The translations under genes and the position numbers were made by a program. Below, piece by piece: positions 1-64,000 of a stretch of DNA of 64,000 bases. Source of the stretch: Thermostichus lividus PCC 6715 (lineage in GTDB: Bacteria > Cyanobacteriota > Cyanobacteriia > Thermosynechococcales > Thermosynechococcaceae); the NCBI RefSeq assembly GCF_002754935.1, contig NZ_CP018092.1, positions 1,488,001 to 1,552,000 on the forward strand. Reading direction: 5' to 3'. The notes below the pieces were generated by a model that saw only the letters and a program-made list of their open reading frames with translations, searched no databases and was not told the origin of the DNA. Position 1 is the stretch's first letter. Every line of letters begins with the position of its first letter.

Positions 1-1
1 G

Positions 2-1156
2 GGGGAGCAACTGCTGCAACGCTTTATGGGATCGCCCCTCACTGAGGTGAACGGCATCAAGATCTTTAGCGCGAAAGGAGTTTTACCGACGGCTGAACAG
101 GGGGCGATCGCCCTCGTCAACCATGCTGATCAGTCTTATATTGTCTGGAGTCGGCACCAGAGCGCCCTTAAAGAGGTCATTACCACCGCTCAGGCAAATA
201 ACGGTATTGCCACCAAATCCGATTATCAGCACGCCATCAAGGACTTACCCCCCCGCCGTCCCCTCGTGGAACTCTACGTCAATTTACCTGCCTTTGTTGC
301 CAGCCAGTCTGCGGCTCCCGATGGCGCACTACCGAACCCCCCCCGAGACATTGAAGGGCTAGTGGCTGCTGTCGATATGACTCCGCAGGACATTGACCTG
401 CAAGCCGTGACGTGGATCCCCCAAGACCGACAGCGCCTTATCCAAGAAGGGCAAAGTCGGGAGCTGAGTCGTCTGGTGCCCGATACAACATTAGCGTTTT
501 ACGGTGCTGGCTCCTTTCAAGCCCTCTGGCAAAATACGCCCCAGGGTGTGCAAAAGGCGATTAGCGACACTGTTGAGGACTTGACAGGCCTAGACTGGCA
601 GAGCACCTTTGTGCCTTGGATGACCGGTGAATTTGCCGCTGCATTTGTGCCAGTGCCCTCGCTGCGCAATGCTCCCAGCCTCCTATTTTTGAGCCAAACC
701 AACGATCGCCCCCGTGCGGAAGCAGCATTTCAAGAACTGGATCAGCAAATTCGCGATCGGCTGAAGTGGCGGATCCAGCAAACCAGCCCAGCGCCGCAGC
801 CCATGACCACGTGGAGTATTCCCCCTGGCTTACCGGTTGCCCAGCACGGCTGGCTCAGCAATAACACCCTGTTTTTAGGTCTAGGGCCGTCCCTCTTGGC
901 GGATATTACCCCCCGGCCACCTCGCCCCCTTGCCGATAGCCCACTGTACCGTGCCGTTATTCCCCATCCGCGCGGGGCGCAGTTGTATATTAACCTTAGC
1001 GATCTGAGTCTGTTTGAAAATAGCCTGCTGCTGCCGCAATTGGCACCAGATGTGGCGCGATCGCTGCAACCCTTTGCCGCCTTGGGTGTGACCACCCAAG
1101 TTCGGAATCCGCAACAAACGCTTTACACTGTCCGAATTCGCTTAAAAGACTCATAG
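2..1156 (+). CDS. DUF3352 domain protein, 5'-truncated by window edge
   Basis: The reading frame is open from base 2 to the stop at 1156, so the true start lies upstream; the ATG at 26 is an internal methionine, not a supported start. The visible 384 or so residues resemble the cyanobacterial DUF3352 family, whose function is unknown and which is usually exported or membrane-anchored. The recognisable core is the stretch PDTTLAFYGAGSFQALWQ, followed by a segment with WMTGEFAAAFVP. No membrane segment is visible; an N-terminal anchor would be in the missing part. Family assignment is from memory. Confidence 0.75.
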   Translation, partial: GEQLLQRFMGSPLTEVNGIKIFSAKGVLPTAEQGAIALVNHADQSYIVWSRHQSALKEVITTAQANNGIATKSDYQHAIKDLPPRRPLVELYVNLPAFVASQSAAPDGALPNPPRDIEGLVAAVDMTPQDIDLQAVTWIPQDRQRLIQEGQSRELSRLVPDTTLAFYGAGSFQALWQNTPQGVQKAISDTVEDLTGLDWQSTFVPWMTGEFAAAFVPVPSLRNAPSLLFLSQTNDRPRAEAAFQELDQQIRDRLKWRIQQTSPAPQPMTTWSIPPGLPVAQHGWLSNNTLFLGLGPSLLADITPRPPRPLADSPLYRAVIPHPRGAQLYINLSDLSLFENSLLLPQLAPDVARSLQPFAALGVTTQVRNPQQTLYTVRIRLKDS

Positions 1157-1203
1157 GTGACGTAGGATGTTGTGATCTATGGAGGGGGACAGCAGTACGC
1201 ACT

Positions 1204-2133
1204 GTGGATGCTGACGTTTTACTCAAACGCTATAACCTTGGCGATCGCGACTTTAGCGGCACTCATTTGCGCCGCGCCAACCTCAGTCGCTGCATTCTCA
1301 CAGGGATTGACCTGTCTCGCGCCGATCTCACCGATGCCGCACTGCAGGGAGCGAACCTGCAAGGGGCAGATCTGCAAGGCGCCATTCTCAGCGACGTGAA
1401 CCTGAGCCAAGCGGATTTGCGCGGCGCCGACCTCCGAGGGGTGATTCTTGTGAGTGCGGATCTACGCTGGGTATCGCTACGGAAAGCTAACTTAACGGGG
1501 GCTGATTTGAGTCGTGCCAACTTGGCCAATGCCGATCTCAGTGAAGCCAACCTCACCGGTGCCCAACTCAGTGAAGCCATCTTGCGGGATGCAAACCTGA
1601 CCTTAGCGGATTTGACCCTAGCGGAACTGGAGCGCGCCAACCTGAGTCGTGCCAACTTGACCGAGGCTTACCTGCGCGGTGCTGACTTAGCAGATGCCAT
1701 CCTGCGGGAAAGCCAACTGGTACAAGCCAACCTGCGGGGTGCCAACCTAGGAGCCACCAATTTGCAGCAAGCCAACCTTGAGCGAGCCGTGCTGATTGGG
1801 GCAAACCTGCGCCGCGCTCGCTTAGAAGAAGCCAATTTGCGGGAGGTGTCGTTTAAGGAAGCCAATTTACGCCATGCCTGCCTTGACAAAGCCAAGTTGG
1901 TGGGGGCTGACCTGCGGGGGGTAAGCTTGGCACGGGCACTCTTGCGCGGGGCGGATCTAAATTCGGCGATTTTAATCGGTGCTAACCTCATGGGGGCAAA
2001 CCTCAGCGGTGCTGATCTACGGGGGGCAAACCTCATTGAAGCGATTTTGACCGGTGCCAGTCTCAGCGGTGTGGATCTCAGTGTGGTGGATATGACCCAA
2101 GCGATTCTTCCCGATGGTGAACTATCGGCTTAG
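1204..2133 (+). CDS. pentapeptide-repeat protein
   Basis: This 309-residue protein is almost entirely A(D/N)LXX pentapeptides from about residue 12 to 300 (for example RANLS, QGADL, RGANL), which fold into a right-handed quadrilateral beta-helix. Cyanobacteria carry many such proteins and their individual roles are mostly unknown. There is no signal peptide or membrane segment, so a cytoplasmic location is likely. The start is a GTG at 1204; a GGAGG lies at 1181-1185, rather far upstream, so the start is less certain than the frame. Its stop overlaps by four bases the stop of the convergent FAH-family gene. Confidence 0.9.
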   Translation: MDADVLLKRYNLGDRDFSGTHLRRANLSRCILTGIDLSRADLTDAALQGANLQGADLQGAILSDVNLSQADLRGADLRGVILVSADLRWVSLRKANLTGADLSRANLANADLSEANLTGAQLSEAILRDANLTLADLTLAELERANLSRANLTEAYLRGADLADAILRESQLVQANLRGANLGATNLQQANLERAVLIGANLRRARLEEANLREVSFKEANLRHACLDKAKLVGADLRGVSLARALLRGADLNSAILIGANLMGANLSGADLRGANLIEAILTGASLSGVDLSVVDMTQAILPDGELSA

Positions 2134-2939
2134 TAGATACGTTCTAGAGATGGAGTCCACGGTGTTTCTGGGGTAGTGACGATCGAGACTAAGCTGCCAA
2201 TGCCTTCAACCTCAACCCGGACGCGATCGCCCACCTTAAGCGAGCCAATTCCCTCCGGCGTACCAGTTAAGATCACATCGCCAGGCAGCAGCGTCATCAC
2301 ATAGCTAATAAAGCTCACCAGCTTGGCGGGGGAAAAAACCATTTGATCAATGGTGGCCGACTGCATTGGTTGTGGTGCATCGTTCACAAAGGTTTGCAAG
2401 CGGGCATCGCTAGCCACATGGCGAACAATCCACGGACCAAGGGGACAAAAGGTATCAAATCCTTTTGAACGAGTCCACTGCTGCTCTCGCTGTTGAATAT
2501 CTCGAGCGGTGACATCATTGGCCACAGTATAGCCCCAGATATGGCTGAGCGCCTCGGTTGGGGTGCAGGCGCGGGTGCGTTCCCCTATCACTACCGCCAG
2601 CTCCCCTTCATAGTCTAGTTGGCTAATCTGGGGAGGATACCAGATGGGAGCACCAGGGGCTTGCACAGTGGTGGGGGGCTTGAGAAAAATAAGCGGCTCT
2701 GTTGGCACTGTGCTTCCCATTTCCGCCGCATGCTTGGGGTAGTTGCGGCCAACGGCAACAATTTTTGATGGCGAACAGGGTGCTAATAGTTGATAAGCGT
2801 CGGGGCGCAGCACTTGGGGGGTGGGTTGCCCGTGCAGCCACGGTGCAGCATCCCAAACGATGACCTCACGGTTCAATTGCAGTGTGCCATAGCACACTTG
2901 CCCCGCCGTGGTTTGTACTCGCACAAAGCGATCGACCAT
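2130..2939 (-). CDS. fumarylacetoacetate hydrolase family protein
   Basis: The 269-residue product has the FAH C-terminal catalytic fold: VAVGRNYPKHAAEMG in the first half, the acidic metal-ligand segment YEGELAVVIGE, the VANDVTARDIQ segment, and the C-terminal signature LTGTPEGIGSLKVGD. Relatives are 2-hydroxyhepta-2,4-diene-1,7-dioate isomerases, acylpyruvases or oxaloacetate decarboxylases acting in the cytoplasm with a divalent metal; the substrate cannot be told from sequence alone. An AGGAGG about a dozen bases upstream of the ATG supports the start. The 438-bp mobile element begins 49 bp upstream, so little native promoter remains between them. Confidence 0.88.
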   Translation of the reverse strand: MVDRFVRVQTTAGQVCYGTLQLNREVIVWDAAPWLHGQPTPQVLRPDAYQLLAPCSPSKIVAVGRNYPKHAAEMGSTVPTEPLIFLKPPTTVQAPGAPIWYPPQISQLDYEGELAVVIGERTRACTPTEALSHIWGYTVANDVTARDIQQREQQWTRSKGFDTFCPLGPWIVRHVASDARLQTFVNDAPQPMQSATIDQMVFSPAKLVSFISYVMTLLPGDVILTGTPEGIGSLKVGDRVRVEVEGIGSLVSIVTTPETPWTPSLERIY

Positions 2940-2987
2940 GCCCCCCGACCTCCTGTAAAGGATTGCAAACTACGGTGTTAGAATTAT

Positions 2988-3425
2988 AGGAGTGATGTGG
3001 GCGGGCTAAAACCCCTCCGCTTTAGCGAGGGGATACAGCCAACTCAGGGGGCTTTAGCCCTCTCTATGTGTTAAACTAGAGACGTGGAAAGTAGGCGTAT
3101 CAACTACGCGAAGAAACATCCTAGTACGGAGAAATCCCGGCAAGTAAGTCACTACCGCTTTGGCGGCAAGCCTAAACCACTGCAAGCAATGGCAGGATGT
3201 TGAGCGTATCGAATTGGCTAGTGTTGAAAAGCGCGAAACCACGAACCGAAACATAAACGTAGTCCCAATAGCAGAAATGCTTGAGGTGAGTAGGGGGTCT
3301 TTGACTGCCCCCACCCGCATTAAGTTGTGGGTGACAGCTCAAGGGAAAAGCGAAGCAACGCGGCTTCAGCCCGTTGCGTAGCATCCTTTGGGAATCCCCT
3401 CTCTTTCAAGGAGGGGAGAAGTCAA
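2988..3425 (+). mobile_element. 438-bp IS200/IS605-type non-autonomous element, copy 1
   Basis: This is one of five copies, all exactly 438 bp when bounded by a preceding TTAT (2984-2987) and a terminal TCAA (3422-3425). An imperfect hairpin (CCCCT...AGGGG) sits near the left end and a second (CCCCTC...GAGGGG) near the right end. Target-adjacent left cut, TCAA right end, subterminal foldback hairpins and no target duplication fit the IS200/IS605 family. There is no transposase; a 73-codon sense frame at 3160-3381 is conserved among copies but is unrecognised. The copy ends 57 bp before the rpsF start, inside its leader. Confidence 0.85.
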
Positions 3426-3482
3426 AAAGCCTTACTTTTTGATGCAAATTCAAAAGGTCTTCAGTCCATAAGGAGCTTGCGT

Positions 3483-3827
3483 GTGATTAATCGTACTTAC
3501 GAAACCCTCTACATTATTCGCCCGGATGTTGGTGAGGAGCAACTGGAGCAAATTATTAGCCAATTTCGCACGTTGTTAGAGGAACAGGGTGCCACCAAAC
3601 TAAAACTGCAAAATCGTGGCAAGCGCCGTTTTGCCTATCCTATTAAGAAACTACGGGAAGGGTACTATGTGCTCATGACCTATACAGCACCCGGCACGGC
3701 GATCGCTCCGATGGAAAAAGCCATGCGTCTGAATGAGGCAATTCTGCGGTTTATGACCATTACCACCGAGGCAGAGAGTGACCAGGATGAGGTTGAAAGT
3801 GATAATCCAGTCCTAGCACGGGCTTAA
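3483..3827 (+). CDS. rpsF: 30S ribosomal protein S6
   Basis: The 114-residue product has the S6 ferredoxin-like fold signatures: N-terminal YETLYIIRPDVGEEQLEQII and central GKRRFAYPIKKLREGYYVLM. S6 binds 16S rRNA with S18 in the platform of the small subunit. The GTG start at 3483 is chosen because AGGAG lies at 3471-3475 and because homology begins here. The frame continues upstream into the 438-bp mobile element, but that part is not S6. The acidic C-terminal tail is usual in cyanobacterial S6. With a mobile element just upstream, its native promoter may have been displaced or replaced. Confidence 0.95.
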   Translation: MINRTYETLYIIRPDVGEEQLEQIISQFRTLLEEQGATKLKLQNRGKRRFAYPIKKLREGYYVLMTYTAPGTAIAPMEKAMRLNEAILRFMTITTEAESDQDEVESDNPVLARA

Positions 3828-3857
3828 GCTGCTGCCGTCGTTACAGGAAGAGGCATC

Positions 3858-5468
3858 ATGGCACAACCCTCAGGGTCATGGATTTGCGATGGCACCCCTA
3901 AAAATGGTCAGAGCTACCCAAATGCCAGTGGTGCCCACCCCCCCTACGAAAATTTTGGGCCAGACTGTGTTATCTGTGGCCTGCCCCGCGAGGCAATGGC
4001 CGCAGCAAATCCTAAGGCAACAGGGAGAACCTTTCCGGTTGCGTTAGTGGCGCTGTTAATTGCTGCTGCTGGGTTAGTGGGGGGGATTGGCTATTTAGGC
4101 TATCGCTTGCTATTGGGGGATAGAAACCCCACAGGACAGCCCACTGTTAATGCCAATGCAGACAGCCGCCAATTGATCAGCCAAACCAGTACTCGCAACA
4201 GTGCCTATATCAGTCAAGGGGAAAAAATCCTGATCAATGAGCCGAATCCTCAGCGAGCCGCCCTCAAGCAGGAGGCTGCCCTTGCCTTTGATCAGGGGAA
4301 CTGGGCCGCGGCGATCGCCAAGTACCAGGCTCTAGTCGATGCCGATCCCAATGACCCGGAAGCTCGCATTTACCTCAATAATGCCCGGGCACGCCAAACA
4401 GGACAGCCCATGACCATGGCTGCCGTTGTCCCTATTGGCAGCAGCCCAGACACGGCCAAGGAAATTTTACGCGGTGTGGCTCAGCACCAAACAAACTTTA
4501 ACGCTAGCGCGCCCAATCGTGCCCTTGAAGTGGCCATTGTCAATGAAAACAGCCCCAACGGTGTGACCAGTTTGGCCGAGGATTTAATTAACAGTTCTGT
4601 GCAGGGGGTACTAGGTCATGGTGCCGATGCCAACAGTCGTGCGGCATTGCAACGGTACGAACAAGCAGGCATGGCGGCACTGTCGCCCTTGACAACCAGT
4701 GTAACCACTGGCGCAGGCACAACAGTCAAGGTGCAAACCCTCTCCCTGAGCCAGAAGGGGCAGCAACTGCTCGAAACATACCTTGACAATGCGGCCAATA
4801 CCCTTGCTAAGATGGCGGCCAAAACTGTGCCCAACCCCAAAGTTGCCCTCATTTACAACAGCGATAGCCCCTACAGCAACGACCTCAAAACCAAGCTAGC
4901 TGTTACCCTCCCTAGCTTCGGTGCCTCAGTCGTTCAGGAGATCAATGCAGCAGCAGCGGGCTTTAATGCAAGCCAAGCGATGACGACTGCGCGGCAAGCG
5001 GGTGCTAACACAACCATTTTGGCCATGAGTCGTGCCCGGGTCAATGATGCCGTTGCCTTGGCGATCGCCAACCAAACCCAACCCCCCCCTATTCAACTCT
5101 TTGGCAGTGATCAGCTCTATACGCCCGATCTCCTCATTAAAGGAGATAGTGCCATCAACGGCATGATTTTGGCAGTTCCCTGGAGCACTAGCCCCAACGA
5201 TCCCTTTGCCCAACAGGCGGCTCAAGCATGGCGGGGGCAAATTAGCTGGCGAACCACAACCGCCTACGATGCCACCCAAGCCTTAGCCCGAGCGATGGCT
5301 CAGGGGGGCGATCGCGCCGCCACCCAGCAATTACTGCGTCAAGGGGTTCAAATTCAAGGGCAAACCGCCAGCAATAGCTTTGATCAAGTACCACTGGTAC
5401 AGGCAGTACCGGGAACAGGCGGCCCGCGTGGGTCAAACTACCAGTTCAATTCGTTGACAGGAATCTGA
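3858..5468 (+). CDS. membrane-anchored periplasmic-binding-fold (ABC receptor-like) protein
   Basis: The 536-residue protein has an unusual cytoplasmic head with three cysteines (C10, C37, C40, the last two as CVIC), one membrane helix at about 59-86, a TPR-like segment at about 130-180 (FDQGNWAAAIAKYQALVDADPND), and then a type I periplasmic-binding fold resembling branched-chain amino acid/receptor ligand-binding domains. No transporter permease or ATPase is adjacent, so it may be a sensor or scaffold rather than a transport receptor. The ATG at 3858 has AGGAAG upstream. It follows rpsF by 30 bp on the same strand and may be co-transcribed. Confidence 0.75.
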   Translation: MAQPSGSWICDGTPKNGQSYPNASGAHPPYENFGPDCVICGLPREAMAAANPKATGRTFPVALVALLIAAAGLVGGIGYLGYRLLLGDRNPTGQPTVNANADSRQLISQTSTRNSAYISQGEKILINEPNPQRAALKQEAALAFDQGNWAAAIAKYQALVDADPNDPEARIYLNNARARQTGQPMTMAAVVPIGSSPDTAKEILRGVAQHQTNFNASAPNRALEVAIVNENSPNGVTSLAEDLINSSVQGVLGHGADANSRAALQRYEQAGMAALSPLTTSVTTGAGTTVKVQTLSLSQKGQQLLETYLDNAANTLAKMAAKTVPNPKVALIYNSDSPYSNDLKTKLAVTLPSFGASVVQEINAAAAGFNASQAMTTARQAGANTTILAMSRARVNDAVALAIANQTQPPPIQLFGSDQLYTPDLLIKGDSAINGMILAVPWSTSPNDPFAQQAAQAWRGQISWRTTTAYDATQALARAMAQGGDRAATQQLLRQGVQIQGQTASNSFDQVPLVQAVPGTGGPRGSNYQFNSLTGI

Positions 5469-5765
5469 TACTGCCTGTGGAAAACCATGATCTAGCCTCT
5501 TTGTCGCAATTCCTGTCGGCTCTACCCGCGAACCTGAGCCTCGTGCTATATTAAGCCTAGTCTGGCTGCGGCGTTGGTGACTGCCAATATTGTTTTGTGA
5601 TCTACAATTACAAAACATATGGGAATCATCACCGTGGGTGGCAGTAAACTGACCCTAGAGTTAGAAACTTTTAAGCCTGCGGTTAAAATTCCCCCCTAGT
5701 TTCTACTAGGTCATAAACTGAGGTAAAACGGCGCTGCGGTTAGGCGTTTTCTCTGAACCAAATGA
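5469..5765. other. intergenic between convergent genes; short frame and small hairpin
   Basis: About 300 bp separate two convergent genes. A 6-bp perfect hairpin (CCTAGT-TTCT-ACTAGG) lies at 5695-5710 and could assist termination, although no clear T-run follows. An ATG-started frame of 26 codons (5619-5699, beginning MGIITVGG) lies on the plus strand without a convincing ribosome-binding site; I do not claim it as a gene. Nothing else is recognisable. Confidence 0.4.
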
Positions 5766-6794
5766 CTAATCGCCCGCAAAAATGTAATCGTAAAGCTCCT
5801 CCGGTTGCGGTTCGGGGCTATTTTCCGCAAATTCCACCGCTTCATCAACGCTAGCTTGTACCTTTTTCTCGATATTTTGTAGGTCTTCCGTAGTCGCTAG
5901 AGCTTGCTCTACCAAGTACGCCCCCAACTTTTTAATTGGGTCACGCTTTAGCCAAAATTCCTTTTCTTCCTTAGAGCGCAACTCGTCCGGATCAGCCAGC
6001 GAGTGCCCTCGGAATCGATAGGTCAGGGCTTCAATGAGGGTTGGGCCTTCCCCAGCACGGGCACGGGCGATCGCCGCCTCAGCAACCGTGCGAACTGCCA
6101 GCACATCCATGCCATCCACTTCTTCGCCGACCATGCCAAATGCTTTGGCTTTCTGGTAAATCTCAGTTTCCGAGCTAGCGCGATCGTGCGCCATCCCAAT
6201 GGCCCACTTATTATTTTCAACCACAAAGAGGATAGGCAATTTCCAGAGGGCAGCCATATTCAAACATTCAAAAAACTGGCCATTATTGCTTGCCCCATCA
6301 CCAAAGAAGCACGCCGTCACTTGATCGGCATTGGTATCCCCCATAACGTGACGGCGGTACATCGACTGAAATGCTGCCCCCGTCGCTACAGGAATGCCTT
6401 CAGCAACAAAGGCAAAGCCCCCTAAAAAGTTATGCTCCGCCGAAAACAGGTGCATAGAACCACCCCGTCCTTTACTGCATCCTGTTGCTTTGCCAAATAA
6501 TTCTGCCATAACCTGCCGCGCGGGCACTCCTGCACTCAACGCATGCACATGATCGCGGTAGGTGCTACACACATAGTCATCTGGGCGCATGGCCTTAATC
6601 ACACCGGTGGACACCGCCTCTTGGCCGTTATAGAGATGAACAAACCCAAACATCCGCCCACGGTAGTACATTTCCGCACACTTATCCTCAAAGGTACGCC
6701 CCAAAACCATATCCTCATAAAGGGCTAACCCCTGTTCGCGAGTAATAGTGGTTTGGGGAACGGATAACGAGGGGAGACTACGCTCTTGAACCAT
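5766..6794 (-). CDS. pdhA: pyruvate dehydrogenase E1 component subunit alpha
   Basis: The 342-residue protein is the alpha subunit of the thiamine-diphosphate E1 enzyme that decarboxylates pyruvate for acetyl-CoA synthesis. The ThDP motif GDG...NN is visible as [16 protein letters not shown] ending in VVENNKWAI. The loop [10 protein letters not shown] and the C-terminal [13 protein letters not shown] segment are typical. The frame extends to a TTG at 6809, but the ATG at 6794 (MVQERS) is the better start by family length. E1 beta and E2 are not adjacent. The gene is followed upstream by about 130 bp of presumed promoter and then by copy 2 of the 438-bp element. Confidence 0.95.
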
Positions 6795-6926
6795 AGAAGA
6801 CAACCACAAGATCAGAGGTGGACGATAAGGATAAGGTTATGTCCGTAGTATTGACATCACATTATCGTAACAAACTATGGGGCAGCAAATCCGTTAAAGT
6901 CTAGATGGCAATATGCTGTCCTAGCC

Positions 6927-7364
6927 TTGACTTCTCCCCTCTTTGAAAGAGAGGGGATTCCCAAAGGATGCTACGCAACGGGCTGAAGCCACATTGCTTC
7001 GCTTTTCCCTTGAGCTGTCACCCACAACTTAATGCGGGTGGGAGCAGTCAAAGACCCCCTACTCACCTCAAGCATTCCTGCTATTGGGACTACGTTTATG
7101 TTTCGGTTTGTGGTTTCGCGCTTTTCAACACTAGCCAATTCGATACGCTCAACATCCTGCCATTGCTTGCAGTGGTTTAGGCTTGCCGCCAAAGCGGTAG
7201 TGACTTACTTGCCGGGATCTCTCCGTACTAGGATGTTTCTTCGCGTAGTTGATACGCCTACTTTCCACGTCTCTAGTTTAACGCATAGAGAGGGCTAAAG
7301 CCCCCTGAGTTGGCTGTATCCCCTCGCTAAAGCGGAGGGGTTTTAGCCCGCCCACATCACTACT
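6927..7364 (-). mobile_element. 438-bp IS200/IS605-type non-autonomous element, copy 2
   Basis: In minus orientation the copy is preceded by TTAT (complement of 7365-7368) and ends in TCAA (complement of 6927-6930). It is 438 bp long, with the same terminal hairpins as copy 1. It belongs to a second sequence subtype shared with copy 5: both have GAGATCC where copies 1, 3 and 4 have GAAATCC, and a GGAATG instead of GAAATG inside. Flanks are unlike those of the other copies and show no target duplication. It lies between pdhA and the DUF3611 gene. Confidence 0.85.
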
Positions 7365-7426
7365 ATAAAAAGACCCGCATCGATAATTCGCTATGATCAA
7401 GCCTGAGCCATTCCTCACAAGATCCC

Positions 7427-8008
7427 ATGGAACGCCTCCCCGGTAACGCCCCCTCTCATCGCAGTACAACGCAACCACTGCACCGCCTTGGCCAAGAACT
7501 GCAGCGGTTTGGTTGGATTGGCTTTTGGACTCAGGTGGTCTTGGGGTTTGTCTCACTGCTAATTGTGATTATTGTCATCTTTAGCCGCAGTTTCAACCTC
7601 AATCGATCCCAAGGCAGTCCCACCTTAGGCTTGGTACTGGCCATTATTGGCTTAGTCTTTTTGGGGGTGAGTATTTACTGCTGCTATCGCTATCCGCAAC
7701 TGGGGCGCCGCTTAGATCGCCCAGAAAACCGACCCACCAAGGAGCACGTTATTCGCAGCTTAAATATTGGGTTGTGGGTGAATGTGGCGGGGATGATCTT
7801 TACGGTGGCAGCGGCTGAATGGAATGTGGGGATGTTGCTGCTGAAGGTTTTGTCGATTCCCCAAGGGGCTGCGGTCTATGCAACGAATGTGCTCATTGAA
7901 CCCTTGGAAATTTTCATTATTCAGGCCAAGGTGAATACCATTGCGGCGCAACTGACGGGTATTATTGTGGCTCTGTGGCTCTTACGTTGTGTGCGCCGTC
8001 CTCTCTAA
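7427..8008 (+). CDS. DUF3611 family membrane protein
   Basis: This 193-residue protein matches the DUF3611 family of cyanobacteria and chloroplasts, whose function is unknown. Four hydrophobic segments are visible at roughly 34-57, 69-87, 110-128 and 168-185, with a conserved RFGWIGFWTQVVLGFVS start to the first. The segment IPQGAAVYATNVLIEPLEIFIIQA before the last helix is characteristic. It is 15 bp upstream of pyrF on the same strand, suggesting co-transcription. The mobile element ends 62 bp upstream of its ATG. Confidence 0.85.
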   Translation: MERLPGNAPSHRSTTQPLHRLGQELQRFGWIGFWTQVVLGFVSLLIVIIVIFSRSFNLNRSQGSPTLGLVLAIIGLVFLGVSIYCCYRYPQLGRRLDRPENRPTKEHVIRSLNIGLWVNVAGMIFTVAAAEWNVGMLLLKVLSIPQGAAVYATNVLIEPLEIFIIQAKVNTIAAQLTGIIVALWLLRCVRRPL

Positions 8009-8023
8009 ACCTGTTTTCTCTAA

Positions 8024-8758
8024 ATGCCTGTGTTTGAGTCCCCTACTGCTGTTGCTGCAAAAATTATTGTTGCTCTGGATGTGCCCACCCTCTCCGAGGC
8101 GATCGCCACCCTGAAGGCGCTACCGCAGGTGCAATTCTGGAAAGTTGGGCTGGAGCTCTTTTGTGCTACTGGCCCAGCCATTCTTGAGGTGCTCAAAGCC
8201 GAGGAAAAACGTATTTTCTTAGATCTCAAACTCCACGACATTCCCAATACCGTTGCTGCGGCAGCCCGGGCGATCGCCCCCTTTGGGGTTGACTTCCTAA
8301 CTATTCACACCGCTACGGGGCTGGCGGGGTTACAGGCGGCTCAGGCGGCGCTGGCGCATACCCCCACCCAACTCCTTGGGGTTACCCTCCTCACCAGCAT
8401 TGATGCAGTTACCTTGCGAACCCAATTGCAGTGTGACCTAGAGGTGCCCACCTACGTCAAGCGTATGGCCAGCCTTGCCTACGAAGCAGGCCTAGGGGGA
8501 ATTGTCTGCTCTGCCCAGGAAGCTGCTCAGATCAAAACCCTGTGGGGGGAATCCTTTTTACGGGTGTGTCCGGGGATTCGGCCAACGGGAACGGCAACCG
8601 CTGATCAGGCGCGATCGCTAACGCCAGAGGCAGCCTTTGCTGCTGGCGCCTCCTACTTGGTGATAGGTCGCCCGATTCTCACGGCTCCAGATCCTGCCCA
8701 AGCCTTTGCGGACATTTGCCAGCGTTGCCTGACCGAAAAACGAGACGCAAACCCCTAG
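8024..8758 (+). CDS. pyrF: orotidine 5'-phosphate decarboxylase
   Basis: The 244-residue enzyme converts OMP to UMP, the last step of de novo pyrimidine synthesis. The catalytic signature is FLDLKLHDIPNTV (Lys and Asp charge network), preceded by IIVALDVPT and followed by CPGIRP and the phosphate-binding VIGRPI near the C terminus. The length is normal for the family. It lies 15 bp downstream of the DUF3611 gene and probably shares its transcript. Confidence 0.96.
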   Translation: MPVFESPTAVAAKIIVALDVPTLSEAIATLKALPQVQFWKVGLELFCATGPAILEVLKAEEKRIFLDLKLHDIPNTVAAAARAIAPFGVDFLTIHTATGLAGLQAAQAALAHTPTQLLGVTLLTSIDAVTLRTQLQCDLEVPTYVKRMASLAYEAGLGGIVCSAQEAAQIKTLWGESFLRVCPGIRPTGTATADQARSLTPEAAFAAGASYLVIGRPILTAPDPAQAFADICQRCLTEKRDANP

Positions 8759-8805
8759 CTTTAGCTATGGAGATAAATCGATAGTGGCTTTAGCCACGAG
8801 CCGCC

Positions 8806-9504
8806 TCACGTTTGTAGTGCTCGCAAAAATCGTCTCAACCGACTAACAAAACCTTCACCGGAGCGGCCACGTTGAGCAGCTAGGGCACGTTCAATGGCCT
8901 CGCCACTAGGACGTTGGTCAAATTCAGCTAGGCAGGTGGAGCCTAGGGGGCTGTACTGCCAAATCTGCCATGGTTGGGGGTAACACCGCCACAGAATTAT
9001 TTCTTCTGCTAGGGGGCGCAGATAGTAGCAAAGTTCCAGTGTATTCAAAAACCGCTCTCGCAGTTGTCGTCCCGCATAGCCAATCCCCACGACTGCCACA
9101 TCCTGTAACTTTGGATTCAGCAAAATAAAGGGGCGATCGCCCGCAGTTAAACACATTTGCTCGATCGTGGTCACTTCCACCGGGGTAGGCGCAACAATGA
9201 TCACGGCGCGATCGCTCGCCGCAACAGGCGTTATCAACTCATTGACCCCCCGAACACTATAGCTAGGATTCCCCCATTCACGACGTGCTAAGGCAGCCGC
9301 CCCAGCATCCGCAAAAAAAACCTTGAGATCCGCGCCTAACTCGCTAAAGAGAGGTAGGTAATCGTGCGCAAGAGCCATTGGGCTGAGATCTGGTAACACC
9401 ACCTCAATTTGAAGACGCGTCTTACCGTCTGCCAAGGCATGGGTGGTGGCTTGCTGTGCTTGGGCGATCGCTGTGGCCAAACTATCGGGTGGGGTCCAGT
9501 TCAT
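8806..9504 (-). CDS. DUF1995 family protein
   Basis: This 232-residue soluble protein belongs to the DUF1995 family found in cyanobacteria and plastids; plant members (LPA3-like) are linked to photosystem II assembly, though function here is not established. It begins MNWTPPDSLATAIAQA and carries central segments LQIEVVLPDLSPMA and FILLNPKL typical of the family. There is no membrane segment. It lies 5 bp downstream of the Hpt gene on the same strand, so the two are probably one transcript. Confidence 0.8.
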   Translation of the reverse strand: MNWTPPDSLATAIAQAQQATTHALADGKTRLQIEVVLPDLSPMALAHDYLPLFSELGADLKVFFADAGAAALARREWGNPSYSVRGVNELITPVAASDRAVIIVAPTPVEVTTIEQMCLTAGDRPFILLNPKLQDVAVVGIGYAGRQLRERFLNTLELCYYLRPLAEEIILWRCYPQPWQIWQYSPLGSTCLAEFDQRPSGEAIERALAAQRGRSGEGFVSRLRRFLRALQT

Positions 9505-9509
9505 GGATA

Positions 9510-9830
9510 CTAAGCCGCTACTTCGCTCACAACAGCCTGATAGAGTTGCTGGAGTTCATCTACAAGGGGTTGTGCCGCCGCTAAGGTCGTCTGTTGCTCC
9601 AGTTGAGCGGCAATGTTTTGGATGGCGGTCACACCAACATTTCCGCTTGATCCTTTGAGGTGGTGGGCATCCCGCTTTATTTGATCTAAATTGCCGCTAG
9701 CCACTGCGGCCGCTAGGGAGGCTAGGCGGAGTTGGGCATCTTCAACAAAAGCTTGTAAGAGTTCTTGCTCAAAGTTGCGATCGCCCCCTGATAGTGCTGC
9801 TAAATAGTCCCAATCAATGAGTGATGCCAT
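9510..9830 (-). CDS. stand-alone histidine phosphotransfer (Hpt) domain protein
   Basis: The 106-residue product is a single Hpt four-helix bundle. The phospho-acceptor motif AHHLKGSSGNVG places the active histidine at about residue 56. Hpt proteins relay phosphate between hybrid kinases and response regulators. No hybrid kinase or regulator is adjacent, so its partners must be encoded elsewhere. The ATG at 9830 is preferred over an upstream in-frame TTG at 9845. It is followed closely by the DUF1995 gene and preceded by murA on the same strand. Confidence 0.88.
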   Translation of the reverse strand: MASLIDWDYLAALSGGDRNFEQELLQAFVEDAQLRLASLAAAVASGNLDQIKRDAHHLKGSSGNVGVTAIQNIAAQLEQQTTLAAAQPLVDELQQLYQAVVSEVAA

Positions 9831-9866
9831 CCATCCACATTCCAAACAGGGTCATTCGTGATTATT

Positions 9867-11189
9867 TTAACCCTTTGGCGCGATGGGGACACAGCGCTCT
9901 AAGTGTGCGCCCAACCCACGGAGCTTAGCCTCGAGTTGCCAGTAGCCGCGATCTAGATGCTGCAACCCATAGACTTGGGATTCGCCGTGAGCCGCCAAAC
10001 CAGCAATCACTAAAGCTGCTGTGGCGCGTAAATCTGTACCCGTTACTGGTGCCCCCGACAGAAAGGGAACGCCCCGCACTGCTGCATGGTTACCCTTGAC
10101 ACGAATATCGGCACCCATCCGGTTTAGCTCAGCAACATGGCCAAAACGATTTTCAAACACCGTTTCGCTGACTAAACTGTTCCCTTCACTGATGGCCAGC
10201 AAACTCATAAAAAGAGCCTGCATATCCGTTGGGAATCCGGGGTAAGGTAGGGTTTCAATATCTGTAGCCCGATAGCGATGAGCCGGTGAGAAGTGAACCC
10301 GAGTGGGATCGGGAAACGTAATCACGCCCCCCATGTCTTCAAGTTTGGCCACTACTGCGGTCAGGTGAGCAGGAATAACCGGTGCCAAGGTAATGGCAGA
10401 GTGTGTCACTGCCGCCGCAAGCAAGAAGGTACCCGCTTCAATGCGATCGGGAATGATTTGATACTCGGTACCATGGAGGCGATCGACACCAACAATAGTA
10501 ATTGAATTTGTGCCAGCGCCATAAATTTTTGCACCCATGGCATTGCAGAAGTTAGCTAGATCAACTACTTCCGGCTCTTGGGCTGCATTCTCAATGGTGG
10601 TTTCCCCGTCTGCAAGGGTGGCAGCCATCATTAATGTCTCGGTGGCACCCACACTCGGATAGTCAAGATAAATCCGTGCTCCCTTGAGTTTGCTTGCACT
10701 GGCGGTGACCACACCATGATCAATGGTGACCTCTGCACCCAACGCTTGCAAACCGCGCACGTGCAACTCCACAGGACGCGCCCCAATAGCGCAGCCACCG
10801 GGCAGAGGCACTCGTGCAATTCCTAGTCGTGCCACCAACGCACCAATAGCAAAAAAGCTAGCACGGAGCTGGCTCACAAGGCGATAGGGGGGATCGTTCG
10901 TATTCAGGTCTGTGGCATCAATGGCAATTGTTTCTGCCCCTAGCCGTTGTACCTTAACCCCGAGGGCTTGTAAAATTTCCTCAAGGCGGCGAATATCTGC
11001 CAAGTCGGGGACAGCGTGCAAAATGGTTGTATCCGCAGCCAGTAAAGCCCCCGCCATCAGTACCAAGGCAGAGTTTTTGGCACCACTAATTTTTACCTCG
11101 CCCGATAGCCGATACCCTCCTTGAATCTTTAGGTACGCTTGATCTGTTGTCTGATCTGTTGTCGGCAGTGTTGCGGTCGAGGTTCGCAT
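9867..11189 (-). CDS. murA: UDP-N-acetylglucosamine 1-carboxyvinyltransferase
   Basis: The 440-residue EPSP-synthase-fold enzyme transfers enolpyruvate from PEP to UDP-GlcNAc, the first committed step of peptidoglycan synthesis. The substrate-binding start [18 protein letters not shown] and the PEP-loop [15 protein letters not shown], which contains the fosfomycin-target cysteine, are both present. A non-canonical N-terminal tail rich in Thr precedes the fold. The length is normal. The Hpt gene follows 36 bp downstream on the same strand. Confidence 0.96.
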
Positions 11190-11343
11190 AATTCACTCTC
11201 ACAGCCAAAAGAATTCCCAAGGATTATAGCGTATAGGTGCGGATTTTATTCACAAGTGGGTGCATGTTTATCCAAGGCACCCCTATTATCCTAAAAACTA
11301 CTACTATACTTGCAGGCGACTTGTAGGCGCGGCGCTGCCCGCT

Positions 11344-11488
11344 TAGGTGTTGCTGACTGTGGCTATGAATTCCCTCATCCCCAACCCTTCTTCTTGGGGA
11401 GAAGGGAGCTAAGAGTCTTGTTCCCTCTCCTTTGGGAGAGGGCTAGGGTGAGGGCGGCAAAAGACTCAAACCCGAAAAGCAACGCCCC
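11344..11488 (+). repeat. MITE-like repeat, copy A
   Basis: About 145 bp shared with segments at 35686-37024 (split) and 56010-56184. The ends are inverted repeats of the form TAGGTGTTGCTGA on the left and CAACGCCC on the right. Internally there are two foldbacks: CCCAACCCTTCTTCTTGGGG and CCCTCTCCTTTGGGAGAGGG. There is no coding potential. Terminal inverted repeats, small size and intergenic position fit a MITE; the parent transposase is not in the window. Confidence 0.7.
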
Positions 11489-11651
11489 CGCTTGATAGCT
11501 AACTAAGGTGTGACCGCGATTGCGGCAACTTGCACAAAATGCTTCGATCACGCCTGAGGGTGAGATGCTCCATAATAGAGAAAAACTTAAGGAACAGGAG
11601 GAATAGATTGGTTCAATGTGCAGACGTTCCTAATTCCTAAAAGTGATTAAA

Positions 11652-11667
11652 AGTGATCAAGGTCACA
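11652..11667. promoter_or_regulatory. candidate CRP/SyCRP1-type binding site
   Basis: The sequence AGTGATCAAGGTCACA contains GTGA-N6-TCAC as a perfect inverted repeat, close to the CRP consensus TGTGA-N6-TCACA used by cyanobacterial SyCRP1. It lies about 130 bp upstream of the ATG at 11795. The match is by eye; binding is inference. Confidence 0.4.
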
Positions 11668-11794
11668 GTCAATCGGTGGTTCAGATCACTAGCGGTACTA
11701 GTCTCAGCCCCTATTATGCTTAGGTAAGTCAATAAGTATGCCGCCCGTGTTCCTGCACTGTCTTGGTACTGCTGCTTAGGAGCGCGTCACCATC

Positions 11795-13045
11795 ATGAAT
11801 ACGTCGGTTAAAGCAAACGACTATCAACTAATCTACGATCATCTGTTGGCGTGTGTACAACAGGAACAGCCGCAGCAGGTGATTGAGCGGTTTCGTGCAC
11901 TTTTTATCATGGGTTACACCTACCCCGATCGCCACGTTCAGGAGGCAATGGATCGCATTGTCACGAGCAGTAATGCCTCCCAGAATTTTCGCCCTTTTGT
12001 CAATCGTTGCTGCCACATCTTAATTAACCGCTGGCAATCGCGACCCTTGTTACAAGGTGCCGTGCCCGATTTTCTGGCGATTCTCGAAACCCAAGTCTCG
12101 ATGCCTGCGGGCGGCCTCAGCCGTGCCCCCATTGTGCGCAAACTGCGTCTGCTGCTCAAAGACTACTTAAACAGCGAAGCCTTTCAGAAACTCCAACGAA
12201 TGGTTCAGTTTCTGCGCGAAGATGCTCAGGATACTTCCCAAATTCTCAAAAATAGCGATCGCCCCCTTTCAACACTGATTCGTCGCTATCCCTACCTATA
12301 TAATCACTGCTTGATTGGGGATGAAACCACACCGGAAGAACTAAAGTACATCGAGCACTATCAACGCCAAGCAGTACAGCAATTTGAGGTTAATCTCAGT
12401 CAGTACCTTACTAGCGAGTTTCGGCGTGCCCAAGGTCATGTCAATACGCCAACAGTTAAGAACCCAACCCTACTTACCCCTGAAGAGGTGAAAGCCTCTG
12501 TACAGCACTTTGTTGGCAAAATTGATCAGCGGCATACCTATCGCGACTTAGCCAATCACTTTGAGCACCGGCTACAGCGGTTAAAATCGACCCGTGATTT
12601 TCGGGATGCATTTTTTCACTACTTGACGGATACTATCCCTGATGTCGGGCGCGGTCGCTTTCGCCAAAAATTTCACCAATATCTCGATACGTTACCAGCG
12701 TTTCAGCAGCCACAGCCCGTTAATGAGTTCACGATTGTGCGTACCTGTAGCCAAACATTGAACTATTTGGTGGTGGATAGTGCCCAAAACCCAAATCATT
12801 TGGTCTTTATTGACCTGTTGAATAATATTGGTACCGCGGCCACTATTGGCTTACTGCTGAAAGTGGTTCTTGTGAGCAAAAAGGTCAAGCCTTACCTCGA
12901 GAAACGCTTTGCCATTTTATTTAATCACTACCAATCCTTTAGCCGTGGCAAGGTGCGCTGGCTTGTAAATTGTCTTGAGCACTTTAATATTGCCAATGTA
13001 ACCCACTTTGGTAAGCAGGATTTTTCCTTTTTTGGTCGCTACTAG
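11795..13045 (+). CDS. conserved hypothetical protein (416 aa)
   Basis: I do not recognise a family. The 416-residue protein is rich in basic and aromatic residues and predicted mostly helical, with no signal peptide. A mildly hydrophobic stretch near 340-365 (LLNNIGTAATIGLLLKVVLV) could be a buried helix or a single membrane segment. The protein ends in the aromatic tail FSFFGRY. It has about 600 bp of upstream non-coding DNA holding a MITE copy and a CRP-like site, suggesting independent and possibly cAMP-linked regulation. It is convergent with the PUCC transporter gene. Confidence 0.7.
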   Translation: MNTSVKANDYQLIYDHLLACVQQEQPQQVIERFRALFIMGYTYPDRHVQEAMDRIVTSSNASQNFRPFVNRCCHILINRWQSRPLLQGAVPDFLAILETQVSMPAGGLSRAPIVRKLRLLLKDYLNSEAFQKLQRMVQFLREDAQDTSQILKNSDRPLSTLIRRYPYLYNHCLIGDETTPEELKYIEHYQRQAVQQFEVNLSQYLTSEFRRAQGHVNTPTVKNPTLLTPEEVKASVQHFVGKIDQRHTYRDLANHFEHRLQRLKSTRDFRDAFFHYLTDTIPDVGRGRFRQKFHQYLDTLPAFQQPQPVNEFTIVRTCSQTLNYLVVDSAQNPNHLVFIDLLNNIGTAATIGLLLKVVLVSKKVKPYLEKRFAILFNHYQSFSRGKVRWLVNCLEHFNIANVTHFGKQDFSFFGRY

Positions 13046-13081
13046 GACACGCGCCATCCCCCCGGCCGGTGGTAGCAAGCG

Positions 13082-14488
13082 TTAGTCTAGGTCTTCTGCC
13101 AAGACGCTGGCGATCGCCCGTTGAGACTGCTGTTGAAATTGGCTGACATCCACCCGTTGCAGCAAGCAAATGGCTAGAACCATGCCCACCATTGGCAAGC
13201 AAAATACAAGGCTATAGGCCAAAATGGGGACCCCAAATAGCTGCCGCCCGATATCCAGAGCCGCACCACCCAGCACTGTTGCCGATCCCCGCGCAATCGC
13301 TTGAGCGAGCCCCCATGCACCAATAAAGGTTCCTGCTGTTTCCGCAACCGTTAAATCCAACATCAAGCTTAGAGCGCCTGTGGTGGTAATTCCTGCGGTA
13401 ATGCCAAAGAGAAATAACTCCAGCTTAAAGAGCCATGCCTGCTGGGTTACCCCCGCCACAATCAAGAGTAAAAACATCACAGCCACCCCTAAGCAGCCGT
13501 ATTTCGTAGTTGCAATTTTGCCCAAACGAGGCACAATCAAAAAGCCGGTCAAACTGAGACCAACGAGGGTTCCCACCCCCCAATAGGCATTGAGGCGCGT
13601 TGTTTCGGCAATGGTCATGCCAAACACTTCACCCCCAAACGGTTCCAAAACAGGCTCTTGGATAAATAAACTCAAGGTCATCAGAACCAAGAATATAAAA
13701 AAGAGCCACGTTTGCGAGTTGGCAGTCAGAATTTTAAGGGCGCGCCCCAAGGTAATATGTTCAGTGCGTTGTGGGTGGGTTGTGCGCACAGCATAGCGGG
13801 AGTACTTGGCTTCTACCCCCCACGTGCCGGCGATCGCCAAGAGTAACACCACCCCCAGCACCGTCAAAAAAAGCTGATTCACACTGCTGCGCAACAGTGC
13901 GATCGGGGTGTCGATCTCCAACTGCTGCAAGAGCACACCACTGAGGATGGCACCCACAACAATCCCCACCGTTAACATCGACCAGACAATCCCCACCAGC
14001 TTGCCTCGGTTGTCTTCCTCAGAGACATCCACAAGCAGTGCTGCAAACGGTGTAGAGCTACTGCTGACGCAAATGCCGTAGGCGGCAAACAGCACTCCCA
14101 AGAGTGCAATCCATGCCTGCGTGACCCCATTCCAGCCCGACCGGCTAAGGCTTTCCCCCACCTGCCAAATGACCTGCACAATGGTGTAGGCCACCAAGGT
14201 AAAGGCAACAGCACCGCCCCAAATATACCCTGTGCGATGCTGCCCGCCAATGGGGTGGGCATCCGAGAGTTGACCAAACCATACCCGCACCGGAGACACA
14301 AATTGATGCATCGCGATCGTAAGCGTCACCAAGGTCGCTGGCACGGCCAGCTCTTTAATCATGATGCGGTTGAGCACCCCCAAAACCAAGATAGACATCA
14401 TCCCCAGTCCCAGCTGAAATAAACCGAGGCGGAACATCACCCAAAGGGGCAAGGGGGGTGGCGCAGTCGTTACAGAACGGGCAACCAT
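13082..14488 (-). CDS. PUCC-family MFS transporter
   Basis: The 468-residue protein has about twelve hydrophobic segments and the features of the PUCC/BCH2 branch of the major facilitator superfamily: the N-terminal FRLGLFQLGLGMMSILVLGV and the loop VRVWFGQLSDAHPIGGQHRTGYI. Relatives in purple bacteria (LhaA, PucC) assist bacteriochlorophyll and light-harvesting complex assembly; cyanobacterial members are thought to handle chlorophyll or its proteins, but this is not established. It probably sits in the thylakoid or plasma membrane. A candidate 31-codon membrane-peptide gene lies 52 bp upstream on the same strand. Confidence 0.85.
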   Translation of the reverse strand: MVARSVTTAPPPLPLWVMFRLGLFQLGLGMMSILVLGVLNRIMIKELAVPATLVTLTIAMHQFVSPVRVWFGQLSDAHPIGGQHRTGYIWGGAVAFTLVAYTIVQVIWQVGESLSRSGWNGVTQAWIALLGVLFAAYGICVSSSSTPFAALLVDVSEEDNRGKLVGIVWSMLTVGIVVGAILSGVLLQQLEIDTPIALLRSSVNQLFLTVLGVVLLLAIAGTWGVEAKYSRYAVRTTHPQRTEHITLGRALKILTANSQTWLFFIFLVLMTLSLFIQEPVLEPFGGEVFGMTIAETTRLNAYWGVGTLVGLSLTGFLIVPRLGKIATTKYGCLGVAVMFLLLIVAGVTQQAWLFKLELFLFGITAGITTTGALSLMLDLTVAETAGTFIGAWGLAQAIARGSATVLGGAALDIGRQLFGVPILAYSLVFCLPMVGMVLAICLLQRVDVSQFQQQSQRAIASVLAEDLD

Positions 14489-14540
14489 GGCTCACTCAAC
14501 TCACATGAATAGATGATTATAAATGGATTAGGGTTTTATT

Positions 14541-14636
14541 CTAGATTGCCACCAAGAAAGAAATGGTCAATGATACAATGAGCGCAAGGATTGTCAGAAA
14601 AAGAGAGCGTTTGAGGGATTCAGTATAAGCAGACAT
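14541..14636 (-). CDS. candidate 31-residue single-helix membrane peptide
   Basis: This short ATG-to-TAG frame encodes 31 residues, beginning MSAYTESLKRSLF and continuing as one hydrophobic helix (about residues 12-31, LFLTILALIVSLTISFLVAI) with a positively charged N-terminal flank. AAGG lies about 10 bases upstream of the start. The pattern is that of the tiny subunits of photosystem, NDH-1 or cytochrome complexes, but I cannot match it to a named one. It sits between nusB and the PUCC gene, all on the minus strand. Whether it is expressed is unknown. Confidence 0.45.
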   Translation of the reverse strand: MSAYTESLKRSLFLTILALIVSLTISFLVAI

Positions 14637-14751
14637 TGATGGAGCTACCTTTTATCAACCAGCACAAACTCAACTCTTAAGGCTTAGCCAGTCTTTCAAC
14701 GACCTTGTCGTTTCTCATTTTACAATGTCTGCTAGTGCTGTGACCGAGGCT

Positions 14752-15393
14752 TTATGATTGGGGGGATTGTGCAACCCCGCGTGCACTGAGTTCGCTGATA
14801 CGGTGCAACACACCATTGATAAATCGATGACTGCCTTCGTCGCTGTAGCGTTTGGCCATTTCAACGGCTTCGTTAATCGCAACTTGTTTGGCCACACCTA
14901 AGTAGGCCATTTCAGTCATGGCAATTTCAATAATGTAACGGTCTAACTGTGTCAGCCGATCCACGTGCCAATCGACCATGGCTGCGCCTAGGTGTTGTTC
15001 AATTTCTGCTTGGTGGCGATGGAGGTGCTGCAAAATGCCTATGGCGTAGGCTTGCACCTCTTCTTGGTGGGCAAAGTAGAGAATTTCCGGTAAATCTAAG
15101 GCGGCACCTACACGATTAATACAGCGTTCTGCCTGTTGTAAGGCCTCTTGCAGCAGGGACTGTGCCTTTTCAAGGTGGGGAAGTTGTAATTCACTGTGGT
15201 GTAACAGCCGTTGACTGTCACTTAGCTCACTCCCCGCCTGCTCTAAGGTATCGCGCACATCGCTGGCGAGGGTACGCACGGCCATTAAAATCAAGCTACG
15301 GCAGTCAGTATCGCTAAGTTGCTTGGGTTGGCGCAGGAGCTGCGCTGCACTGAGCAAGGCTAATTCACGGGCAACACGGCGAGCAGTTATCAT
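14752..15393 (-). CDS. nusB: transcription antitermination factor NusB
   Basis: The 213-residue protein carries the NusB all-helical RNA-binding fold in its C-terminal half: [16 protein letters not shown] followed by [20 protein letters not shown] and FINGVLHRI. NusB binds boxA with S10 in rRNA antitermination. The long N-terminal extension (about 90 residues more than E. coli NusB) is normal in cyanobacteria. GGAAC upstream of the ATG is a modest ribosome-binding site. The broken DUF502 gene lies upstream on the same strand. Confidence 0.93.
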
Positions 15394-15820
15394 TAGTTGT
15401 TCCTCAGCATTGATGTTGGCTTAATTGACGGTAGCTCTGCGCTCGAGTACTTAGCGATGCGGGTCGAGCTGTTCATGATAGGGGCAATGATGCAGGGGTC
15501 AAGGACTGCGGCAGGGGTGTCTCCGGCGTAACAATGCCGCCGGAGATGATCAGCTTAAAGGCATCTTCAATGGAAATGTTTAAGTCCTGCACCTCGCGCT
15601 CACTGGCAATGACGTACCAGCCTGTTGTGGGGTTGGGGGAGGAGGGCACAAATAGACTGAGCATTGGCTCTGAAAAGGGTGTTTCTAAGGATTCATTAAT
15701 GGTACCAGTGACAAAGGCTACTGCCCATAGACCCCTACGGGGATACTCGACCAGGACAACGCGACGAAAGCGATTGCGTGAATCCCGCAGAATGGTTTCT
15801 AGCAGTTGTTGCAAAACCTT

Positions 15821-16160
15821 TTGACATACTCCCCATGCCTAAAGGCAGGGGATTCTTGTTCTTGGTTCTGCGACAGCACTTATCGCATCAGGTTGCCCTG
15901 CTACGACAGCGGTGCTTATCTCCCCAAGCGTTCCCCCTTGCGGGGCAGTTCCCTTTTGCCCAAAGGTACTGTTAAACCAACCAAAAAAACTTAGGTTGTT
16001 TTCTAGCCGTTAGGCTATTGGGTTTTTAGAGAGGTTGATTACCCTTACCTCTGGTTTTAGTTTAAACTAAAATCACTCTAAAAGACGAGTTTTTAGGCCT
16101 AAAATTTTCGATAACACAACATGCGCCTTATATCCCCATGCCTGAAGGCAGGGGCTTTAC
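15821..16160 (-). mobile_element. IS200/IS605-type element remnant inside the DUF502 gene
   Basis: On the minus strand the right end is a hairpin CCCCTGCCTTTAGGCATGGGG followed by AGTATGTCAA (ending at 15821), the usual shape of an IS605-group right end or omega-RNA tail. The opposite end carries a matching hairpin CCCCTGCCTTCAGGCATGGGG (16136-16156), and sequence like it recurs at 21604-21652. Between them, 15860-15965 in minus sense reads like the degraded 3' end of a cyanobacterial tnpB. No transposase gene survives. The outer boundary near 16160 is approximate. Confidence 0.65.
16055..16072. repeat. 18-bp perfect palindrome
   Basis: TTTTAGTTTAAACTAAAA is a perfect inverted repeat with no spacer, inside the IS200/IS605-type remnant. 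It could be a protein-binding site or merely element structure. Confidence 0.6.
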
Positions 16161-16418
16161 AGCGTTTTCGGTAAGGGGTGCCATGTTTTGAAGGGGTTGA
16201 TGTGCTTGGGAATCCGTGTGAGTAGCTAACACCCAACTGGATACTGAAATTGACAACCAGATTGTAGTTGCTAGGGGAATAACCACTAGCAGGCCAGCAA
16301 TTAAGTCATTTTTAATCGCTTGTTTGAGTCGATGGAGCACAACAAACTCAGAACGGGGAGTGTACTTATAGCTTAACGGTTGTGGGGACGGCTGATTAGG
16401 GAGGCGGGCGGTGAAAGG

Positions 16419-17492
16419 CTAAACTACTATACAGCATGAAAGCAGCATCCCAAGGGCTATCTTCACGGCGAAAGAGGTTGAGATGGGGGGAATTTTACTG
16501 AGCAACTCGCTAAATTCGAGAGCTGTTTCAGCAAAGCTACTAAAGTCGTTCCAGACGGGGCGATCGCCACAGTTATGCTGCCATAGACTAGACAACTGCC
16601 GCCATTTTGCCCAAGATGTATGGTGATCCAGTTCGATTTCTGGTGCTGTCGCAATATCAAGGGTTCCTAGATCAAGCCCCTGATTAAACTGATAGCCGCC
16701 GCGATAAAAGCGCAGAATCTGGTTTTTTTCGGTTAAGTGTAGGTCACAGCACTGGGCGTGATCTTGGATTTGCTGTTTGCGGCTGACTTTGCCTTGGCGA
16801 TCGCGATCAAACACCAGCTCAAAAATTGGCAGTAGCCCCTCCACCCGCTGCGTGACCTCTGCCCACTGAAAGGTCAGTGTAAAGGGCTGGGGATGCAGGG
16901 CACTGGTACACACCACCTGAGGCTGGGGGGAAAGTGCTTGAAAATAGCGAACTTCAAGGACAGGGGTCTGGGTTAATGCCGCCATGGGGACACAAAACAA
17001 CGGCAAGCCCACGGCCTGTAGCTCTTGCCGATATACCATCAGCTCTGCAAAATTACCGCAGCGGATCAACCGCCATCCGCGGGTGGGAATTAACAAGCGG
17101 GCGGCATAGGGATCAATTTTTAGAATGCTTGCCAGATGACGCGCTAGGGGAGCCTTCGCCTCTGGATTGGCAACGCCTTCCAGTACCAGTACCCCCTGTT
17201 CTTCAACGCCGACTACTGCATGGGCTTGGGCGATCGCCTGCTGTCGCTGCTGCTGCCGCACCTGCTCAATCGTCTGCAACCCTTGCCGTGCGGCTTGGGT
17301 GAGCTTAGGGCCACAATTCAGTCGCAGCAGGTTCCGAAACGTTGTTTCTGCTTCGGCGAGGCGATCGGTCTTGAGGTACAACCGTCCTTGACAGAGCAAC
17401 ACCCGCGGATCCTCCGCAGGAAGTTGCCCTAGGAGCTGCTCTGCCTGCTGATAGTTACCCCGATCCAGTGCTGCCAATATCTCAGTAATCAT
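16419..17492 (-). CDS. TPR-like hypothetical protein with C-terminal membrane segment
   Basis: The start is taken at the ATG at 17492 (MITEILAALDRG), with GGGGTAG just upstream; the frame continues to 17531 without better support. The 357-residue protein begins with about 75 residues of TPR-like repeats (NYQQAEQLL, RLAEAETTFRNLLRL) and ends in a hydrophobic tail (VKIALGMLLSCCIVV) that may anchor it. The central part, about 95-320, is not a domain I recognise. It is a cyanobacterial hypothetical protein; no function is proposed. Confidence 0.65.
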   Translation of the reverse strand: MITEILAALDRGNYQQAEQLLGQLPAEDPRVLLCQGRLYLKTDRLAEAETTFRNLLRLNCGPKLTQAARQGLQTIEQVRQQQRQQAIAQAHAVVGVEEQGVLVLEGVANPEAKAPLARHLASILKIDPYAARLLIPTRGWRLIRCGNFAELMVYRQELQAVGLPLFCVPMAALTQTPVLEVRYFQALSPQPQVVCTSALHPQPFTLTFQWAEVTQRVEGLLPIFELVFDRDRQGKVSRKQQIQDHAQCCDLHLTEKNQILRFYRGGYQFNQGLDLGTLDIATAPEIELDHHTSWAKWRQLSSLWQHNCGDRPVWNDFSSFAETALEFSELLSKIPPISTSFAVKIALGMLLSCCIVV

Positions 17493-17565
17493 GCATAGAC
17501 TACCCCGCTGCTCTGGGTCTATTTTAGGCATCTATTTTAGCACTCATCTCCAAGCCCTCAATTGT

Positions 17566-18043
17566 TTATGAAAATAGCTCTCCCGTTAGTATGGTGATAA
17601 CTATTACTAACTTAGAGAAGCAAACTAATAACCTTTCTCGAAAATTGTTGAAGTTTACAAAGCTATGCGCTTGTCGTTTAATCAACTTAATACGATTATT
17701 GATTCCCGCCGTTAATCCGCTCGTAGTGCGGTTTCTAAAGTAGTTTATAATTCCATCTAAAGGGTTCCCAATCATTATGATTGCTGGATTACAAACGGCT
17801 CCTGTCTGATATAGCCATTCTTGAATTCGATGCTTCCCTTCCTCAATTATCAACAACTTCTCATCAATTCCACACAATTCTTGTTTCCATCGGTACGCTT
17901 TTTCTAATCGCTTTGAGCGTTGCAAAAGCTGCTCTAATTTGACCGTTTCTTCTAGCATTAAATCTGGATCATTCCTCAATAAAATAAACTTGCTGCCTCG
18001 ATCTAATACACCCGCTTGCTTGCGAATTTTATTTAATTCTTCA
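17566..18043 (-). pseudogene. ISL3-family transposase, 3' fragment
   Basis: The frame has no proper start; it is open from the bioF stop onwards (EELNKIRKQAGVLDRGSKF) and continues through a 137-codon ATG frame to 17566. It resembles the C-terminal part of ISL3 transposases: the region [16 protein letters not shown] of intact relatives appears here as SGLTAGINNRIKLIKR. The glutamate expected as the last DDE catalytic residue is therefore absent, so the fragment is both truncated and mutated. It directly abuts the 3' end of bioF. Confidence 0.75.
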
Positions 18044-19213
18044 TTAGATGTGCAGCGACAGTAATGCCGTCAATAATTGGTCAATGTGCTGCGGTGTGTG
18101 ATCGGCACGCAGGGTAATCCGCAGCCGACTGTAGGGCACGGTGGGCGGACGGACAGCAGCCACCCAACAGCCCTGAGCCTGTAACTGCTGTCCCCATGCT
18201 TGGACGGTGGCCACATCAGGGGCAGGGAGGCAAAAAATGGGGGTCGGCACGGAACGAGGCAGTACCTGCACTCCCCCCTTAGCCAGTCCTATGGCCAACT
18301 GCTGAATGCGATCGTGTAGAGCTTGGCGGTGTTGGGGTTCAGATTGCACCATCTGAATCGCAGCTAAGGCAGCGGCGGTATCAGCGGGGGAGAGGCCAGT
18401 ACTATAAACCCACGTACTGGCGCGGTGGCGGAGGTAGGTAATGAGGGACTGATCGCCTGCGATATACCCCCCTAAGCTCCCCAGCGCTTTACTGAGGGTT
18501 CCCATCTGAATCACCCCAGTGTTGGACTGGCCTAGGGCTTCTAGGGTGCCTGCCCCCGTTGCCCCTAATACGCCTGTGCCGTGGGCATCATCCACCAACA
18601 CCATGGCAGTAAATTCTGCCCCAAGCTGACGGATGTCTGGCAGTGGGGCAACATCCCCATCCATACTGAACACTCCGTCGCTGAGAATCAGGCAACGGCG
18701 GTACTGGTGACGGTATTTTTTTAAGTAATGCCGCAACTGTTCTACATCATTGTGGCGGTACTCGTAGTAGGTTGCCCGGCTTAGGCGTGCTCCTTTTTTA
18801 AGACAAGCGTGATTATAGCTATCTGCAAGAATGAGATCCCGTGGATCCACTAGAGCGGCAATGGTACCGATATTGGCGGCGGTGCCGGAGCTAAAGACAA
18901 GGGCGGCTTCGGTGCCTTTCCAATGGGCGATCGCGCTTTCAAGCTCTGCGTGCAAAGGGCGCTCACCACTGAGTAAGCGGGAGCCTGTTGCACCAGTGCC
19001 CCACTCCTGAATAGCTTGAATGGCAGCAGCTTTGACGGCTGGATGAGTGGCTAAGCCGAGGTAATCATTACTGCAAAAGTTAATTAGTGGCTGCCCCCCA
19101 TCTTCGAGGGTCACAAGGGCAGCCGGTGCACTACTGGCTCTTGGCTGCCGCCACCAGTGGGCTCGCTGAAGTGCACCTAAGGCGGGTTCTAACCATGCAA
19201 AAGCTTGAGACAT
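18044..19213 (-). CDS. bioF: 8-amino-7-oxononanoate synthase
   Basis: The 389-residue PLP enzyme condenses pimeloyl-thioester with L-alanine in biotin synthesis. Visible motifs are NFCSNDYLGLATHP, GTGATGSRLLSGE, VDDAHGTGVLG and the PLP-lysine segment TLSKALGSLGGY. The length fits BioF rather than the related KBL or ALAS. The ISL3 fragment begins immediately after its stop, but the C terminus (LRADHTPQHIDQLLTALLSLHI) looks complete. The gene upstream (19238-19939) is on the same strand, 24 bp away. Confidence 0.94.
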   Translation of the reverse strand: MSQAFAWLEPALGALQRAHWWRQPRASSAPAALVTLEDGGQPLINFCSNDYLGLATHPAVKAAAIQAIQEWGTGATGSRLLSGERPLHAELESAIAHWKGTEAALVFSSGTAANIGTIAALVDPRDLILADSYNHACLKKGARLSRATYYEYRHNDVEQLRHYLKKYRHQYRRCLILSDGVFSMDGDVAPLPDIRQLGAEFTAMVLVDDAHGTGVLGATGAGTLEALGQSNTGVIQMGTLSKALGSLGGYIAGDQSLITYLRHRASTWVYSTGLSPADTAAALAAIQMVQSEPQHRQALHDRIQQLAIGLAKGGVQVLPRSVPTPIFCLPAPDVATVQAWGQQLQAQGCWVAAVRPPTVPYSRLRITLRADHTPQHIDQLLTALLSLHI

Positions 19214-19237
19214 TGTGGCTAGGAAATCAGAATCGGT

Positions 19238-19939
19238 TCACAGCTGGGGTCTGCTTGTAAGGTGGGGTGGTGGGCAATGAGGTAGGCGATCGCCCTCAGC
19301 ATTAATGTAGGTGACGGCAAAATTCATGTGGTGAAAATTCACCAAGGTATCGAGGCGATCGTCAAAGGCTGCCATGTGTGATTGCAAGTGACGGTAGGCA
19401 ACATCGTTGGCGCACAGGGAATAGTAGCTGTTAAAAAAGTGACAATACCACTGGCTAGCAATAGCTGGAGAGATGTCAAATAATGCTTTGACGCTATATC
19501 GTGGTGAATTGCGAGCAGAGTAAAGCGTTAGCAGCTTCACGAAATTATTTTTTTGCTGCTCGAGCAGGGCAAGGTAGGGATCCGTTGTTTTGAAGTGGGA
19601 GATGGCCACAAGATTGGAAATTAACCCTGCTGCTGCCAAAAATGGCTCCACATAGCGATCGCCAATAATGTAATCCTCTTGGCTAAAGAGATAAAGAAAG
19701 TGTTTCACTGCAGGGCTACTAAAAGCTCCCTGCTTTAGCTGGGAGTAGTTTACAAAGGCATCAATGGCATACTGCTGCTGCGGATCTAGGCTTAGATAGG
19801 TTGTCTGCCTAAAAAAATCCAGCAACTGCAAAAACTCCTCTGAGAGGGCATCCCACTGCTGCTGGCGATACAGATCGAGCAACCCGTTTGGCTGGAGTAT
19901 CCAAGACGAGGCGGCCGGGGATGGCGGTGCAGTTGTCAT
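19238..19939 (-). CDS. hypothetical protein resembling the N-terminal region of SPINDLY-like glycosyltransferases
   Basis: The 233-residue protein is helical, with YRQQQWDALSEEFLQLLDF followed by SQEDYIIGDRYVEPFLAAAG and VKLLTLYSARNSPRYSVKALFD. From memory this resembles the N-terminal part of cyanobacterial SPINDLY/O-GlcNAc-transferase-like proteins, but no glycosyltransferase catalytic domain follows. It may be a stand-alone domain or a truncated gene. The ATG at 19939 is preferred over the GTG at 19960. It precedes bioF on the same strand. Confidence 0.5.
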   Translation of the reverse strand: MTTAPPSPAASSWILQPNGLLDLYRQQQWDALSEEFLQLLDFFRQTTYLSLDPQQQYAIDAFVNYSQLKQGAFSSPAVKHFLYLFSQEDYIIGDRYVEPFLAAAGLISNLVAISHFKTTDPYLALLEQQKNNFVKLLTLYSARNSPRYSVKALFDISPAIASQWYCHFFNSYYSLCANDVAYRHLQSHMAAFDDRLDTLVNFHHMNFAVTYINAEGDRLPHCPPPHLTSRPQL

Positions 19940-19985
19940 GAAATCTTGCTCGTGCTCCACTCAATCCCCAATCCTAGCAAACCCT

Positions 19986-20741
19986 CTAGACCAACACATG
20001 GGAGGAACGGGACTGTGCTGGACGTTGGTGGGGTTTCACCCCATTGTGCCTGTGGCGACCGTTCACGGGTTCGAGGTGCAGACGATAGCCCACATTGCGT
20101 ACCGTTTGAATGAGACGCGGTTGCTGGGGATCAAGCTCTATTTTTTTGCGTAAAGATAGAATATGCGTATCGACAGTGCGTGGGTTATCAATACTTTCGG
20201 GCCATGCCCTGCGCAGGAGTTCTTGACGACTGAGGGGTGTGCCTCCCATTTGCGTGAGCACATAGAGCAAACTAAACTCTTGGGGTGTTAGATCGACCGG
20301 CATATTCCGGACAACAACTCGTCGTTGCACCAAATCCACTTGCAACTCACCTAGATTCAGAACGCTAGGTAAAAACGGACGGCTACGGCGCGTGAGGACT
20401 TCGACCCGGGCTAAAAACTCCTGCATCCCAAACGGCTTGGCAAGATAGTCATCGGCACCTGAGCGCAAGGCGGCCACAACATCTGTTTCATCGCCGTGAG
20501 CCGAAAGTACTAAGATAATGGCCTGCTGCTGATAGTGAAGCCAGCGGCACAGATCAAGGCCATTCCCTTCATTTAAGTCGAGGTCTAGGACAACAAGATC
20601 GGGATGGCGCTGTTGAAAGACCTCTTGCCCCTGCTGACACCCACTGGCCAAGTGAACGGTATGGCCAACCTGCTGTAAATGCCAGCCTAGGAGAGATCGG
20701 AGGTGGGGGTTGCTCTCAATAATTTCGATATGCACAAACAT
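19986..20741 (-). CDS. OmpR/PhoB-family response regulator
   Basis: The 251-residue protein has an N-terminal receiver with the phospho-acceptor in LVVLDLDLNEGNG and the conserved lysine in DDYLAKPFG, followed by a winged-helix DNA-binding domain (LTPQEFSLLYVL, RTVDTHILSLRKKIE, RNVGYRLHLE). The receiver lacks the usual double-acid pocket at the very N terminus (IEIIESN in place of ILVVDDE), so its phosphorylation may be atypical. The ATG at 20741 (MFVHIE) fits the domain start; the frame extends to 20819. No histidine kinase is adjacent. A basic C-terminal tail extends beyond the domain. Confidence 0.85.
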   Translation of the reverse strand: MFVHIEIIESNPHLRSLLGWHLQQVGHTVHLASGCQQGQEVFQQRHPDLVVLDLDLNEGNGLDLCRWLHYQQQAIILVLSAHGDETDVVAALRSGADDYLAKPFGMQEFLARVEVLTRRSRPFLPSVLNLGELQVDLVQRRVVVRNMPVDLTPQEFSLLYVLTQMGGTPLSRQELLRRAWPESIDNPRTVDTHILSLRKKIELDPQQPRLIQTVRNVGYRLHLEPVNGRHRHNGVKPHQRPAQSRSSHVLV

Positions 20742-22279
20742 AAGCCATTGCCCCACATTAGGAGAGGAGTAAACAGTAACAAGCAACAGGTAACTTTCTT
20801 GTGAATGTTTACCGCCCATGAGACGAACTGTTCATCAGCGGTGTCCCAATCCCATCATAAAGAGAGGGTTAAGTGTCCTCTCCCAAGGGTATTTCACTGG
20901 AATTGGATGCTAATTTAGCAAATTTATCCCTAACTGTTTCGTAACCCCAGCAACAGATTTAAGGCTTTTCAGCGAGATCTTAAGGTTCCATCTGTACCGC
21001 AGGGTCAAGAGCATCGCCAAACCATACCACTGCATAGCCTCTGTAAATGCCAATGCCAATCGCTTGCCATGTCATGGATTGGCATATCCCTTAATTGAGG
21101 AGAACACTGCGATGGGCAGAGCTACGCTGCCATGAGTTAAACGCAGCAGCAGTAGTGGCACGATAGGGGTGAGCTTGGCCAACAGCGTTTTCGTAGGCGT
21201 TAGTGGGGTAGGGCGTACCAAGACGTTGCGGAGCCGTCCACATGCAGGGATAGGTACTGGGTGTTGAGTCTTGGGTGAAACAGATTGACCGGCGGGTTCA
21301 GATATCAGGAGCCAGTTGGCATCCACGCCATGCACCCTAAGTGCTAGCCCAATGCAGGTATGGTGCTTTGTTTTGGAGTTGGCATCCTTGGGATACTTTA
21401 CGCTGTGTTTAACATATTGCCCGTAGCTAAGGCTAGGAGATTCCCCTAAGGTTGTCCTTTAGGATTACTGGTTCAGTGGCCGCACTTACAAACTCAACTT
21501 GCTTTGCATTAGCAGAGGTGCTTGTCTCTCTAGTCGTTTACTCTTTATTGGAGATGTTTCCGTATGTCCTACGATACACCCTAGATTTTACAACATTTCA
21601 GCACCTTATATCCCCATGTCTCAAGGCAGGGGCTTTAGGGCGCTTTGTCGGTGAAAACGTTATTAGATGCGTCATGCTTTGCTGTAGAGGCACAGCATTA
21701 ACCTCATTGGGACCCTAGAGGTCATCTTCTTTTTTCAGCCAGTAAGGAAGTTAGGGTGTAAACATGGTCAAGCCGCTCTTGTTGTTAATACCAAGCATCA
21801 TGTTAGGCTCGTTCTCGTTGCTACCTCAAGAGCACGGGAGATTCTCGCTCGTCAGATAAAGGAGGATGCCACGACCCGCCGCTGGGATCGATACTACTCC
21901 CTGCTTTTTGTTCACGGAACTGTGCTATAACCCCGGTCGTTTAAGCTAACTATTAAAAATTAACCTGCGCTGTCTTGTTGGCTACTACGGAACATGGTAT
22001 AGAGATAGGATTACTATGACTTCATTGAGGAAACGGCTGGCCTAGGTTAAGGCCATATATCTTTTAGGCAGAAAATATGCCAAACATTTCTGAAATAGTA
22101 TCACAACCTAAAAGGTGATAAAATGTCGTTACTCTACGTAAGAACTTGAATTTTTAAAGCAGTTATGGTTATCTAAATAATAGGCTCACTATTATTGAGT
22201 TGGCTGTCATCTGATCGACAATCAACTATCTAAGTCGTCAATGAGGGACAGCATTTAACGGTTGATAAGGTAGGTTAAA
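20742..22279. other. 1.5-kb region without an intact gene
   Basis: I find no intact gene here. A 9-bp inverted repeat (ATGCCAATC at 21053-21061, GATTGGCAT at 21077-21085) forms a hairpin. An IS200/IS605-type end lies at 21604-21652. An open frame without a clear start (21688-21930) ends RRWDRYYSLLFVHGTVL and looks coding-like, but I do not recognise it. Frames at 21072-21335 (minus) and 21452-21718 (plus) have no recognisable product. The last 140 bp before 22280 must hold the cyAbrB promoter. The region reads as a graveyard of inserted and decayed DNA. Confidence 0.5.
21604..21652 (-). mobile_element. isolated IS200/IS605-type terminal hairpin
   Basis: CTTATATCCCCATGTCTCAAGGCAGGGGCTTTAGGGCG-like sequence resembles the end at 16131-16172 in the same orientation (shared CTTATATCCCCATG, GGCAGGGGCTTTA and CGGT). 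The CCCC...GGGG hairpin spans 21612-21632. No partner end or transposase could be found nearby, so it is a solo or decayed end. Confidence 0.5.
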
Positions 22280-22678
22280 ATGGGACGAAAACGAGTAGAA
22301 CCTCTCACGGGTGCTGCTTTACTAGACAAAGTCAAAGAACTCGAACATCTTTCTAAGGCAGAAAAGGCAAAAGCCTGTGGCTACTACACGGTTACTCAAA
22401 GTGGTGCTGAGCGGATCAGCAAGATGAAATTTACTAATGCCTTGCTCGAAGCGTTGGGGATGAATCTTGACAGTAAGAGCGGGCGGAGTGGTAGTCGGGG
22501 TGGCCGTAGTGCCAGCTATCGGATTACGGTACAAGCCAATGGCAACTTGCTGATTGGTTCTGCCTATACGAAGCAAATGAATCTGAAACCTGGGGATGAG
22601 TTTGAAATTAGCCTTGGGCGTAAGCATATTCATCTCAAGCAGGTCAGCAGTAATGGTCAGCCCACAGATCCCGACTAG
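22280..22678 (+). CDS. cyAbrB-type transcriptional regulator
   Basis: The 132-residue protein is a cyanobacterial AbrB-like regulator with the swapped-hairpin domain at the C terminus: SYRITVQANGNLLIGSAYT and LKPGDEFEISLGRKHIHLKQ. The N-terminal part (LTGAALLDKVKELEHLSKAEKAKACGYYTVT) is the conserved cyAbrB-specific region. Wording of the motifs is closer to the cyAbrB2 (Sll0822) type, which governs carbon/nitrogen balance genes in Synechocystis; paralogue choice is from memory. AAGGTAGG precedes the ATG. Its stop overlaps by four bases that of the convergent oxoprolinase gene. Confidence 0.88.
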   Translation: MGRKRVEPLTGAALLDKVKELEHLSKAEKAKACGYYTVTQSGAERISKMKFTNALLEALGMNLDSKSGRSGSRGGRSASYRITVQANGNLLIGSAYTKQMNLKPGDEFEISLGRKHIHLKQVSSNGQPTDPD

Positions 22679-25600
22679 ATCCCGAAGCCACCACCACCGG
22701 GGGTAGCCACTCGCAGGCGATCGCCCGGCTGCACTTGAATAGTCACTGTTCCTGGCAACGTTTGAGGAGGCTGGTTGAGGGGCAGTAACTGATTTTGCCC
22801 CGTTGCCCCGGCTTCCCCACCAGCTAAGCCGAAGGGTGGAATGCGGCGTGACTGGCTCAGAAGGCTAACGGTCATGGCTTCGCGAAACTCGAGAACTCGC
22901 ACTGCGCCATCGCCCCCCCGGTGCCTCCCCTTCCCACCACTCCCCGAGCGACGACGAAATTCCCAAATGATGACTGGATAGCGGCTTTCAAGAACTTCAA
23001 CATCCGTCAGCCGTGAGTTGGTCATGTGGGTTTGCACGGTGCTAGCCCCCTCAAAGGTGGCTCCTGCCCCTGCACCACCACAGAGGGTTTCGTAGTATTG
23101 ATAGCGGTCATTGCCAAAACTCAGGTTGTTCATGGTGCCCTGAGAGGCTGCCATGACCCCCAGTGCGCCATAGAGAAGGTTGGCAAGGGCTTGGGAGGTT
23201 TCGACGTTCCCAGCTACAACCGCAGCAGGGTAGGTGGGGTTAAGCAGGCACCCGGTTGGAATACGCAGGGTAATGGGTCGTAAACACCCTTCATTAAGGG
23301 GAATATCCTCTTGGACAAGGGTACGAAAGACGTAGAGCGCCACCGCCTTAGTGATGGCGAGGGGGGCGTTAAAGTTGTCGCTGCGTTGGGGTGAGGTGCC
23401 GCTGAAGTCGAGAAGCGCAGTTCCTTGCTCAGGGTCAATGGTGATCTGTACCTGAAGGCAACTACCGTTGTCCATGTCTGTCCGAAACGTTCCGCTGGCC
23501 AGCGATCGCAAACACTGGCGCACGCACTCAGCAGCATTGTCTTGGGTGAATTGCATATAAGCAACCACCACCTCCCGGCCATAGCGATCGCAGAGGCTGC
23601 GTAGCTCCTGCATGCCGCGCTGATTGGCGGCAACTTGTGCTTGTAAATCTGCTAGGTTTTGCTGGAGATGTCGGACAGGGTAGGGTGTTGCCGTTAAACA
23701 TTGGCTGATGGCCAGCGTCTGAAACACCCCTTGATCTACAAGGAGGACGTTATCCAGCAGTGCCCCTTCTTCAGCAATCGTCGTGCTGTTGGCGGGCATT
23801 GACCCCGGACTAATACCACCAATATCCGCATGGTGCCCCCGCGAGGCCACAAAGAATGCGGGGCGTGTTTCCCTAGGCAAAAAGACAGGGGTGATTACGG
23901 TAATATCAGGGAGGTGAGTGCCGCCGCGGTAGGGATTGTTCGTGGCAAACACCTGACCTGGGCGCAGGGTATCGCCCTTCTCTGCCAGCAGTGCCTTGAC
24001 ACTTTCCCCCATGGAGCCAAGGTGAACAGGGATGTGGGGAGCATTGGCCACGAGGTTGCCCTGATGGTCAAAAAGGGCACAGGAAAAGTCTAAGCGTTCT
24101 TTGATGTTGACCGAGACACTGGTGTGTTGCAGGGTGACCCCCATCTGCTCGGCAATGGCGCGAAAAAGCTGCTGAAAGATGGCTAGCTGTACCGGATCGG
24201 CAACGGTTGGCCGCTGCCGTGGTTGGGGTACTGTTGGGGCGGCCATAGGAGATAACCAGAGGCCGCCTTGGGGGTCAACTTTAGCCTGCCACCCTGCCTC
24301 TACTACATTTGTGCCTGTCCCATCCAGAATGAGGGCTACCCCTTGGATGACTGTATTGCTAGGGAGTGCCTGCCGCTGGTACACTGGCGCCAGATGCCAC
24401 TGCCCCTGACTATAGACACGCACGGTGGCCAAGGGCTGTGAGCTGACGTAGGGTCGGGAGTCCGTTACCGCTGGGGGTGGCTGACACGCTACGGCTTCAA
24501 CGGCAATTTGGCCTATCCGAAGCGATCGCCCCGCTAACACAAAGCCATAGCGATCCTGATGTGCCTGAGTAAAGGCTGCCGTCATGGTGGTGACATCGTC
24601 CCACGGAATCCACAGGGTCGAGTCCGTGCCCTCATACCCTAGCCCCGCGCGAACATGGGTTTGCACACTTTGTGCACTCACCCCTTGAGTCACTAAATCC
24701 CCTAGTGCCTGTTGCCGGAGTTGTTCAATCGTTGCTGCAAGGTGGGACACCGTCTCTGGGGTTAAAGGGCGTTCAATGGTTTGCTCTTTGAGTACCCGTA
24801 GCTCTGCTTGGCCAATGCCGTAAGCGGAAAGCACCCCCGCATACGGGTGGATATAGACTTGTGGCATCCCCAAAACCTCGGCAATGAGGCAGGCATGTTG
24901 GCCGCCAGCACCACCAAAACAGCAGAGGGTGTATTCCCGTACATCGTGCCCCTGCTCTAAGGAAATTTTTTTGATTGCCTGCGCCATGGTATGAACGGCA
25001 ACCGCAATAAAGCCAGTGGCCACTGCTTCCGGTGGTACCTGCTCTCCCGTGGCCTTGGCGATCGTGGTGGCAAGCTCGCCAAATTTGTGGATCACCGTCT
25101 TGTGATCAAGGGGTTGTTGACCATCCACGCCAAACACTGACGGAAAATAGTCAGGTTGAATCTTCCCTAGCAAAACATTGGCATCGGTGATGGTTAGTGG
25201 TCCACCGCGGCGATAGGCAGCAGGCCCGGGGTTTGCCCCCGCAGAGGCTGGCCCCACTTGGTAGCGTCCCCCGTGAAAGCGCAGAATCGACCCTCCCCCT
25301 GCTGCGACAGTATGCACCGCTAACAGGGGCGATCGCACCCGTACACCAGCGATACTGGCTTCTTCCCAGCGTTCATACTCTGGCCAAGGGGTCGTCTGGC
25401 TGTGGCGGTAGTGACATACATCGGTAGATGTCCCCCCCATATCCAGACCAATCAACCGCTCAATACCGGCGGCCAAGGCGGTTTGCACCACACCCACCAT
25501 CCCGCCCGCAGGCCCTGAGAGTAAGCTATCTTTACCGCGAAAAAAGGAGGCCGCCACCACGCCGCCATTGGACTGCATACAGTAGAGGGGAATCTCCCCT

Positions 25601-26283
25601 AATTCAGCCTGAACCCCTGCAAGGTAGCGGTGGAGTACAGGGGACAAATAGGCATCGACAACGGTGGTATCCCCACGGCTGACCAGTTTGATTAAGCCAC
25701 TGACTTCGTGGGACACCGATACCTGAGTGAAACCAATGGCGCGAGCCAGCTCAGCAATTTGCATCTCATGGCGGGGGTAGCGATAGCCATGCACCAAGAC
25801 AATGGCACAACTGCGGATGCCTTTGGCATAGCAAGATCGCAATTGCGGCTCCAATGCGGCCACATCAAGGGGGACTAATACCTCGCCGCTGGCACTCAGG
25901 CGCTCTCTGACTTCAATGACCTCAGCATAGAGTGGCTCAGGCTGTTGAATCGCAAGGGCAAAGAGATCCGGACGCTGTTGGTAGCCAATAGCTAAGGCAT
26001 CGCCAAACCCTTCGGTAATTACAAGTACTGTTGGCTCTCCGGTGCGCTCCAGCAGGGCATTGGTGGCAACCGTGGTGCCCAGTTTAACGATCTCAACCGT
26101 CTCTGCCGGTATGGGGTCACTGGCCTGTAGCCCCATCAAAGAGCGAATGCCGGCCACCGCTGCATCCCGGTAGTGCTCTGGATTGTCTGATAGGAGCTTA
26201 TGAACCAGAATTTGGCCGTTGGGGTGCCGCGCTACAATATCGGTAAATGTGCCCCCGCGATCAATCCAGAATTGCCATTTCAT
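22675..26283 (-). CDS. 5-oxoprolinase / hydantoinase A-B fusion
   Basis: The 1202-residue single chain joins a HyuA-type ATPase half (about 1-520; WIDRGGTFTDIVARHPNG, KLGTTVATNALLERTGE, GLDMGGTSTDVCHY) to a HyuB-type half (about 690-1195; FSCALFDHQGNLVANAPHIP, NNPYRGGTHLPDITV, GDGAVRVLEFRE). This order and length match ATP-dependent 5-oxoprolinase, which opens 5-oxoproline to glutamate; bacterial homologues are also called N-methylhydantoinases, so the substrate is not certain. It has an independent promoter region (26284-26445) shared divergently with the gap-arsJ operon. Confidence 0.88.
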   Translation of the reverse strand: MKWQFWIDRGGTFTDIVARHPNGQILVHKLLSDNPEHYRDAAVAGIRSLMGLQASDPIPAETVEIVKLGTTVATNALLERTGEPTVLVITEGFGDALAIGYQQRPDLFALAIQQPEPLYAEVIEVRERLSASGEVLVPLDVAALEPQLRSCYAKGIRSCAIVLVHGYRYPRHEMQIAELARAIGFTQVSVSHEVSGLIKLVSRGDTTVVDAYLSPVLHRYLAGVQAELGEIPLYCMQSNGGVVAASFFRGKDSLLSGPAGGMVGVVQTALAAGIERLIGLDMGGTSTDVCHYRHSQTTPWPEYERWEEASIAGVRVRSPLLAVHTVAAGGGSILRFHGGRYQVGPASAGANPGPAAYRRGGPLTITDANVLLGKIQPDYFPSVFGVDGQQPLDHKTVIHKFGELATTIAKATGEQVPPEAVATGFIAVAVHTMAQAIKKISLEQGHDVREYTLCCFGGAGGQHACLIAEVLGMPQVYIHPYAGVLSAYGIGQAELRVLKEQTIERPLTPETVSHLAATIEQLRQQALGDLVTQGVSAQSVQTHVRAGLGYEGTDSTLWIPWDDVTTMTAAFTQAHQDRYGFVLAGRSLRIGQIAVEAVACQPPPAVTDSRPYVSSQPLATVRVYSQGQWHLAPVYQRQALPSNTVIQGVALILDGTGTNVVEAGWQAKVDPQGGLWLSPMAAPTVPQPRQRPTVADPVQLAIFQQLFRAIAEQMGVTLQHTSVSVNIKERLDFSCALFDHQGNLVANAPHIPVHLGSMGESVKALLAEKGDTLRPGQVFATNNPYRGGTHLPDITVITPVFLPRETRPAFFVASRGHHADIGGISPGSMPANSTTIAEEGALLDNVLLVDQGVFQTLAISQCLTATPYPVRHLQQNLADLQAQVAANQRGMQELRSLCDRYGREVVVAYMQFTQDNAAECVRQCLRSLASGTFRTDMDNGSCLQVQITIDPEQGTALLDFSGTSPQRSDNFNAPLAITKAVALYVFRTLVQEDIPLNEGCLRPITLRIPTGCLLNPTYPAAVVAGNVETSQALANLLYGALGVMAASQGTMNNLSFGNDRYQYYETLCGGAGAGATFEGASTVQTHMTNSRLTDVEVLESRYPVIIWEFRRRSGSGGKGRHRGGDGAVRVLEFREAMTVSLLSQSRRIPPFGLAGGEAGATGQNQLLPLNQPPQTLPGTVTIQVQPGDRLRVATPGGGGFGI

Positions 26284-26389
26284 TCCTACTTCGCCTGAAC
26301 CCAGCGCTCTTTCAGTATCCTACGGTGAGGGCTAGCTGTTTTGTCTTCTGCCCTTAGAATCCCCAAAGGCTCAAGGCTATTGGTGGGCA

Positions 26390-26419
26390 TTGACAATTCA
26401 AGATAAGTTGAAATAACGT
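26390..26419 (+). promoter_or_regulatory. promoter with candidate ArsR/SmtB-type operator for gap-arsJ
   Basis: A consensus -35 TTGACA lies at 26390-26395 and a weak -10 near 26413-26419 (TAACGT or ATAACG). Between them is the inverted repeat TTCAA-N6-TTGAA (26397-26412). A repressor bound there would block the promoter, as ArsR/SmtB proteins do. No arsR gene is in the window. The reading is inference. Confidence 0.45.
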
Positions 26420-26445
26420 AGGAATGACCTGCTGGAGCAGCCACA

Positions 26446-27456
26446 ATGGGTATTGGCATCGGCATTAACGGCTTTGGACGTATTGGCCGCTTAGTGTTGC
26501 GAGCCGCATGGGCTTGGCCTGAACTGGAGTTCCGCCACATTAATGAGATTCAGGGGGGCACAACGGCAGCCGCACATTTGCTGGAATTTGATTCGGTTCA
26601 TGGTCGTTGGCCACAGGCGATTCATCCCACGGAGGGGGCGATCGCCATTGCGGATCAATCGATCACCTTTTCTGAGGCGAAGCATCCAGAGGATGTTCCT
26701 TGGGGCGATTACGGTGTAGAGATTGTGCTGGAGTGTTCTGGTAAGTTTCGCACCCCCAAGCAGTTAGCCCCCTATTTTGCCGCAGGGGTGAAAAAAGTCA
26801 TTGTGGCCGCGCCCGTTAAAGAGGAAGCGCTCAACATTGTCATGGGGGTCAACGATCATCTTTATGATCCGCATACCCATCATTTACTCACGGCGGCCTC
26901 CTGCACCACCAACTGTCTCGCGCCTGTGGTCAAGGTCATTCACGAAGCCTTGGGGATTCGTCACGGCTTAATTACCACAATTCATAATGTCACGAATACG
27001 CAAACCGTTGTCGATGCCCCCCACAAAGACTTACGTCGCGCTCGCTCTAGCCTGATGTCCTTGGTGCCCACCACCACTGGCTCCGCCACCGCCATTGGCC
27101 TGATTTATCCTGAGTTGCAAGGGAAGCTGAACGGTTTGGCGGTACGGGTTCCCTTGTTGAACGCCTCCCTAACCGACTGTGTGTTTGAAGTCAGCCGTGC
27201 CACGACGGTTGCTGAGGTGAACACATTCCTAAAGACGGCAGCAGCCGGTGACCTGAAGGGTATCCTCGGCTACGAAGAGCGCCCCCTTGTATCTATTGAC
27301 TACTGCAACGATCCCCGCTCCAGTATTATTGATGCCCCCTCAACCCTTGTCGTCGATGACACACAGGTGAAAATTCTGGCGTGGTACGACAATGAGTGGG
27401 GCTACAGTAACCGCATGGCTGAACTCGCTCGCTTAGTGGCGACAACCCTTCCCTAA
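26446..27456 (+). CDS. ArsJ-associated glyceraldehyde-3-phosphate dehydrogenase
   Basis: The 336-residue enzyme has the NAD-binding [16 protein letters not shown] start and the catalytic cysteine in [17 protein letters not shown], with the C-terminal [15 protein letters not shown]. Because the next gene is arsJ, it is best read as the GAPDH of the ArsJ pathway. With arsenate in place of phosphate this type makes unstable 1-arseno-3-phosphoglycerate, which ArsJ exports. That function follows from established work on gap-arsJ operons and is inferred here from adjacency. GGAG lies upstream of the ATG; 17 bp separate it from arsJ. Confidence 0.88.
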
Positions 27457-27473
27457 GGATCAGGAGAACTGGC

Positions 27474-28727
27474 ATGGCCGCTTCCACCAGTGTGCGCAAT
27501 TACATGATTGTTACCCTTGCCTACTGGGGGTTCACGATCACCGATGGCGCACTACGGATGCTTGTGTTGCTCTACTTTAACCAGATTGGCTACACCCCAC
27601 TGGAAATTGCCTTTCTGTTTTTGTTTTATGAAATCTTCGGCATTGTCACGAATTTTTTGGGGGGCTGGATTGGCTCTCGCTTAGGCTTAAATGTAACCCT
27701 GTACGCGGGGATTGGCCTACAGGTGGTGGCGCTGGTCTTGCTGACCCCCCTGACCCAAGCCTGGCCGCTATGGTTTGCTATTCCTTACGTTATGGCGGCT
27801 CAAGCTCTTTCAGGGGTTGCCAAGGATTTAACAAAGATGAGTTCCAAGAGCGCGATTCGCTTGGTGGTGCCCCAAGAGGCGGAGTCGCGGCTGTTTAAGT
27901 GGGTTGCGGTTTTAACGGGATCCAAAAATGCCCTTAAAGGGGTGGGCTTTTTTGTGGGTAGTGTGCTGTTGACAGTGGTGGGCTTTGCCCCTGCCCTGTG
28001 GATTATGGCGATCGCCTTGATGTTCATTCTCCTAAGCGGGTTGCTGCTACCGCGGGGGATGGGACAAATCAAAAAGAAAATCAAATTTCGGCAACTGTTT
28101 TCTAAAAGTAGAGCCATCAATATTTTGTCGGCGGCACGCTTTTTTCTGTTTGGGGCGCGGGATGTCTGGTTTGTGGTGGGTTTGCCCGTGTTCCTGCAAA
28201 GTGAACTGGGGTGGTCTTTTTATCAGGTGGGGGGGTTTTTGGCGCTGTGGGTCATTGGTTATGGTGCCGTTCAGTCTTCGGCACCCATCTTACTGCGCTA
28301 CCTGAATCGGGGGCGATCGCCCCAAGCCTCAACCATTCAATTTTGGACGTTTGCCCTAACACTTGTCCCTGGAGTCATTGCCCTTGGACTTCTGAGTGGC
28401 TGGGATCCGAACGCCGTCATTATTGGTGGGCTATTGCTGTTTGGCCTTATTTTTGCCATAAACTCCGCCGTACACTCCTATCTGGTGTTGGCTTACACCG
28501 ACGATGAAAAAGTTGCGTTGAACGTGGGCTTTTACTATATGGCCAACTCAGGGGGGCGGCTAGCGGGCACAGTCCTCTCCGGTTGGGTGTATCAAGTATG
28601 GGGGTTAGTGGGGTGCCTATGGGTGTCGATGGTGTTTGTCCTTTGTGCAGGGCTAATTTCCCTGAAGCTAGAGGATCCCAAGGGGCAGCCACCGCCTTTA
28701 TCCTTTGCCGTAGGAGACGGGGAGTAA
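27474..28727 (+). CDS. arsJ: organoarsenical efflux MFS transporter ArsJ
   Basis: The 417-residue membrane protein has about twelve hydrophobic segments and the ArsJ-like N terminus VRNYMIVTLAYWGFTITDGALRML, with GGWIGSRLGLNVTLYAG in an early loop and GFYYMANSGGRLAGTVLSGW near the C terminus. ArsJ exports 1-arseno-3-phosphoglycerate from the cytoplasm. The preceding GAPDH gene and short spacing make the two-gene arsenate-resistance operon clear. AGGAGAA upstream of the ATG is a good ribosome-binding site. Confidence 0.88.
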   Translation: MAASTSVRNYMIVTLAYWGFTITDGALRMLVLLYFNQIGYTPLEIAFLFLFYEIFGIVTNFLGGWIGSRLGLNVTLYAGIGLQVVALVLLTPLTQAWPLWFAIPYVMAAQALSGVAKDLTKMSSKSAIRLVVPQEAESRLFKWVAVLTGSKNALKGVGFFVGSVLLTVVGFAPALWIMAIALMFILLSGLLLPRGMGQIKKKIKFRQLFSKSRAINILSAARFFLFGARDVWFVVGLPVFLQSELGWSFYQVGGFLALWVIGYGAVQSSAPILLRYLNRGRSPQASTIQFWTFALTLVPGVIALGLLSGWDPNAVIIGGLLLFGLIFAINSAVHSYLVLAYTDDEKVALNVGFYYMANSGGRLAGTVLSGWVYQVWGLVGCLWVSMVFVLCAGLISLKLEDPKGQPPPLSFAVGDGE

Positions 28728-28768
28728 GGTAGGATGGGAAGCCAAAGAGGCTGAACAAGGAGGCACCG

Positions 28769-28975
28769 ATGGGTGAGGCAAAACGGCGTAAGGACACCCT
28801 AGGAGAAAATTACGGTAAGGAAAAAAGTCGTTGGTTCCAGAAAGAGCAACTGGTGCTGCTACAAACGTGGCTGACTCGCGGCACATGGGTGGGGATTGGC
28901 CTGTTGGTGGTTATTTGGTTAACCGTTCGCTTCATTGGTCCGAGTTTTGGCTGGTGGCAGTTAGCGGCAAACTAG
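28769..28975 (+). CDS. DUF2839 family small membrane protein
   Basis: The 68-residue protein starts MGEAKRRKDTLGENYGKE, the hallmark of DUF2839, and has one membrane helix (about 40-59). Function is unknown; the family is confined to cyanobacteria. AAGGAGG precedes the ATG. It lies 41 bp after arsJ and 7 bp before the carboxypeptidase gene, so it may belong to either transcript. Confidence 0.82.
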   Translation: MGEAKRRKDTLGENYGKEKSRWFQKEQLVLLQTWLTRGTWVGIGLLVVIWLTVRFIGPSFGWWQLAAN

Positions 28976-28982
28976 GGAACCG

Positions 28983-30230
28983 ATGTTAGATTTACTGGCC
29001 ATAATTGCTTGGTACGCCGGGGGCGTGGGGGTTGAGCACATCCGTCCTGTGCTGTTTCCGACGGAAGTGGCACTGCAACAGTATAGCGATCGCTACTTGC
29101 AAGGAATTGCTCAGCAGGGCTTTCCGATAACGGATCAGGGAGTCTGGGTGCAAACCGCTCATCAGTTGCTTATTGATCACCAAGGCGATCGCCCCTTACC
29201 GGCGGCCTCCATTACCAAAGTTGCCACCAGCTTAGCAGTGCTAGCAAATCATCCCGCTGACTATCAATTTGTAACCCGTATTGGCACCACAGGCACCCTG
29301 AGCAATGGCACCCTCAATGGCGATCTAGTGGTTATCGGGGGCAATGATCCTCTATTTGTCTGGGAAGAGGCGATGGCGATCGCTCAAGGGTTGAATCGCC
29401 TAGGCATTCGCAGAATCAACGGAAATCTGGTGATCGTGCCCCCCTTCAGCATGAACTTTTACCCAGAGCCAAGCACTGCGGCTGATCTGTTCAAGATTGC
29501 CCTTGATCACCAGCGTTGGCCTGCTGACGCCCAAGCCGCTTACAGGGCGCATCTACACGGTCAACCTCGCCCCCAGTTAGCGATTGCTGGCACAACCCGC
29601 ATTCAAGCTAGTCCGCCCGCCAACGTGACCCTTCGTCTTGAGCACCGCTCCCTGCCGCTGCTAGAAATTGTGCGCCAGATGAATATTTACAGCAATAATG
29701 ACATTGCGGACACTCTTGCTAAACTTGCCGGAGGGGCAGCCACCGTTGCCCAGATTGCTGCTGCCAAGGCTCAGGTGCCGCCCCAAGAAATTCAACTCAT
29801 CAATGGCTCTGGCTTAGGGGTAGAAAATCGTATCTCGCCCCGCGCCGCCTGCGGAATGCTTTTTAGCTTGCAACAGGAACTGGCCGCCAAAAACTACAGC
29901 CTTGCCGATATTTTACCCATGGCGGGACGGGATGGCGGCACCCTAGAGAATCGCCAACTCCCTGCAGCAACGCTGATTAAGACAGGGTCTCTATGGAACG
30001 TTAGCGCCCTTGCTGGCGTGTTACCCACCGCGAAGTACGGCACGGTTTGTTTTGCCCTCTTCAATGGCGGTGGTAATTTGTGGGGGTTCCGCCACGGTCA
30101 AGATCGCTACGTTCAACACCTTAGCCAAACCCTGCAACCTAGCCAAGAACGAGGCGCAGAGTTTCAAGGCCATGCCGCACCCCCTCGGTTTGGGGATCCA
30201 CAGCGAATACAGGTGATCGCTGCGCCATAG
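28983..30230 (+). CDS. dacB: D-alanyl-D-alanine carboxypeptidase, PBP4 (S13) type
   Basis: The 415-residue protein is a penicillin-binding-protein-4-like carboxypeptidase/endopeptidase acting on periplasmic peptidoglycan. The three active-site motifs are visible: SITK (in LPAASITKVATSLAVL), SNN (in NIYSNNDIADTLAKL) and KTG (in TLIKTGSLWNVSAL). The short hydrophobic N terminus (LDLLAIIAWYAGGVGV) may be an uncleaved signal anchor. The ATG is 7 bp after the DUF2839 stop. Confidence 0.88.
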   Translation: MLDLLAIIAWYAGGVGVEHIRPVLFPTEVALQQYSDRYLQGIAQQGFPITDQGVWVQTAHQLLIDHQGDRPLPAASITKVATSLAVLANHPADYQFVTRIGTTGTLSNGTLNGDLVVIGGNDPLFVWEEAMAIAQGLNRLGIRRINGNLVIVPPFSMNFYPEPSTAADLFKIALDHQRWPADAQAAYRAHLHGQPRPQLAIAGTTRIQASPPANVTLRLEHRSLPLLEIVRQMNIYSNNDIADTLAKLAGGAATVAQIAAAKAQVPPQEIQLINGSGLGVENRISPRAACGMLFSLQQELAAKNYSLADILPMAGRDGGTLENRQLPAATLIKTGSLWNVSALAGVLPTAKYGTVCFALFNGGGNLWGFRHGQDRYVQHLSQTLQPSQERGAEFQGHAAPPRFGDPQRIQVIAAP

Positions 30231-30287
30231 CTAGGCAACCGTCCTAGAGACTGCTAAAATAAACTCATAACGAGTTTGATTAAGCCA

Positions 30288-30548
30288 ATGCAAATTTTAG
30301 ACTTGCCCCTGAATGCCATTCGTCGTCCGCTGATCCGCCAGACGGATCCTGCCAAAGTGGAAGCTCTGATGGCCTCCATTGCCGAGATTGGCCAGCAGGA
30401 GCCAATTGATGTTTTGGAAGTGGAAGGGCAGTACTATGGGTTTTCTGGTTGCCACCGCTATGAAGCCTGCCAACGCTTGGGGTTAGCCACCATTCGGGCG
30501 CGGGTACGGCGTGCGCCTCGCTCCGTCTTACAATTACACCTTGCCTGA
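30288..30548 (+). CDS. srxA: sulfiredoxin
   Basis: The 86-residue protein is a ParB-like-fold sulfiredoxin with the catalytic cysteine in the signature FSGCHRYEACQRLG. Sulfiredoxin uses ATP to repair over-oxidised (sulfinic) 2-Cys peroxiredoxins, and cyanobacteria commonly have it. The ATG at 30288 is preferred over the in-frame TTG at 30276. Copy 3 of the 438-bp element starts 52 bp after the stop. Confidence 0.9.
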   Translation: MQILDLPLNAIRRPLIRQTDPAKVEALMASIAEIGQQEPIDVLEVEGQYYGFSGCHRYEACQRLGLATIRARVRRAPRSVLQLHLA

Positions 30549-30600
30549 GCGGCGATCGCCCCATCGAGTCTTAGAACAGCTCTCCAAAAGGTGGTTAGCC

Positions 30601-31038
30601 TTGACTTCTCCCCTCTTTGAAAGAGAGGGGATTCCCAAAGGATGCTACGCAACGGGCTGAAGCCGCGTTGCTTCGCTTTTCCCTTGAGCTGTCACCCACA
30701 ACTTAATGCGGGTGGGGGCAGTCAAAGACCCCCTACTCACCTCAAGCATTTCTGCTATTGGGACTACGTTTATGTTTCGGTTCGTGGTTTCGCGCTTTTC
30801 AACACTAGCCAATTCGATACGCTCAACATCCTGCCATTGCTTGCAGTGGTTTAGGCTTGCCGCCAAAGCGGTAGTGACTTACTTGCCGGGATTTCTCCGT
30901 ACTAGGATGTTTCTTCGCGTAGTTGATACGCCTACTTTCCACGTCTCTAGTTTAACACATAGAGAGGGCTAAAGCCCCCTGAGTTGGCTGTATCCCCTCG
31001 CTAAAGCGGAGGGGTTTTAGCCCGCCCACATCACTCCT
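30601..31038 (-). mobile_element. 438-bp IS200/IS605-type non-autonomous element, copy 3
   Basis: In minus orientation it is preceded by TTAT (complement of 31039-31042) and ends in TCAA (complement of 30601-30604), exactly 438 bp. Its conserved 73-codon frame translates identically to that of copy 1, so transposition was recent. It ends only 17 bp before the start codon of the EcoRV-like endonuclease relic and may have cut off that gene's promoter. Confidence 0.86.
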
Positions 31039-31055
31039 ATAAGAGATCACCAGCG

Positions 31056-31768
31056 ATGATGAAAGCGGAATTCGAGAATGCCTTGAAAGAGTTTGCGAAT
31101 ACTCTCACAGGGCACGTGAGCACAGAGGATGGGCAGTGGTCAGTCAAGGGATTTATCGACGCCTTTAGGAACGTTTATACAATCTCGTCCGACACCAAAA
31201 TTGTTTCCAAAATCCTCGAGATCCACCTTTTCCCGAGAATTATTGCTTTTGCTGATGAGCATGACTTTGCCATCGTTCTCGCTGAGCAGCAGAATTACTA
31301 CCCGGATATATCATTTGTCTCAAAGCATGATGAAGCCGTTCGCTTTGCCGTTGACTTCAAGACTACCTACCGTATTCCCGGCAAACCTTGGCTCTGTAAT
31401 GGATTCACTCTTGGTTCACATGGTGAATACTTTCAGAACCGAACAAGCACGAAGAACATTCAATTCCCTTATGGAAGCTATTCCGGCCATTTTTGCTTGG
31501 GCATTATCTATGATCGCGCTGATGGAGCCATTATTGACGAAACACAGCCAATATCGATAGCATCCAGCCCATTGAGGACATCCTTTCAGGCAACGGCATG
31601 TTCGCTAAGCTCGGTGAGGAGTGGTTTGACGATTACTGGATGAATTTTGGAAAGATTATCGTCAAAGGCCCAGATGGGAAAACCAAGAGGATCACGTCGC
31701 TTGTTGATTTTGTGAAATATCGTGGCGGCGATCCATCACTTATCGTCCCAAGGAACAATCAACCATGA
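31056..31768 (+). pseudogene. EcoRV-like type II restriction endonuclease, frameshifted
   Basis: The frame from 31056 matches the order of R.EcoRV motifs from memory: SDTKIVSKILEI, then QQNYYPDISF (active-site Asp), then FAVDFKTTY (the D-x-K catalytic pair), then GFTLGSHGEYFQN and STKNIQFPYGSY. Near 31545-31550 a one-base loss changes the frame. The C-terminal part continues in another frame (EEWFDDYWMNFGK, resembling EcoRV's FLDYWRNYER) to the TGA at 31766-31768. The product as read would end in unrelated residues at 31643. The methyltransferase start overlaps its end as ATGA. Confidence 0.82.
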
Positions 31769-32003
31769 GCATTCATCGAGTGCTAGTGCCCCCGATAAAG
31801 TGTCAAGGAATCAAGACTAAACTCGTTCCTTGGATAAAGGCCATCATCCCTGCCGATTTTGACGGTCGCTGGATTGAACCATTCATGGGATCAGGCGTCG
31901 TGGTCTTTAATGTGCGGCCTAGGAAGGCGTTGCTTGCGGACTCAAATCCGCACCTCATTAACTTTTACCAAGCAGTCGCCAAGGGCGAGATCACCGCCTA
32001 TTT
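31765..32003 (+). pseudogene. EcoRV-type adenine-N6 DNA methyltransferase, N-terminal fragment
   Basis: About 80 residues survive of a Dam/D12-class methyltransferase. [17 protein letters not shown] is the motif X region and [15 protein letters not shown] is the SAM-binding motif I, followed by [17 protein letters not shown]; all closely resemble M.EcoRV as I recall it. The catalytic DPPY and target-recognition parts are gone. After about 32003 the frame runs straight into an ISL3 transposase tail, so the gene was cut by an insertion followed by loss. It cannot protect GATATC sites, but neither can the frameshifted endonuclease cut them. Confidence 0.85.
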
Positions 32004-32142
32004 TGATAATCACACAAATAGTGGTGTTGTTGAAGGTATTAACAATAAATTGAAGCTGATCAAGCGGTCAGGTTATGGGTTCAGGAACTTTGACAATTTT
32101 CAGTTACGTTGCTTAATTTGCTGGCATTTAGCTATTGATTAA
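32004..32142 (+). pseudogene. ISL3-family transposase, C-terminal fragment
   Basis: In frame with the truncated methyltransferase, the last 45 or so residues ([20 protein letters not shown], then [20 protein letters not shown]) are the C-terminal end of an ISL3 transposase, including the catalytic-glutamate motif VEGINN. It differs from the fragment at 17566-18043, so the two come from different ISL3 copies. The upstream bulk of the transposase is missing. Confidence 0.8.
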
Positions 32143-32494
32143 GCATAACTCGGACGATAGAGCCACCTGGCCATGAAACCTCAATACCCATCCGCAACTA
32201 GCCTGAGTATAACCCCAGATTAACGCCACAGCGAAGCCTGACCCTTTGGCTTGAGGGGTTTGTGCTGAATGCATCGATTGTTAACAATTTCAGCGCTAAA
32301 TCTGGAGCATCAACGTTTTATAGCGATTTGGCAATTTTGAACTACCCGTCATACCCCAAACCCAAAAGGGTACTTGCCATTGTGGTCGTGGATTCAAGCA
32401 CCTACTGCAACATGTTGCAGATCCCTTACCCTGAGTGTAGGATCAAACCCAAAAACTAAGCTGTTAGCGTGACCAACAGCAGGATGACATCTCG
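32143..32494. other. intergenic, decayed
   Basis: About 350 bp between the ISL3 fragment and the HerA-like gene. A plus-strand frame of 65 codons (32262-32459) is open but unrecognised. The first few tens of bases probably hold the right end of the ISL3 element. An AGGATG just before 32495 serves the next gene. Confidence 0.4.
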
Positions 32495-34170
32495 ATGGCC
32501 AATTGCCCTCAAATTGTTGGAATTGTCAAAGGTCCGGGGGAGTCCGGCAACGAATACGTGTTTATTACGGCAGATGCTCGTCCGGTGCGCATCGGTGAAT
32601 TCGTTTTTTACAGTATTGACGATGGCAATGCAGCCGTGCCTGTGGTGCGGCAAGTCCTAGGCAAAATTAGTACCTGTTGCCTCATTGAGCATTTACCGGA
32701 TCGGATGTTTGCTGACTACGAGCTTGACCCTGGGGCGATCGCCGCCTTAATTGGCTTTACCTGCGAACCCGCCGAACTCTACGAAATCACCGTAGAAGTG
32801 ATGGGCTACTTTGACCCAATTTTGGGCTTTAGTAACCTGCGCCGCCTCCCTCCCCCGGGGGCAAAGGTCTATCGTGCTGAGGATGAATGGCTCCAGCAGG
32901 TGCTCAACAAAAAACCCATGCATGCCCCTGGATCGGCTCATATCGGCTCGCTGCTGCTGCGGGATGAAGGCGCGGTGCCCATCAGCTTGGATGTTAAGGA
33001 ACTGGTGAGCACTCACATGGCTATTTTGGCAGGCACAGGGTCTGGTAAATCCTACACCGCAGGCGTACTCCTTGAAGAGTTACTCCTGCCGAAAAATCGG
33101 GCGGCAGTGCTCATTTTTGACCCCCACGGTGAATACCATACCCTCAGCGCTATTCAGGGGCACTCAGCATTTCGGGGGAGGATGGCTACCAGCCCAAGGT
33201 AGAAATTATTACCCCAGAAAACATTAAAATTCGTGTCTCCTCCCTCGAGTTTTACGATATTTTGACCCTGCTGCCCCAGATGAGCGATCGCCAGCAAGCT
33301 ATCCTTAGACGCGCCTACGATGAGGTGCGCAGACGCTTTACTAATGATCGGTGGGGTATCGCTGACTTAATTGAGGCAGTCTATAGCGTAGATCGCAGCG
33401 TTGATGAGGACGGGAACACCCAGCAAGGCTCCTCCGCGCCAGCACTGGCATGGAAACTAGAGAAAATGGAGCGCTCTGACTATTTCCATGCCTACGAACA
33501 CCTGCCACCGCAACGCCTTTTTGTGCCGGGGCAAATTACGGTTCTGCAGATGAATGAAATTCCCCTCGAAGAGCAACAGGTGATTGCCACTGCTATTCTG
33601 CGGCAAACCAACCATGCCCGCATCAATACCCACAAAGGGCGCTCGTCCAAAGGCGATGAGCAATACCTGCCGTACCCTGTATTCATCCTGATCGAAGAAG
33701 CCCATCGCTTTGCTCCTGCCCATGAGCCTTCGCAGTGCAAACAGGTACTGCGCACTATCCTGAGTGAAGGCCGTAAGTTTGGGGTTGGGGTTGGGCTCAT
33801 TACCCAGCGTCCGGGCAAGTTGGATAGCGATGTTCTCTCGCAGTGCATGAGCCAATTTATTTTGCGAATTATTAACCCCGTGGATCAAGAGAGCCTGAAG
33901 CATGGCGTTGAAGCCGCAGGCAGAGACCTCCTCAAGGAGTTACCCGCCCTCAGCAAAGGACAAGTGATTATTTCCGGTGCCTGCGTCAATACACCCGTGC
34001 TGTGTCGGGTGCGTCAGCGCCTCACCTGCCATGGGGGCGACACGCTTGATGCTCCAGCCCTGTGGCAGGCGTACTTTGAACCAAAAAAACAACTGGAACG
34101 CCAGTTAGAGGTTGCTCCACCAGTACCGCGCCCGAAGGCGAAAACAGTTGGCCGGCGATCAATTGAATAG
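32495..34170 (+). pseudogene. HerA-like (DUF87) ATPase, frameshifted at a G tract
   Basis: Two frames (32495-33202 and the one ending at 34170) form one HerA-type hexameric ATPase/helicase. The first holds an OB-like HAS barrel and the Walker A motif AGTGSGKSYTAGVLLEELLL. The second holds Walker B FILIEEAHRFAPAHE and the RKFGVGVGLITQRP segment. At 33174-33178 the sequence has GGGGG; one more G would join the frames through FRGEDGYQPKVEIITPENIK. HerA proteins act with NurA in DNA end processing or in defence operons; no partner is adjacent. It may be intact in reality. Confidence 0.82.
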
Positions 34171-34200
34171 GAATTGAGAATGTCCCCTGTCGTCAATTCC
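34170..34200. repeat. inverted repeat at the HerA-like gene end
   Basis: GGAATTGA (34170-34177) and TCAATTCC (34193-34200) are perfectly complementary arms. An A-run follows on the plus strand rather than a T-run, so it is not a standard intrinsic terminator for the HerA-like gene. Confidence 0.4.
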
Positions 34201-34236
34201 AAAAAAATAAGCTAGATTAGTGGTAAGTGTAATCAT

Positions 34237-34620
34237 GGGGCTGAAACGGCTTCGACGTTCTAGTGAAAGTTAGGCTGTGATACAGGTCGAGAGTGGACTA
34301 TCTCTCGTTAATCCAGAGTCCAAACCAAAAAGTAACTGCGAACAACATCGTTCCTTTCGCTCGTAAAGCTGCTGCGGTAGCCTAAGACCTCTAAAACGGT
34401 TCGAGCACTCGTTGTCTGACTCCGTTAAGGACAGCGGGTTAACCCCAACGGATGCGCTAAGCAGTTCTCTCTGGTGGCCTGTTTAGCAAAGACTCTACCA
34501 GAGCATCCTACTGTTCGGGATAAGGAACAGTTCCTGCCTGAGGGTCAGAAAGGCTAAGCCTGTGAATGAGCAGTCGGTGAGTAGCTAGGGCGGACACGGG
34601 TTCGACTCCCGTCAGCTCCA
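34237..34620 (+). ncRNA. ssrA: transfer-messenger RNA (tmRNA)
   Basis: The 5' end GGGGCTGAAACGGCTTCGAC and the 3' end with T-loop GGGTTCGACTCCCG and acceptor CAGCTCCA pair as the tRNA-like domain of tmRNA (GGGGCTG with CAGCTCC, one G-T pair). The tag frame runs from GCG at 34338 to TAA at 34383-34385 and encodes ANNIVPFARKAAAVA, a cyanobacterial-type proteolysis tag. It rescues stalled ribosomes with SmpB. It is a one-piece form, and the final CCA is not fully encoded. The upstream neighbour is the HerA-like gene on the same strand. Confidence 0.96.
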
Positions 34621-34892
34621 TCAATATGTTTTAGCGGGTATCATCACTGATAAGTACCGTGTTGAGAAAAAAGTTACCCGTTTATGCTGGGTGATGTGAA
34701 ACCACGCAGACTGAAGCCTAGTGATAAAGTCTTGAGCTTGCCTGTTGGCATGGGTCTGTTTAGCTTAAAAAATATCGAAATCCAGATGGGCTTGGTGATA
34801 TATCCCCTAACCTGCACCAAAATCTGACAAGGAGACTGGTGATGTCACAGCTACTCCGAAACAGCTAGGGTGCAAAGCTGAGGGAGATAACC
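34621..34892 (+). other. 272-bp non-coding segment, possibly structured
   Basis: No protein gene is visible. The segment TCTGACAAGGAGACTGGTGA and the following ACTCCGAAACAGCTAGGGTG have the look of bacterial group II intron domain I RNA, as far as I can recall such sequences, but no intron boundaries, domain V or reverse transcriptase are present. The last bases (GAGGGAGATAACC) contain the ribosome-binding site of the next gene. Confidence 0.3.
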
Positions 34893-35231
34893 ATGAGTGA
34901 GCCGATACCAGCATCAGAAGCCAAGCAAATCATGGATATTCTTAAAGAATTGCAAGGCGATATGAAAAGGGTTCAGTCTGAACTCCAAGCATTGACCTTA
35001 GAAGTTAGGGTGAACCAGTCCAAGAGTAATGAGCAATTTAATACGGTAAGGGCTGAAATCAAGGTAATTAATGATAAGGTTGATGGCTTACGCTCTGAAC
35101 TGCGGGATGACATCAATGAGCTTCGTACTCAGCAACGTGCTACAGATGCAAGGCTATGGGCGTTTATTGTCGGACTCGTAACTCTAGTCGGTAGCGGCGT
35201 GATTAAGGTTCTCTGGTTTGACCGTGCTTAA
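34893..35231 (+). CDS. small coiled-coil protein with C-terminal membrane helix
   Basis: The 112-residue protein is a coiled coil from about 8 to 90 (MDILKELQGDMKRVQSELQA, then VDGLRSELRDDINELRTQQR) followed by one membrane helix (about 90-108, AFIVGLVTLVGSGVIKVLWF). This architecture is common in small phage- or plasmid-like membrane proteins and in cyanobacterial hypotheticals; no named family is claimed. GAGGGAG precedes the ATG at 34893. It lies alone between a non-coding segment and a convergent gene. Confidence 0.7.
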   Translation: MSEPIPASEAKQIMDILKELQGDMKRVQSELQALTLEVRVNQSKSNEQFNTVRAEIKVINDKVDGLRSELRDDINELRTQQRATDARLWAFIVGLVTLVGSGVIKVLWFDRA

Positions 35232-35329
35232 ATACTAGGCTGGCTTTTAAGGTCCATACCAGTTCCGGGGCTGGTAAATAAGATGCCATTGACAGGAATT
35301 TACCCCCAGTGATACCTCAAATATATTCG

Positions 35330-35668
35330 TCAAGCGCCGTACCACCACTGGCGATCGCGTCCTTCTAGGTGGATCCAGTACAGGGTGATCATCATGACGG
35401 TGTTTGTTTCTCGATGGTAAACGGCGTAGCTAGGGTGGCGCTTTGTTGCCCCATCCACCACTAATCGACGGCCAATCCGCCGCCAACTCGGTTCTTTGCT
35501 GCGCCACGCAATGCGGCAGCAGGGCCAAGGTAGCTGCTCGCGATCAAACAGGCGACAACACGGACCAATGACCTCATAGCTAAAGGAGTAGCCCGGACTG
35601 TAAAAATGATAGCCCGTTGGCCATGGTGGCAGGGGTGTTGTTGGCGCAGCAGTAATTGTGTTTAGCAT
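35330..35668 (-). CDS. conserved hypothetical protein (112 aa)
   Basis: I do not recognise a family. The 112-residue protein has a proline-rich N terminus (APTTPLPPWPTGYHFYSPGY) and many tryptophans and arginines (WRSKEPSWRRIGRRLVVDG, YWIHLEGRDRQWWYGA), suggesting a compact beta-rich fold. There is no signal or membrane segment. The MITE copy split by the IS110 element begins 18 bp upstream of its start codon. Confidence 0.6.
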   Translation of the reverse strand: MLNTITAAPTTPLPPWPTGYHFYSPGYSFSYEVIGPCCRLFDREQLPWPCCRIAWRSKEPSWRRIGRRLVVDGATKRHPSYAVYHRETNTVMMITLYWIHLEGRDRQWWYGA

Positions 35669-35759
35669 AGAGGCTTTCTCTCCCCAATGTTGCTGAGTGT
35701 GGCTATGAATTCCCTCATCCCCAACCCTTCTTCCTAAGGAGAAGCGATTATCTTAAAAG

Positions 35760-36743
35760 TCAAGCAAATGATGATGCTGGAACAGCCGATTGACTCCCAT
35801 CTGAGTTGGACGGCTGCCAGTCCGTACCATGGTTGAGCATGGCATTGAGAATTGTTAATAGCTTATGCATACAAGCCACTAACGCTACTTTGGTAGCCTT
35901 GCCCTTCGCTAATAAGCGGTGATAGAAGACGCGAATCACTGAATTATGGCGCACCGCCACCCAAGCTGCCATGTACAACAGTTGACGCACAGCAGCACGA
36001 CCACCAAAGATAGCGCGTTTGCCTTGCTTCTGCCCACTATCTCGGTTGAATGGGGCAACGCCCACCAGCGTACTGATTTTTCGAGTGGACAACTGTCCCA
36101 GGTCTGGCAACAGGGCTAACAAGGTAGCGGCGACGACCTTGCCCACCCCTGGAACCGTCATCAGCCGCGTCTGTTTTGCCTGCCAGGGCTGACATGGATG
36201 GATTTGGGTGTCGATCTGCTCGTCTAGTTGCTGAATGCGGTCTTTGCGCCATGCAATGTGAGCTGCTATATCTGCTTGGGCTGTTCCGCGTAAGCCTGAC
36301 AAGCGGTTTTGTTCAGCAGTCAGGAGGTCTACCAGTTGCCGCCTGCGGGTCACCAAGTCCTGAAGTTCTGCGTCCGCTTCGCTGGCCAATGAGCGAATCG
36401 GTGGTTTCATCGCTTCGCCAAACCAGGCTAAAATCGCGGCATCGACCGGATCGGTTTTAGCCAGTTGATTGGCAGCTTTGGCAACGTTTCGCGCTTGCCG
36501 AGCATTAATCACGACCACGGGATAGGCTAGCGTGGACAGCACCAACGCCACTGACCGCTCATAGCCGCCAGTGGATTCTAGAATCACCCGAGCGACCGCC
36601 TCAGGCGGACACAGGTGAGTCAGAAGTTCGCGAATCCCACTCGCGGTGTTGCTCACGCGAAAACTCTGCTTCTGGGGACGTAGATGTACATCTAGCCACC
36701 GCTTACACACATCAATGCCAATCCATTGTTCTTGATCCTGCAT
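35760..36743 (-). CDS. IS110-family DEDD transposase/recombinase
   Basis: The 327-residue protein has the N-terminal RuvC-like DEDD domain: WIGIDVCKRWLDVHL (first Asp), VILESTGGYERSVAL (Glu) and AKTDPVDAAILAWFG (two Asp). The C-terminal transposase_20 region has TVPGVGKVVAATLLALLPDL and the serine-bearing FNRDSGQKQGKRAIFGGR. IS110 recombinases use a bridge RNA from the non-coding end of the element to choose target and donor. Length is normal and no frameshift is seen, so the protein is probably functional. Confidence 0.93.
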   Translation of the reverse strand: MQDQEQWIGIDVCKRWLDVHLRPQKQSFRVSNTASGIRELLTHLCPPEAVARVILESTGGYERSVALVLSTLAYPVVVINARQARNVAKAANQLAKTDPVDAAILAWFGEAMKPPIRSLASEADAELQDLVTRRRQLVDLLTAEQNRLSGLRGTAQADIAAHIAWRKDRIQQLDEQIDTQIHPCQPWQAKQTRLMTVPGVGKVVAATLLALLPDLGQLSTRKISTLVGVAPFNRDSGQKQGKRAIFGGRAAVRQLLYMAAWVAVRHNSVIRVFYHRLLAKGKATKVALVACMHKLLTILNAMLNHGTDWQPSNSDGSQSAVPASSFA

Positions 36744-36921
36744 ATCACTTTTGCGCCTGTCTGGGGGTAAATCAGGTGTTTACTCAACCTTGCGTCATGC
36801 GGGTTCTACTGTCCCAACCGATGATTCGAGTTTGACCTGTTGCATCAGAGAGATGACCCTAGCTTCTCCATGATGTCTCGCATCTAAGGGGTGACGGTCT
36901 ATCTCTCTAGTTTTAAGATAC
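36744..36921 (-). ncRNA. candidate bridge RNA of the IS110 element
   Basis: This 178-nt non-coding stretch lies between the left end of the element and the transposase start, where IS110-group elements encode their bridge RNA. In the minus strand a stem CATCA/TGATG (complements of 36871-36875 and 36843-36847) encloses a loop containing GGAGAAG (complement of 36863-36869). That heptamer is complementary to CTTCTCC at the insertion site in the MITE on the same strand, as a target-binding loop should be. A donor loop is not identified with confidence. Structure and role are inferred. Confidence 0.55.
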
Positions 36922-37156
36922 AAGGGAGCTAAGAGTCTTGTTTCCTCTCCTTTGGGAAAGGGCTAGGGTGAAGGCGACAAAAGAGTCAAACCCGAAAGTC
37001 ATACTTCTATTCAGCAACGCCCTAGTGTTCTCCATGCATTCCCTGTTTTGGGTAAGATAGATTTGGCGTGCTGCCCTAGGGCATCGCGCTACCGCTGTTT
37101 GTTATCTGCAGCGCAAATGGGCAAACAAATCAATGCATCATTAGGGTAAACGAACT

Positions 37157-37669
37157 GTGGCCGAACCCCATCATCAACGTAAAAAGACTACTGGGATGAC
37201 CTACAGTTGGCCGCTGGCAGGAACCTATCAAGCCCTGAGTTCAGCGTCGGTCGATTTAATTTGGCGCAAAATCGTCAATTTAGCTGATGTCTCATGGCAC
37301 CCGCTGATTTTACGTACCAATGTGCCCTACGGGTTCGTGCCTAAACCCGGCTTTATCTTTCAGGCGGTGACGCGCTGGATTCCATGGCCAATTCAGATTT
37401 TTGTGGAGCGGGTGTCGCCGGGGAAGCTTTTGAGTATTCGCATTTTAGTGCTGCCGGGGGTGGAAGAGCGGGTGACCTATCGCATTGAGTCAACCCTCTG
37501 TGGGAGTCATATTTCGTGCTCGGTGATGTTGCGGGGGTGGCTAGCGCCGCTCCTGTGGTCTCTTATTCGTGACTATGCGGCCGGCGTGGCGGCGCAGTTG
37601 GCGATCGCCGCTGAAAAAGATCCGCCAAAGGCATCGCCGCCGCCCATTGATCCGTGTCTAGGGTTCTAG
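37157..37669 (+). CDS. SRPBCC-fold hypothetical protein
   Basis: The 170-residue protein resembles cyanobacterial polyketide-cyclase/SRPBCC-type proteins (SWPLAGTYQALSSASVDLIW, GFIFQAVTRWIPWPIQIFVE), which bind hydrophobic ligands; its ligand is unknown. The start is either the GTG at 37157 or the ATG at 37196 (MTYSWPL); neither has a strong ribosome-binding site. It lies 12 bp before argB on the same strand and is probably co-transcribed. Confidence 0.65.
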   Translation: MAEPHHQRKKTTGMTYSWPLAGTYQALSSASVDLIWRKIVNLADVSWHPLILRTNVPYGFVPKPGFIFQAVTRWIPWPIQIFVERVSPGKLLSIRILVLPGVEERVTYRIESTLCGSHISCSVMLRGWLAPLLWSLIRDYAAGVAAQLAIAAEKDPPKASPPPIDPCLGF

Positions 37670-37681
37670 GACTCACAAGCG

Positions 37682-38569
37682 ATGCTGACGGATAACGATC
37701 GCGTACAGGTTTTAAGCGAAGCCCTACCCTACCTACAGTCTTTTGCGGGGCGCACCTTCGTGGTGAAGTATGGCGGAGCGGCGATGAAAGAGGGACACCT
37801 CAAGGATTCGGTGATTCGCGATATTGTCTTTTTGTCCTATGTGGGCATTCGTCCTGTGGTGGTGCATGGGGGTGGGCCTGAAATCAATACTTGGTTAGCA
37901 AAGCTAAATATTGAACCGCAATTCAAAAATGGTTTGCGGGTCACCGATGCGGCCACGATGGATGTGGTGGAAATGGTATTGGTGGGGCGAGTCAATAAAG
38001 AAATTGTAACGTTGATTAACACAGCGGGTGGTCAAGCCGTGGGATTGTGCGGCAAAGATGGTAACTTGATCCGTGCCCGCGCCCAAGGGGAGGACAGTAT
38101 TGGCTTTGTGGGTGAAGTGCAGGGGGTGGATATCCGTGTTGTCTCCACTCTCGTGGAAAAGGGCTATATTCCCGTCATTTCCAGTGTGGCGGCGGACGAA
38201 ACAGGGCAGGCCTACAATATTAATGCCGACACGGTAGCCGGCGAAATTGCGGCTGCTTTAGGGGCTGAAAAGTTAATTTTGCTGACGGACACCGCTGGAA
38301 TCTTACGCGATTACCATGACCCCAGTACCCTGATTTATCGGATGGATATTGCTGAGGCGCGGCAACTCATCAAAGAGGGAGTTGTGTCTGGTGGGATGAT
38401 TCCCAAGGTGACCTGTTGTGTGCGATCGCTAGCGCAGGGGGTAAAAGCAGCCCATATCATTGATGGCCGCGTTCCCCACGCCCTACTGCTGGAAATTTTT
38501 ACGGACTCGGGAATTGGCTCGATGCTGGTTGGCTCCAGTTCCGCCTACGATCGCGCCTTTGGCGGCTAA
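37682..38569 (+). CDS. argB: acetylglutamate kinase
   Basis: The 295-residue amino-acid kinase phosphorylates N-acetylglutamate in arginine synthesis. [11 protein letters not shown] binds [20 protein letters not shown] binds substrate, and [25 protein letters not shown] closes the core. In cyanobacteria this enzyme is relieved of arginine inhibition by PII (GlnB); the N-terminal helix [17 protein letters not shown] typical of PII-regulated NAGK is present. The cellulose-synthase-like gene converges on it, overlapping by about 70 bp. Confidence 0.95.
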
Positions 38570-40755
38570 GGTGGCGCTGTAGGATGGGCGGCCACACGAG
38601 CGTTTTGAGCAACAGCCCCAAGGTCTTCAATTCAGAGGGAGCCTGTGGCCACTGCCAGCGATTTGGCTCACAGAACAAGAACCGGATTAACTGCCGGTAG
38701 GTGTCGAGGCTGAGGGGGGCAAACTGGATCGTGATCAGCGTCGTTGGGGGTGTGCTGGCGCTAGGTTGCGGGGTAATGTCAACAATCGTGCCCGCAAGAT
38801 TGATACCCACTTCGAGGAGGCGAAGGGTGACCTCAACGTTCACCGCCGAACTGGGGAGAGCTTGATGGAGCTGAACAACCGCCCCCCCCTTCCGAGAGGT
38901 GGGTGGTGGTACCCCAGACTGCTGCCGACTGATCCCAAGCTAGGTGCAATTCAACGGTTTGCTGCACCCTTAGCCAGTCGTACGGATCGGGACGGGGGCG
39001 CTCAATCAGGCTGTAAATGGCCAGAGCCAAGATAACTAAATTGTAAAGATTCCAGACCCATGCCAAGATCAGCCCCCGCGCTTGCAGATGGTGCCAGTTG
39101 AGCACAGCCGCCACCAGTGATGCGCCAAATAAGACCAGTAATGGCCACCCCAAGCTCCACTGAAAACGGTAGCGATCGCCACGGGTTCCCTTGGGGGTGA
39201 CCCAAAATCCACGTCCAAAGGGGCGAATTAACGTTTGAACCACCGTGAGGGTGAGGGGAATACACTGCACGACCGCATATACATCTGAGATCAGCGCAGA
39301 ACGACTCCGGCCATTGAGCCAGGCAAAGGTACTTAGAAGTAGCCAGTAGTAGGGCAAGAAATAGTACACCCACTCCCGCAGGGTGGTTTCCAAGGGCACA
39401 ATGCCCAAAAACGCCGAGGCAAGGGGTAACACTAGTAGCAACAGTCGTAGCGGACTGTGGAACCACTGGCTCATTCCCTCAAGGTGAGCCAAGCGCTGTA
39501 AAAGGGTGAGATTTTTGGCACGAAGAGGGCCTGCGGCTATAAAAAATCCTTGTAGAGTACCCCGCGCCCAACGCAACCGCTGCCCAATGTGGCCGCCCAT
39601 GTCGTCAGCACACAGACCGGCACTGAGGCTCTCGTTGAGATACACCACCCGATAGTGGGCTGCCGCCAGTTGAATGCCAGTGTAGTAATCTTCACTGAGG
39701 GAGTCGGTGACAAAGCCCCCCACCGCCTCAAGGGCAGACCGCCGCACCACAAAGGAACTGCCGTAGCACAGGGCGGTTTCAATGCTATCGCGCAACACCT
39801 GGTAATGGCGAGAAAAGATTTCCACTTCTTGGGGCAGTTGGGTTTCAAGCCCCAGATTACGGGCTACTGGATCGGGGTTGTAGAAGCTTTGGTAGGTCTG
39901 CACCAAGCCAATATCGGCGGTTTGAAATAGGCCAACGGTACGGGTGAGAAAATTGCGCGTTGGCACAAAATCGGCGTCAAACACAGCAATCAGCTCGCTG
40001 TGGGTGTGGCCAAGGGCATGGTTCAAATTGCCCGCCTTGGCATGGTGATTATCTGGGCGAGCAAGGTAGTGGCATCCCAGCTCTGCTGCCAAGTCCTGCA
40101 AGGCAGGGCGGCGGGTGTCATCCAAGACATAGATGCGCTTGTAGGGATAGTCCAGCGCCTGACACCCCACAATGGTGCGGCGCAGAATCGTGAGTGGCTC
40201 GTTATAGGTGGGGATGAGAATATCGACCCACGGTTGATAGCGCCCGGCTTTAACGGCCATCGCCGCTGCATCTGCCTGGGGCCGGCGATCGTTAACCTTC
40301 AGTAGCAGGTACAGTTGCAGGGCGTAGCCACTCATGATGAAACCTTCAATCCCTAGTAGGAGAAGACTGACAGCTGCTTCTGTTGGGGTTCGTAAATTTA
40401 GGGTGACGAGCGATCGCCACAGCAGGTAACGCAGCATCAGTGCCAATAGACTAGACACAATGACGAGACGCCCCCATTGCTGCCGTACTGTACAACAGCG
40501 CAGGACAACCCCACTCAACCCCACCATTAGCACTAATGGCCAAAATAGCCATGGCTTCTCAAGATGCTCAATCCCTAACAAGGGAACAGTGCGCACCGTC
40601 AGTAAGCCATCACAGAGTGCCTTCAAGGCGCGATCGCCCCAAGCGCGGTGTTGCCAGAACAGATAAGCGAGTGCTGGCACAAGCAGAATCAGCCCTAAGA
40701 TGCGGGGAACCCGTCGCAGTTGCGTGGCAGACCACTGTGTCAAGGCTGTCAGCAT
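38499..40755 (-). pseudogene. cellulose-synthase-like glycosyltransferase (GT2) with PilZ domain, frameshifted
   Basis: The ATG at 40755 has AGGA upstream. The membrane protein has the processive GT2 motifs VDILIPTYNEP, FDADF, SEDYYTG and GQRLRWARG, as in BcsA/CesA, with several membrane helices on both sides. After THLSEGG a run of eight C on the plus strand (38882-38889) throws the frame to a stop at 38833. With one base fewer the frame continues as AVVQLHQALPSSAVNVEVTL into the rest of a PilZ c-di-GMP-binding domain ending at 38499. No bcsB or bcsZ is nearby. The catalytic part is intact; only PilZ is broken as read. Confidence 0.85.
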
Positions 40756-40951
40756 GGGGAGGTATCCTAACGTCTTGCTAGGCGTGCGCCAAATGTAAAA
40801 AAATGTAAACCCAAGGATTTGACGCGCCATGGTTACCGCTGGTTCCATAGCAGATCTGCTATGGAAAAATACTCCACGTAAGAGCAATCCTATGGCTGCA
40901 AGAATATGCCACGATCAATGGTAATTGCCATTTCTTGAGTGCCCAGAGCCT

Positions 40952-41674
40952 ATGACGACGTCCAGCGGTGATACTGAACCGGCTGCCCTTTCAACCCTAA
41001 CAGTCGATCGCCCCCCCTTCATCTTTCACAATCAATTTCAAGGGTGGATGGAGGTTTACGCACCCGTACAGCAGTATGAGCAGTATCTCAATAACCATCA
41101 GGAATGGTTTTACCGCTGCGCTCAACCTATGCAGGCGACCCCCGTTGGCCAGCATGGTTATATTCTTACCATTGGGCGTTATGGCTCCCATGGTTACGAA
41201 GTAGAGCCGAAAATTGGCTTGCATCTGCTCCCCCAAGATCAGGGTGTATATCGGATTGAAACGATTCCAGTGCCCGATCAGCCCTTTTTGAACTACAACG
41301 TGAAGTTTGCAGCGGCGATGGATCTGGTACCGCTCAAAGCTCAGCCAGAAACCGATCCTGAGCTGCTTGATCGCAATATTTATGACTACACGCGGGTGAA
41401 TTGGCAGCTTGACCTGCGGGTGGAAATGTATTTTCCGAGGTTTATCTATCGCTTGCCCCATGGCCTAGTTCAGGGGACAGGAAATCGTGTTCTTGCCCAA
41501 ATTGTGCGCCAAGTCTCCTACCGCCTGACGGCTAAAGTGCAAGATGACTTTCACGCCACCATTGGCTTAGAGTTGGGAAAACGCTGGCGACGACAACGCT
41601 TTCATACCGAGCGGGTTAGAACCCTATCCCCAGTTGTTGGCAATCATGGCGAATCTGATGCACCTGCGTCGTGA
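40952..41674 (+). CDS. DUF1997 family protein
   Basis: The protein of about 240 residues matches DUF1997, found in cyanobacteria and plastids, function unknown. Characteristic parts are FIFHNQFQGWMEVYAPVQQY, GYEVEPKIGLHLLPQDQGVY and WQLDLRVEMYFPRFIYRLP. The ATG at 40952 is preferred over the in-frame TTG at 40925. Its last 59 bases overlap the end of the convergent aldolase gene. Confidence 0.82.
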   Translation: MTTSSGDTEPAALSTLTVDRPPFIFHNQFQGWMEVYAPVQQYEQYLNNHQEWFYRCAQPMQATPVGQHGYILTIGRYGSHGYEVEPKIGLHLLPQDQGVYRIETIPVPDQPFLNYNVKFAAAMDLVPLKAQPETDPELLDRNIYDYTRVNWQLDLRVEMYFPRFIYRLPHGLVQGTGNRVLAQIVRQVSYRLTAKVQDDFHATIGLELGKRWRRQRFHTERVRTLSPVVGNHGESDAPAS

Positions 41675-42257
41675 GTTCGCTGGGGGTTAGCCCTTGGCTT
41701 AGTTGACTGCCCATACCAATGGCGATCGCCCCTGCCCTCAGGAGGGGGATCACCTCTGACCAAGGAATGCCCCCACAGGGAATCAGGGGAATGTCTGGAA
41801 ATGGCTGCCGCAGCATCCGCACATAGGCTGCTCCCCCCAAGGCCATCACCGGAAACACCTTCACCGCATCTGCCCCTGCTTGCCATGCCTGCACAATTTC
41901 TGTCGGCGTTAGGGCACCCAAAATCAGCGGGACGTGAGCGGCTTGGGCGTGGGGAATGAAATCAACAGCGGTGTGGGGGCTAACCAAGAACTGTGCGCCA
42001 GCAACAAGGGCAGCGTCTAGCATCGCTGTGGTGCGTAACGTCGCAGCACCGATTGTGCAGTGGGGGTACTGCTGCTGCAGATGGCGAATAATTGCCGCCG
42101 CGTCAGGCGTGCTCCAGGTTACCTCTAAACAGGTGAGGCCAGCACTGACATAACGATCCGCTTGGGCGATCGCCACCATGGGGTCTGCTGAGCGAACCAC
42201 AGCAATCAGAGGTAAAGGCCGCAGAAACCGCAGCCGTTGTTGCCACCCTGCCTTCAC
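41616..42257 (-). CDS. eda: KDPG/KHG aldolase
   Basis: The 213-residue class I aldolase of the Eda family cleaves 2-keto-3-deoxy-6-phosphogluconate (or 4-hydroxy-2-oxoglutarate). The Schiff-base lysine is in AGADAVKVFPVMALGG; the general-base glutamate lies in CLEVTWSTPDA, and the phosphate-binding IPCGGIPWSE follows. It may serve the cyanobacterial Entner-Doudoroff route. It lies 9 bp downstream of the PAS-sensor gene on the same strand. Confidence 0.9.
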   Translation of the reverse strand: MKAGWQQRLRFLRPLPLIAVVRSADPMVAIAQADRYVSAGLTCLEVTWSTPDAAAIIRHLQQQYPHCTIGAATLRTTAMLDAALVAGAQFLVSPHTAVDFIPHAQAAHVPLILGALTPTEIVQAWQAGADAVKVFPVMALGGAAYVRMLRQPFPDIPLIPCGGIPWSEVIPLLRAGAIAIGMGSQLSQGLTPSELTTQVHQIRHDCQQLGIGF

Positions 42258-42266
42258 GTAGGTGCC

Positions 42267-44569
42267 CTAGGTAGTCATGCGGTGACTGCGTTTGCGCAGA
42301 TAGCTAGCCTGCTGCCGCAGTTGTTGAAAATATTCTGTCTCAGTAATTTCTGCTACCTGTTGCCGCCGTTTTTCGTGGTCAATTTCAACCTTTAACTCTT
42401 CAATCTGTTGTTGCATCGCCTGTTCGCGATACTTACGCTCGGTGATGTCCTGCACTAAGCCCTCATAATAAGCAATGCTCCCGTCAGCATTGAGGACAGC
42501 TCGCATATCCACCTCTACCCAAATGATCTGGCGATCGCGCCGATAGGCTTTGAACTCAAAATGCCCCGTGGTATTACCGCTGTCAAAGTGGTTCGTAATT
42601 TCATCCCGGGTGGACTCCTCCACATACACTTGATCGCGAATACTGCTGATTGATGCCACCATCTGCTCAGGGGAGTCAAAGCCAAAAATACTGGCCATCG
42701 CTGCATTCACACGGATAAAGCGACTGTCAGCACTCGCCTGAAAGATGCCTTCAAGGGCATTTTCAAAAATACTGCGATAATTTTCCTCCGCAATCCGCAG
42801 CGCCTCCTCCGCCCGGATGCGATCGGTAATATCAATCCCCACAGAAACGGTGTGGGTACCCTTCATATATTTTTGTAAGGCCACTAGGTAGAAAATGATC
42901 GTGCCATTTCGCCTAACAGAAATGACCCGCGAAGCAAAGAGGTCAGGAGAGTTGACAAATTCATGCATAAACTCTGCCAGTTCACCATCTTCGCGCAAAA
43001 AGCCAAGGGGGCGGCCAATAAATGCTTCTGGTGGTAAATTTAGGGTTTCAGCTAACTTGCGATTGACCCCTTTATAAATCCCTTCAGCGTTAATCCAAGA
43101 AATCGTCCCCGGAACAGCATTTAAGACCGCCTCAAACTGTTCATTGGCCTCAATGAGTTCATCGCGAATTTGCTCAAGAGAACGATTTTTCTGCTCTAGC
43201 TCCTGAAACGACCGCCGCAGTTGCACAAGCATCGCATTAAAGGATTCCGCCAGATCGCCAACCTCGTCAAAGGATTCCACGCGTACCTGTGCATCCAAGT
43301 TACCTTCTCGGACACGCCGGGTTGAATTGGCCAGAGCTTGGATGGGTTTCACAATCGCATTTGCACTCACGTATGCCCAGCCCGTTGCCACCGCAAGGGT
43401 AATCAGGGTAATTACAAAGGCTGCTAGTCGCTTTTGGGTAATCATGGCGGAAATCCACGCCTGCGACTTACCCACAAAGGCCATCCCAATGGGGGAGGAT
43501 GGGGCAGCCCAAGGGTTTTGCGAAAGTCGTACAGCGGCTGGTACAGAGTCGCGTAGGGGGAGCCAATGATATTCGTTTTGCCTTGAAATATACGATCTTG
43601 ATCCAGCACAGTGCTCGCAACTTGCCGCGAGACTCGAGTGCCAATGGCACGGGTTTGACCGTCAAGATACGGGACATTAGTTGCAATTCGTAAATCTTGG
43701 GCGAAGATGGTTGCCACCGTCTCAACCGTAGACCACTGTTGGGTGCGATCCACTAAATCCGGCATCTTGTTCAGTAGCACACCGGTCAAAATCATCCCTT
43801 GAAATTGATTACCCTCATAGAGGGGTTTGGCGGCAAAGGCAAAAAGCCCAATATTGCCATCTTCAATGGGGTAAGTACCCGCTGGGGCAGGTTGCTCCTG
43901 TACCGGTAGGTTAGTGATGGGCTGGGGACGCAGGGTTATTTTCCCTTGGCGCTCTAACCCCAGTAACTTCAATTCAGCGCCATTGAGCAGCACTAAACCA
44001 CTGATCATCTCTTGGCGATCGCGCCCCACCCGGAAGGGAGCCAAGGCTGCAATACTCGTTGTTTGGCTGGGTGCCAACCGGTATGGGGAGGTAATTTGTT
44101 CCTGCAAGTTTAGGAGTTGAGCCTTACTGGCCGCTAGCAGCATGGTACGTTGCGCAAGAACAGTCCCTGTTGCATCCACGATCATCATAATGTTCATGGG
44201 TTGCTCAGAGACATCCACCCGTTCCAGCACTAGAGCCAGTCGCTCAGGCTGCATCATTTCTCGTACCCTGAGATTGCCGTTCTCAGCGCGCAGAGCGTTA
44301 GCAATCAGGAGGGCTTGAATGCGGGCTTCGTAGCTGAGGTTATTAATCTCCCAGTCCAAATCATCAAGGCTAGAACGCAACTGCTCTTGGAGCTGCCGCT
44401 CAAAGTTCAAGGTGCTCAACTGAATTAAAGACTCGGTGACGATCGCCGCCGGAAAAATAGCAGCAGCGGCCAAGGCAACCGTTAGCTTCCAGCGTAGGCC
44501 AAGGCGTTGCCACGAAACCGAGAGTTGAGAGAAAAAGGGTGACGAAAATTGTTTCATTGTAGAGATCAT
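42267..44569 (-). pseudogene. membrane sensor with HAMP and two PAS domains, frameshifted at a G/C tract
   Basis: The first frame (44569-43442) has an N-terminal membrane helix (LTVALAAAAIFPAAIVTESL) and a long periplasmic cache-like sensor domain. The second (43484-42267) has a second helix, a HAMP domain (ANAIVKPIQALANSTRRVRE), two PAS domains with PAC motifs and a coiled C terminus with VAEITETEYFQQLRQQA. They overlap at GGGGG (43491-43495). One more base would join them through LPHPPPIGMAFVGKSQAW. There is no kinase, GGDEF or cyclase domain, so the output is unclear. Confidence 0.8.
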
Positions 44570-44836
44570 TGTAGAGACGCGCCCATTGCAGCAAGCGGTA
44601 ACAATGGCAGGCGATCAGTCAAAAGAACCGGGAGTTTCCGTTTGCAGTGTCTAACCTGTTGCCATCATACACTTGGAATTTGGACAAAACCGCTGCGCAT
44701 CATACGGGCACCATCACTCAACGGTCATGGCTGATGCCCTCGAGAGGGTCAGTCAAGGTTATGGCGGTGTAGTTGACAGGACTGTGTTGAGTAAACACAA
44801 TTCACAAATACGGTGCGGGGTGTCCCGCCGATTTCG

Positions 44837-46591
44837 CTAATTATCGGCGCTGAAGGCTGCGTCCACCCGTAGCTCATCTAAGTTCCACAGGGCACCGCCA
44901 AGTGCCGTTGGGTTTGCACCAATGACGTGGTTGCGAAAGGCAGTGAGCGACAGTGGGTTAATCAGGTAAATAAAGGGCAAGTATTCCTGGGCGAGTCGCT
45001 GGGCTTCGGCATAGATTGGCTTGCGCCGCTCTTCGTCCAGTTCCTGTGCCCCTTGGATATAAAGATCACTAATACGCTGCTCCCAATCAGCAATGACTCG
45101 GCCAGTCAACGGTGGCTGGTTGGGGCTGGGTTGTTGGTTAAAACTATGCAAGAGGCCGTCCACTCGCCAAATATTAGCACTGCCATTTGGCTCACTGCCA
45201 CCACCGGTAAATCCCAAGAGATGGCACTCCCACTCAAGGGAATTGGAGAGGCGATCCACGAGGGTGCCAAAGGCTAGAAATTGCAAGTCCACCTGCATGC
45301 CAATGGCTCCTAAGTCCTGCTGAATTTGGGTAGCAAGGGCTTCGCGGATTTTATTGCCAGCGTTGGTGATCAGTGAAAAGCGGACACGGTTCCCCTTGGC
45401 ATCAAAGAGTTGGCCTTGGGCGTTGTAACGAAAGCCTGCGGCCTGGAGCAGTTCCTTGGCTTTTTCTGGTTGATAGGTATAGGTGGGTAACCCCGCCTCT
45501 GGCGAAAAGTAAAAGGGGCTTTGGGTGGCAATGGTGGAGTGCTGCGGTTCCCCTAACCCCTGATAGATGGTGTTGATCATGCGCTGGCGATCTAGGGCGT
45601 AGGCCACTGCTTGGCGAAAGCGTACCTCGTTAAACCAGTCGGACTTCACTGGATCCACAAGGGGTTTGCCATTGCGTTTCCCTCGGTTCAGGTTAAAGGC
45701 GATATATACAGTGCCTGTGCTAGGCCCACTGTTATAGATGCGGAATTGTCCGGGTGTTTCCTCGCGCTTCAGCAGCGAAAACATATCGGCAGTGACAGCA
45801 AATACATCTAACCCACCAGAGCGAAATTGCAGCATGGCGGTGTCGGTGGATTCAACAATCTGCCAGATGTACCGTTCAATGCGGGGCAACGGCGATCGCC
45901 AGTAGTAGGGGTTGCGGCGAAAGATCAGCCGTTGATTGTTAATGTAGCGATCCATAACAAACGGGCCGTTACCCACAATCTCGCGAGGATCGGTGTCGGT
46001 GCCCCAAAGGGAGAGAAATTTGAGGCGACCATTGCGATCGCGCTCCTGCACTGCTGATCGCAATTTGTGCGCCGGTAAAATTGGTAAGCCCGTATTGCGC
46101 AAGAGGGGGGCAAAGGGTTCGGGCAGCTTGAACGTGACTTGGCGATCGCCTTGGGCAGTTACCGTGGGCAGCAACCCCTGTGGGCCAATGCGGAGAATAT
46201 CACGGCTACTCGTGGGAATCTCAGGATTAAAGTACACCTCGTTGTAGGTGAAGACCACATCCTCACTGGTCAGGGGTTCCCCGTCAGACCATTTCAGATT
46301 AGGGCGCAGTTGAAAGATAATTTCAAGGGTTTCTGGCTTGACCTGCCAAGATTCTGCCAAGGCTGGCTCTAGTTCCCCCGTGAGGCCATTTTCTTGCACT
46401 AGACCGCTGTAGAGGTACCCAAATACGTTAGGGGACTCTTGGCTGAGGGCGTAGTTAAAGGTTTTGGGGTCGGCAGTAACAGCACTCACCAGTTGATTGG
46501 CGCGAGGGGCAACAGAGACACGACAACTGCCCACAATAAGGGTGCAACACCACACTAGCAGCACAAGCAGCCACCAGGGCCGTCGCCCCAT
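44837..46591 (-). CDS. ABC transporter substrate-binding lipoprotein, peptide/nickel (SBP_bac_5) type
   Basis: The 584-residue protein has a lipoprotein signal (WWLLVLLVWCCTLIVGSC, lipidated Cys about residue 23) and the family-5 extracellular solute-binding fold: YSGLVQENGLTGELEPALAE, FQLRPNLKWSDGEPLTSEDV and FRQAVAYALDRQRMI. Such proteins bring oligopeptides, nickel or other solutes to an ABC importer; no permease or ATPase gene is adjacent. Its ATG overlaps the thiS stop as TAATG, suggesting translational coupling with the trxA-thiS transcript upstream. Confidence 0.88.
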   Translation of the reverse strand: MGRRPWWLLVLLVWCCTLIVGSCRVSVAPRANQLVSAVTADPKTFNYALSQESPNVFGYLYSGLVQENGLTGELEPALAESWQVKPETLEIIFQLRPNLKWSDGEPLTSEDVVFTYNEVYFNPEIPTSSRDILRIGPQGLLPTVTAQGDRQVTFKLPEPFAPLLRNTGLPILPAHKLRSAVQERDRNGRLKFLSLWGTDTDPREIVGNGPFVMDRYINNQRLIFRRNPYYWRSPLPRIERYIWQIVESTDTAMLQFRSGGLDVFAVTADMFSLLKREETPGQFRIYNSGPSTGTVYIAFNLNRGKRNGKPLVDPVKSDWFNEVRFRQAVAYALDRQRMINTIYQGLGEPQHSTIATQSPFYFSPEAGLPTYTYQPEKAKELLQAAGFRYNAQGQLFDAKGNRVRFSLITNAGNKIREALATQIQQDLGAIGMQVDLQFLAFGTLVDRLSNSLEWECHLLGFTGGGSEPNGSANIWRVDGLLHSFNQQPSPNQPPLTGRVIADWEQRISDLYIQGAQELDEERRKPIYAEAQRLAQEYLPFIYLINPLSLTAFRNHVIGANPTALGGALWNLDELRVDAAFSADN

Positions 46592-46812
46592 TAACCGCCC
46601 CCCACAATGGTGACAATCTCGAGGCGATCGCCGCTATTGACCTGAGTTGCCTGCCAAAACTGGCGATGCAAAATCTCGCCATTATATTCAATAGCCACCA
46701 AGCGAGGATGGATCCCTAAAACCTGACAAAGCTCCAGAATCGAGAGCGATCGCTCAAGGCTGTGAGGGTTTCCATTCACATAAATCACAATCGGTTGCTG
46801 TATCGTCACCAT
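46591..46812 (-). CDS. thiS: sulfur carrier protein ThiS
   Basis: The 73-residue beta-grasp protein begins with the ThiS segment PIVIYVNGNPHSL and ends in IVTIVGGG, a Gly-Gly tail like that which is adenylated and thiocarboxylated to carry sulfur for the thiazole of thiamine. One extra glycine follows the usual GG. The ATG at 46812 is chosen; a GTG at 46830 is possible. Its stop overlaps the solute-binding-protein start (TAATG). trxA lies 41 bp upstream. Confidence 0.85.
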   Translation of the reverse strand: MVTIQQPIVIYVNGNPHSLERSLSILELCQVLGIHPRLVAIEYNGEILHRQFWQATQVNSGDRLEIVTIVGGG

Positions 46813-46853
46813 CGGGTTAAGGTGCGTCACGCAATTGATTGAAGCAAAAAATT

Positions 46854-47177
46854 CTAAAGGAATTGCTCAAGAGTCGCTTCAATTTTTGTTTTGGGAACTG
46901 CGCCAACTAAAATATCAACTTTTTGGCCACCTTTAAAAATCATAAGGGTAGGGATGCTACGAATACCGTAGTCAGTGGCTACCTTGGAGTTTTCATCGGT
47001 ATTGACCTTAACCACCTTGACCTTGCCCGCATACTGGTTGGCGATTTCATCAACCACAGGGGCAACCATCCGGCACGGTCCACACCACGGCGCCCAAAAG
47101 TCAACAAGGACAGGAAGTTCACTGTCTAAAACTTCTTCTTTGAAGGTGGCATCAGTGACGGACAATGCACTGGACAT
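46854..47177 (-). CDS. trxA: thioredoxin
   Basis: The 107-residue protein is a typical m-type thioredoxin: [22 protein letters not shown] contains the CGPC active site, and [13 protein letters not shown] supplies the cis-proline. It reduces Calvin-cycle and other enzymes in the cytoplasm. It is the first gene of the trxA-thiS-SBP run. About 245 bp of upstream DNA, without a recognisable gene, separate it from copy 4 of the 438-bp element. Confidence 0.95.
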
Positions 47178-47423
47178 AGGTCAAACCCTTATAATGAATC
47201 AGCGGCTATAAATTATACAGTAGCCTTTTGTAGGCACGTTAGATCGAGCAGAGTACTAGACTTCGGCGTTTAAGTCATCATCATCATCCTCAGAGCTATT
47301 GACCACCCGCCTGAAGCTGGTGAATAACTAAGGTGATCACGACTTTATTAGGCAATTTTAGCATATAACTGCAAGAATCCTCCGCTTCAAATCGTTGATT
47401 GAGGCGTGAGATGAATTGCGGTA

Positions 47424-47861
47424 TTGACTTCTCCCCTCCTTGAAAGAGAGGGGATTCCCAAAGGATGCTACGCAACGGGCTGAAGCCGCGTTGCTTCGCT
47501 TTTCCCTTGAGCTGTCACCCATAACTTAATGCGGGTGGGGGCAGTCAAAGACCCCCTACTCACCTCAAGCATTTCTGCTATTGGGACTACGTTTACGTTT
47601 CGGTTCGTGGTTTCGCGCTTTTCAACACTAGCCAATTCGATACGCTCAACATCCTGCCATTGCTTGCAGTGGTTTAGGCTTGCCGCCAAAGCGGTAGTGA
47701 CTTACTTGCCGGGATTTCTCCGTACTAGGATGTTTCTTCGCGTAGTTGATACGCCTACTTTCCACATCTCTAGTTTAACACATAGAGAGGGCTAAAGCCC
47801 CCTGAGTTGGCTGTATCCCCTCGCTAAAGCGGAGGGGTTTTAGCCCGCCCACATCACTCCT
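47424..47861 (-). mobile_element. 438-bp IS200/IS605-type non-autonomous element, copy 4
   Basis: In minus orientation it is preceded by TTAT (complement of 47862-47865) and ends in TCAA (complement of 47424-47427), again 438 bp. It belongs to the subtype of copies 1 and 3 (GAAATCC, GAAATG) with a few private changes, for example a valine for isoleucine in the conserved 73-codon frame. Its right-hand hairpin has the AAGGAGGGG form of copy 1. Confidence 0.86.
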
Positions 47862-47899
47862 ATAAACGGTGCTATACAAGATGATCCCTGTTAAGAGGG

Positions 47900-48418
47900 T
47901 TAAGAGGCGCTCCTGTTGGTCACGAAAAATTTTGGGGATGTCAGCCAGAATAGCTGACTATTTGCTACAGGATCTGTCTGCGGTACCTTGAGGCCAATAA
48001 TGCCCGCCTTTTTGAGTTGCAAATGTCCCAAGGCTTTCCCCCACAGAAGAAACTCAGCCCAGTGACTGAGATTCGGTTCATGACCGACAAGGATTAATGT
48101 TCCATCGTGATCGTGTCGCCAATGCGCTAACCAAGTTAGCCACGTATTAAAACTACCGACAGGGGTCAACAGATCTGAGATCATCAGCTCAGTGGCCACC
48201 CCCGCCTCAAGTAAAATTTCAGCGGTTTGGCGTGCTCGCAGCAGGGGTGAACTGAGGATGAGTTCTCCTTCTACGCCAACTTCGAGTAAGCGTTGAGCCA
48301 CGTGGAGCGTTTTCCGTTCCCCTTTAGCAGTGAGGGGGCGATCGCCATCGGTGCCTGTAAAAACATCACGCTCTACCGCAATGCCGTGGCGAACCAGCAA
48401 AAGAGTTAGCTCTGACAT
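47900..48418 (-). CDS. sixA: phosphohistidine phosphatase SixA
   Basis: The 172-residue histidine-phosphatase-superfamily protein starts with the RHG motif LLVRHGIAVERDVFTGTDGD and has the later GTLILVGHEPNLSHW. SixA dephosphorylates the Hpt domain of ArcB in E. coli, or PtsNtr components; the substrate in this organism is unknown. Its short length and lack of a mutase-specific insertion fit SixA. Copy 4 of the 438-bp element ends 38 bp after its stop. Confidence 0.85.
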   Translation of the reverse strand: MSELTLLLVRHGIAVERDVFTGTDGDRPLTAKGERKTLHVAQRLLEVGVEGELILSSPLLRARQTAEILLEAGVATELMISDLLTPVGSFNTWLTWLAHWRHDHDGTLILVGHEPNLSHWAEFLLWGKALGHLQLKKAGIIGLKVPQTDPVANSQLFWLTSPKFFVTNRSAS

Positions 48419-48460
48419 ATAGCCTATTGATAGTATTGTTGAGGGTCTCCTAGCACGAAG

Positions 48461-49720
48461 TTACTCTGTACCATGGAGAACGTTATTTTTGGGATTCACT
48501 AAGTGGAGCAGTTTCTGCTTGATTTGGGTGTCATAAACATTCCACTTGAGCTTAGCGTATTCAGCATTCTCATTGAGACCCGATAAGAACCCTACCGGAA
48601 TTTCAAACCCTCCCGCTTGGGAACGTCCCCCCCCAAAGAAACGCCCTTGGCGATCTTTACCAAAGGCTTCCTTGATAAACTCATCCGGATCAAGGGTAAT
48701 TTTCGTGGTTCGCAAGGATCCAATAATCAGTTCAACCTCTTCATCTTCATCGTGAACGAGGCCATACACGACGGCAGTATGGACATTCTCTTCCGTAACG
48801 AGGAAATCTGCTGCTTGGGGAATCGCATCGCGGTCTTCGTAGCGAATATATCCCACCCCAGAAATAGAAAAGTTATTGTGAATGGAGCGATTTTTCAGAG
48901 AACGCTCAATCACGTCCATCACTTGCTTCGAGCGATGGGATTGCAGGATGGTATTGAGGAGCTGATAGTCGATGTAGCGGCTCAAAAAGGCCGCCGCTAG
49001 GAAATCTTCCTCTTTTGCTTGCTTCAGGCAGTCTGTATCGGATCGCAACCCATGCATCAGGGCAGTGGCGCACTTGACGTGAATAGGGTTACTGCTGTCT
49101 AGGGGGAGGAGTCCCGATTGGAGGTACTGGGTCAGAATTGTGGCGGTTGCACGGGTGGTGGGGCGAATATCGGTAAATTCGGCTTGAATCGTTTCTTGGA
49201 GGTTGTGGTGATCAATGATCGCGATCGCCGGTAGCCCGGCCTCTTGCACAATGGGTAATAACTGGCTGGTGGTTCCTTGGTTATCGACCAAAACGTAGCC
49301 CTGATAGCAGGAGCAGTCTCGCTGATCTTTATTTTTTGCCCCCTGAACATTCCAACGCACCAAGGGCATACCAGTCAGGCGCACAAGGGTAATATTTTCT
49401 TGGTGACTGAGGGCACCGGCGTAGGCAATGTCACACTGAATGTCAAATTTCTCGGCGATAAGCTTATAGGTCCAAGCGGAGGAGAGTGCATCTGGATCCG
49501 GAAAATCTTGCAAAATCACAAGCTGGCGGTTGCCACGATGACGCTCCAACATCTGTCTAAGCGCCTCAGCCCGAGGATCGCTTAAGCGAGGATCTGGCTT
49601 CACCAGTTCTGACGGAGCAGCCTCAGTTTTGACAAGTGCGTTACCATTCACTTCAGGGTGATGGCTGCCGGTCTCAACAGTGACGGGATCCGTCAGTTCA
49701 AGTGGATGGGGAGATTGCAT
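48461..49720 (-). CDS. DHH/DHHA1-family phosphoesterase (NrnA-like)
   Basis: The protein of about 419 residues has the DHH-superfamily metal motifs: ILQDFPDPDALSSAWTYKLIA (the D-x-D motif) and AIAIIDHHNLQE (the DHH motif), then a DHHA1 end with GGGRSQAGGFEIPVGF. Relatives are oligoribonucleases/pAp phosphatases or c-di-AMP phosphodiesterases. The ATG at 49720 is taken; the frame continues to 49840, where it would overlap the promoter of the divergent ChaN-like gene. Confidence 0.82.
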   Translation of the reverse strand: MQSPHPLELTDPVTVETGSHHPEVNGNALVKTEAAPSELVKPDPRLSDPRAEALRQMLERHRGNRQLVILQDFPDPDALSSAWTYKLIAEKFDIQCDIAYAGALSHQENITLVRLTGMPLVRWNVQGAKNKDQRDCSCYQGYVLVDNQGTTSQLLPIVQEAGLPAIAIIDHHNLQETIQAEFTDIRPTTRATATILTQYLQSGLLPLDSSNPIHVKCATALMHGLRSDTDCLKQAKEEDFLAAAFLSRYIDYQLLNTILQSHRSKQVMDVIERSLKNRSIHNNFSISGVGYIRYEDRDAIPQAADFLVTEENVHTAVVYGLVHDEDEEVELIIGSLRTTKITLDPDEFIKEAFGKDRQGRFFGGGRSQAGGFEIPVGFLSGLNENAEYAKLKWNVYDTQIKQKLLHLVNPKNNVLHGTE

Positions 49721-49896
49721 AGTTGCTTCAGCGTTTTTTTGCAGGTGATAATCCAGAGAGGAACACGGAACGTAAAATAGCTGTCTTAGTGTCGGCAGCG
49801 ATTCTACTTCGATCTTGGCAGATATTCTACCGTTTGACATCCCCCTTGAGACAGTCTATCCAAGCACAGTGCCACTTGCTCCGGTGGCGGCGCTTA

Positions 49897-50738
49897 ATGG
49901 TACCCTTTGCTCTGACCTTATTCCTAGGAGTGCCAGCTTTGGCCACAGCCCAACAGGTCTGGCAGGGTGCTGCTGTTGTGCAACCAGAAGCAGCGTTGAG
50001 AGAGTGGCAGCACAGCCACATTCTCTACCTTGGCGAAACCCACGATAGCTCTGCGGATCATGATGCTCAGTTAGCGATCTTGCAAGCAGTACACCGCTGT
50101 GGCCGCCCGTTGGCGATCGCCCTTGAAATGATTCAGCGTCCCTATCAAGCAGCCCTAGATGCCTATATTGCTGGTGAAATAACCGAAATGGAATTGCTTG
50201 CTCAAACGGAGTACGCGCAGCGCTGGGGGTTTCCATGGTCACTGTACGCGCCTATGTTTCGCTTTGCTAAGGAGCACCGCATTCCCCTGATTGCCCTCAA
50301 CACCCCTACGGAAATTACCCGCCAAGTGGCACGCTCAGGGTTGCAGAGTTTAGAGCATGGCAATTTGCACTATATTCCCCCCTTGAAGAGATTGATCTAA
50401 GCAACACGCGCTACCGCGATCGCCTTGCCAAGATTTTTCGCACAGCCCACGAAGGTCGCAGCCACAGCGTGAATATAGAGTTTTTTTATCAAGCACAGGT
50501 GTTATGGGATGAAACCATGGCCGCAGCCATTGCCGACTATCATCAGCAGCACCCTGAGCGCTTAATCGTTGTGCTGGCTGGACGGGGGCACCTCTACTAC
50601 GGTGATGGCATTCCCCAGCGGGTGCAACGGCGGCTGTCGTCTCAACCCCTGCACCAAGCAATTATCCTATTGAACCCTACCACCGCCGAAACAGCAGACC
50701 CCACGATCGCCGATTGGTTTTGGCAGCATCCCCCCTAG
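49897..50738 (+). pseudogene. ChaN-like (haem-binding uptake) lipoprotein, frameshifted at a C tract
   Basis: The start at 49897 gives a signal peptide (MVPFALTLFLGVPALATAQQ) followed by the ChaN/Tiki-like core: HILYLGETHDSSADHDAQ and FPWSLYAPMFRFAKEHRIPL. At 50377-50382 (CCCCCC) the frame is lost to a stop at 50400. With one more C it continues as LEEIDLSNTRYRDRLAKIFR to LVVLAGRGHLYYGDGIP-like motifs and ends at 50738. ChaN-type proteins bind haem in the periplasm in some bacteria. It ends overlapping the convergent DUF3143 gene by four bases. Confidence 0.78.
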
Positions 50739-51007
50739 GGGCCAGCAAAAATAGCGTCTTCAACATCAGAGCGGGCAAGGGAGTACTTAAACGATCGCTG
50801 AATGGTCGTCCCTTCGAGGCGATCGTGGTACACCACTTGCAGTTCTTCAATATCCAAACAAATTTGTGCCGACCATTGCGGATAATCAATATCCCAGCAA
50901 TGAATATCGGTGTCATTCTGCACACATCCCTTTTGCCGTAGCCACTCTTCAAGCTGAGGCAACGCATGATTGTATAAAGGCGTATTTGCACTGGGAAGAG
51001 TCGTCAT
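50735..51007 (-). CDS. DUF3143 family protein
   Basis: The 90-residue protein fits the cyanobacterial DUF3143 family: LYNHALPQLEEWLRQKGC, then IDYPQWSAQICLDIEELQV and RSFKYSLARSDVEDAIFAGP. Function is unknown. Its ATG follows the J-domain gene's stop by one base (TAACATG), so the two are almost certainly co-translated. Confidence 0.85.
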   Translation of the reverse strand: MTTLPSANTPLYNHALPQLEEWLRQKGCVQNDTDIHCWDIDYPQWSAQICLDIEELQVVYHDRLEGTTIQRSFKYSLARSDVEDAIFAGP

Positions 51008-51008
51008 G

Positions 51009-51461
51009 TTACGCTGCTACGTTGTTAACAATCTGTAAAATCCACTCTTGCCCCTGCTGCGAGAACCCAACTATCACCGCAAGGAGCAAGCAGCCAACAA
51101 ACGTCACCCCCAAAATGAATAGGGCAAACAGCTCTCCGGCGGAGAGGGGGCGATCGTCTTGGGGGCGCGCTGCCCTATAGAGCGGTGGACTGAGCTGACT
51201 AGGTGAGCTAGGAACACCACCGCTACGGCTAGACCGTAACTGTAATTGCAGGTCATACCACTGCCGCTGCTCAGCATTGGTGAGCACCGCATAGGCTTCA
51301 TTCAAACGGTGGAATTCTTCCCGAGCGATCGCCACCGGCAGTGTGGTGGTATCCGGGTGGTAGAGCTTGCTCTTTTCCCGATAGGCACGACGAATATCCG
51401 CCAGCGACGCACTTGGCGGCACATCCAACACCTCGTAGTGAGATTGCCCAAGATGCCCCAT
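51009..51461 (-). CDS. J-domain (DnaJ-like) membrane protein
   Basis: The protein of about 150 residues has an N-terminal J domain (HYEVLDVPPSASLADIRRAY, HPD in SKLYHPDTTT, and FHRLNEAYAVLTN), then a linker and one C-terminal membrane helix (LFALFILGVTFVGCLLLAVIV). It would recruit Hsp70 to a membrane site. The ATG at 51461 puts it 10 bp after pilC; an earlier GTG or ATT frame overlaps pilC. It lies between pilC and the DUF3143 gene, all on one strand. Confidence 0.82.
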   Translation of the reverse strand: MGHLGQSHYEVLDVPPSASLADIRRAYREKSKLYHPDTTTLPVAIAREEFHRLNEAYAVLTNAEQRQWYDLQLQLRSSRSGGVPSSPSQLSPPLYRAARPQDDRPLSAGELFALFILGVTFVGCLLLAVIVGFSQQGQEWILQIVNNVAA

Positions 51462-51471
51462 GAGTCGCAGA

Positions 51472-52692
51472 CTATTTGACCAAATCAAAGATTTTGAACA
51501 TGGGTAGATACATCGCTACCAGAATTGAGCCTACCATACCCCCTAACACCGCAATCATCAAGGGTTCCATCACACTAGTTAAGGATTTTACCGCCTGCTC
51601 GACCTCATCCTCGTAAAAGTCAGCCACCTTCATGAGCATCTTATCCAGTTCACCGGTTTCTTCGCCCACATTGATCATCTGGGTGGCTAACACCGGAAAG
51701 ACCCGCTCCTGTTGCAGAGCAATACTCAGCATCCCCCCCGTTTGTACTTCCTTGGCTGCCCGATCAATCGCATTGGAAATCACTTGATTGCCAGCCGTGG
51801 CACTAACAATCTCAAGGGAGCGCAAAATGGGAACCCCCGACCGCGAGAGCGACCCAAACGTCCGACAAAACCGAGCCACTGCCGTTTTTTCCACCAAGTC
51901 CCCAAACAGAGGCAGCTTCAGCAGCAAGGCATCTATGGTTAAACGCCCATTAGGCGTTTTGTAATAAAACCGAATACCAAAGACAATTGCTACCACTGTC
52001 ACAATTAAGAGCGCCATGTATTGGGGCGTGCGCAGAAATTCACTCAACGCCACCATGGCAGCCGTAAAGGGCGGCAGTTCCCCTCCCAACTGGGTAAAAA
52101 TTCCCTGAAAGACTGGAATCAAAAAGATGACCATCCCCAAGAAAATGCCTATCGCTAGCACGCCCACCACCACTGGATAGGTCAAGGCAGACTTAATTTG
52201 GTTATTCAGCCGAGCTTGATCCTCAAGGAGCTTAGAGAGACGATTCAACACTTCGTCGAGCACCCCCCCTGTTTCCCCCGCTTGGATCATCGCCACAAAC
52301 AAACTATCAAAGGCAGCGGGATGAGGTCGCATCGCATCCGCAAGGGTACTCCCCTGTTGAATATCGTTATTGACCGCCATCAAAATCTTCTTCATTTTCG
52401 GGTTGGTTGCCTGATCCGCCAGCACACCAATCCCCCGCACTAAGGCTACCCCTGCATTCACCAAAGCTGCAAACTGGCGGGCGAAAATAGCGCGGTCTTT
52501 CACCGTAATCTTAGACAGAAAGCTCAGGTCTAGATCGGACTTAAGGGAGAGTTTTTTGGCCTCCTTTACTTCGAGAACCTGAACCCCCTGTAGCTGCAAG
52601 GCCATGCGAGCTTCGCGCGGCGTTGTTGCTTCTTCCCGTACGGTTTTATATTTACCTTGGGCATCCCGTACCCGAACTTCATAGGTTGCCAT
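51472..52692 (-). CDS. pilC: type IV pilus inner-membrane platform protein PilC
   Basis: The 406-residue protein has two T2SF domains: the first FARQFAALVNAGVALVRGI and the second ARFCRTFGSLSRSGVPILRS, each followed by a membrane helix, and a final helix near PLMIAVLGGMVGSILVAMYL. PilC holds the assembly ATPases PilB and PilT at the pilus base. A T2SF_N-like N-terminal segment (YEVRVRDAQGKYKTVREEAT) is present. It follows pilT with 37 bp between. Confidence 0.94.
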   Translation of the reverse strand: MATYEVRVRDAQGKYKTVREEATTPREARMALQLQGVQVLEVKEAKKLSLKSDLDLSFLSKITVKDRAIFARQFAALVNAGVALVRGIGVLADQATNPKMKKILMAVNNDIQQGSTLADAMRPHPAAFDSLFVAMIQAGETGGVLDEVLNRLSKLLEDQARLNNQIKSALTYPVVVGVLAIGIFLGMVIFLIPVFQGIFTQLGGELPPFTAAMVALSEFLRTPQYMALLIVTVVAIVFGIRFYYKTPNGRLTIDALLLKLPLFGDLVEKTAVARFCRTFGSLSRSGVPILRSLEIVSATAGNQVISNAIDRAAKEVQTGGMLSIALQQERVFPVLATQMINVGEETGELDKMLMKVADFYEDEVEQAVKSLTSVMEPLMIAVLGGMVGSILVAMYLPMFKIFDLVK

Positions 52693-52729
52693 AACCCAGT
52701 TCCCTATTGACCCTACGTGTACTTACCAA

Positions 52730-53827
52730 CTAACGAACAGCAGCAGCAGGAGTGCCAGTGCCAATGAGACGTTGCAACTCATCCTGCCGTGACGACTTCG
52801 ACATTGCCGCTTCATAACTAATGATCCCAGCACGGTAATAGTCGGCTAAGACCTTCTCTAGGGTTTGCATTCCTAGCTTACCCCCCGTTTGAATGGCGGA
52901 ATAAATTTGTGAGGTTTTACCTTCACGAATAAGGTTAGAAATGGCTGGAGTGACCACCATAATCTCCTGCGCCATAATGCGGCCAAATTCACCGGGCTTG
53001 GGATTCTTTTTCGGCACCAAGGTCTGACTAAAGACCGCCACTAAGGAGTTCGAGAGCTGCACCCGAATTTGTTGCTGTTGCTCTGGTGGGAACACATCCA
53101 CCATCCGGTCAACGGTTTGCGAGGCCGAACTGGTGTGCAAGGTACCAAAAACTAAGTGACCAGTTTCTGCGGCTGAAATGGCAAGCTGAATTGTTTCCAA
53201 GTCCCGCATCTCACCCACCAGAATAATATCGGGGTCTTCCCGGAGAGCCGCCCGCAACGCATTGGAGAAGCTCTTGGTGTCTTCGCCCACTTGACGCTGG
53301 TGGATCAGGCTCTTGATCGGCTCATAGACAAATTCAATGGGGTCTTCAATCGTGAGAATATGCTCAGCACGGGTTTTATTGATCAGGTCAATCATGGCCG
53401 CTAGGGTGGTGGTTTTCCCTGAGCCTGTAGGACCGGTCACCAAAATTAGTCCCCGGGGTCGCTCACTCATTTCGCGGACAATGTTGGGTAGGCCGAGCTG
53501 CTCAAAGGTAGGAATTTTAGAGCTCAGGGCGCGCAAGCAGGCGGCGTAGGTACCGCGATCTTTATAGACATTGACCCGGAAACGGGCTAAGCCGCGCACA
53601 CCATAGGAGCAGTCCAACTCCCAGTTCTGTTCTAGGTTTTTGCGCTGGGTGTTATTGAGCATACTGAAGATCAGCCGTTGGCACTGCTCCGGTGTGAGGG
53701 GTTCATAGTCCGTGGGGGTTAACTTACCACTGATGCGAATGTAAGGGGGCAGCCCTGCCGAAATGTGCAAGTCTGAGCCACCATTGGCGACCACTTGCTC
53801 CATTAAGTCTTCAATCATTAAATCCAT
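52730..53827 (-). CDS. pilT: pilus retraction ATPase PilT
   Basis: The 365-residue AAA+ secretion ATPase powers type IV pilus retraction. Walker A is LVTGPTGSGKTTTLAAMIDL. The Asp box is IEDPIEFVYE, Walker B DPDIILVGEMRDLETIQLAI, and the His box GHLVFGTLHTSSA. The AIRNLIREGK-like C-terminal region (SNLIREGKTSQIYSAIQTGG) is PilT-specific. It lies between pilB and pilC, an order common in cyanobacteria. Confidence 0.95.
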   Translation of the reverse strand: MDLMIEDLMEQVVANGGSDLHISAGLPPYIRISGKLTPTDYEPLTPEQCQRLIFSMLNNTQRKNLEQNWELDCSYGVRGLARFRVNVYKDRGTYAACLRALSSKIPTFEQLGLPNIVREMSERPRGLILVTGPTGSGKTTTLAAMIDLINKTRAEHILTIEDPIEFVYEPIKSLIHQRQVGEDTKSFSNALRAALREDPDIILVGEMRDLETIQLAISAAETGHLVFGTLHTSSASQTVDRMVDVFPPEQQQQIRVQLSNSLVAVFSQTLVPKKNPKPGEFGRIMAQEIMVVTPAISNLIREGKTSQIYSAIQTGGKLGMQTLEKVLADYYRAGIISYEAAMSKSSRQDELQRLIGTGTPAAAVR

Positions 53828-53886
53828 AACACCATTCCTCGTTTTAGGTCACTGGGGTAAGAATAGGGTTGCAATTTCAGGGGCAA

Positions 53887-55908
53887 CTAATCGATAAAGC
53901 GGGGCGTCAGGCAATAGGGGCATTCTAACCATTCGGGCTGAGCCTCGGCACCACAGGTACGGCAAGTTAATGAACTTTTACGTTTTGCTTTGAGTTCTGA
54001 TTCGAGACCGGTATCTGTAAAGGTTACCCGCTCCACTTCTTCAAGGGTGGTTACCCCCTCTTTGACAAGGTTTAGGCTATAGGCCAAGAGGGTTTTCATC
54101 CCCTCTTCGACAGCCACTTCTTTAATGCGCTCGGTAGGGGCACCTTCGGTAATTAGGGTCTGTAGGCGTTCGGTAACCCGCATAATTTCATAGACCCCGC
54201 AGCGGCCTTTGTAACCAACTCCACCACACTTGCTGCAGACTGGCTGGCCACTGGCTTTGGCGGCTTGGAGTTGCTCGGGAGTGAGTTTATTGGCTTTATA
54301 GAGTGTCAGATTCACTCCTTTGGAGGCCGATAGACCAAACCGCGCTAGCTCTTCGGGAGTAGGGGTGTAGGGAATACGGCATTCTGAGCACACCCGCCGC
54401 ATCAGCCGCTGGGCGACCACGCCAATCAAGGACGCTGAAACCATAAAAGGCTCTACACCCATTTCCGAGAGGCGCGCCACTGCACTGGCTGCATCATTGG
54501 TGTGCAGCGTTGTCAAGACTAAGTGACCAGTCAAGGCTGCTTCAATGGCGGTTTTAGCGGTTTCTTTGTCGCGGGTTTCCCCCACCAGAATGACATCCGG
54601 ATCCTGACGGAGGAAGGCACGCAGAATGGAGGCAAAGTCCATCCCTTTTTCACGGATGACCTGTACCTGCGTTAGGCCGGGCAGGGAGTATTCAATGGGG
54701 TCTTCAGCGGTGCTGATGTTTACCCCCGGACTATTACACTCCGCTAGGGCAGAGTAGAGGGTGGTGGTTTTCCCAGACCCTGTGGGCCCCGTCACCAAGA
54801 TCAAGCCGAAGGGTCGCTTCGTCATTTCGCGGACAATTGCTAGGCTTTCAGGATCGGTAATGAGTTTGTCAAGCCCCAATTGGGTGGCTGAGTTATCCAG
54901 AATCCGCAGGACGACCTTTTCACCCCAGCGGCTGGGCAGGGTGTTGACCCGAAAGTCCACGCGGCGACCTTGGAACATTTTGCGGATGCGGCCATCTTGG
55001 GGGGCACGACGCTCGGCAATGTCGAGATCCGCCAAAATCTTGAAGCGCGAGACGACCGCAGGCACAATTTTTTTAGGAAGAGGGTCAAAGGCCTGATGGA
55101 GAACGCCATCTTTACGGAAGCGCACCCGCAGGTACTCTTCTTGGGGTTCGATGTGAATATCGGAAATCCCGTCGTTGAGGGCTTTAGCCAGAATTTTATT
55201 GACAAGGGCAATGATTGGCGCATCCTCAGCACCCCGTAGGGCATCGGCAAGGTCAACTTCTTGACCCTCTTGAACGTCATCTAAGCCGCCAATGGCCTCA
55301 ATGTCTTCTTCGATGTTAATATCACCTAGGGCGGCTGGAGCATGTTTGCTGGCAGCAGTTTCTGCTACTTGCTTGTTGAGAATTGGATCAATGAGTCGCT
55401 GGTAGTCTTCAAGGGTAATCACCATCCGCTTCAAGGTAAAGTTATGGCCGCGGAGAATACGACTGATGTTATCGATGGCTTGTAGGTTGTCGGGATCGAC
55501 CATTGCCACGAGTACATAGGGGGGATCGGCGTTGGGGTACTTGGCAATGGGAATAGCTTGATAGGTTCGGCAGGTATCTACCGGCAAAATTGTATTCACT
55601 AACTCTTCAATTTGCTCAGTGGGAAAGCGGTTGAGTTCCGGATCAAGACAGTCAACGCCGTAGATGACCTTGAGTTCAAAGAGTTGTTGTTTGTGGTACT
55701 GACGCAACACATCGGGTGGCATGGTGGTGCCAGTAATCTCTTGCAAGGCAACCACAAGGGATTTGCCCGTTTTGCGGGCGGTATTCATGGCTTCGCGTAC
55801 TTGCTCAAGGCTGGCATAGCCAGAGGCAACAAGGGAACGCTCAGTAGGGTTACCGGCTTTCCGCAGGGCGATCGCCTTGCGGGCAGAAGAAGATGATGTG
55901 TTGACCAT
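53887..55908 (-). CDS. pilB: pilus assembly ATPase PilB (GspE/PulE family)
   Basis: The protein of 673 residues powers pilus extension. It has the N-terminal MshEN domain, Walker A LVTGPTGSGKTTTLYSALAE, Asp box AEDPIEYSLPG, Walker B DPDVILVGETRDKETAKTAI, and the tetracysteine zinc site (CSEC and CSKC). A second CxxC pair (CRTCGAEAQPEWLECPYC) lies near the C terminus. The ATG at 55908 (MVNTSSSS) is preferred over 55995 by domain position. pilT and pilC follow on the same strand. Confidence 0.94.
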   Translation of the reverse strand: MVNTSSSSARKAIALRKAGNPTERSLVASGYASLEQVREAMNTARKTGKSLVVALQEITGTTMPPDVLRQYHKQQLFELKVIYGVDCLDPELNRFPTEQIEELVNTILPVDTCRTYQAIPIAKYPNADPPYVLVAMVDPDNLQAIDNISRILRGHNFTLKRMVITLEDYQRLIDPILNKQVAETAASKHAPAALGDINIEEDIEAIGGLDDVQEGQEVDLADALRGAEDAPIIALVNKILAKALNDGISDIHIEPQEEYLRVRFRKDGVLHQAFDPLPKKIVPAVVSRFKILADLDIAERRAPQDGRIRKMFQGRRVDFRVNTLPSRWGEKVVLRILDNSATQLGLDKLITDPESLAIVREMTKRPFGLILVTGPTGSGKTTTLYSALAECNSPGVNISTAEDPIEYSLPGLTQVQVIREKGMDFASILRAFLRQDPDVILVGETRDKETAKTAIEAALTGHLVLTTLHTNDAASAVARLSEMGVEPFMVSASLIGVVAQRLMRRVCSECRIPYTPTPEELARFGLSASKGVNLTLYKANKLTPEQLQAAKASGQPVCSKCGGVGYKGRCGVYEIMRVTERLQTLITEGAPTERIKEVAVEEGMKTLLAYSLNLVKEGVTTLEEVERVTFTDTGLESELKAKRKSSLTCRTCGAEAQPEWLECPYCLTPRFID

Positions 55909-56009
55909 AGGTTTTGTCTGGGGGCTGGATGGCTTGCCTACTATAGTAGCAATAACTTTCACAAGGATTGTATGCGTATTTTCACGGTTCTTCATAACCG
56001 CAGTTCGCG

Positions 56010-56184
56010 TATGGTTGCATCGGATTTGAGTCTTTTGCCGCCCTCACCCTAGCCCTCTCCCAGAGGAGAGGGAACAAGACTCTTAGCTCCCTTCTCCCCA
56101 AGGAGAAGGGTTGGGGATGAGGGTCTCCCTAGGGAGAAAGGTTGAGGATGAGGGGAATTCATGGCCACATTCAGCAACACCTTA
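56010..56184 (-). repeat. MITE-like repeat, copy C, with an internal duplication
   Basis: In minus orientation it reads TAAGGTGTTGCTGAATGTGG at the left and GGCGGCAAAAGACTCAAA at the right, matching copies A and B. An extra block of about 30 bp is inserted, so the CCTCATCC...CAACC motif occurs twice (diverged), making it longer than copy A. The exact outer edge near 56010 is uncertain. It lies just upstream of pilB. Confidence 0.7.
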
Positions 56185-56243
56185 GCTCGGACGTTCACTT
56201 AGCGCGGCACGTTCTGATAGTTTTCATTGACGTCACTCTGGAG

Positions 56244-56380
56244 TCAAGGTTCTGACACTCCCACAAACTGTCTAGCGCACTTACGGCACTTACAGGTCTG
56301 CTTCCCATTGTGGATGTTGCGGTTCTTGACGATATGAGTGGAGTGACAGCGAGGGCGGGTCGGCGGAGTCGTTGCTAGGA
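56244..56380 (-). pseudogene. IS1-family transposase InsA-like fragment
   Basis: A minus-strand frame reads PRCHSTHIVKNRNIHNGKQT and continues as CKCRKCARQFVGVSEP to a TGA at 56244. This is the N-terminal zinc-finger of IS1-family InsA proteins (intact relatives: CPRCGSSHIVKNGRIHNGKQ). One finger cysteine pair is kept, the rest of the transposase is absent, and no clear start remains. It lies between the MITE copy and the putative mcdB gene. Confidence 0.65.
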
Positions 56381-56432
56381 TGTAATTGAGGTAACGTCGT
56401 CTTCCCTATCCTTACATCTTTAGGACTACCCT

Positions 56433-56876
56433 CTAATCAAACCAACCGATTTCTGCATCCCCTAGCCGCGCAGCCTCGGGATTGGGGGTGGGGATTTCGT
56501 TCACAAGGGGCTTAAAGCCAACATCTTCAAACCGGTAGGGGTGCGGTGCCGTTAGCTCGCGAATAACCTGTTTGGCTTCCTCAAACTCTGCCTGTAGCTC
56601 CCGATGGGTGGCCTGTAGCTGCTCGAGTTCCGCCTGTAATTGGGCATAGCGATCGCGCCAGTCGTGTACCTCTTGCCGTAACTGGTCACGTTCTGCCCCG
56701 TAGCTTGCCGCTTCGGCTTGAGCCGCGTTTAATGCCTCCGCCATCGTCGCCAATTGAGCGGTCAACTCTGCCTTGGTGGGCTGGCTACTGCGCTTGGGGC
56801 GAGGGCGGGGTTGCTTGGCTGCTTCTGCCCGCAGCAAATCGCTGAGGTTGTGGTGTTCCAAGGAGTCTATCTCCAA
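56433..56876 (-). CDS. mcdB: coiled-coil protein, candidate McdB
   Basis: The 147-residue protein has a charged, basic disordered N terminus ([18 protein letters not shown]), a long Gln/Glu-rich coiled coil (about 38-105), and a C terminus ending IGWFD. Small size, basic N terminus, Q-rich coil and a tryptophan near the C terminus, encoded directly after a ParA-type gene, are the described features of type 2 McdB, which spaces carboxysomes along the nucleoid with McdA. Assignment is inferred from architecture and context. Its start overlaps the parA-like gene by 10 bp. Confidence 0.62.
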
Positions 56877-57502
56877 TCTCGCTGTAGTTCTTCGGCAACG
56901 CGGCGGTAGTCTGCTTGCGCTTCCTTAGCTTGCTTTCCCTTCCACTGGGTAATGGGAACCCCATCAAGAGCTGCCCGCTCGTGGGCTTTGTAGGCGCGAA
57001 TAAAGGAGTGGCAGGCCGCAACCCCCAACTGCAACAGCGTATTTTGAGCTTCAAGTGCCTCGGCCACACAGCGGGGATCGACCCGGGTGAGGAGGACGCG
57101 GTGGGGCACGTTGGCGGGCTGAACCACTTGTTTCACCGTTTCAATGAGGGCAGCTAAATCAATGGGGGCAGGGGGGGTCGGCAGCACGACATAGTCGGCG
57201 ATCGGCACCACCGCCGCCAAGGCACTAGAGGCTAAAGCAGGGGGAGTATCCACCACAATTAACTCGTAGCCTGACAGCTTGCGCACATTACTGAGGAGCT
57301 TGGGGTTAACTTCTTGTGCCAGATCAAACCCCATTCCTTGACCATGGCGCTGAAACCACCAAGTTGCCGAGGCTTGGGGGTCGGTATCGACTAGTAGCAC
57401 CTTGTACTGCTCGGCGTAGGTGGCGGCCAAATTAATGGCCGTGGTGGTTTTGCCTACGCCACCTTTGCCATTGAGAACTGCTAATAGGCGTGGTTCCGTC
57501 AA
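56867..57502 (-). CDS. mcdA: ParA/MinD-family ATPase, candidate McdA
   Basis: The 211-residue protein has the deviant Walker A motif [19 protein letters not shown] with the signature lysine, [19 protein letters not shown] (switch I) and [18 protein letters not shown] (switch II). There is no ParB gene nearby; instead a small coiled-coil gene overlaps its 3' end, as in McdA-McdB pairs that position carboxysomes. A general chromosome or plasmid partition ATPase is the alternative. pheS lies 9 bp upstream on the same strand. Confidence 0.75.
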
Positions 57503-57511
57503 GGCTCCCCC

Positions 57512-58522
57512 CTAAAACTGACGCAGAAAGCGCAGATCGCTGGTGTAAAAGCGGCGAATATCATCAATTTGGTGTAACACCATCGCAAACCGCTCGACAC
57601 CAAAACCTGCCGCAAAGCCGGTGTAAATTTCCGGATCGTAGCCGACATTTTTGAGCACGGCTGGATCTACCATGCCACAGCCCATGACTTCCAGCCAACG
57701 TCCTTGCCACTGCACATCCACCTCTGCTGAGGGTTCGGTGAAGGGGAAATAGCTAGCGCGAAAGCGAATCGGCACATCGCCAAAGAGCTCCGCCAAAAAG
57801 GTACTGACAGTGCCCTTAAGGTCAGTAAACGTGAGTCCCTCGTCAATGGCTAAAATTTCAATTTGATGGAAGACGGCGGCATGGGTGGCATCTTCGGTAT
57901 CGCGGCGGTAGCAACGGCCGGGGGCAACAATGCGAATGGGCGGATCGTTCAGCTCCATGTGGCGAATTTGCACCGAAGAGGTATGGGTTCGCAGGAGATT
58001 GCCATCCGGTAAGTAGAATGTGTCTTGCATATCCCGTGCGGGGTGATCGGCAGGGGTGTTCAGCGCCTCAAAATTGTAGTAGTCGCTCTCCATTTCAGGC
58101 CCATCGTCCACGGTGTAGCCCAAGCCCACGAAAATATCAATAATGCGGTCTATGGTGCTGTTGAGGGGATGAATGTGCCCTTGGGGGCGAAAGACCGCTG
58201 GCATTGTCACATCAAGGCTTTCTGCAGCAAGCTGGGCAGCAATGTTAGCAGTGTGGAGGGTGTGGCGGCGCTCCTCAAGGGTGTGCAGCAGTTTTTCTTT
58301 GAGGGTGTTCGCTAAGCTGCCAATGTGGGGGCGATCGCTAGCGGGAAGTTTCCCCATTAAGGCTAGAATTTGGGACAGTTCTCCTTTTTTGCCTAGGTAA
58401 GCAACCCGTAGTTGCTCAAGGCTGTCGAGGTCGGCAGCGTGGGCGATCGCCTCTAATGCCTTGGTTTCAAGGTCAGTGAGCTGGGCGGTCAACACAGTAC
58501 GGTCGAGAGTGGGGGTGGTCAT
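57512..58522 (-). CDS. pheS: phenylalanine--tRNA ligase alpha subunit
   Basis: The protein of 336 residues is the catalytic alpha chain of the class II PheRS. Motif 2 is in [14 protein letters not shown] and [21 protein letters not shown]; motif 3 in [20 protein letters not shown]. The N-terminal coiled arm ([20 protein letters not shown]) binds tRNA. The ATG at 58522 (MTTPTLDRT) is chosen. The beta subunit gene is not adjacent. The ParA-like gene follows 9 bp downstream. Confidence 0.95.
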
Positions 58523-58657
58523 GGTAAACACCAGCCAATACAGTGTCAAGAAAGAATAAAGATCAACGGTTGCGCTTAGGGCAAAGAAATTGAGTGATTT
58601 TTTGATGAGCCTTGATTATAACTCTACTCCAGTCGTCATCGGTTACTGTAGTCTTTC

Positions 58658-60022
58658 ATGACCCCCAATCCTCTCCTTCAGTTCTACCATTGGCTCTACA
58701 GAGCACCCCAGTCCTTTTTAGCGTTAGCGCGCTTCAATGGCACGCGAGAGCAATACACGGCTCTGTTAGCTGGTCTCCTTTGGTTTTGGGCGCAATTTCT
58801 CTACCTCCATTACTGGGCACAGCAGCCCTGGCCATGGCTGGAAAGCCTCGTTGAAGCAGCCGCAGTGGTTGTCATTGGTGGCGTTCCGGTACTGTGGTGG
58901 GCCACTCCCAAAGGCGATCGCTGGCGATCCTTGACCGCTATGGCGAGTCGCTGGCAGTGGCAGTTCGTCTTAGGTTTGAGCCTCTACGTGGCGGTGGCTT
59001 ACCATTTACCCCATGCGTCACTATTTCCGTGGCGACGCGTGCTAAGCCATCTCATTGTGGCTGATCCTTGGTGGTTGAATTTTATTTTCTTTCTCGTGGG
59101 TTCTGTTGCGGCACTGCGGGTGCCTTTTTTACTGCGCGATCGCACCCTTTCTGGTCTTGAGCGCTGGGGATGGGTGAGTACTGCCGCCGTGTATTTGCTA
59201 TTGAGCCATAGTTCGCTGATTTCACCGGCTTTTGCCACGTACCGAACCGAAGGGTTCATCATCACACCGCTCTATTTACTGCTGTGCGCGTGGTGCGATT
59301 GGCAACACGGGCGATCGCCGACCTCACCCCGCCCTGTGGGACTACAGGGTAAGGATGCCCTCCTAGCGGCAGTATGCATCTTTACTCTCTACTGGTTTTC
59401 TACACCTCACTTTCGCTTTGGTTCATTTATTGCCCTGCAACTCTTTATTCTGGCTGTTATTTTTGGCAGCGGCTTAGGGCGGCAGCACTTTGGCTATAGC
59501 TTTGAACCTCGCTGGGGAGACGCTCGCTTGCTAGGGATCATGGTTATTGTTGCCTTGGCCACCCTAGTGCCCCTCGGTAGCCTGTTAGGTTTTCTTCCCC
59601 TTGAAGAATTTAACCTTGCGCCCCCCTTCTCTAAGTTGCTCGTGTATATTGTTCTTTTTTCAATGCGCGTTGGCATTTTTGAGGAAGTCCTGTTTCGCAG
59701 TGGCTTAATGATTCTAATCCGCGATACCCTACAGCAGCGGGGGGGCGATCGCCACGACCCGTTTTGGATCGCTTGGGGAGCGATTCTCATCTGTGCCCTT
59801 CTGTTCGGAGTGGCGCACATGGGTAATACCCCCGGCAGTGGCGTTGAGTTGCCGGTGGTGGCCTATCGCCTGATCTACATTGCCTTGGCAACCCTTGCCT
59901 CCTTGTTTTACTGTCTTATGTTTGCCTGTACTCAGCGCCTGTGGGGTGGAGTCGTCCTCCACGGCTTAGTGGATGCCCTTGCAGTGGTCTCCTTCGGTGC
60001 CACCCTGACCGCACCGTTCTAA
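58658..60022 (+). CDS. CPBP-family intramembrane metalloprotease
   Basis: The 454-residue membrane protein has about ten hydrophobic segments and the CPBP/Rce1-like motifs in the C-terminal third: the glutamates in VGIFEEVLFRSGLMILI, the histidine in LLFGVAHMGNTPG, and the late HGLVDALAVVSFG. Bacterial CPBP proteins may process prenylated or small peptides; the substrate is unknown. The long membrane N terminus before the domain is unusual. Its stop overlaps that of the convergent L,D-transpeptidase by four bases. Confidence 0.85.
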   Translation: MTPNPLLQFYHWLYRAPQSFLALARFNGTREQYTALLAGLLWFWAQFLYLHYWAQQPWPWLESLVEAAAVVVIGGVPVLWWATPKGDRWRSLTAMASRWQWQFVLGLSLYVAVAYHLPHASLFPWRRVLSHLIVADPWWLNFIFFLVGSVAALRVPFLLRDRTLSGLERWGWVSTAAVYLLLSHSSLISPAFATYRTEGFIITPLYLLLCAWCDWQHGRSPTSPRPVGLQGKDALLAAVCIFTLYWFSTPHFRFGSFIALQLFILAVIFGSGLGRQHFGYSFEPRWGDARLLGIMVIVALATLVPLGSLLGFLPLEEFNLAPPFSKLLVYIVLFSMRVGIFEEVLFRSGLMILIRDTLQQRGGDRHDPFWIAWGAILICALLFGVAHMGNTPGSGVELPVVAYRLIYIALATLASLFYCLMFACTQRLWGGVVLHGLVDALAVVSFGATLTAPF

Positions 60023-60540
60023 CGCACCACAATCACTGGCATTCCGGGGCGAACTTTTTCAAACAGTTCTTCAATATCGCGGTTGTGCATGCGCACACAG
60101 CCATGGGAAATTGCCTGCCCAATAGAGTCAGGATTAGGGGTGCCGTGCAACCCGATCCAATTTTTGCCATCGCTCCAAAAACCAATCCAGCGCCGCCCCA
60201 AGGGATTACGAGGATGGCCACCAGGAATCACTGAGCCATTGAAGGGGTTTTTCCATGCCGGATCCCGAATCATCTCCTGAATTTGAAACTGCCCCAGCGG
60301 CGTTTCCCAGCCCGGTCGGCCAACCGCCACTGGGTAGGTACGCAGGCGAGTTTGCCCCTGATATAGCACCATTTGTCGCCGCGATAAGCTAATCTCTAGG
60401 CGCAGGGGGGCAACTATTGGGTCTGTTATCAAGGGGGTTGGGTTGGCCACAAGCGGCCTAAGGTACCCGCACAGTAGGCTCACCACCGTGGCAGTAACGA
60501 ATACCAACCGCTGTTTTTGCCAAGGGTATCGTTGCTCCAT
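60019..60540 (-). CDS. L,D-transpeptidase (YkuD family)
   Basis: The 173-residue exported protein has an N-terminal hydrophobic signal (VFVTATVVSLLCGYLRPLVA) and the YkuD fold with the catalytic motif ISHGCVRMHNRDIEELF (active cysteine) preceded by IGLHGTPNPDS. It would make 3-3 cross-links or attach proteins to peptidoglycan in the periplasm. It is of minimal length for the family and has no LysM. Confidence 0.9.
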   Translation of the reverse strand: MEQRYPWQKQRLVFVTATVVSLLCGYLRPLVANPTPLITDPIVAPLRLEISLSRRQMVLYQGQTRLRTYPVAVGRPGWETPLGQFQIQEMIRDPAWKNPFNGSVIPGGHPRNPLGRRWIGFWSDGKNWIGLHGTPNPDSIGQAISHGCVRMHNRDIEELFEKVRPGMPVIVVR

Positions 60541-60798
60541 AGCACACTGTTCCCAACCTATCCTGAAACACTGTACTGTTTTTAGGAAACTAAAATATGC
60601 AATTTGCGTCTAAGGAGGCAAACCCTACAACCCTAGTTGACTGACCAAATCCTGTCCCCTCATCCCTCAACAAAACCTCCGAGAATCCCCGCGCTTCGAC
60701 AAGCCGCGGAGGGATAGGAGCGGCGGCTGAGGGGTACACCTTCGGTGGGCTTTGCCTACGACACCCCGAAAAGCCGCCAATAGCGTATAATTACAGCA
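60541..60798. other. non-coding, hairpin-rich
   Basis: The stretch before the tnpB remnant contains nested foldbacks: CCCCTCA...TGAGGGG and CCGCGCTT...AAGCCGCGG. This is the sort of structure found at IS200/IS605 ends and omega-RNAs, but boundaries could not be set. TATAAT-like sequence lies near 60787. No gene is seen. Confidence 0.35.
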
Positions 60799-60971
60799 GT
60801 GAACCTCACCATCAGTTATCGACTCATCCAGCAGGCTAAAGCTACAAATCAGGCCATCGCGATTGACGATCTCACCGGCATCAGAGAACGCACTAACAAA
60901 TTGCCCCGTTCCAAGACTGAACGGCGATGCAGTAATAGCGAGGCCTTCTATCAGCTTCGCCAATTCCTTAT
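60799..60971 (+). pseudogene. tnpB (IS200/IS605 family) remnant
   Basis: The frame starting at 60799 encodes ISYRLIQQAKATNQAIAIDD, then LTGIRERTNKLPRSKTER, then EAFYQLRQFL. It is the central RuvC-like region of TnpB (intact relatives: AIEDLTGIRERTN), including the catalytic glutamate position altered to ...AIDDL. The frame is interrupted at 60971 by copy 5 of the 438-bp element and does not resume recognisably after it. The N-terminal and zinc-finger parts are missing. Confidence 0.75.
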
Positions 60972-61409
60972 AGTAGTGATGTGGGCGGGCTAAAACCCCT
61001 CCGCTTTAGCGAGGGGATACAGCCAACTCAGGGGGCTTTAGCCCTCTCTATGCGTTAAACTAGAGACGTGGAAAGTAGGCGTATCAACTACGCGAAGAAA
61101 CATCCTAGTACGGAGAGATCCCGGCAAGTAAGTCACTACCGCTTTGGCGGCAAGCCTAAACCACTGCAAGCAATGGCAGGATGTTGAGCGTATCGAATTG
61201 GCTAGTGTTGAAAAGCGCGAAACCACAAACCGAAACATAAACGTAGTCCCAATAGCAGGAATGCTTGAGGTGAGTAGGGGGTCTTTGACTGCTCCCACCC
61301 GCATTAAGTTGTGGGTGACAGCTCAAGGGAAAAGCGAAGCAATGTGGCTTCAGCCCGTTGCGTAGCATCCTTTGGGAATCCCCTCTCTTTCAAAGAGGGG
61401 AGAAGTCAA
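60972..61409 (+). mobile_element. 438-bp IS200/IS605-type non-autonomous element, copy 5
   Basis: The copy is preceded by TTAT (60968-60971), ends in TCAA (61406-61409) and is 438 bp. It has the subtype of copy 2, and their conserved 73-codon frames translate identically. It is inserted in the tnpB remnant. Unlike the other copies it is flanked by a 10-bp direct repeat, AATTCCTTAT at 60962-60971 and 61410-61419. Confidence 0.86.
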
Positions 61410-61720
61410 AATTCCTTATCATTGCAGGATGTTGTCTTGAGGGCTGCTGAAAGCCCCGTCCTCTATCGGGCGGGGTCGTTTACGGTTCAGTTCTGTTTTG
61501 AGAACGGAGGTATCTTCTTTCTGGGGTATCGTCGAGGAGCCACTGGGCAAAGGCCGTGGGATATTGTCAAGGTATTTGCAGAGGTTATCTCGCATTCCCC
61601 CAGTGTATCGGGAGCATACCCCGCTGCCATCTGAAAAAGAGAGCCGTCAGATCCATTGCTACCAGTTGGTTGCCAAGGAAAGTTGTGACGGCGATCGCTC
61701 CAAATCAACACTAAACAACA
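61410..61720. other. intergenic, decayed mobile DNA
   Basis: No intact gene is seen. A hairpin CCCCGTCCTCTATCGGGCGGGG (61453-61474) resembles IS200/IS605-type ends. Open frames here (for example GYRRGATGQRPWDIVKVF in the frame running out of the mobile element) are unrecognised and lack starts. Confidence 0.4.
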
Positions 61721-61981
61721 CTAAAACCAAGCTTTTTTGCCCACCATATAGGTGTTATAGAATTCCTCATCACTTTTGGTAAGGTAAATGATCCCCTCGA
61801 TCAAACCAATAATTCCCATCACCGGGGCCACAAGGCCACAGGTTAAAATGCTTACCAGCAGCATGATCAGCCCTTCAGTAGAGTAACCAAGAACAAATTT
61901 ATGAATGCCTAGAGCACCGAGTAAAATGCCGCAAATTCCCGCTGCAATCTTTTTGCCCGACACATCTGAGTTAGAAGTCAT
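61721..61981 (-). CDS. TM2 domain-containing protein
   Basis: The 86-residue protein is a TM2 domain: two membrane helices joined by a short acidic turn, with GLLGALGIHKFVLGYSTEG-like sequence (here ILLGALGIHKFVLGYSTEGL) and IIGLIEGIIYLTKSDEEF. TM2 proteins are widespread, with unknown function in bacteria. It is a single gene with its own promoter region upstream (61982-62138). Confidence 0.85.
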   Translation of the reverse strand: MTSNSDVSGKKIAAGICGILLGALGIHKFVLGYSTEGLIMLLVSILTCGLVAPVMGIIGLIEGIIYLTKSDEEFYNTYMVGKKAWF

Positions 61982-62138
61982 AGCTGTTTCCTAAAATTTG
62001 TAATTTGTGATCTCTGGTATCCCCGTCTCTATCCTTGAGGGTTTACTCAGTGCTGTCAAGGGGAGGGCGGACAGTACAAAAAGAGGGCGCGATCGCCCCC
62101 ATTTTTACCATGCAAATAGATCGACAATGTAACAGCGG

Positions 62139-62591
62139 CTAAGCAGCGGCCAGCAAATTCGTTAAGGGTTCCCAGCGGACGACGCGATCGCCCCCCACCT
62201 CAATCACCACTTTGAACTTAGGCAAGGTCTGCGTCAACTGCGCCAAATAGGCGAATTCTTGCTTAGAGAGCTTCTTGCCATCAATCAACCACAGCACCAA
62301 GCCCTTAGAATTGGGAGGCAAATGCTCAAGGTGATAGGTCACCAATGGTGGCTGGAAGTACACGCGAATAGCTTCCTTGCCGGTATGGGCGGGGCGAATG
62401 CCATGCTCTTGCATCAGGTAGGCGCTGAGATCTCCTAGCCCTGGCGCACTCAAATGTAGCGTTGTATAACCCTTTGATCGCAGACGACGTTGATAGCGCC
62501 CCTCAAACCCACCCTCCGGCGGCGCGAAGAGGGCTAAGGCACCTGCTGTTTCAAGGTCATTGACAAATTGATAGCCAGCCAGCAAACCCAT
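62139..62591 (-). CDS. ndhN: NAD(P)H-quinone oxidoreductase subunit N
   Basis: The 150-residue protein matches NdhN, an oxygenic-photosynthesis-specific subunit of NDH-1 located in the peripheral arm: GLLAGYQFVNDLETAGALAL, FEGRYQRRLRSKGYTTLHLS and VVIEVGGDRVVRWEPL. NDH-1 works in cyclic electron flow, respiration and CO2 uptake at the thylakoid membrane. The length equals that known for thermophilic cyanobacteria (about 150 residues). The gene is monocistronic. Confidence 0.93.
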   Translation of the reverse strand: MGLLAGYQFVNDLETAGALALFAPPEGGFEGRYQRRLRSKGYTTLHLSAPGLGDLSAYLMQEHGIRPAHTGKEAIRVYFQPPLVTYHLEHLPPNSKGLVLWLIDGKKLSKQEFAYLAQLTQTLPKFKVVIEVGGDRVVRWEPLTNLLAAA

Positions 62592-62795
62592 AGTTTTTTA
62601 CTCAAGTCTTGCACCTTCTTGAAGCACTTTAGCACGCCTGCTCGTCTGCAAGATGGCCTTCAAGCTATTGCGAAAGCTAATAGAACCTATGAGAGGTGTG
62701 GTGTATCTAGATAAATCTGGCACTCCCCTTTGATAAGCTAGGGAAATGCAGTTGAGGCACAACTGCCGTCAACAAGTGTGCTGGGAGAATCATCC

Positions 62796-64000
62796 TTGAG
62801 CTTTGACTACGATTTGGTCATTTTAGGTGCGGGTGTGGGCGGTCATGGTGCTGCCCTTCATGCCGTCAGCGTTGGCTTAAAAACTGCCATTGTGGAAGCC
62901 TCAGACATGGGGGGCACCTGTGTCAATCGCGGCTGTATTCCCTCAAAAGCATTGCTGGCTGCCGCTGGACGGGTGCGAGAACTGCGCCAAGCTAGTCATT
63001 GGCAAGCGCTAGGCATTCAATTAGGGGCAGTTAACGTGGATCGCGCCGGTGTTGCCGCCCATGCCGATCAACTGGTGCAAAAAATCCGTGGCGACCTCAC
63101 CAACAGCCTGAAGCGGCTAGGGGTAGATATCCTCATAGGCCGTGGCAAAGTTGCTGGCTCGCAAAAGGTCAGTATTCACACCCCAAACGGGGAAAAGACG
63201 GTTACCGCAAAAGACATTATCATTGCCACCGGATCAGTGCCGTGGGTACCGCCTGGCATTGAGGTGGATGGCAAAACCGTCTATACCAGTGATGAGGCCA
63301 TTAAGCTCGATTGGTTACCGCAGTGGGTAGCCATTATTGGCAGCGGTTATATTGGCCTAGAATTTGCTGATATTTACACGGCACTGGGCTGCGAAGTCAC
63401 GATGATCGAAGCCCTCGATCAGTTGATGCCCACGTTTGATCCTGATATCGCCAAGCAGGCGCAGCGGGTTTTGATTGCCCCCCGCGATATTGAAACCTAC
63501 AGCGGGAAGCTCGCCAAGCGAGTGATTCCGGGCACGCCGGTGGTTATTGAGTTAGCCGATACCCAAACTAAAGAGGTGGTTGAGGTTCTGGAAGTCGATG
63601 CCTGTTTAGTTGCCACAGGCCGTATTCCTGCGACCGAGGATCTGGGTCTGGACTCTGTGGGGGTGAGCTTAGATCGCCGTGGCTTTATCCCCGTCGATGA
63701 CTACCTTGCCGTGACCCGTGAGGGTGAACCCGTGCCTCACCTTTGGGCCATTGGTGATGCTACGGGTAAAATGATGCTTGCCCATGCGGCTTCGGCTCAA
63801 GGCATTGCTGTGGTGGAGAGCATTGTTGGCCGTCCCTACTCTGTGGATTATCGCAGTATTCCCGCTGCGGCCTTTACCCATCCGGAGATGAGCTTTGTTG
63901 GCCTCACCGAACCCCAAGCCCGTGACCTTGGGGAAAAAGAAGGGTTTGAGGTGAAGGTGGTTCGCACTTACTTTAAGGGGAACTCTAAGGCATTAGCGGA
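62796..64000 (+). CDS. lpdA: dihydrolipoyl dehydrogenase, 3'-truncated by window edge
   Basis: The frame starts with a TTG at 62796, supported by GGGAG about 10 bases upstream and by homology ([20 protein letters not shown]). Over 400 residues are visible: the FAD-binding GAGVGGHG, the redox disulfide [15 protein letters not shown], the NAD-binding [13 protein letters not shown] and the second FAD motif [15 protein letters not shown]. It is the E3 component of pyruvate and other 2-oxoacid dehydrogenases, so it works with pdhA at 5766-6794. The C-terminal interface domain is cut by the window end. Confidence 0.95.

Follow-up and report, generated by a model that had tools for sequence, protein, structure and literature searches.

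How does a mobile element come to lie inside one arm of another repeat's hairpin, and what directs it there? The window, a stretch of 64,000 nucleotides from the genome of Thermostichus lividus PCC 6715 (one contig, 2.66 Mb), holds an intact 1,178-bp IS110-group element (core excluded) on the minus strand, inserted into a MITE of about 30 copies, in one of the two arms of its central hairpin. We consider it very likely that this is an insertion sequence moving by bridge-RNA-guided recombination, the mechanism described by Durrant et al. 2024 (PMC11208160) and Hiraizumi et al. 2024 (PMC11208158), and at the level of sequence this reading is strongly supported. The mechanism is already known, and the element is a well-supported new example of it. 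Comparison with related elements establishes its ends, its core, its guides and their covariation, a conserved RNA structure and the two halves of a putative promoter. The element and its surroundings are as follows.

35745–36922, minus strand: IS110-group insertion sequence, delimited by comparing the interrupted MITE with about 30 uninterrupted copies and by the junctions of relatives
36923–36924, minus strand: CT core at the left end, deduced from relatives
35743–35744, minus strand: CT core at the right end, deduced from relatives
36923–37021, minus strand: left part of the interrupted MITE, with terminal repeat GGCGTTGCTGAAT (31 matches in the host genome)
35687–35744, minus strand: right part of the interrupted MITE
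36923–36930, minus strand: left target half, AGCTCC-CT, within the MITE
35738–35744, minus strand: right target half, CTTCTCC, within the MITE
35760–36743, minus strand: IS110 recombinase (transposase) gene, 327 aa (Pfam PF01548 and PF02371; NCBIfam NF033542)

By itself, the window copy is compatible with a shared core of CT or CTT. In many relatives the left end has CTTGTATC, but the right target has CTA, CTG or CTC, so that with a slash marking the junction they read ...CT/TGTATC on the left versus ...ATCG/CTA, CTG or CTC on the right. Because the left ends share CT/TGTATC while the right targets vary after CT, the core is CT, and the element therefore spans 35745–36922. Both ends could be read in 44 copies, and CT was common to the two in almost every one. 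The initial annotation had given the element as 35745–36921 with an AAG core; its start stands, its end lies one base too early, and a core of CTT or AAG is rejected in favor of CT. Apart from the insertion the MITE joint is intact, with no longer target duplication, and the non-coding ends measure 179 nt on the left and 15 nt on the right, as is characteristic of the IS110 group.

The transposase gene has no internal stop. Its product carries the DEDD_Tnp_IS110 (PF01548) and Transposase_20 (PF02371) domains and matches the NCBIfam model 'IS110 family RNA-guided transposase' (NF033542) with 221.8 bits (cutoff, 140). By alignment, the active-site residues D11, E56, D98, D101 and S236 are present, giving the DEDD (RuvC-like) domain and C-terminal catalytic-serine domain of the IS110 group; the residue numbers of IS621 hold for D11 only, and the other catalytic residues are numbered differently. 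Among solved structures, the nearest by sequence was the IS110-family recombinase of ISCro4 (9t56; 133 bits over residues 2–313), from a different host and distant as a protein, while IS621, likewise a DEDD and serine recombinase, was matched by phmmer with 120 bits (8wt6). These domain matches, together with MITE halves on both flanks, bear out the earlier view of an IS110 element within a MITE.

The flanking halves read GGCGTTGCTGAAT...AGCTCCCTT at the left end and CTTCTCC...AAGGGTTGGGG...CAGCAAC at the right end. About 30 other MITE copies retain an uninterrupted joint, which reads GCTCCCTTCTCC or a variant. The family is about 160 bp long and ends in GGYGTTGCTGAAT; the host genome has about 30 such loci (31 matches), including two others in the window at about 11398–11477 and 56020–56160. 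It has the properties of a MITE, being short, multi-copy and bounded by terminal inverted repeats, with 8-bp target duplications at several copies (e.g., L099, L104, L105, L106 and L115). No autonomous partner or long element with these terminal repeats was found in the host genome. Intact targets number 16 for the forward arm (GCTCCCTTCTCC) and 15 for the reverse arm (AACCCTTCTCC). Within the MITE, positions 36941–36975 on the plus strand gave a sub-threshold match to the Rfam family whalefall-1 (17 bits versus a gathering score of 37), most likely a chance product of the hairpin.

The next question is whether the long left end encodes a guide RNA. Folded alone, the window RNA had a folding energy no better than that of shuffled sequences (z = −0.06), and because single-RNA folding gave no energy signal, we turned to covariation among relatives. 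The resulting features are listed below.

36768–36924, minus strand: bridge-RNA locus (covariance model R1, 127.7 bits, E = 1.3e-31, the window sequence being part of the training set); predicted transcript about 36908–36768
36896–36908, minus strand: outer stem P1 of the target-binding loop, 5' side AGAGAGATAGACC, by covariation across relatives
36847–36858, minus strand: outer stem P1, 3' side GGTCATCTCTCT, by covariation across relatives
36872–36884, minus strand: inner hairpin GATG...CATC of the target-binding loop, by covariation
36887–36894, minus strand: left target guide TCACCCCT, by guide–target covariation across elements
36863–36869, minus strand: right target guide GGAGAAG, complementary at 7/7 positions to CTTCTCC at 35738–35744 (minus strand)
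36819–36825, minus strand: left donor guide ATCATCG, a 6/7 match to the right end ATAATCG
36789–36793, minus strand: right donor guide GCAAG, which pairs with the left end CTTG
35758–35763, minus strand: −35-like TTGACT in the right end (TTGAC in 27/27 distinct elements)
36915–36920, minus strand: −10-like TATCTT in the left end (TATNTT in 25/27 distinct elements)

The main alignment (A1) comprised 31 relatives with a left end, and its structure was taken from RNAalifold and from a named structure; a 21-sequence alignment (A2) in which the inner hairpin was shifted was excluded, and A1 and A3 were used. Both showed the outer stem, the inner hairpin, a donor-loop stem and a donor hairpin, and an outer donor-loop stem was also present in most individual folds. 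Overall, 96.3% of cells were paired, with 90 both-side changes versus 27.8 in shuffles and 4–14 in slid controls. Pairing was conserved in the outer stem (AGAGAGAT.GACC/GGTCATCTCTCT), where both sides had changed in 7 of the 11 modelled P1 pairs, and in the GATG/CATC inner hairpin (94% of cells paired, both-side changes in 2/4 pairs). The left end would thus yield an RNA in which conserved stems enclose two internal loops, as in a bridge RNA. A different closing stem for the GGAGAAG loop, CATCA/TGATG, had been put forward in the initial annotation, and we rejected it as not conserved, TGATG being absent in L037, L039, L062 and L093. The covariance-model folding suggested there did recover the RNA in held-out relatives (for example L055, E = 3e-25; L087, 4e-23; L085, 7e-23; L059, 8e-21), where the matches begin at the element's core. 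Within the host genome R1 matched the five known places and nothing else, and across the class it matched in 34 of 194 genomes; an Rfam search with the bridge RNA returned no family. Some relatives (L042, L094, L055, L056, L062 and L010) carry stem-loop insertions of ~15–25 nt in the donor hairpin or loop, with the guides intact.

The initial annotation had drawn attention to GGAGAAG as complementary to CTTCTCC, and the complementarity is exact. The chance of this heptamer in the shuffled 178-nt end was 0.018, close to the one percent estimated earlier, so the match by itself is weak; it becomes strong evidence through comparison with relatives. We compared 27 distinct guide sets from elements whose transposases are 31–94% identical to that of the window, leaving out G304, L027, L088, L089 and L090, in which the model starts internally or at odds with the junction. 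As right guide we took the heptamer that precedes the closing stem and has AG as its last two letters, and we compared it with the genomic bases to the right of the element concerned. Over its non-core bases, it matched its own target at 4.52 of 5 positions on average versus 1.84 of 5 for the targets of other elements, a sum reached by none of 20,000 permutations; in held-out elements the matches were 5, 5, 5, 5, 5 and 4 of 5. Among elements with long right guides, the per-position match was 1.0, 1.0, 1.0, 0.88, 0.96, 0.88 and 0.96 and then fell to 0.12 at position 8, which makes the guide exactly seven nucleotides long. Nine of nine positions matched in L018, whose recombinase is 31% identical.

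Insertion sites followed the guide letters. The second full-length copy in the host, the 94% relative L038 (G164), and L039, L062, L093 and L041 (71–76% identity, readable right end) all lie at CTTCTCC, so the earlier expectation that other copies share this site holds among close relatives. It does not hold among more distant ones, an outcome named beforehand as counting against the guide, but there the guide letters have changed to fit. The right-target heptamers included CTTCTCC, CTTCTGC, CTAAATC, CTTTTTG, CTTTTTT, CTGCACC, CTTCGCC, CTCACCA, CTGCCCC and CTTCGCA, all except CTTCTCC and CTTTTTT being those recorded for the distant relatives. The joint change of guides and insertion sites across the 27 guide sets upholds the bridge-RNA reading first proposed from the window alone.

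The left guide behaves similarly, with 4.70 of 6 positions matching its own target versus 3.38 of 6 for others (0/20,000 permutations), and its letters are highly divergent in some elements (ATTAAGC, GATGGTC, ACAACGC). The first loop is complementary to the bottom strand of the left target and the top strand of the right target, as expected of a bridge RNA, with a weak left guide in the window copy itself: only 2 of the 6 non-core bases of its left half, AGCTCC, fit. The other MITE arm (CCAACC) fits this guide better than AGCTCC, and the left half is better in CTCCCCTTCTCC than in CTCCCTTCTCC.

The second loop is complementary to the donor, that is, to right end, core and left end in that order, again as in a bridge RNA. 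The left donor guide matched the right end at 6.14 of 7 positions on average, and 6 of 20,000 permutations were as good (p about 3e-4); in L046 and L017, the right donor guide and the left end have changed together (CTGG/CCAG). A junction promoter is known for IS110 circles (PMC11208160). Judged by its motifs, a putative promoter would be rebuilt here over the circle junction, since TTGACT and TATCTT are spaced by 17 bp only when the ends are joined. TTGACT also overlaps the TGA stop codon of the transposase gene, so that the coding end and the junction promoter have bases in common.

By analogy with IS621, which is our model for transcription, binding, chemistry and the circular intermediate, the element would move as follows. 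The excised circle would join the right end, the CT core and the left end, and the junction would form the promoter TTGACT – 17 bp – TATCTT, from which a bridge RNA of ~140 nt would be transcribed from the left end. In the first loop, the left guide would recognize TCACCC+CT on the bottom strand of the target and the right guide, GGAGAAG, would read the top strand (CT+TCTCC), while the second loop would recognize the circle junction ATAATCG-CT-TG. The recombinase would then exchange strands at CT. Insertions would gather at the hairpin foot of the abundant MITE, in either arm, because this foot is the commonest match to the right guide in the host. CCCTTCTCC occurs 60 times in the genome, about half of them inside the MITE by coordinate comparison, so MITE abundance together with the guide match may be enough to explain the insertions in it.

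The host genome contains five insertions: the window copy, a second full-length copy, and fragments of three more (one in two pieces). All five have their left end at the MITE ...CCCTT joint, two in the forward arm and three in the reverse arm. The second full-length copy (L002, G000:C1:2495043-2496219) is 99% identical, has CTTCTCC at its right end and carries a stop at codon 107; this stop and the fragmentary state of the other copies are reasons for caution about current activity. On each side of L002 lies a left MITE half, the two being inverted relative to each other, so that the empty site would be a long, near-perfect palindrome; the copy could be a recombinant between a forward-arm and a reverse-arm insertion. 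Beyond the host, viral contigs contained no relatives and the genome-contig scan gave a single truncated one; plasmid matches were at most 54% identical and were excluded from the analysis, and the window RNA had no match in plasmids. A search of the orthologous locus in ten other genomes of the genus found no natural empty site, because where readable this locus has neither the MITE nor the IS (in the nine genomes with the flanking gene located, the MITE was undetected and the IS absent).

The flanks of L002 raise the question of whether the window copy was itself placed by recombination between MITEs or IS copies, with a guide–target match that is older and no guided insertion at this locus. 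This history, which can be compatible with the bridge-RNA explanation, is unlikely. In its favor, the outer ends of the interrupted window MITE lack a clear 8-bp duplication, the left target is a poor fit, and copy 2 shows inverted flanks. On the other hand, the window flanks restore the normal MITE order, a left and a right half with the correct joint, and both joints lie at the guided site even if flanks were swapped later.

A rival in which the palindromic MITE hairpin is selected by the recombinase or by DNA shape, with an RNA whose role is only accessory or regulatory, is very improbable. Wherever the site is readable, the CTTCTCC-guided elements of the subgroup do all have a perfect or near-perfect hairpin whose foot they occupy, and most CTAAATC-guided elements adjoin one, being inserted directly 5' of another hairpin of such repeats. 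However, L010, L044, L049 and L059 have no hairpin at the joint and yet show 7/7 right-guide matches, and the target follows the guide letters while the protein family is unchanged. Because relatives with other guides insert at hairpin-free sites, the hairpin is not required.

That the heptamer is a post-hoc chance match, in an IS without a guide RNA or using other bases, we regard as negligible: the heptamer was indeed chosen after looking and the folding energy is unremarkable, but seven aligned positions fit their own site in relatives with at least ten heptamers (0/20,000 permutations), held-out elements agree, and covariation across elements already refutes it.

Under the preferred bridge-RNA reading, the element resembles IS621 (PMC11208160, PMC11208158), with a long left end, a two-loop guide RNA in the same order, a CT core, a junction promoter and insertion in a repeated palindromic sequence. 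It differs in its right guide of 7 nt rather than 4, in a shorter and divergent RNA, and in its target, a cyanobacterial MITE hairpin instead of an enterobacterial REP. ISPpu9, ISPpu10, ISPa11 and ISRm19 (PMC1525189) are IS110 elements that likewise gather in dispersed palindromic repeats, which are REPs of Pseudomonas and Sinorhizobium; unlike these, the carrier here is a ~160-bp MITE with terminal repeats and 8-bp duplications in several copies. IS1111-group elements with a seekRNA (PMC11187229) also have RNA-guided DEDD transposases selecting a specific site, but their guide RNA lies in a long right end and they have subterminal inverted repeats, whereas in the window element the RNA is encoded on the left and the right end spans ~15 nt.

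Across about 27 cyanobacterial guide sets, down to 31% protein identity, these elements test the bridge-RNA rule independently in nature, and they suggest that an IS can accumulate in a MITE without special recognition of it, the MITE being the commonest carrier of the guide's target. They also offer an element that is compact and intact and whose guides, core, donor and targets are all defined, as well as a covariance model of an RNA without an Rfam family. The close relative L038 sits in a different MITE, with ends GGGAGCATGTCA and about 20 copies, and this G164 MITE (L141–L144) and the window MITE have in common only the CCCTTCTCC...GGAGAAGGG hairpin. Since the GGGAGCATGTCA-ended MITE carries the CCCTTCTCC hairpin too, hairpin modules seem to be common to unrelated MITE families. 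We tentatively suggest, with rather less than even confidence, that this cyanobacterial IS110 clade lives on hairpin modules, shifts position through its guide letters and trades guide styles. If so, insertion would be either at the foot of the hairpin, in CCCTTCTCC, or directly 5' of a hairpin, in CCCCT-AAATC; a long right guide would go with loose matching on the left, and a short one with strict matching there.

That some IS110 elements have longer right guides has been reported already (PMC11208160). Here, elements with CTAC-type right guides (L063–L067, L073–L077, L057 and L058) match the right target at 4–5 positions only and the left at almost 8/8, the opposite of the 7-nt right-guide elements, in which left mismatches are tolerated. 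This contrast is descriptive, as few CTAC lineages were sampled, and the apparent trade between the lengths of the two target guides is relevant to the way in which specificity is set by bridge recombinases.
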